Of a stretch of DNA of 22,732 nucleotides, positions 1 through 22,732 are shown one piece after another. Origin of the DNA: a virus; the IMG/VR virus record IMGVR_UViG_3300025137_007654, positions 1 to 22,732 of that record. One strand, 5' to 3'. A model generated the notes under the pieces. That model had not been told where the DNA came from and ran no database searches. It saw only the letters and a program-made list of their open reading frames with translations. The position numbers were made by a program, and so were the translations under genes. Within the stretch, counting starts at the first letter, position 1; every line of letters begins with the position of its first letter.

Positions 1-230
1 AGTTGATTACCATCATTAAACTGAAACAAATACTCGTCTTTAAAGGGGGTATTTTCAAAGCAAGTAATAAACACAGAAGAGCCTTTAGGATCTACTAATA
101 CAGTCCACTTTCGTGGATCAGAATCGCTATATTTATCGAAGATTCTAAGAGTAACAAAATCGTTATCTTTTAATCGTTTAATAAAATATCCCGGCGTCTT
201 AAGTTTGTTCTTTTTTTGTTGATTAATCAT
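1..230 (-). CDS. Hypothetical protein, 3' part beyond the window edge
   Basis: The N-terminal 76 codons of a gene that runs off the left edge. The ATG at 230-228 shares a base with the TAA of the sliding-clamp gene (TAATG), so it is probably translationally coupled to it. The visible protein begins MINQQKKNKLKTPGYFIKRL and includes DPRKWTVLVDPKGSSVFITC, a mixed beta pattern with a lysine-rich start. It is not the start of the clamp loader gp44 (no AAA motifs), which follows gp45 in T4. I do not recognise the family; it resembles conserved hypothetical proteins of marine T4-like phages, from memory only. Position argues for a replication or transcription accessory role. Confidence 0.7.
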   Translation of the reverse strand, partial: MINQQKKNKLKTPGYFIKRLKDNDFVTLRIFDKYSDSDPRKWTVLVDPKGSSVFITCFENTPFKDEYLFQFNDGNQ

Positions 231-952
231 TATTGTGTTAAAGCTGAAATTATATACCTTAATTTAATATTATTTTCCTCAATATCAAATACTACTACAC
301 CGTATTCAGTATTAATTTTTACTCGAATCTCATCATTTAATAGAGACAGTAATCTCAGATTATCTAAATTTAAAGCAATAGGCTCGAGCTTGAAGTCAGC
401 TTTACCTAGACTTAAAGTAAAGTTATCAGTATTATGCCTAGCCCTATCTGTAAGTTCACCCATTAGCGATTCACCGTCAGTATAAAAATAGATCTTATTA
501 GTCTCACTTGCAAAGGTACTACCTTTAAACAATCTTTGAATAGTAGCTTTATTTAAATTAAACTCAACATCAAACTTAAATCCGTTAATCTTTTCTAAAT
601 TAATATTAGGCTTAGTTATAAAACCTTCTTCATATAGATGATATTTAAACTTAACCCCGTTACCGCTATATTCAAGATTATTAGAATTAATATCTATCTC
701 TAAAGACTCTTCTTCAATAGTATCAAGTACATGCCTTAGTTTCTTAACATCAGGTATATTAAGACTAGTATTAAACTGAAAGTCAGATTTATATTCACTA
801 TGCAAGATTAACGTACTATCTAAACTAGATACTAAACTGACTAACTTATCATCCTTAACATCAAAGATAATACCAGTATCGTTAATCTTAGAAACTGTAT
901 CTAGATATTTTAGATACTCGCTTTTACTTTTTACTTTTAGCGTTCTTACCAT
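230..952 (-). CDS. 45: Sliding clamp, T4 gp45-like DNA polymerase processivity factor
   Basis: A protein of about 240 residues, close to T4 gp45 (228). The family forms a trimeric ring around DNA that tethers the polymerase and, in T4, activates late promoters through gp55 and gp33. The assignment rests on length, the alternating beta-strand/short-helix pattern of a two-domain clamp (for example GIIFDVKDDKLVSLVSSLDS, then a second domain from about residue 125) and its place downstream of gp32. Sequence similarity to T4 gp45 is low by eye. I chose the ATG at 952-950; a GTG lies directly before it at 955. Either start overlaps the upstream proline-rich gene by about 30 bases in another frame. 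Its stop overlaps the next start (TAATG). Confidence 0.75.
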   Translation of the reverse strand: MVRTLKVKSKSEYLKYLDTVSKINDTGIIFDVKDDKLVSLVSSLDSTLILHSEYKSDFQFNTSLNIPDVKKLRHVLDTIEEESLEIDINSNNLEYSGNGVKFKYHLYEEGFITKPNINLEKINGFKFDVEFNLNKATIQRLFKGSTFASETNKIYFYTDGESLMGELTDRARHNTDNFTLSLGKADFKLEPIALNLDNLRLLSLLNDEIRVKINTEYGVVVFDIEENNIKLRYIISALTQ

Positions 953-1421
953 CACTTAATTTTAACCTAATATCTTTAAGAATCAAATTTTGATCTTTAA
1001 TTAGATCTATAAGCTGATCAATCTTAGCAGGTTCAGAAAAATCAAACTCTACTTGATTAGGATCAACTTCTTCAACTACTGGAGATTGCTCTGTTCTAAT
1101 AACGCGTTGTGCTGCTATTTCTTGAGCTGCTTGCTCCGGTGATACAGTGGTAACTAATGAAGTAGGTGCTTGTTCTCCAGGAGGAAATTCACCAAGATCG
1201 GCTGGCGGCGGCTGCGGCGGCTGCGGCCTAGGCGGCTGACCATTTCTTTGTACAGTTGGTATTCTTGCTGTTTGCTCAAAAGCGCGTTTAGCTACTTCTG
1301 CAGAAGGTTTTAAGTTGGAAGAAGGGCTTACCATCATACCATCAGTTTTATGAGCTTCACCATACGTTTGTCCCATAAACTGCATAACAGCATTTTTCTC
1401 TTCTGGGGTCATTCCATCCAT
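924..1421 (-). CDS. Hypothetical proline-rich linker protein between SSB and clamp genes
   Basis: 165 residues, family not recognised. Three parts are visible: a predicted helical N-terminus (residues 1-55, Met-rich, with TPEEKNAVMQFMGQTYGEA); a proline-rich linker (about 62-86, PPRPQPPQPPPADLGEFPPG); and a charged C-terminus with a helix at about 133-155 followed by a basic tail (KNAKSKK). Residues 123-128 read QVEFDF, like the clamp-binding tail of the phage polymerase (VELFDLF), so it may bind the clamp; this is inference. The start lies 1 base after the gp32 stop and the end overlaps the clamp gene, so all three are probably co-translated. A second ATG at 1412 is possible. The linker DNA is strikingly GC-rich for this genome. 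Confidence 0.75.
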   Translation of the reverse strand: MDGMTPEEKNAVMQFMGQTYGEAHKTDGMMVSPSSNLKPSAEVAKRAFEQTARIPTVQRNGQPPRPQPPQPPPADLGEFPPGEQAPTSLVTTVSPEQAAQEIAAQRVIRTEQSPVVEEVDPNQVEFDFSEPAKIDQLIDLIKDQNLILKDIRLKLSDGKNAKSKK

Positions 1422-1422
1422 A

Positions 1423-2262
1423 TTAAAGGTCTTTCAAAAGTTCGTCAATATCTTCTTCAACAGTATCGTTAGATACTACAACAGGCTCAGGCTCTGACGG
1501 AGTTTCTACTACCGGTACAGGAGCTGAAGTTACAGGAGCAACTTCTTCTTCTTCCGTTCTACAATAATAATGCTCGTTAAGCATTTGCTTAAGTTCGTCA
1601 TAAGACTTAAGAGTAAAGACTTCATTTAGGTCAAAAGCCTTTTCGTAAATACCCTTCTGATCGTCTTCAGATAAGTCAATCTTACCTGCCGAAGTAAATC
1701 TAGAAGAAACATAAGTAGGATAATCACCTTGCTGCTCAACTTTAATCTTAAAGCTAACACCTTCAGGACCTAGATCAAAAATACGAGGACCAAACTCTTC
1801 AGCATCTTCACCTTCGATCGCTTCAGTAATAATCTTATGAAGCTGCTTACCATATCTCAAGATTTTAACATTACCATTATTATCAGGATTAGTAGGATCG
1901 TCTACTACATAAACATTAACTAACCACTTTTCAAGACGACGAACAGCGCTCATCTTTTCTTTTTCCTCTTCACTACCAGTTCTAAGAACCTTAAAACGTT
2001 CTTCAGCGATAGGATCACGCTCACCAAACGTTTGAGGACTTAACGTCTGAACATATTGACCAGTAGCATATGACGTCCATCCATGATTATAGTAATGAAA
2101 GAAAGTCTTACTAGGATCTTTAGCAAAAGGTAAAAGTCTTACCGTATAAGTATTACCCGACTTAGTCGGCATAATCTCGTTAAACTTAGCTGACCCCTTA
2201 CTATCAGAAGTAGCTAACGCATCTTTAATTGATTGGAACATTGAAGTATTAAAAGTACTCAT
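1423..2262 (-). CDS. 32: Single-stranded DNA-binding protein, T4 gp32-like
   Basis: 279 residues (T4 gp32 has 301). It coats ssDNA cooperatively in replication and recombination and recruits helicase loader and UvsY. Matching features: the OB-core block TYTVRLLPFAKDPSKTFF followed by YYNHGW (residues 57-62), the segment NVYVVDDPTNPDNNGNVKIL and YGKQLHKI, and an acidic tail (236-279) ending DIDELLKDL, like the T4 end DLDDLLNDL that recruits partner proteins. Unusual: T4 gp32 binds zinc with one His and three Cys, but here only His60 remains; the expected Cys region (72-90) has no cysteine and the sole Cys is C234. It lies downstream of gp59 as in T4, with its own promoter-like hairpin directly before the ATG. 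Confidence 0.93.
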   Translation of the reverse strand: MSTFNTSMFQSIKDALATSDSKGSAKFNEIMPTKSGNTYTVRLLPFAKDPSKTFFHYYNHGWTSYATGQYVQTLSPQTFGERDPIAEERFKVLRTGSEEEKEKMSAVRRLEKWLVNVYVVDDPTNPDNNGNVKILRYGKQLHKIITEAIEGEDAEEFGPRIFDLGPEGVSFKIKVEQQGDYPTYVSSRFTSAGKIDLSEDDQKGIYEKAFDLNEVFTLKSYDELKQMLNEHYYCRTEEEEVAPVTSAPVPVVETPSEPEPVVVSNDTVEEDIDELLKDL

Positions 2263-2263
2263 A

Positions 2264-2277
2264 CGCTAATTATAGCG
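2264..2277 (-). promoter_or_regulatory. Small inverted repeat abutting the gp32 start codon
   Basis: On the message strand CGCTA-TAAT-TAGCG forms a perfect 5-bp stem with a 4-base loop, ending one base before the gp32 ATG and containing the gp59 stop codon. It also holds the -10 box of the predicted promoter. T4 gp32 represses its own translation through a structured leader, so this could be an equivalent operator; the stem is short and that role is inference. Confidence 0.4.
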
Positions 2278-2296
2278 CCTGACTACTAAACTTCAA
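2269..2296 (-). promoter_or_regulatory. Predicted early/middle promoter of gp32
   Basis: Reading on the minus strand: TTGAAG (2296-2291), 16 bases, TATAAT (2274-2269), then 6 bases to the ATG at 2262. The 16-base spacing is the same as at four other genes in this window. The start point would fall at or next to the start codon. The -35 box lies inside the gp59 gene. Confidence 0.55.
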
Positions 2297-2938
2297 TAGT
2301 CTTTGTTCTATTATTTTAAGACCTTTTTTAGCTTTATGCTTTAACTCCTTTGAACTAAGGAACTTTGCTCTAGTCTGAGCATATAAATCATAAAATTCTG
2401 GAATGATCCAAGTTAATGTTCCGGTGCATTCCTTTATAACTGAATCAACACTAAGAGCGTGAATAAGGTAAAAATTAATTTTATGATTTTTCAAATGGGT
2501 AAAAATTATAGGTATAGAGTTAGGTGTATCAACGTTGGAATAATTTTTATACTGCGCTAAAGTTATTTTTTCCTCTTCGCAATAATCGTAAATAAATTTT
2601 AAGCATTCTTTTAATGTACTAATACATTCATCACTATCAGGATTCTGTACCTCTTTATCTCTACAGTAGAGAGAATAGCATTTTATAGCTTTTCTTGTAT
2701 TAAAGAATGATAAATCAAAGTAATTATCCGGACCGTACACTTTATACGGGGCTATAAAAAAATCACTATAGTTAATATGACTGTATTTCGATAAGAGTAA
2801 GTTTAATTTTTTGAGGCTTACTTCATCTTTACTTTCCAATTTATCAAAATTTTGTCTCAATCTTACCGGCTTGTTTTTAGCCTTTCGAGAAGCATATAGG
2901 TAGCTATTGTATATGGACTTCTCTTTTTCTGTAATCAT
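2270..2938 (-). CDS. 59: Helicase assembly protein, gp59-like loader of the gp41 helicase
   Basis: 222 residues, against 217 in T4 gp59. gp59 binds forked DNA and gp32-coated ssDNA and loads the hexameric gp41 helicase. The protein is mostly helical and basic. The strongest resemblance is the middle and C-terminal part: paired aromatic helices around RKAIKCYSLYC, then CLKFIYDYCEEEKITLAQYK, then PIIFTHLKNHKINFYLIHAL (about 142-161), which follows the T4 layout of a long helix, a short exposed loop, and a helix with an F-x-x-L-L/H-x-L pattern. The order candidate gp33, gp59, gp32 matches T4. Its ATG overlaps the upstream stop by 4 bases (ATGA). Identity is low by eye, so profile comparison would be the test. 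Confidence 0.72.
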   Translation of the reverse strand: MITEKEKSIYNSYLYASRKAKNKPVRLRQNFDKLESKDEVSLKKLNLLLSKYSHINYSDFFIAPYKVYGPDNYFDLSFFNTRKAIKCYSLYCRDKEVQNPDSDECISTLKECLKFIYDYCEEEKITLAQYKNYSNVDTPNSIPIIFTHLKNHKINFYLIHALSVDSVIKECTGTLTWIIPEFYDLYAQTRAKFLSSKELKHKAKKGLKIIEQRLLKFSSQAL

Positions 2939-3231
2939 AAATCTATATCTGTATGGGAATTAAGGAACTTAGTAATATATTTTGACTTAGTAATGGATGG
3001 TTCGAAGTCTATAAATAGTTTAACTACATCAAAGTTAGTTTCAATGGTTAAAAGTTCCTTTAAAATATTTCGTACCTTTTCTTCTTGTAATACAAGGATA
3101 AAGATGTTTTGTAATGATAGCTTTTTTCCTTTTAATTGAGAGCAGAAAGTACAAAAGCATAAAAGTAGGTGTTCAGTTTCATCCTTTATAAGGGTGCTCG
3201 AAGGTGCTAGGTTAATATTTTTATTCAACAT
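2935..3231 (-). CDS. Small protein at the gp33 position (late transcription co-activator candidate)
   Basis: 98 residues. T4 gp33 (112 residues) bridges RNA polymerase and the sliding clamp at late promoters; its last residues (LDFLL) bind the clamp. Here the protein is mainly helical (about 20-75) and ends SHTDIDL, a short acidic-hydrophobic tail that could do the same job. The main support is position: directly upstream of gp59 and gp32, as in T4. The central part LLLCFCTFCSQLKGKKLSLQ has no clear match that I know, so the name is left blank. It overlaps the DHH gene by 7 bases and gp59 by 4, which indicates an operon. Confidence 0.7.
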   Translation of the reverse strand: MLNKNINLAPSSTLIKDETEHLLLCFCTFCSQLKGKKLSLQNIFILVLQEEKVRNILKELLTIETNFDVVKLFIDFEPSITKSKYITKFLNSHTDIDL

Positions 3232-4094
3232 GGTGTAAATTGCTTAGTTAGTGCTGCAAACTTATTTGTTAATTTACCTCCTGCTGATGCTGAGTGTCCT
3301 CCACCATCACATAATTTTTTAGCTAGTAAACTTACATCAACATTGCAGTCTTTTGATTTTCGAAATGATACGGTTTTTGCTTTAGTATTTACAATAACAC
3401 TAATATCAGCATTATATTTACTAAGTAAGAAGTGAGCTAATTCTCCTACAGCATAATCACCAAATGAGGCAATAACATTATAATCCTTTATTTTACCTTT
3501 AAATATATTGTTACTACTGATTTGTTCTTTAAATTTCTTAAAGAATAGCTTTATAGAGTTTTTTTGCTCGATAGTGTATGTGTCAAAGCCGTTATAAAAA
3601 TTACTAATGAAGTTTTCTGTTTTAGGTGAGTTTAAATTATAATATACTGCATTCAGTTTTAAAGACTCGTTATTAGACTTATACCAATCATACCCATGTA
3701 TTAAATCTAACAGCTTTAATTGCGCAGGAGTAAGATTTAAATGACTTTTAAATTTATCCTTTATAAGATTTACTACCGAAAAATAACTATCATCAATTAT
3801 TACTTTCGATTTACTGTATAAGTTTTTATACTTACTATGATTTTTGTGACCATCAATAACTACAACATTATCTCTATCAACAAGTTTAATTTGATCTTCA
3901 TTTAGATCTAAATCAACAATAAAGATTCTATCATAGTGGTCTAATGTATCTAACGCACCTTTAAATCGACCTGTAAATGTAGATTCTGTAACATCGTTAA
4001 TATTAAACGTTTCAGAATTCTTATATAACCACTTCAATAATAGAGCTCCACCTGCTCCATGTAGATCTGTATCTGTCCATACCTGGATATTCAC
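3225..4094 (-). CDS. DHH/DHHA1-family phosphoesterase
   Basis: 289 residues with the two-domain layout of RecJ/NrnA-type enzymes, which hydrolyse short oligonucleotides or ssDNA using metal ions. Motif I is DTDLHGAGG (D8, D10), motif II is IVDLDL (D61), the DHH motif is IDGHKNH (D81, H83, H86), and another Asp is in HGYDWYK (D136). The C-terminal DHHA1 domain shows CDGGGHSASAGG (262-273), the substrate-binding loop. Differences from the usual form: Thr instead of His just before the first Asp pair, and DGH instead of DHH. The start is GTG at 4094, six bases after a late-type promoter box. Sitting between gp41 and gp33/gp59, it may recycle oligonucleotides or process ends in replication; NrnA-like cyclic dinucleotide hydrolysis is another option. 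Confidence 0.85.
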   Translation of the reverse strand: MNIQVWTDTDLHGAGGALLLKWLYKNSETFNINDVTESTFTGRFKGALDTLDHYDRIFIVDLDLNEDQIKLVDRDNVVVIDGHKNHSKYKNLYSKSKVIIDDSYFSVVNLIKDKFKSHLNLTPAQLKLLDLIHGYDWYKSNNESLKLNAVYYNLNSPKTENFISNFYNGFDTYTIEQKNSIKLFFKKFKEQISSNNIFKGKIKDYNVIASFGDYAVGELAHFLLSKYNADISVIVNTKAKTVSFRKSKDCNVDVSLLAKKLCDGGGHSASAGGKLTNKFAALTKQFTPC

Positions 4095-4100
4095 TAGGTA

Positions 4101-4108
4101 TATTTATA
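4101..4108 (-). promoter_or_regulatory. Late-type promoter box before the DHH phosphoesterase gene
   Basis: The minus strand reads TATAAATA, the T4 late -10 consensus, then six bases, then the GTG start at 4094. The predicted start point is about 4095, so the message would be leaderless or have a one-base leader. It is the only full late box seen on the minus strand directly before a gene, and would give gp33, gp59 and gp32 late expression too. Confidence 0.55.
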
Positions 4109-4117
4109 AAAAGTTCC

Positions 4118-5425
4118 TTATTGTGCAAGTCCTACCAAAGCATTGAGGGTTTCGTTACCATCATCTTCAAACTCTACATCATCAGCTTCTTCAATAGATA
4201 AAGTACTATAGTCAATTCTCATAGCTTGAGTAGTACCTCTAGGACCATAACGATTTTTCATCATACCTAGTCTAATAATACCTAATTCTCTATCTTCTTC
4301 GTTCTGATAAATAGATACAATTACATCAGCAGTAGCAGCTAATCCAATAGACTCAGATATAGTAGCTAAGTCAGGATTTTCGGTATCAAAGCCAGATCTA
4401 TTTAACTGAGTAGCCGATATAATAGGACATTCAAAGATATAACTCATAGCACGAACTTGCTCGGTAACATGCTTAATACGTTCATAGGAATTATTACCCA
4501 TAGTAGAATGCATTAAGTTAAGATAATCCAAAACAATCGCATCTAACTTAATACCTTTATCTTGAAACTTCTTTACAAAGCCTTTTAACTGACTCGGAGT
4601 AATAGTCGACGGAGGAAATTCTTTAATAAAGAGCTTACCTTCTTCACTTTTAACTGCTTGCCTAATAGAAGGAGTATTAGTAGCTAGCTCCTTCATAGGA
4701 ATTTTAGTTACGTTAGTACAAAGTCTACGAGCATAAAGTAATTCAGACATTTCTAAAGTTACCACTAAAACATTCTTACCTTGTTGAGCTATATTAGTAG
4801 CAATATTACCTAAGAAGATAGACTTACCAATATTAGTTTCACCAGCAAATACGTATAGAGATTTACCAGCTTCTAGAAAACCTCCACCCAACGTCTCATC
4901 TAACCATTCCCAATTACTAGGTACATGACGCTCATCTGAATTAATATCATCGATAAGTACATCGATATCACTATACAGATCTAAACCTAAGTCAGTTACT
5001 AGATTAATATTACAAGACTTTTCAAACTTATCTAATACAACCGAAGTATCTACTTTACCACTCGATACATCTTCAGCTACATTAAGCATAGTATGATATA
5101 CAGCCTTCTCTTTAAGAAATTGCTCAGTGTTATCATACAACTCATCTTTATCTAAGTTTTTATCTATATCGTTAAAAGAAGTAACTAACTCTTTAAACGA
5201 TTGCTTCTGCTCATCACTAACAAGATGAGATTTTATCTCTGTAGCAGTAGGTAGCTTATTACGCTTTTCGGAAAAGTCTTTAATAATAGTAAAGATACTA
5301 GCAATCGCTTTACTCTTAAAAAATTCAGGCTGTACAAAATCAGCTACAGAAGCTAGGTAAGTCCCATCAGTAAGAGACTTATACATTAAGACATTTTCGA
5401 AATAATCTAAGTCTAATTTACTCAC
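4118..5425 (-). CDS. 41: Replicative DNA helicase, T4 gp41-like (DnaB family)
   Basis: 435 residues (T4 gp41 has 475). This is the hexameric 5'-3' helicase of the replication fork. The N-terminal helical domain covers about 1-150; the RecA-like motor follows, with Walker A GETNIGKS (195-202), the catalytic Glu in TLEMSE (E225), Walker B AIVLDYLNLM (D300), the DnaB H3 segment SATQLNRSG (347-355) and an arginine-rich KNRYGPRG near 391. The tail is acidic. The start is GTG at 5425; no Shine-Dalgarno is visible, but a weak promoter lies 6 bases upstream. The primase partner gp61 is not in this window. Confidence 0.95.
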   Translation of the reverse strand: MSKLDLDYFENVLMYKSLTDGTYLASVADFVQPEFFKSKAIASIFTIIKDFSEKRNKLPTATEIKSHLVSDEQKQSFKELVTSFNDIDKNLDKDELYDNTEQFLKEKAVYHTMLNVAEDVSSGKVDTSVVLDKFEKSCNINLVTDLGLDLYSDIDVLIDDINSDERHVPSNWEWLDETLGGGFLEAGKSLYVFAGETNIGKSIFLGNIATNIAQQGKNVLVVTLEMSELLYARRLCTNVTKIPMKELATNTPSIRQAVKSEEGKLFIKEFPPSTITPSQLKGFVKKFQDKGIKLDAIVLDYLNLMHSTMGNNSYERIKHVTEQVRAMSYIFECPIISATQLNRSGFDTENPDLATISESIGLAATADVIVSIYQNEEDRELGIIRLGMMKNRYGPRGTTQAMRIDYSTLSIEEADDVEFEDDGNETLNALVGLAQ

Positions 5426-5431
5426 AATAAT

Positions 5432-5459
5432 ATGATATATTCAATTATTTCGTTTTCCA
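5432..5459 (-). promoter_or_regulatory. Possible weak promoter of gp41
   Basis: TGGAAA (5459-5454), 16 bases, TATCAT (5437-5432), then 6 bases to the GTG start. The boxes are four and five matches out of six to the sigma-70 consensus. The geometry equals the better promoters in this window, which is the main reason for listing it. Confidence 0.3.
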
Positions 5460-6101
5460 CTTATTCAAAAACCACTCTTGACCTTTGATAAACTCCTCAT
5501 TAAAGGACTCTAAACCAGGTGAGTTATGTGTAACTAAAATATCACCTACTCCTACTTTAAAACCAGCTTTATTACATTGCATTGAATAATCTAAATCGTA
5601 GAAATGCCATTTAGATGGGCATGATTCATCAAATCTTATTTTTTGAAATACCTTTCTTTTGATAGCCATAAAAACCCCATCAATTATGACTGCTCTATTA
5701 GGGTAAGTTCCAAATGGAGTCATACGCTTTTTACCTTTATTATCTAAATGAGCTACTGCGCCATGTAAATTAGGCGAACCAAATCCTCCACCCATTAAAT
5801 GCCATAACGCGGGTGGTTTTAAATTAACTTCTTTGGAACCAGCGCAGCCTACTACATCATATTTGTTAAATAGTTCCTTTAATTTATCTTCTGTAAAATT
5901 TTCTAAGATAACATCATCGTGAACTAATACTAAGCTTTCAACATTTTCCTGGATTGCGAAGTCAATTGCTTTATTATATACTTTATGAAGGGATTCTTTA
6001 TTATTTTGTTTAAAAACAACAGTAGAATTTTCACTTGTCTTCCAAAGTAGTGTATCTATATCTTTACCTGCAGTAGCTGAAAATATCATGTTATAAATCA
6101 T
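5445..6101 (-). CDS. Glycosyltransferase-like protein (GT-A fold, family 2-like)
   Basis: 218 residues. The N-terminal part lacks a signal peptide. VLVHDDVIL (58-66) resembles the sugar-nucleotide/metal motif of small GT2-like enzymes (HDDV), DGVFMAIKRKVF (141-152) resembles the acceptor-side segment, and WHFYDLDYSMQCNKAGFKV (165-183) followed by THNSPG (191-196, H192) resembles the C-terminal catalytic part with an ED/DxD-like Asp and a conserved His. The acceptor is unknown; it could be phage DNA, a virion protein or host surface glycan. The ATG overlaps the stop of the amidotransferase gene by 4 bases (ATGA), so the two are likely translated together. A second in-frame Met at residue 5 is an alternative start. 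Confidence 0.8.
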   Translation of the reverse strand: MIYNMIFSATAGKDIDTLLWKTSENSTVVFKQNNKESLHKVYNKAIDFAIQENVESLVLVHDDVILENFTEDKLKELFNKYDVVGCAGSKEVNLKPPALWHLMGGGFGSPNLHGAVAHLDNKGKKRMTPFGTYPNRAVIIDGVFMAIKRKVFQKIRFDESCPSKWHFYDLDYSMQCNKAGFKVGVGDILVTHNSPGLESFNEEFIKGQEWFLNKWKTK

Positions 6102-6769
6102 ATGAATGAAAAGGGTGAATCGTGCTTAAACGTACACATCTTATTCCATCTACGAGTCTTCATATTAAGCTTCATTATCACCCCTTCCGGGAGTTCCTTT
6201 AATCCCTCTCCATTTAGAGTTGAGTAGTCACCGTTATTATTATAATGAAGTACTGAACCGGATCTTGCTATAAACACTTCATTAGTACTACAACAAACTA
6301 TACTTAAAGCAAAAGTTCCAGATAAACATTCTAGAGTATCTTTAACTATCTTTTTAGTATTAATAGTTAGTTTATCTTTCTTATATTCAGCTTGCGTAAA
6401 AAACTCTAAAAGATTTACTATAGTATCAGTATCAACACTGGAGTATAAACTATATATTTTATTAAGCTTTTTATGATTGGTAAGAACACCATTATGGCTC
6501 ACCAACCAGGTTAAAGTCTCAAATGGATGTGAGGAACTATAGTTCCAAACTCTTACAGATGAAGTAGGTGCTTGTACATGACCTAGATAATAAAAGGTAT
6601 CAGGTTGATGAGTATACTTATCAAAATCTATATCACCTTTTTTCTTCTTAATATATTGATCATCGTCTGATAGACTTACAATACTGCTTGCAAAATTACC
6701 TCTTTGTTTATTAGCTTCATACAAAACTTCAAACATAGAAGTATTAAAAGAACCAAAGATAGCACACAT
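6098..6769 (-). CDS. Class II glutamine amidotransferase-like protein (stand-alone Ntn domain)
   Basis: 223 residues, the size of one glutaminase domain with no synthase domain attached. Such domains release ammonia from glutamine using the N-terminal cysteine. Visible motifs: Cys2 directly after Met1 (MCAIFGS), R23-G24, GHVQAPTSS (63-71), SHNGVLTNH (91-99), VDTDT (102-106) and LSGTFALSI (149-157). Two deviations: the usual Arg of GHxR is Gln66, and the Asp-rich glutamine-binding site is DTD. Similar proteins with GHxQAPT occur, as I recall, in T4-like cyanophages. The partner enzyme is unknown. Candidates in this window are the coupled glycosyltransferase downstream and QueC, since class II amidotransferase and QueC domains are fused in archaeal Gat-QueC. 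A promoter precedes it. Confidence 0.85.
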   Translation of the reverse strand: MCAIFGSFNTSMFEVLYEANKQRGNFASSIVSLSDDDQYIKKKKGDIDFDKYTHQPDTFYYLGHVQAPTSSVRVWNYSSSHPFETLTWLVSHNGVLTNHKKLNKIYSLYSSVDTDTIVNLLEFFTQAEYKKDKLTINTKKIVKDTLECLSGTFALSIVCCSTNEVFIARSGSVLHYNNNGDYSTLNGEGLKELPEGVIMKLNMKTRRWNKMCTFKHDSPFSFI

Positions 6770-6774
6770 ATACT

Positions 6775-6802
6775 ATTTTAATATATTACAGTTAAATTTC
6801 AA
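6775..6802 (-). promoter_or_regulatory. Predicted early/middle promoter of the amidotransferase gene
   Basis: TTGAAA (6802-6797), 16 bases, TAAAAT (6780-6775), then 5 bases to the ATG at 6769. No Shine-Dalgarno is present. The -35 box overlaps the last codons and stop of the upstream HhH gene. Confidence 0.5.
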
Positions 6803-7251
6803 TCTTCCCAGTCGAACTTAAATCCTTCTTCCCACATATATGAATAGTCTACATATCTACTCATAATACCATCTGGTCCTTCATCTCTAATACGTTCACT
6901 AATACGTCTCATTCTTAAAACCCATTCAGAAGGTTCAGCTATAGCTTTTCGACGTTCCTTTGGTATTCTCCAAAATAAATCAATATTACCATACTTGGTA
7001 TCCTTAGCCAAACTATAGTCAGGATAATCTACACCATCAATAGTAAACCATTTTTTCTTCTTTTTCTTTGTCTTTTCAATGCCTAATTTTTCAAGAGTCT
7101 TTTTACCAAGTCCTTTTACTCTAAATAGATCGTCGTTAGTCCTAAAAGGACGGAAACCTATAATACGAGCTACCGTAGTTTTACCCACCCCTGGTAGTTT
7201 GCATAATTGTTTATCTGACATTTCATTAAAATCCTTATAATTCAGCTTCAT
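6799..7251 (-). CDS. Helix-hairpin-helix (ComEA-like) DNA-binding protein
   Basis: 150 residues. The first 57 form a tandem HhH unit like ComEA: LPGVGKTTVARIIGFRPF (19-36) followed by VKGLGKKTLEKLGI (45-58), both with the GxG hairpin that contacts the DNA backbone without sequence specificity. A run of lysines (about 60-67) links to a C-terminal part rich in Trp, Arg and Asp (LFWRIPKERRKAI, then DGIMSRYVDYSYMWEEGF) that I do not recognise. It has no signal peptide or membrane segment, so it is not a ComEA uptake receptor; a role on phage DNA is more likely. It is divergent from the 490-residue gene, with 17 bases between the starts. AT-rich -10-like sequences overlap there, but no good -35 was found. 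Confidence 0.8.
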   Translation of the reverse strand: MKLNYKDFNEMSDKQLCKLPGVGKTTVARIIGFRPFRTNDDLFRVKGLGKKTLEKLGIEKTKKKKKKWFTIDGVDYPDYSLAKDTKYGNIDLFWRIPKERRKAIAEPSEWVLRMRRISERIRDEGPDGIMSRYVDYSYMWEEGFKFDWED

Positions 7252-7254
7252 AGG

Positions 7255-7262
7255 TATAAATA
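7255..7262 (+). promoter_or_regulatory. Late-type promoter of the 490-residue gene
   Basis: TATAAATA, the T4 late consensus, six bases before the ATG at 7269. By T4 geometry transcription would begin at about 7268, leaving practically no leader. No Shine-Dalgarno is visible. Confidence 0.6.
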
Positions 7263-7268
7263 TATTAT

Positions 7269-8741
7269 ATGAGTTCCTTTAATACTTACGACAATTATAA
7301 CTCCTTTATTGATTTAATCAACAGAACAGAGGTGTTGGAAGAGAAAACTTACAAAGCTATGGTCAAAGGTGCTAACTTAGGACCTGAACTTAAAAAGTTT
7401 AGAACAGAAGATGGTAAAGGACTAAGTGCAACTTCTAGAATAAAAAACCTTATTCTAATTAGTGCTTTAGTACAAATGGATCTTTTAGATGATGATGTTG
7501 CTAAGACACTAAAAAGAAAAGCTACATCCTCTTCTTATATTACTAACACCTTAAAGGATTTAGCTCCTAAAGTTCATGCACAATTATTTGATGGTGACAA
7601 TCCAGGTAGTGAAGAGGTTGTAAAATATGTTCAAAAGAATATTGAACAATTATTACCTTTTGCAGTTAAGAATGTTACAAGGGGAGAATATGAGAAAACT
7701 GAAGTTGATACGGAGGTACCAGATGATGTTGAAGCTAAAGAGTTAGAAGATGAGGTAAGTGCTGAAGTTCGTTTAGCTAAGGGATTGATTGATCAAGAAG
7801 CTGATAAAGTTGATCTACCGTTTGATGATGTCGATGTTAATATTGAAGCATTAGATAACAAAGAAGAAGTTGCTGCTAAGATTGTCGAGTTAATTAATAC
7901 TACAAATAATCTTAAAGCAGAGCAAACAGGCGTAGGGTTTAATGTTGAAGGTCCTATTGGTGTATTTGGTTCTGAAGACAAAGTATTAGATCAAATGAAT
8001 AGACTTATTACTAAATTCTTCCCTACTGTTAGAGAGGCTGAAATTAGAGTAACTCTTAATACGGATAGCCGAGAAGAAGATTATGAAGAGGGCCCTGAGC
8101 CCATTGAGCCAGGAGGTCCTGCTAATGAGTACGAAGAAGATATTAATGATGTGGAGGAAGAAGATAATGAGCTTGATGACTTCGATATTGGACCGCAGTC
8201 AGATGAAAATATTCCTGATGATTACGAAGATGTATTAGCTGCTCTTGTTGATGACGATAAGAAGAGACATGCTATGAAGCAACTTAACGGTGAAAATGAA
8301 GAAGGTGGAAAAACAAGGGTATTAGTCGCTTTTGGTCCGGATCATTCTCCAGAAGAGATGCAAGCTAACGTTGATCGTTATCTTGCAGCTGCTAAGAAGC
8401 TTGGTGTTAAGGCTAGAGCTGGTAAGATTAATGATGAGATTGCTGAAGTATACGTTGACGGTGGTCCTGCAAGTACAGAAATGAAACTGCTTGGTGATTT
8501 ACAACGTGATATGTTACAAACTACTGGTTACTTTGGCGGTGACGAAAGACTTCAGAGAGAGAGTATAGTAATGCAACCAATGCTTGAGACACCCAAAACG
8601 GATACATCAGTATATCTTACTGAGCAATCAGCTTCTGATAAACGAAATAAAAAAACTGAAGTTAAAAATCAGTCATTTAAGGAAAGATATAAGCCAAAAA
8701 CGCAATGGCAGTTAGAAGAGCTTAGACGCTACGGTCTCTAA
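7269..8741 (+). CDS. Large acidic hypothetical protein, probably late/virion
   Basis: 490 residues, not recognised. The N-terminal part (1-145) is helical and mixed in charge. A middle region is very acidic, with a stretch at about 265-330 dominated by Asp and Glu (EEDYEEGPEPIEPGG, then NDVEEEDNELDDFD), probably disordered. A compact segment follows at about 350-405, with TRVLVAFGPDHSPEEMQANV, Ala-rich helix and IAEVYVDGG, an alpha/beta pattern. The C-terminus is basic and Gln/Lys-rich, ending QWQLEELRRYGL. It is the only plus-strand gene between two minus-strand replication blocks and has a late-type promoter, so a structural or assembly role is likely. Its stop codon overlaps that of convergent queC. 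Confidence 0.88.
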   Translation: MSSFNTYDNYNSFIDLINRTEVLEEKTYKAMVKGANLGPELKKFRTEDGKGLSATSRIKNLILISALVQMDLLDDDVAKTLKRKATSSSYITNTLKDLAPKVHAQLFDGDNPGSEEVVKYVQKNIEQLLPFAVKNVTRGEYEKTEVDTEVPDDVEAKELEDEVSAEVRLAKGLIDQEADKVDLPFDDVDVNIEALDNKEEVAAKIVELINTTNNLKAEQTGVGFNVEGPIGVFGSEDKVLDQMNRLITKFFPTVREAEIRVTLNTDSREEDYEEGPEPIEPGGPANEYEEDINDVEEEDNELDDFDIGPQSDENIPDDYEDVLAALVDDDKKRHAMKQLNGENEEGGKTRVLVAFGPDHSPEEMQANVDRYLAAAKKLGVKARAGKINDEIAEVYVDGGPASTEMKLLGDLQRDMLQTTGYFGGDERLQRESIVMQPMLETPKTDTSVYLTEQSASDKRNKKTEVKNQSFKERYKPKTQWQLEELRRYGL

Positions 8742-9496
8742 GCACATTTAACGCATTCGTTTTCCTTATATAGTTCTTCAATCTTATCTTGCTGTAGATA
8801 CTTAACTGGGTCTTTATAGCCTGCATTAACAAAGCCCTTTACCCTCATACTACTTGACGGTGTAGTAGCATCAGCTAGACCATCTTCTCTATCTGAGTAA
8901 CAAGTCCAAGTATCGTTAAAGATAACTCCTAATCTAACACCTTCTTTAATAATATCTTCTTTAGACATTACAAGCAAAGGAGCTTCTACTTTAATTCTAT
9001 TCTCTCTATTAAGATCAGTTACGTTATTTACTGTATCTACAAACTCTTCGCTACCATCCCAATAACCAGCTAGCGAATCTACTTGAGCAGCTCCATACCA
9101 TACAGTATCAGCACCTACACTTTCAGCATAAGCAGAGCATATAGATAAAAACATTAGGTTTCTGAACGGTACATACGATACAGGTTGCGCATCACCAGCC
9201 ATATTACTAATATCAGGATTATCGATATCTTTATTAGTTAAAGATGAAGTAGGAGATATGTCTCTAATATAGTTTACATCGAGAACCTTATTAGTTACTT
9301 TTAAATTTACCCAATCACCATATCGACTAGCAAAATTATCAAGTTGTTTATTAACACAACTAAGTTCACGCTTATGTCTTTGACCGTAATCAAAGGTTAT
9401 AGTATGTATTTCTTCAAAGCCTCTATCTTGCGCCATATATAACAGCACAGACGAGTCCATTCCACCACTAAGAGTCAGTACTAGCTTTTTCATCAT
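8738..9496 (-). CDS. queC: QueC-like 7-cyano-7-deazaguanine (preQ0) synthase, zinc site altered
   Basis: 252 residues, near the usual 220-240. QueC converts 7-carboxy-7-deazaguanine and ammonia to preQ0 with ATP; some phages use the pathway to modify DNA guanine. Visible: PP-loop SGGMDSS (10-16), TFDYGQRHKREL (34-45), VPFRNLMFLSICSAYAE (109-125), YGAAQVDSLAGYWDGSEEF (134-152) and TWTCYSDRED (196-205). The usual four-Cys zinc cluster after TW(S/T)C is not intact: C199 is present, but the next three positions (about 209, 212, 215) are Asp, Thr and Ser. The protein ends ECVKCA, adding C248 and C251. The start overlaps the uvsX end by 29 bases (a second ATG is at 9493). No queD, queE, folE or DNA-guanine transferase is in the window. 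Confidence 0.92.
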   Translation of the reverse strand: MMKKLVLTLSGGMDSSVLLYMAQDRGFEEIHTITFDYGQRHKRELSCVNKQLDNFASRYGDWVNLKVTNKVLDVNYIRDISPTSSLTNKDIDNPDISNMAGDAQPVSYVPFRNLMFLSICSAYAESVGADTVWYGAAQVDSLAGYWDGSEEFVDTVNNVTDLNRENRIKVEAPLLVMSKEDIIKEGVRLGVIFNDTWTCYSDREDGLADATTPSSSMRVKGFVNAGYKDPVKYLQQDKIEELYKENECVKCA

Positions 9497-10595
9497 TAAT
9501 TAAATCTTCTAATCCAAGTTCATCTGGAGCTTCTTCTTCTTCATTACCATAGGACCACTCTTTACCAATTCGGTCTTCTACTTTAGGTAGGATAGTCTCT
9601 TCCCATAGTTTAATATCCTTTCTCCAATTCTTATAATAACCTAGCTTAGTACCATCTTCAAGCTGATAAGTAGCGCCAGTTTGAATTACTGCACCAACGC
9701 CTACAGCTAAATCAACTAAACCATAGTATCTATCTAAACCAGAAGCAAAAGATAGATACATTTCACCTTCTAAGTATTGTTTAATAAATCTATTCTTACG
9801 AGTAAGAGCTCTAATAATAATACCAGCGTATTTTTTCTGACCGACTGCTAATTCACCATCAACAGTCTTACCTCCATCTGATTTCATAGGCTTTCGAGCT
9901 AACTGAACCGTAACAGATGGCAGATAAACACAAGACTTACCCCCAGGCATATTCTTTTCAATAGAAGGAAACAAAGCAGTAGGGTCATCGTATACATGAT
10001 TAGTACAAAGGATGGTTGTTTGCGTTACAGAGCCTAGATTAGTACAAGTCTGCATTAAAGTTTTCATAGCACGGGCCTTAGTACCCATATCTGATGAAGT
10101 ACTATCTTTACTCATACGACTTATTTCAAGTTCTGATTGAAGATTAGCCAATGAATCAATAGCTACAATAAACTTACCTTCGAGACCTTTTTCTTTTACT
10201 GTAGTAAGGAATTTAAACAGAGCGTTTCTAGCTTGCTCGATACTAGTAGTTGGAACGTATTTAACTTTACTAATATCTAAACCAAGTCTTTTAGCACCAT
10301 CAGGATCAATAGCATTTTCAGTATCAAAAATTACTGCAGTAAGTCCATCCTCCTGAGCTTTAGCTAAAATCTTTTGCACAAATAGAGACTTACCTGTCAT
10401 AGATTCCCCTGCAAGCATAGTTACCCTACCTTTAGGTATACCTCCTCTAATTGAACCTGAAATAATAGCGTTTAGTACGTACGAGCCAGTATCAATCCAC
10501 TCACCTACACGACTGAGAACATTGTTATCTAAATAAGTAGCAAACGGGTTAATTTTATCTATATCATCTAATGCGCTAGCAATGTCTTTATCCAT
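9468..10595 (-). CDS. uvsX: UvsX recombinase (RecA-like)
   Basis: 375 residues (T4 UvsX has 391). It forms filaments on ssDNA and drives strand exchange in recombination-dependent replication, helped by UvsY. Visible: Walker A GESMTGKS (63-70), the catalytic Glu in FDTENA (E93), Walker B FIVAIDSLAN (about 142-151), a mobile loop rich in Ser/Asp after it, and the DNA-binding segment around FPSIEKNMPGGKSCVYL. The C-terminus is acidic (EEEEAPDELGLEDLINDE), as in UvsX/RecA. It has its own promoter after a terminator that closes the polymerase operon, so it is transcribed separately together with queC. Confidence 0.96.
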   Translation of the reverse strand: MDKDIASALDDIDKINPFATYLDNNVLSRVGEWIDTGSYVLNAIISGSIRGGIPKGRVTMLAGESMTGKSLFVQKILAKAQEDGLTAVIFDTENAIDPDGAKRLGLDISKVKYVPTTSIEQARNALFKFLTTVKEKGLEGKFIVAIDSLANLQSELEISRMSKDSTSSDMGTKARAMKTLMQTCTNLGSVTQTTILCTNHVYDDPTALFPSIEKNMPGGKSCVYLPSVTVQLARKPMKSDGGKTVDGELAVGQKKYAGIIIRALTRKNRFIKQYLEGEMYLSFASGLDRYYGLVDLAVGVGAVIQTGATYQLEDGTKLGYYKNWRKDIKLWEETILPKVEDRIGKEWSYGNEEEEAPDELGLEDLINDEKASTDS

Positions 10596-10602
10596 ATATA
10601 AG

Positions 10603-10630
10603 ATTATATTATAACCTCCTTATATATCAA
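10603..10630 (-). promoter_or_regulatory. Strong sigma-70-like promoter of uvsX
   Basis: TTGATA (10630-10625), 16 bases, TATAAT (10608-10603), then 7 bases to the ATG at 10595. This is the best match in the window. The spacer contains AAGGAGG (10621-10615), a perfect Shine-Dalgarno, but 19 bases from the ATG and upstream of the predicted start point. It may work only on read-through transcripts or be chance. Confidence 0.65.
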
Positions 10631-10631
10631 T

Positions 10632-10656
10632 AAAAAAAGCCCCTTTCGGGGCTTTT
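10632..10656 (-). terminator. Intrinsic terminator closing the polymerase operon
   Basis: On the minus strand a 9-bp stem (AAAAGCCCC/GGGGCTTTT) with a GAAA tetraloop runs into TTTTTTT. It follows the 119-residue gene and precedes the uvsX promoter. Read on the plus strand it would also form a stem but has a poorer T-tract, so it is mainly a minus-strand terminator. Confidence 0.9.
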
Positions 10657-10690
10657 AAAGTGGGCTGGTGACCCTATATGTTAATAACTG

Positions 10691-11050
10691 CTAATCCTCA
10701 TCATCAAAAAGCTTTACAACTTCACCATCACTATCCCCATTGTTAAGAACTGGAGGAGCAGGATTGTTAATATTTTCATACTGCTCAATAATCCGCTCAT
10801 CAAGCTGTACATCAGACACCGCAATTGAGCTTTTATCAAAAGTCCAGTTATTCTGTTCTTTATCTTTTAAGAACTCCATAAAGATATATGGAAAGGATTG
10901 TACTTGAAGTTGTCCAGTTTGTTGATCTGGTTGAACATGAATAATGACTGGGTTGAAAAGAGTAATACTTTCTTTAGTATCTTTCTTTACCACGCCAAGA
11001 ACAGTTCTGCCAATATGATCAACGATAGTTTGAATTTTTTTATCTGCCAT
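10691..11050 (-). CDS. Small hypothetical protein, possible Sm-like fold
   Basis: 119 residues, not securely recognised. The first 85 residues look like a small beta barrel: VLGVVKKDTKESITLFNPVI, then HVQPDQQTGQLQVQSFPYIF, then a strand around DKSSIAVSDVQLDERIIEQY. This strand order resembles Sm-like proteins of T4-like phages, and the conserved-looking NP(V/L) and final ERIIEQYENI fit; this is a suggestion only. The tail (95-119) is acidic. It lies downstream of gp43 and a 103-residue gene and ends before the terminator. A 12-bp palindrome containing TATAAT precedes the ATG by one base. Confidence 0.8.
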   Translation of the reverse strand: MADKKIQTIVDHIGRTVLGVVKKDTKESITLFNPVIIHVQPDQQTGQLQVQSFPYIFMEFLKDKEQNNWTFDKSSIAVSDVQLDERIIEQYENINNPAPPVLNNGDSDGEVVKLFDDED

Positions 11051-11051
11051 G

Positions 11052-11063
11052 CTATAATTATAG
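11052..11063 (-). promoter_or_regulatory. 12-bp palindrome and -10-like box before the 119-residue gene
   Basis: CTATAATTATAG is a perfect palindrome ending one base before the ATG at 11050. Read on the minus strand it contains TATAAT followed by 6 bases and the ATG, the same geometry as the gp32 promoter. The -35 is poor (TTGCAT at 15 bases), so promoter function is uncertain. Confidence 0.4.
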
Positions 11064-11083
11064 TTATATTATTATGAATGCAA

Positions 11084-11395
11084 CTACTGAAACCTTAAAG
11101 TATCTGCAATTTTAATTGCTTCCTCAAGTGCTTCTTTACACTGCTTTGATAGGTAAGTAGATTTATCTTGCGCGTGAGCAAGTGTACTTCTCATAACTAC
11201 AATAGATTGTCTAATCTTTTCTAACTCAGGATTATTGTTACTACCTGAGCCATCATCTACGCCAACTATTACGTTTCGTAATATAGCTAATGTTTCTAAA
11301 ATGCCTTTTATTTTGCCTCTATTAAAAGCAGGATGTGCGGTAGCAGTGTTATCTGTATCTGGGTTATCTGTATAACCTCCGGGTTGTAATGCCAT
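11084..11395 (-). CDS. Small helical hypothetical protein downstream of DNA polymerase
   Basis: 103 residues, not recognised. The first 25 residues are polar and probably disordered (GGYTDNPDTDNTATAHPAF); two long helices follow (about 26-48 and 56-100), separated by a Gly/Ser/Asn turn (VDDGSGSNNNPE). A helical hairpin is likely. It follows the gp43 stop by 8 bases. CTTAAATA lies 5 bases before its ATG, a weak resemblance to the late box at the same spacing as in the plus-strand late genes. Confidence 0.75.
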   Translation of the reverse strand: MALQPGGYTDNPDTDNTATAHPAFNRGKIKGILETLAILRNVIVGVDDGSGSNNNPELEKIRQSIVVMRSTLAHAQDKSTYLSKQCKEALEEAIKIADTLRFQ

Positions 11396-11403
11396 GAGGC
11401 TAT

Positions 11404-13977
11404 TTAAGCAAAGAGGTCGAATAATTCAACTTGTACATTTTCAGCCGGCTTACGAATTTTCCAGCCTACACAATCATAGAAACGTTCAATACCTTGAAAG
11501 AGAATTTTCTCAAACATTTTCTCATAGTCTACTTTAAAGATATCATTAAATTCTTTCGGATAGTCATACTTAAACCCTATACTATCTAAACCGTATTTAT
11601 TAGGTTTTTCTACATACATATATCTTACCTTATCACCTGAGCTAAGATCTTCATATCTATTACCTGTACCAAGTTTATCTAATAGTAGGTTATAGAAGTA
11701 AGCTGACTTAACATGAATAGGCATACCTTTTACTGTACTAAATTCATTACAAGATACAGCATATTTTTCATATGACTTAACACCCATAACAAAAGCTAAC
11801 TCTTGTGGAGATAGGCTCTTAAAAATATCATAAGTTTCATTTAGTATCTTATTAGTCTTAGTTAAAGATTGAGTACTAAGCATAGTTTCAATAATCTTCT
11901 TAGCGTAAGGCTTAATAGCATTAGGCATAGTTGTACGTACTACCTCAACACCAGTATACTTAAACTTATCTTCCTTAATACCTTCATCATCTAAAATATG
12001 CATTACATAGCGTTTCTTCTGCAAGAATACACCTACGTCAGCAATACACTCACGTTTAAATACAAACCGACTATCATGAGATAGCAATGACTTTTTAGCC
12101 CATTTCTCTACCCCCTTATTAAGATAATCCTCAATTTGTTGAATCTTACTATGAGTTTCTTCATGAATATCATCACCATCTAAAAACTTTAACCCTTTAT
12201 TAACTAGAGGAGTAATAGATACATAAGACGAATCAGTATCGTTATAAATGATACAACCTTCTAACTCTCTATCCGAGATATCTGGTATTTCCTTTTTAAT
12301 AAACTCTTTAATAAGTTCATTCGAATACTTAATAACTGCTTGACCAGTCAACGTTACAGACGACGCGATATCATCATCACCGATAGGAGCATTTTTATTG
12401 CCCATATAACCATAACAAGAGTTAATAAGAATTTTAATAACCATCTGCGAAGTATTAAGCCTTTCTACTTCATACTTAGCTTCAATATACTCCGGGGTAT
12501 CCTTCTTAAGTTTCTTAAGTTTAGTTTTAGCTTTAAAAAGATCTTTCTTAATAACAACCCGTTGATTGTAATAGTATTCCAAAAACTCAGGTATAATACC
12601 TTTCTTCTTCTGAGTAAACAAGAAACCAGCCTTAGATAAAGCACATTGCTCGTCTTTTAGAAACTTAGCAAATGCAGGTCTATCAAGTTCAAATAGCTTA
12701 CCACTTACATGTTGTATAACTACTTTTTTATCAGTAGTATTTTCTACTTTACCTATCTTAGTTTCAGGCGAAGTATTAAGTGATATCATCACGTTAGGAT
12801 ATAGAGAGTTAGCATCAAAAGATACCACATGATTCTTAAATCCATTTTTAGGTTCAGCAACATACGCACCAGGATTTTTACCAGTATCAGCATTGCGTAA
12901 AAACGTTGCAATAACTTCCCCTCGTTTTCTAGCTTTAATACATAACGCGCCATTAATAACACCAATAGTACCCATAGCACCTTCCAGGGTAGTTAGACCC
13001 ACATAAGATAACTTTCGTAACAAAGGAACGTATTGCAGTTTTTCTTCTAACCGTACGAGCAGATTAACGTCTTGAATATTATAGTCAATAAAGGTATCCC
13101 AATCTTCATCAGATAGTGTAGCCAGGTTTGTATCACCAAAATCAATCTTTCGTTGACCTAATTCAACTTCACCAATAGCATCAAGTTTATATGATTCTCT
13201 CAACTTTAAACAAAAACGTCTATAAACATCGAGATAATCCAAACATGCAATACCATCAATATAGTAACGCTTTTGATCTTGACCAAACTTACCCTTAATA
13301 GCTCTAAAGTGAACTCTACCTAAAGGTGAAAGTCTATTAACGTAATTTTGACCTAAGATTCTCTCAATACGATTAATGATATAAGGTATATCAAAGAATT
13401 CTGAGTTCCACCCGCTTAAGATATCAGGATAATCATTTTCTAGGTATTCAATAAAACGTATAAACATCTCACGCTCATCTCTACAATGAACATAATTTAA
13501 GTTATCTACACCTTTACCATTATACGGCTTAATACCAAACGTATGAAACGTTTTAGTAAAGTTATCATAGCAAGTTATTACATTTACTACATGAGTAGGA
13601 TTCTCAGGATCAGGAAACGTATCAGGAGAGTAGGTCTCAATATCTAACAAACACGTTTTAAGAGGCTGACTACTGAATTCATCCGCTTCGTTCTGCTCCC
13701 AATATAAGTCTAACAAAAACTGCTGAGCAGGAGGCATATTCTCAAACACCCTCTTGACATTAGACTCTCTTACGAAACGCGATCTATCGTAACTAGTATT
13801 AAACTTACGCTTGCGTACTGACGTACCGTAAATAGAAGTCTTTTCACCTGCAGGATTTTCAATATACAAATAAGGTTCAAAAGAACACTCATGCATCACT
13901 CTTTTACCATCTGTATCCCAAGTAAAGAGATTTACGCTACGGTTACGACCATTATAAACTACATTACGATAAGACAT
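11404..13977 (-). CDS. 43: Family B DNA polymerase, T4 gp43-like
   Basis: 857 residues (T4 gp43 has 898), the replicative polymerase with proofreading. Exonuclease motifs: LDIETYSPD (D112, E114), GWNSEFFDIPYI (ends near 200, D196), and DYNIQDVNLL (D303). Polymerase motifs: A, SFDANSLYPNVMISLN (D388); B, KILINSCYGYMGN (K515, Y522); C, YNDTDSSYVS (D580, D582). The C-terminus VELFDLFA matches the clamp-binding tail of RB69 polymerase (SLFDMFDF). All catalytic residues appear present, and the frame is intact. The short upstream gap is filled by two inverted repeats, suggesting an autogenous operator as in T4, where gp43 represses its own translation. Confidence 0.98.
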   Translation of the reverse strand: MSYRNVVYNGRNRSVNLFTWDTDGKRVMHECSFEPYLYIENPAGEKTSIYGTSVRKRKFNTSYDRSRFVRESNVKRVFENMPPAQQFLLDLYWEQNEADEFSSQPLKTCLLDIETYSPDTFPDPENPTHVVNVITCYDNFTKTFHTFGIKPYNGKGVDNLNYVHCRDEREMFIRFIEYLENDYPDILSGWNSEFFDIPYIINRIERILGQNYVNRLSPLGRVHFRAIKGKFGQDQKRYYIDGIACLDYLDVYRRFCLKLRESYKLDAIGEVELGQRKIDFGDTNLATLSDEDWDTFIDYNIQDVNLLVRLEEKLQYVPLLRKLSYVGLTTLEGAMGTIGVINGALCIKARKRGEVIATFLRNADTGKNPGAYVAEPKNGFKNHVVSFDANSLYPNVMISLNTSPETKIGKVENTTDKKVVIQHVSGKLFELDRPAFAKFLKDEQCALSKAGFLFTQKKKGIIPEFLEYYYNQRVVIKKDLFKAKTKLKKLKKDTPEYIEAKYEVERLNTSQMVIKILINSCYGYMGNKNAPIGDDDIASSVTLTGQAVIKYSNELIKEFIKKEIPDISDRELEGCIIYNDTDSSYVSITPLVNKGLKFLDGDDIHEETHSKIQQIEDYLNKGVEKWAKKSLLSHDSRFVFKRECIADVGVFLQKKRYVMHILDDEGIKEDKFKYTGVEVVRTTMPNAIKPYAKKIIETMLSTQSLTKTNKILNETYDIFKSLSPQELAFVMGVKSYEKYAVSCNEFSTVKGMPIHVKSAYFYNLLLDKLGTGNRYEDLSSGDKVRYMYVEKPNKYGLDSIGFKYDYPKEFNDIFKVDYEKMFEKILFQGIERFYDCVGWKIRKPAENVQVELFDLFA

Positions 13978-13981
13978 CTAC

Positions 13982-14007
13982 CTTATTATAATAAGATAGT
14001 TCCTATC
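13982..14007 (-). promoter_or_regulatory. Two nested inverted repeats in the gp43 leader (operator candidate)
   Basis: The 30-base gap before gp43 consists almost wholly of two inverted repeats sharing one base: a perfect 14-bp palindrome CTTATTATAATAAG (13982-13995) and GATAG-TTC-CTATC (13995-14007). The first contains TATAAT 7 bases before the ATG, and AAGG as a weak Shine-Dalgarno inside the stem. As RNA, folding would hide this site. No -35 box was found, so a translational operator is at least as likely as a promoter. Confidence 0.5.
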
Positions 14008-15228
14008 CTAATTCCACTTATTAAGATACTTTCTTTCAGTACTACCGAAAGGCGTATTGAGAGCTTCAAGATGACAGCCTATATTTTCTTCAACCTCAAG
14101 AATTCTATCTTCACCTATTTTTCTAAGTTTAGATATATTTTGTGTATATTTATTTTTCTTTCTCAATGTACGCTCAATTTTATCTTCTAACTCCCTTATA
14201 CTACTGAAACGCAAACTTTCAGGTGCAGTACTGTAAGTTTCAATATCTTGACATAAGCAAGGTATACCTAGAATACATGACTCTATAAATTTAATATCAG
14301 ATTTTGACTTATTAAAGTCGTTAGGTAACAAAGGAGCTATCATCATTTGTGCATCTAAATTAGCAATAAAAAATGGATAGTTGAGTAGATTTTGCCAAGG
14401 GTAAAATTCTATTTTTTTGCTTTGTACTAAGTCAGTAAGTTGTGGTGGAAAAGCGCCAACAAAGACCCACTGATATTTATTAACAGTTTTACGTATAAAG
14501 TCTCTCACCTTATACATATCATCTACTCCATTGGTCTTATTGTCCACATCATAATGTGCTCCTGAACCAGTATATAAAATTCGAGGCTTTTTCTTATTAT
14601 ACTCATACGCCCTTTCAATTTTTCGCTGATTAAAAGCATGACCCATCCAAAAGTTTGGAACAAAGTTTGGTATAGTGGTAATATTCTTTTGACCTGTTTT
14701 CTCTATGTATAATTTTTTCATAAAGTCACATGTAACAGTAACTTCATCTACCATGTTAATTATATCAATACAGTTTTGACGTACTTCATTATTATCAAAA
14801 GCAAACTTAAACTTATTATAATCAGGTATACATTCGCTAAATACAACATCATCAACTTCATATATTATTTTAAAGTCATACTGCTTTTGAACTTCTTTCA
14901 AAAATTTAATAAATTCTTTTTGAGCGTTTGAAGCTTGTCTTTGTACTTTTACAGCTTTAACATTTTGATACCATGTAGGCGTCGTAACCATAGCAGTAGT
15001 AGATTGTGACATACCATCACCACGGGCATTAATAATAGCTTCTGGCCATAAAATTCTCCAATGCCCGCATCCTGAATAATCAGCTAAATAATTTACATAG
15101 CGAGGTAATGTAGCTTCTCTTGGTTGTAATTTTTCTTCTTCCTTCTTGTTTAAAGGGTTACTTGTTTGATGATTTACAGCAAATGGTGATGCTATAGGAG
15201 AAGCAAAAGGAGATGGTCCTGAGATCAT
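14008..15228 (-). CDS. GT-B-like glycosyltransferase (family 4-like)
   Basis: 406 residues. A proline/serine-rich N-terminus (1-40) precedes a two-domain GT-B pattern. The N-domain includes YSGCGHWRILWP (51-62) and IIYEVDDVVF (121-130); the linker is TTIPNFVPNFW (184-194); the C-domain begins RILYTGSGAHYD (216-227), where Gly221-Gly223 would contact the sugar nucleotide, and ends in KSDIKFIESCILGIPCL (309-325), the family-4-like phosphate/ribose-binding segment with E316. The acceptor is unknown. It sits between gp46 and gp43, an operon location that fits DNA or early-function modification more than tail or capsid decoration, although that is inference. Frame intact, with no membrane segment. 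Confidence 0.85.
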   Translation of the reverse strand: MISGPSPFASPIASPFAVNHQTSNPLNKKEEEKLQPREATLPRYVNYLADYSGCGHWRILWPEAIINARGDGMSQSTTAMVTTPTWYQNVKAVKVQRQASNAQKEFIKFLKEVQKQYDFKIIYEVDDVVFSECIPDYNKFKFAFDNNEVRQNCIDIINMVDEVTVTCDFMKKLYIEKTGQKNITTIPNFVPNFWMGHAFNQRKIERAYEYNKKKPRILYTGSGAHYDVDNKTNGVDDMYKVRDFIRKTVNKYQWVFVGAFPPQLTDLVQSKKIEFYPWQNLLNYPFFIANLDAQMMIAPLLPNDFNKSKSDIKFIESCILGIPCLCQDIETYSTAPESLRFSSIRELEDKIERTLRKKNKYTQNISKLRKIGEDRILEVEENIGCHLEALNTPFGSTERKYLNKWN

Positions 15229-15240
15229 AATATATATAGT

Positions 15241-17046
15241 TTAAAGTTCTTTGTAATCTAGTCGCTTAGTAATACCGTTTTCCTTTTCAAGGTATATTAC
15301 ATCACCAGTAACTGCTTTAATAGATTCCTTTCTATGAGATATAACGATTGAGCATTCATCTAATTCTTCTACTCTATCTTGTAATATATGAGTAATCAAT
15401 TCGATACCTTTTTCATCAAAAGATGAATCAAACAACTCATCATATATGGCTATATTATATTGAACACCGCCTTGTAATCTTCTTATATCAGAAAAAGTAA
15501 ACAAACATGCTAAGTCAATAGACTTACGCTCAGCCCCAGAAAAGTTAAAATAAGAACATACTTTATTCTTTTCATTAAGAATTTCTTCTTCGAAATATTC
15601 ATTAAAGATACAAATAGAGTTAGAATCTAATCTTCTAAGATAATGTAATAATTTACTATTAAGCAATTCTAGAAGCTTATTAACAATATACGATTTAACT
15701 CCTTCTTCTGATACTACATACTTTACAATATCTAATTTAGCTAATTCATCTCTGTATTCTTTAACCTTCTTAGCTAATTTATCTACTCGTTTTTTGGTAT
15801 CAATAATTAATGAATCGAAATCTGTATCAGTAGATTCAATAGCTTCAAGATCACCTTCAAGTTCGACTTGCCACTTATCTAATTGACTTATTCTAAGCTC
15901 TATATTAACTTTATTTTGCTGTTGAAGCTTAGCATCAGATACCTTATTATGGCATTCATTTATAGCTTTGAGAAATCTATTCTTTCTTACTCTCAATTCT
16001 TTAAGTCCATCAGAGTAATATTTAATATCATCTATTGCTTCATGAATTGCAGTTTTAAGGTTTTCTTTTTCTTTAGCTATTAATTCTGCATCATGCTCTT
16101 CCATAGGTCGAAGACATACTGGGCATTTTTCTTCTTCAGTACCCATTTTCTTATATCTCTCTTTCCTTTCAGCAGCTAGAGCTTTATTACGAGCAACTGC
16201 TTCCAGATTACTTTCAATCCTTAAATCTTGATCTAAAACAGCTTCCTCTAATGCAGATATCTGACTTTCGACTTTAGAACTATTTGTTTCTTCAACTTTT
16301 TCTAGTTCTTCTTTAAGTTTTTCCGTTTCATGTATATTATCTTTTTGACGGCCTAGATATTTTTCCTTCTTTTCTTTTCTAGTTTGAAGTATCTTTTGCT
16401 TTTGATCTTCGTAATTTTTATAAGACTTTTCTATCTCTTCTAATTTAGTTAATCTCGTATCATGTTCACGAGATATCTCATTATAGTCTTGTCTTAGAGT
16501 GGCCAACATACTACTGAATACCTCCATACCAAAAATATCTTCGATAAACTTACGTTTTTCAATTTTATTTTTAGCCATAAACGGCACAGCATTATTAACA
16601 GTCATAATAACACAGTTTTGAAATATAGAAGGTGATGCACTTAACACATTATTAATATATGTAGTAGTATTTTTTATACTATCACGGGTCTTATCAACTC
16701 CATCCTTAAAAATAAGTACCTTAGAAGGAGAAAGAGTACGAATAATCTTAAAATTATTTTTACCTTTAGGTGAATCTACTTCAAAATCTAATTCAATATG
16801 AGTCTTACCATTAGTTAAGTTATTAGGTATAAGATCTTTCTTAAGTTCACGTAAAGTTTCACCAAAAATAGCAAAATATAGCGCATCAGCTATAGTACTT
16901 TTACCAATAGCATTTCTTCTATCAGGTTTATCTTTATTCTTACCAGTAATGACATGAAGACCCTTACCAAATTCAATAGATACAGGTTCCTCACCTACAG
17001 ATAGAAAATTTACTATACTGAGCTTTTTAAAGTTTACTCTTTTCAT
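15241..17046 (-). CDS. 46: Recombination endonuclease subunit, T4 gp46-like (Rad50/SbcC family)
   Basis: 601 residues (T4 gp46 has 560). With gp47 it resects DNA ends to feed UvsX. ATPase head: N-terminal Walker A, extended to GKNKDKPDRRNAIGKS (35-50) where most relatives have GxNGxGKS; C-terminal signature NFSGAERKS (501-509), Walker B AIYDELFD (533-540; D536, E537) and switch His in VISHRKE (H571). Two coiled-coil arms (about 190-300 and 315-440) flank a zinc hook CPVC (C308, C311). The coils are shorter than in cellular Rad50, usual for phage. The start overlaps the gp47 end by 20 bases, so they are translationally linked. Confidence 0.96.
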   Translation of the reverse strand: MKRVNFKKLSIVNFLSVGEEPVSIEFGKGLHVITGKNKDKPDRRNAIGKSTIADALYFAIFGETLRELKKDLIPNNLTNGKTHIELDFEVDSPKGKNNFKIIRTLSPSKVLIFKDGVDKTRDSIKNTTTYINNVLSASPSIFQNCVIMTVNNAVPFMAKNKIEKRKFIEDIFGMEVFSSMLATLRQDYNEISREHDTRLTKLEEIEKSYKNYEDQKQKILQTRKEKKEKYLGRQKDNIHETEKLKEELEKVEETNSSKVESQISALEEAVLDQDLRIESNLEAVARNKALAAERKERYKKMGTEEEKCPVCLRPMEEHDAELIAKEKENLKTAIHEAIDDIKYYSDGLKELRVRKNRFLKAINECHNKVSDAKLQQQNKVNIELRISQLDKWQVELEGDLEAIESTDTDFDSLIIDTKKRVDKLAKKVKEYRDELAKLDIVKYVVSEEGVKSYIVNKLLELLNSKLLHYLRRLDSNSICIFNEYFEEEILNEKNKVCSYFNFSGAERKSIDLACLFTFSDIRRLQGGVQYNIAIYDELFDSSFDEKGIELITHILQDRVEELDECSIVISHRKESIKAVTGDVIYLEKENGITKRLDYKEL

Positions 17047-18076
17047 ACAATCCTAGAGTGTATCCTATTATCTCTTTTTTATTCTTGATATCAAGTAAAT
17101 TCACAAACTCTTCAATAGCTTGAGGTATATCAATACCTGATAGATCTTCCTTATCAGCACCATCATCCATTAATCTATTGAAATTTATATCATAATCTAC
17201 TGTTAACACTTCAGGTTTAAGTAGAGTCAGCTTCTTAATAAGAATATCCATATCAGCTTGTGATATATTCATATCAACCTTTAATTTAATAATATTACCA
17301 GCAAAATCATCTATTACTTTCTTAGTAATAGTCTCTTCTTTTACTAATTCGCTTAATGATACCTTTTTATATGTAGGAGATATGTTATTATATGTAAAAT
17401 CATACTCTAGAGTATCTAAATCTAGAATATAATACCCCTTTCTATTACCGGCATCACCGAAATCCATTTGAAAAGGGTTACCTACATATAAGATAGTACC
17501 TTTACCGTACTTCTTTTCATGTCTAGTATGGAAATGACCGGATATGATCAATGGACTCTTTTTAAGTAGTTCTTTAACCTTAATACCTTCCTCACATACC
17601 TTGTAGGTATTCATCTTGAAAGTTTCTATCTCAAAATGACCAAAAATAACATCACTTTCAGGAATATCTTTTACTTTAGTATTCCAAGGGCAGAAGGTAA
17701 TAGTACGATCAAACGCTTCTATAGTATCATGCCTATCTAAAATCGTTACATTCTTACGTTTCTTAAAGATAGACAAAGAATTAACATCGGTACGATGCTT
17801 ATAATATATATCATGGTTACCAGTTATCGCGATAATATTAAAATCACATAATATATCTAATATATCTGCAGATACTTGCAGCGTATTAACTGATATTTCA
17901 CTTCTATTATGGTGCCAATCACCACAAAAGATTATATCCTTGATATTTTTCCGTTTACACTCTTCTTTAAACCAGTGAGCCCATTCGATAGCATAATTAT
18001 GCCAATCAGAACTGTTTGTATGAACACCTAGATGAAGATCTGAAAAAATAGCAACTCTTGGTTTACTAACTTTCAA
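17027..18076 (-). CDS. 47: Recombination nuclease, T4 gp47-like (Mre11/SbcD family)
   Basis: 349 residues, close to T4 gp47 (339). It is the metal-dependent nuclease partner of gp46. Phosphoesterase motifs in order: FSDLHLG (D13, H15), FCGDWHHN (D53, H55), ITGNHD (N87, H88), FGHFE (H147) and ISGHFHTRH (H181, H183); all metal ligands are present. The C-terminal part (about 240-349) would bind the gp46 coils. The start appears to be TTG at 18076, since no upstream or nearby ATG keeps the motif region; it overlaps the gp55 end by 11 bases. The rare start codon may lower its translation relative to gp46. Confidence 0.95.
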   Translation of the reverse strand: MKVSKPRVAIFSDLHLGVHTNSSDWHNYAIEWAHWFKEECKRKNIKDIIFCGDWHHNRSEISVNTLQVSADILDILCDFNIIAITGNHDIYYKHRTDVNSLSIFKKRKNVTILDRHDTIEAFDRTITFCPWNTKVKDIPESDVIFGHFEIETFKMNTYKVCEEGIKVKELLKKSPLIISGHFHTRHEKKYGKGTILYVGNPFQMDFGDAGNRKGYYILDLDTLEYDFTYNNISPTYKKVSLSELVKEETITKKVIDDFAGNIIKLKVDMNISQADMDILIKKLTLLKPEVLTVDYDINFNRLMDDGADKEDLSGIDIPQAIEEFVNLLDIKNKKEIIGYTLGLYEKSKL

Positions 18077-18503
18077 AGGTATTCTCTTCGTCTATTGGTT
18101 TAACGTATACATGCCCATGGGTATTGGTCGGATCAGACATATAATCCTCGTAAACTCTCTCTTTATACTTAGTAACTGCTTCATGATGCTTTTTTTCTTT
18201 CTTAATTCTATTAATAAAAGCGTGGTATGCTATAGTAGTAAAATATGAAAAGGGATTAGTAGCCTTGTCAAAATTAAACTTCTTATATTTTAAAGCTGAA
18301 TACATTTTAATTAATGCATCTCCTATCATATCATCTTTATATGTATAATTGATAAAAGAGGCATTATAACTTAGACCATAAGCAATCTTTTTAATGTTTT
18401 CAGCCAGATCATCTGTTAAAATATCGGTATCGTAGTACTTACGTAACGAATCTTTAAAGATTTTCGGCTCTATATAATATGGTTTTTTCTCTTTCGCGGC
18501 CAT
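18066..18503 (-). CDS. 55: Late sigma factor, T4 gp55-like
   Basis: 145 residues (T4 gp55 has 185). gp55 directs host RNA polymerase to TATAAATA late promoters. The core match to T4 gp55 is clear: DDMIGDALIKMYSALKYKKF (57-76), NFDKATNPFSYFTTIAYHAF (77-96) and INRIKKEKK (97-105), the region-2-like part that contacts polymerase and melts DNA. The N-terminus is short. The T4 C-terminal clamp-binding motif SLDFLYE has no clear counterpart; the protein ends PIDEENTFES. It fits the late boxes seen on the plus strand. Own promoter with a 14-bp palindrome. Overlaps gp47 by 11 bases. Confidence 0.9.
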   Translation of the reverse strand: MAAKEKKPYYIEPKIFKDSLRKYYDTDILTDDLAENIKKIAYGLSYNASFINYTYKDDMIGDALIKMYSALKYKKFNFDKATNPFSYFTTIAYHAFINRIKKEKKHHEAVTKYKERVYEDYMSDPTNTHGHVYVKPIDEENTFES

Positions 18504-18508
18504 TATAT

Positions 18509-18522
18509 TACATTATAATGTA
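18509..18522 (-). promoter_or_regulatory. 14-bp palindrome over the gp55 -10 region
   Basis: TACATTATAATGTA is a perfect 14-bp palindrome in the 25-base gap between uvsW and gp55. It overlaps the -10 box and start region of the gp55 promoter. It could be a repressor or activator site, or just a symmetric -10 box; the same core ATTATAAT occurs in the gp43 palindrome. Confidence 0.4.
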
Positions 18523-18539
18523 TGTTTACTATTTTTCAA
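18512..18539 (-). promoter_or_regulatory. Predicted early/middle promoter of gp55
   Basis: TTGAAA (18539-18534), 16 bases, TATAAT (18517-18512), then 8 bases to the ATG at 18503. The -35 box covers the last codons of uvsW. The boxes match consensus at five and six of six positions. Confidence 0.6.
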
Positions 18540-19962
18540 GAATAATACTTTGGGTATACTTGATCTTTTCTTTTTCGTATATATCTTTTCTCTTTTCACT
18601 ATGACGTAGTCCATATCTTAACTTATCACATATATCGAATATTATTAACTTGTTCTTACTAGCATGCTTACGTAAACCACGGCCAACTGACTGAACAGTT
18701 CGAATAAACGACTTTCCTCCAGCAGCAAATATAATATTATGTAAGTTCTTTATATTAACCCCTGTAGAGAAGATAGAACTCATAGCTATACATATAACAT
18801 TATTATCTTTCTCCATTATTTTTTTAATTTTATCACGTTCTTCTACTTCTACCTCACCTCTGATAAAATAAACCTGCTTTTCTTTACTATTTTTTAAATA
18901 TTCTTGTAATTCTAACCCATGTTTAATGTGATTTACTAAAACTAACGTGTTATTATCTAATTTCCTACATAATTTTGATAAAAAAGTATTTCTAAACGGG
19001 CTTTCATATATAAAATCTAATTCTTCTCTGTATTTATCGTCAGAAAGGTAACGTGGAGGTACTTTATACGCTAAGTTTAACACCTTTACATTAACATTAG
19101 CCAAATAATCCTCTAATCTTAACTCATAACTTGTTTTTTCATATATAACTGGTCCTAGTTTACCTATAATTGACCACTTATCTAAGTTGTTTTCTGGTAA
19201 AGTACCAGTGAATCCATACTTATTATGTGTTTTGATCTTAGATACTATCTTACTAACCTTGTTTGTTGCTTTTATCTTATGACATTCATCAACTATTAGT
19301 AGATCTATATACTTTAACCAATCATTATTGTCAAATTGACTCTGTATAATACCTATATTACATATAATAACATTAGAAGTTAGATCTGGTTTGTTTTTTC
19401 CCGTCCATTTAGTCATTTTAAATGTAGTACCTACATCATTAAACTCTTCATACGTTTGTGATACTAATCCTAAGTCGGGTACTAATACCATACACTTGAA
19501 AGTATCTTTATCTGGACAATTTTGAAAGTAATTTTCAATAAGTGCAGCAGTAGTTAATGTCTTACCAGCTCCTGTACCTAATACACAAGTACCTCTACCT
19601 ATTTTTAAGGCTTTCTTAATTACTTCTTCTTGGTATTCTCTTAACTCTAATGTAAATTTCTTATAAAGTTCTATATCCCTACCTACATCTAATACTTTTT
19701 GTAGTTTATCAGTAATGTTAACATCAACTTTTATTTGTTCTTTAATAAGATACTGTCTTATATCCCAATATAACCCTAATTCACAAGCTCCTGTACCAGT
19801 TATAGCGTATTTTCTACGAGCTGCAAACCTACCTCTATATCTAGCAAATCTCGCACCATCGTTTTCAACACTAAAATGCTCTCTTATCTTATCAAACAGA
19901 GAACTATCCTCTGTTTTTATTAACAGCTTTCTATTGCTTGTATTATAATCAAAAGTTAACAT
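18529..19962 (-). CDS. uvsW: UvsW helicase (SF2 RNA-DNA/recombination helicase)
   Basis: 477 residues (T4 UvsW has 502 to 503). In T4 it unwinds R-loops and branched DNA and switches replication from origins to recombination. An N-terminal domain (1-100) precedes the motor: LREYQ (107-111), Walker A GTGAGKT (129-135), DECH box VDECHKI (224-230), motif III TGT (252-254) and motif VI QSVGRGLRKH (424-433). Frame and motifs are intact. The ATG overlaps the uvsY stop by one base (TAATG), and the two genes are also neighbours in T4. Confidence 0.96.
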   Translation of the reverse strand: MLTFDYNTSNRKLLIKTEDSSLFDKIREHFSVENDGARFARYRGRFAARRKYAITGTGACELGLYWDIRQYLIKEQIKVDVNITDKLQKVLDVGRDIELYKKFTLELREYQEEVIKKALKIGRGTCVLGTGAGKTLTTAALIENYFQNCPDKDTFKCMVLVPDLGLVSQTYEEFNDVGTTFKMTKWTGKNKPDLTSNVIICNIGIIQSQFDNNDWLKYIDLLIVDECHKIKATNKVSKIVSKIKTHNKYGFTGTLPENNLDKWSIIGKLGPVIYEKTSYELRLEDYLANVNVKVLNLAYKVPPRYLSDDKYREELDFIYESPFRNTFLSKLCRKLDNNTLVLVNHIKHGLELQEYLKNSKEKQVYFIRGEVEVEERDKIKKIMEKDNNVICIAMSSIFSTGVNIKNLHNIIFAAGGKSFIRTVQSVGRGLRKHASKNKLIIFDICDKLRYGLRHSEKRKDIYEKEKIKYTQSIILEK

Positions 19963-20357
19963 TAGAGCTGCTCCATTTTATTGATATCAATAATATTTTT
20001 AATCTCCCAATGCATTTGACCCATAATCTTCTCCACTTTTTCTAAGTATTCGATAATAGAATCTTGTTCAGATATAGAATCATTAAGCCTACTAACTGAA
20101 TCATGTCTTTCTGCAGCAGATTCTGCAGCTGATTGACTAATCTTTACTGGTGAATCAATAATAACCTTTTTAACCAATTCTTTTTTAAGTTGTTTTTTGT
20201 TTCTAATAAAAGAGTTACGATTAATCTTTGCATCCATTAAACGGGCAACCCAGAAATGCTTCTTAGCTGGTAATCTCATTTGAGATTCTTTAATATTGAA
20301 ATCATCTAAATATAAATCTTTAGTAATTTCTTCAATATACTTCTTTAGCAATTCCAT
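19962..20357 (-). CDS. uvsY: UvsY-like recombination mediator
   Basis: 131 residues (T4 UvsY has 137). UvsY loads UvsX onto gp32-coated ssDNA. The protein is almost wholly helical: an N-terminal part with the beginning ELLKKYIEEITKDLYLDDFN, a middle basic stretch (NRNSFIRNKKQLKKELVKKV, about 47-66), and two C-terminal helices (LNDSISEQDSIIEYLEKVEK and IMGQMHWEIKNIIDINKM) resembling the oligomerising end of cyanophage UvsY as I recall. Adjacency to uvsW and length support the call; direct identity to T4 is low. A TTGATT/TATAAT promoter ends 6 bases before the ATG and overlaps the late box of the divergent gene. Confidence 0.75.
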   Translation of the reverse strand: MELLKKYIEEITKDLYLDDFNIKESQMRLPAKKHFWVARLMDAKINRNSFIRNKKQLKKELVKKVIIDSPVKISQSAAESAAERHDSVSRLNDSISEQDSIIEYLEKVEKIMGQMHWEIKNIIDINKMEQL

Positions 20358-20363
20358 CTATCT

Positions 20364-20391
20364 ATTATAAATATATATAGAATGGAATCAA
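20364..20391 (-). promoter_or_regulatory. Predicted uvsY promoter, overlapping a divergent late promoter
   Basis: TTGATT (20391-20386), 16 bases, TATAAT (20369-20364), then 6 bases to the uvsY ATG. Its -10 box shares bases with the plus-strand late box at 20366-20373, and its -35 box lies within the coding start of the plus-strand gene. Confidence 0.55.
20366..20373 (+). promoter_or_regulatory. Late-type promoter of the first small basic gene
   Basis: TATAAATA, 8 bases before the ATG at 20382. By T4 geometry the start point would be about 20379, giving a three-base leader. It overlaps the uvsY -10 on the other strand. Confidence 0.6.
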
Positions 20392-20804
20392 TAGGTAAAT
20401 TCGAGAAAATCTTTCATAAGTTACTTGAGAGTAACACTGCAGGTGACGGTGGCTCTTTAGGAGATACAGCGGCTGTGTATGATCCTGCAGCAGGTAGAAT
20501 ATCTTCTAATGATGATGCTTATGCACCGGGAGACGCCAGGAGACCTAAAGTATTAGGTAAGGTAGTATCAAGGGCTGGTACTGTAGGCGGTAAGAAAAAG
20601 AAGAAAAAGAAAGAAGTTGATGGTCTAGATGGTTTATATTTATCTGGTGAGGATGAAGAGACATTACCTGAAGAGGATGCTGAAAAAAAGAAAGCAGATA
20701 GATGTAAACGTAAAGCTGATTCTGTTTATGGTAAGAAGACTTCTGCATATAAGTCAGGAGCTATAGTAAGATGTCGTAAGGGTAAAATTTGGAAAAAGAA
20801 ATGA
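20382..20804 (+). CDS. Late small basic protein with C-terminal two-cysteine module
   Basis: 140 residues, role unknown. The N-terminal helix (FEKIFHKLLESN, 7-18) contains LLE followed by Ser, similar to a prohead-protease site. A Gly/Asp-rich part holds AYAPGDARRPKVLG, then seven lysines in a row (71-77), an acidic stretch, and a C-terminal module from C108 to C131 (DRCKRKADSVYGKKTSAYKSG and VRCRKGKIW). The module resembles the widely spread viral pattern KCYRKVKSRY...SAYASGAL.KCRK, known to me from phages and giant viruses without assigned function. Two cysteines and basic residues suggest nucleic-acid contact. Stop overlaps the next ATG (ATGA). Confidence 0.85.
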   Translation: MESIGKFEKIFHKLLESNTAGDGGSLGDTAAVYDPAAGRISSNDDAYAPGDARRPKVLGKVVSRAGTVGGKKKKKKKEVDGLDGLYLSGEDEETLPEEDAEKKKADRCKRKADSVYGKKTSAYKSGAIVRCRKGKIWKKK

Positions 20805-21214
20805 CACAAAAAGAATTATTAGAGGCTAGTGACTCACTTAGACAGTGGTTTAAGCGCGGTGGTACCGATCCGAAGACGGGTAAAAAGTTTAAAGGATGGG
20901 TAAATTGTAAGACAGGAGGACCGTGTGGTCGTAAGTCTAAAAAATCTGGTGGTAGTTACCCTGCGTGTAGACCTACTAAAGCGGCATGTAAAAAGATTAA
21001 AGGTAGAATGTATAAAAAGAAAAGTTCAAAGCGTGTTAACTGGAAGAAGAGTGAAAATGCAGAGGATGTGCATAAGCCTGTCAAGCCTGGTATACTTAAA
21101 AATAGATTAGGTAAGCTTTCATGTAGTAAAGTACGTGGAGCTAAAGGCAAGCTTAAAAATAAAGGTACCCATTATGCTAAAGCTTTACAACGTTATTTAA
21201 ATTACCATTGTTAA
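20801..21214 (+). CDS. Late small basic protein with cysteine-rich module
   Basis: 137 residues, very rich in Lys. I chose the ATG at 20801, which overlaps the previous stop by 4 bases and is preceded by GGAAAAAGAA; the TTG 12 bases earlier is less likely. The N-terminal helix TQKELLEASDSLRQWF has LLE followed by Ala. The middle module is KGWVNCKTGGPCGRKSK then SYPACRPTKAAC, with C36, C42, C56 and C63, possibly a zinc-binding ribbon; similar WVxC...PCGR...YPACRP patterns occur in many viral and bacterial proteins of unknown role. A second module at 97-137 (RLGKLSCSKVRGAKG and HYAKALQRYLNYHC) has C108 and a final C137. DNA-binding or internal head protein is inferred. Confidence 0.85.
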   Translation: MTQKELLEASDSLRQWFKRGGTDPKTGKKFKGWVNCKTGGPCGRKSKKSGGSYPACRPTKAACKKIKGRMYKKKSSKRVNWKKSENAEDVHKPVKPGILKNRLGKLSCSKVRGAKGKLKNKGTHYAKALQRYLNYHC

Positions 21215-21215
21215 G

Positions 21216-21223
21216 CATAAATA
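21216..21223 (+). promoter_or_regulatory. Late-type promoter of the third small basic gene
   Basis: CATAAATA, 5 bases before the ATG at 21229. The predicted start point (six bases after the last A) falls exactly on the A of the ATG. This also decides the start of the gene. Confidence 0.55.
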
Positions 21224-21228
21224 CTGTT

Positions 21229-21744
21229 ATGGAATTTGATGATTTAGTTGACGTCTACTTGGAAAAATACGTTAATGAGGGTAAAAAAGGACTTACAGGT
21301 TTAGCTTTACTTGCGCAACAGGAGCGTGGTGAGAAGGTTGGTAGAGATGGTAGAGGTTTAGGTCCTGATTCAAGAGAAAAAGATGATAAGATTCAAGCTG
21401 CTCTAGATAAAGGAGACATTGATGAATCAGATGCTCGTCAAATTAAACGTTATCGTGAAATCCCAGAAGAAGATGCTGAATATAGAGGGCGTAAGGTAAA
21501 GCTTAACAAACCTACGAGAGGTGACGTTAAGAAGTTTAAAGTATACGTTAAGGATCCTAAATCAGGTAATGTTAGGAAAGTAAACTTTGGACATGGAGGT
21601 ACTTCTGCTAAGAGAAGAGGTGAAAAGACTATGAAGATTCGTAAGAGTAATCCAAAAGCTCGTAAATCTTTCAGAGCCAGACATAATTGTGACAATCCTG
21701 GTCCAAAAACAAAAGCTAGGTATTGGTCTTGTAGAAAGTGGTAG
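21229..21744 (+). CDS. Late basic protein with conserved C-terminal FRARHNC...YWSC module
   Basis: 171 residues, role unknown. The ATG at 21229 is preferred over a TTG at 21208 because the late box sits between them. The N-terminus MEFDDLVDVYLEKYVNEG is helical, with candidate cleavage positions LEK and VNE. A charged middle part is followed by VKLNKPTRGDVKKFKVYVKD (90-109) and VRKVNFGHGG, then RKSFRARHNCDNPGPKTKAR and YWSCRKW to the end (C144, C158). I recall this LNKP...KKF.VYVK...KSFRARHNCDNPGPK.KARYWSC pattern from many marine phage proteins, usually annotated as hypothetical. The two Cys with flanking His and basic residues could bind metal or DNA. Confidence 0.9.
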   Translation: MEFDDLVDVYLEKYVNEGKKGLTGLALLAQQERGEKVGRDGRGLGPDSREKDDKIQAALDKGDIDESDARQIKRYREIPEEDAEYRGRKVKLNKPTRGDVKKFKVYVKDPKSGNVRKVNFGHGGTSAKRRGEKTMKIRKSNPKARKSFRARHNCDNPGPKTKARYWSCRKW

Positions 21745-22154
21745 ATTTAGGTCATTGGGAGGGGGTTCTAGAAGAAAACGCTGACCTACCTTACGGTTTC
21801 ATTTATAAGATAACTAATCTTACTAATGATAAGAAATATATTGGTAAGAAACAATGTCAATCTATTAGAAAGCGTCCTCCTTTGAAGGGTAAGAAGAATA
21901 AACGCCATGAAAAAATAGAAACCGATTGGAAGACCTACACTTCATCATCTAATGGACTTAATGAGGACCTTGAAACGTTAGGTATGGATAGTTTTAAGTT
22001 TGAAATACTTAGATGGTGTGATTCGAAGTGGGAGTTGAGTTATTACGAGGCTAGATTACAATTTAAAGAAGAAGTATTACTTCGAGATGACTACTACAAC
22101 GGAATTATCAATGTTAGAATCGGGGGTCGTAAGGGACCTAGTACGTGGATTTGA
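21738..22154 (+). CDS. GIY-YIG-like endonuclease domain protein
   Basis: 138 residues. PYGFIYKITNLTNDKKYIGKK (18-38) matches the GIY-YIG opening, where the two tyrosine-bearing strands are GFIY and KYIG. RRPP-like basic loop KRPPLKGKKNKR, the segment DWKTYTSSSNGLNEDLETLG (68-87), YYEARLQFKEEVLLRDDYYNG (101-121) and a short Arg-rich end follow. Similar small proteins are common in T4-like cyanophages near late genes. It could be a homing-type or a domesticated nuclease; GIY-YIG active-site Arg and Glu need alignment (E104 is a candidate). The start looks like GTG at 21738, overlapping the previous stop; no ATG precedes the first motif. Confidence 0.82.
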   Translation: MVDLGHWEGVLEENADLPYGFIYKITNLTNDKKYIGKKQCQSIRKRPPLKGKKNKRHEKIETDWKTYTSSSNGLNEDLETLGMDSFKFEILRWCDSKWELSYYEARLQFKEEVLLRDDYYNGIINVRIGGRKGPSTWI

Positions 22155-22581
22155 GTTTATTAACTTTAATAAATGTTTAGATAGGTCTTTTAATGAATAT
22201 CTACTCTATATTAATGAAAATGAGTTAAAACTAACAAGAAAAGATAAGAATAAGCTCGGAGTACACTTTATTATTAAGGAATTAGTAAGAATATGTAGGG
22301 AAACTAATAATAAAAAGTGGTTTTACTACAAAACTAATAGTAAATCCATTGAACATACTCTAGTTAAGCGTATTTTTAATGCTTTACCTACTAATATTAC
22401 ATATAATGATGAAGACTTTAGTACTTTTCTAGATGATCGTGACTATATGTCATTTAATAAAAAAGATACTTCAGCTGTTTCGTTTTATAAGTTTAGATTA
22501 TTCTTAAGAAGGTACGAACTTCAGCAAATTGAAAAGGAGTTTCTAACAAATATAAATATAAAACTCTCTTTATTGCCATAA
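22111..22581 (+). CDS. Hypothetical protein, probably helical
   Basis: About 156 residues, not recognised. The ATG at 22111 is preceded by GGAA at a fair distance; an earlier ATG at 22087 gives eight more residues. Both overlap the GIY-YIG gene in another frame. The protein is rich in Asn, Lys, Phe and Leu and mainly helical, for example NEYLLYINENELKLTRKDKN, VHFIIKELVRICRETN and KFRLFLRRYELQQIEKEF. No Cys pairs, membrane segment or nuclease motif are visible. The long open frame in this AT-rich DNA, where stops are frequent by chance, supports coding. Confidence 0.65.
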   Translation: MLESGVVRDLVRGFEFINFNKCLDRSFNEYLLYINENELKLTRKDKNKLGVHFIIKELVRICRETNNKKWFYYKTNSKSIEHTLVKRIFNALPTNITYNDEDFSTFLDDRDYMSFNKKDTSAVSFYKFRLFLRRYELQQIEKEFLTNINIKLSLLP

Positions 22582-22584
22582 ATA
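22577..22584 (+). promoter_or_regulatory. Late-type promoter of the last, truncated gene
   Basis: CATAAATA, 5 bases before the ATG at 22590, so the predicted start point is the A of the ATG, as at 21216. It overlaps the last codons of the upstream gene. Confidence 0.55.
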
Positions 22585-22589
22585 TATAC

Positions 22590-22732
22590 ATGAGCAAGTT
22601 TCTGAAGTTGATAGAAGAGAACAAACCAGGAGAAGGACCTTTTACTGTAGAATATAAAGACAAAGACGGTAATTTAATGGCAACAGTTACGTTACCTAAC
22701 GATGTAGGTTCTTCATATGAAAACTTCTTAAA
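22590..22732 (+). CDS. N-terminal part of a late gene cut by the window edge
   Basis: 47 codons are visible, starting MSKFLKLIEENKPGEG and continuing FTVEYKDKDGNLMATVTLP. The short N-terminal helix with LIE followed by Glu resembles the leader-like starts of the upstream basic late genes. The following strand-turn-strand suggests a beta domain. No family can be given from this fragment. Confidence 0.75.
   Translation, partial: MSKFLKLIEENKPGEGPFTVEYKDKDGNLMATVTLPNDVGSSYENFL

Follow-up and report, generated by a model that had tools for sequence, protein, structure and literature searches.

A 22.7-kb virus record, IMGVR_UViG_3300025137_007654, analysed over its whole length of 22,732 nucleotides (the window), encodes a QueC-family protein of 252 residues that is a real, conserved and new QueC variant. 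Its gene likely encodes an active preQ0 synthase of the QueC family with a remodelled zinc knuckle; the protein probably forms the ATP-using (synthetase) part of a glutamine-dependent enzyme that is split over two genes. For this variant, we infer catalysis, a contact between the tail cysteine C248 and the knuckle, and the metal state. Zinc has been regarded as a defining feature of QueC and as necessary for its activity. A lineage that lacks three of the ligands but keeps the pathway offers a direct, natural way to ask whether the metal serves catalysis, serves structure or can be dispensed with.

The open reading frame matches the Pfam family PF06508 at 8e-53 (179.5 bits, cut-off 22) and the NCBI equivalog TIGR00364 with 157.1 bits (cut-off 150.3), and the opposite plus strand contains stop codons throughout. 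The gene shares 29 nt at its start with the end of a UvsX-like gene and 4 nt at its end with a gene on the plus strand. Other genes of the window encode a DNA polymerase, a DnaB-like helicase, the UvsX-like recombinase, an SbcC/SbcD-like pair and a single-strand binding protein, a set from which we judge the virus to be T4-like. Feature coordinates are collected in the table below.

Features of the QueC and glutaminase genes in the window (positions in the 22,732-nt stretch)
Feature	Position	Strand	Basis
QueC-family gene, 252 aa, ATG start, three of four zinc cysteines gone	8738..9496	-	ORF list, Pfam, TIGR00364
PP-loop SGGMDS (SGGxDS), residues 10-15, intact	9452..9469	-	alignment
YxQxHxxE as YGQRHKRE, residues 37-44, intact	9365..9388	-	alignment; motif as given in PMC13329287
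VPxRN as VPFRN, residues 109-113, intact	9158..9172	-	alignment
YWDG in place of YPDC, residues 145-148; characteristic of the lineage whose glutaminase is encoded separately	9053..9064	-	alignment
Remodelled zinc knuckle, C199 to R218; C199 and Y200 retained, S201, D209, T212 and S215 in place of the canonical set	8843..8902	-	alignment
C-terminal extension, residues 236-252; modelled helix 236-245, short strand 249-250	8741..8791	-	model, alignment
C248, tail cysteine present almost throughout the zinc-less lineage	8753..8755	-	alignment
C251, second tail cysteine, not constant; forms the CxxC with C248	8744..8746	-	alignment
Separate gene for a class II glutamine amidotransferase (glutaminase; 223 aa, nucleophile Cys2)	6098..6769	-	PF13522, model, conservation

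The canonical C(x)8CxxCxxC zinc site is absent from the window protein. As the preliminary description of this DNA stated, C199 is kept while Asp, Thr and Ser occupy the other three positions (D209, T212 and S215, anchored on R218 and F222), and the protein ends in ECVKCA, which contains C248 and C251. Its further statement that the PP-loop and the substrate segments are intact holds for SGGMDS, YGQRHKRE and VPFRN but not for YPDC, which is replaced by YWDG, a form that nevertheless retains the Tyr and Asp of that substrate motif. K179 is also retained, together with Y200, the essential tyrosine of the zinc region (Y189 in E. coli).

The distribution of this architecture was assessed with six peptide-pattern scans of viral contigs, supplemented by 17 regions of named phage records as a source of relatives; the resulting counts describe the matches listed rather than prevalence. 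In the first scan one pattern fell within the tail, and in a later scan one fell within the CGEC motif. At least 435 QueC open reading frames were reduced to 179 distinct proteins, and removal of four shorter than 205 aa left 175, with a YWD-type motif in 163. Among the matches listed, the YWD lineage comprises 86 proteins without the canonical zinc site (zinc-less) and 77 with all four cysteines. The zinc positions of the zinc-less proteins read C-D-T-S in 75, C-D-S-S in eight, C-D-N-S in two and C-S-T-S in one. A tail cysteine occurs in 84 of the 86 zinc-less proteins versus three of the 77 four-cysteine proteins listed, the two zinc-less exceptions (L049 and L175) being truncated by the contig end. 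A terminal CxxC is found in 39 of the 86 versus none of the 77 among the same matches, and many of the other zinc-less tails end in NNCKEL, GCREIS and similar sequences. Clustering of the YWD lineage at 90% identity yielded 43 zinc-less and 54 four-cysteine clusters. Across the 43 zinc-less clusters, C199, Y200, S201 and S215 are present in all, D209, Q235 and C248 in 42 each, and C251 in 17; position 201 is Ser in 43/43 zinc-less clusters and Glu, Asp or Lys in 54/54 four-cysteine clusters. Several positions in the knuckle and the tail were thus altered together and then remained fixed; C199, S201, D209, S215 and C248 are invariant or nearly so together, and the knuckle has therefore been remodelled rather than decayed. 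That the loss is no chance event is shown by its presence in 86 of 163 YWD-lineage proteins among the matches listed, with D209 in 42 and S215 in 43 of the 43 clusters.

The same alignment answers in part the question raised in the preliminary description, namely whether loss of the cluster and gain of a CxxC coincide among phage QueC proteins. A coincident gain is seen for one tail cysteine (C248, 42/43 clusters) but not for the CxxC (C251, 17/43), and CxxC compensation as a general rule was rejected because C251 is variable. Judged from the alignment, the loss is accompanied by C248, with C251 a partial addition. Two proteins, L216 and L405, combine an intact four-cysteine cluster with a tail cysteine at the corresponding position. 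This is consistent with an order in which the tail cysteine was acquired first and the cluster lost afterwards, without proving it. Outside the window lineage, the site has been lost in the phages immuto (L108, S-D-S-S), RHEph05 (L115, A-T-D-S) and R5C (L113, A-T-D-T), C199 included, and these three proteins have neither a tail CxxC nor a tail cysteine at the place of C248. These independent losses, which have no such tail cysteine, took C199 with them, and the comparison therefore speaks for a link between C199 and C248 in the window lineage.

Among cultured phages whose QueC was read, immuto, RHEph05 and R5C are the only ones with a zinc-less protein. The search for cultured close relatives returned none, as all 327 phage records matched at below 60% identity, the best listed at about 36%, and no bacterial relative was found among 40 pattern-matched stretches from one scan of genome contigs. 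The possibility that these phages have another QueC that does bear zinc was rejected, since each of the 32 records searched (32/32) contains one QueC. Separately, two QueC genes (L012 and L020) lie on one 17-kb contig, IMGVR_UViG_3300030107_007843, reflecting either a duplication or an assembly chimera. The titles and abstract openings found in literature searches report neither a zinc-less phage QueC nor a separate glutaminase beside QueC.

A phylogenetic tree was built from residues 1-195 only, thereby leaving out the trait columns. Over the whole set, at least three changes fall on well-supported branches, and 18 zinc-less rows of the window lineage group together with support of 100/99. 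The zinc-less condition is ancestral within this well-supported group. A single loss within the YWD lineage was not rejected (p-AU 0.236), and it is proposed that the knuckle was remodelled in the phage lineage once or a few times. The coupling of C248 to the loss is represented by few independent events, with one starred independent pair, which are too few pairs for a statistical test.

An AlphaFold2 model of the window QueC, built from 43 sequences, has a mean pLDDT of 86.2 and reaches 97 for tail residues 241-250, so that the tail has a firm place, probably against the C-terminal subdomain. Other short strand residues in the modelled C-terminal part are 208, 227-228 and 233. In a fold search, the nearest structures were Cap9 (9nto, Z 19.3), B. 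subtilis QueC (3bl5, Z 18.8) and 2pg3 (Z 18.1); the nearest solved folds include Pectobacterium (Erwinia carotovora) QueC and QatC.

The proposed partner is a gene labelled as unknown function in PHROG 12378 (phrog_12378). Its product scores 30.4 bits against PF13522 (cut-off 27), and its model (pLDDT 94.5) matches the glutaminase domains of GFAT/GlmS and PurF. The N-terminal cysteine following Met, the HNG motif and the glutaminase fold are all present, and all 50 relatives compared have C2, H92, N93, G94 and D113. Directly upstream of it, positions 6799-7251 encode a helix-hairpin-helix protein with a run of lysines and no PHROG match. On the QueC strand, a glutaminase gene follows downstream in 73/86 zinc-less and 71/77 four-cysteine loci; the loci without one are 18 with less than 4 kb of downstream sequence and L020, with none in 10 kb. 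In the 16 named phage records, it was found in five, namely nt-1, pf16, 1.081.O and 2.275.O (all YWD) and 6E35-1b, whose QueC stands outside the 175-protein comparison. It was not found in the other 11, which comprise nine with an unfused YPDC/FPDC QueC and two with a fused Gat-QueC (YPDN). From this distribution over loci and named records, it follows that presence of the glutaminase tracks the YWD motif and not the zinc state. We propose that the glutaminase donates ammonia to QueC, presumably through contact between the two proteins. A separate glutaminase would explain the ammonia source of T4-like phages with 7-deazaguanine DNA and may also explain their differing YPDC motif.

In the mechanism envisaged, the glutaminase would release ammonia from glutamine, and QueC would use ATP to activate CDG, add the nitrogen and dehydrate the resulting amide to the nitrile, 7-cyano-7-deazaguanine (preQ0). 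Three knuckle cysteines would have given way to Asp, to Thr, Ser or Asn, and to Ser, with a C-terminal extension bearing C248 kept; C199, D209, S215 and C248 would jointly hold the knuckle, with or without metal, and C251 would be optional. A more specific version, which we hold tentatively and rate somewhat short of even probability, is that the C-terminal extension acts as a hook that brings one cysteine to a C199-C248-D209 site with little or no zinc, within a previously unrecognised two-gene preQ0 synthase. Several points weigh against the preferred explanation of an active split synthase with a remodelled knuckle. Loss of three ligands could cost activity, given that zinc is described as required for QueC in PMC13329287; the evidence from phage 6E351A, presented below, comes from a relative of the four-cysteine type rather than a zinc-less one; C248 stands alongside an intact cluster in L216 and L405; and the glutaminase gene of the window lies about 2 kb from QueC with an opposite-strand gene between them.

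Among the alternatives, a metal-free knuckle, in which hydrogen bonds of Asp, Ser and Thr replace zinc, C248 merely packs and preQ0 is made zinc-free, is possible, although we lean against it. The losses in immuto, RHEph05 and R5C, which likewise turned to Asp, Ser and Thr and gave up C199 too, count in its favour, whereas a passive role would not require the retention of C199 and C248 in almost every zinc-less cluster at high divergence. It is unlikely that C248 and C251 rebuild a cysteine zinc site with C199, the CxxC replacing the lost one. The restriction of the terminal CxxC to zinc-less proteins among the matches listed favours such a rebuilding, as does the CxxC of its own (CKPC) found in L282 and L285 from another branch. 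However, the presence of C251 in just 17 of 43 clusters, where the other substitutions are shared, indicates that the CxxC is dispensable, and C199 with C248 alone would supply two cysteine ligands at most.

Evidence on the product comes from the accompanying pathway genes. QueE was found in 24/25 and QueD in 12/32 of the relatives' records, FolE in two of four stretches read, and QueF in 15/27 records, 13 of them above the cut-off. For the zinc-less records, QueF was present in six of 14 and was not found in the other eight, most of which are fragments. The QueF of one zinc-less record has TIGR03138 as its best model (255.8 bits, below the cut-off of 293.45) and carries SNC and ESKS motifs, which we take to resemble those of E. 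coli QueF. As a separate matter, L457:1438-2406 and pf16 gp79 (L101:4999-5943), labelled GTP cyclohydrolase (phrog_5949, pf16 gp79), match QueF models. For Vibrio phage 6E351A, PMC12028318 reports 15% of dG with a mass that fits dPreQ1, and record 6E35-1b, its sister by name, has QueC followed by the glutaminase gene; because of these two observations, that QueC type very likely makes preQ0, and we infer the same product for the zinc-less QueC. In the search for an enzyme that inserts the base into DNA, the DpdA2 family phrog_10773 (nt-1) was detected in two of 26 records, both positive controls, and phrog_887 in three of 27, two of them controls and the third a weak hit at 3e-4, the single DpdA-type match among the uncultured records. 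PF01702 was found in none of 28 but is uninformative, as it failed to pick up phages whose annotation includes such a gene. Records G001-G008 and G033-G046 contain much of the CDG/preQ0 pathway and no recognised DpdA or DpdA2.

A changed product, with the enzyme stopping at ADG, making the archaeosine base as Gat-QueC does, or modifying protein as Cap9 and QatC do, seems improbable. The replacement of YPDC by YWDG, the presence of Cap9 among the nearest folds, and the glutaminase partner, reminiscent of the dG+ makers with a fused Gat-QueC in PMC6884629, would all suit it. By contrast, QueF acts on preQ0 and occurs in six of the 14 zinc-less records (one with TIGR03138 as best model, sub-cut-off), the Tyr and Asp of YPDC are retained, and PADLOC gave only a generic QueC model for the window protein. 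The shifted activity entertained in the preliminary description is thus argued against by QueF in several zinc-less records, and the product of the zinc-less QueC is likely unchanged. A decaying, inactive relic, suggested by loss of the family's hallmark motif, is very improbable given dN/dS values of 0.11-0.14 for zinc-less QueC, which denote purifying selection, 86 related proteins with like replacements, and retention of the PP-loop, YxQxHxxE, VPxRN, K179 and Y200, in agreement with the earlier impression that the protein does not look dead.

Several known systems share features with the active split preQ0 synthase proposed here. Cap9 (CBASS) and QatC (Qat) have the QueC fold, Cap9 ranking top by Z, and both retain the zinc site according to PMC13329287 and PMC13279940. 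PADLOC, run on five window proteins including QueC, returned the generic QueC match and a mad8 match for the UvsX-like gene, and none of the defence partners CD-NTase, QatA, QatB and QatD was found among these five proteins. Canonical QueC (E. coli, B. subtilis 3bl5; cluster 1 of PF06508 in PMC13329287) has the fold, PP-loop, YxQxHxxE and VPxRN in common with the window protein, and both conserve the Lys and the Tyr after the first zinc cysteine. The window protein differs in having D, T and S for CxxCxxC, YWDG for YPDC, a C-terminal extension with C248 and a separate glutaminase gene. The Gat-QueC fusions of phage 9g and relatives, such as JenK1 and Quinobequin-P09, likewise combine QueC with a class II glutaminase, there fused N-terminally to QueC rather than encoded separately as in the window, and the 9g protein yields dG+ according to PMC6884629. 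The two fusions compared (JenK1 and Quinobequin-P09) have all four cysteines and YPDN, whereas the window QueC has neither. The pairs of QueC and phrog_12378 in Vibrio phages nt-1, 1.081.O, 2.275.O and 6E35-1b and in Pseudomonas phage pf16 are of the same split type; in nt-1, passages of PMC6884629 credit dG+ to an ArcS homolog and not to the PHROG 12378 gene. The QueC proteins of nt-1, 1.081.O, 2.275.O and pf16 share the YWD motif with the window QueC but, unlike it, have all four zinc cysteines and no tail cysteine, and in those Vibrio and pf16 phages the glutaminase gene directly adjoins QueC, in contrast to its more distant placement in the window.
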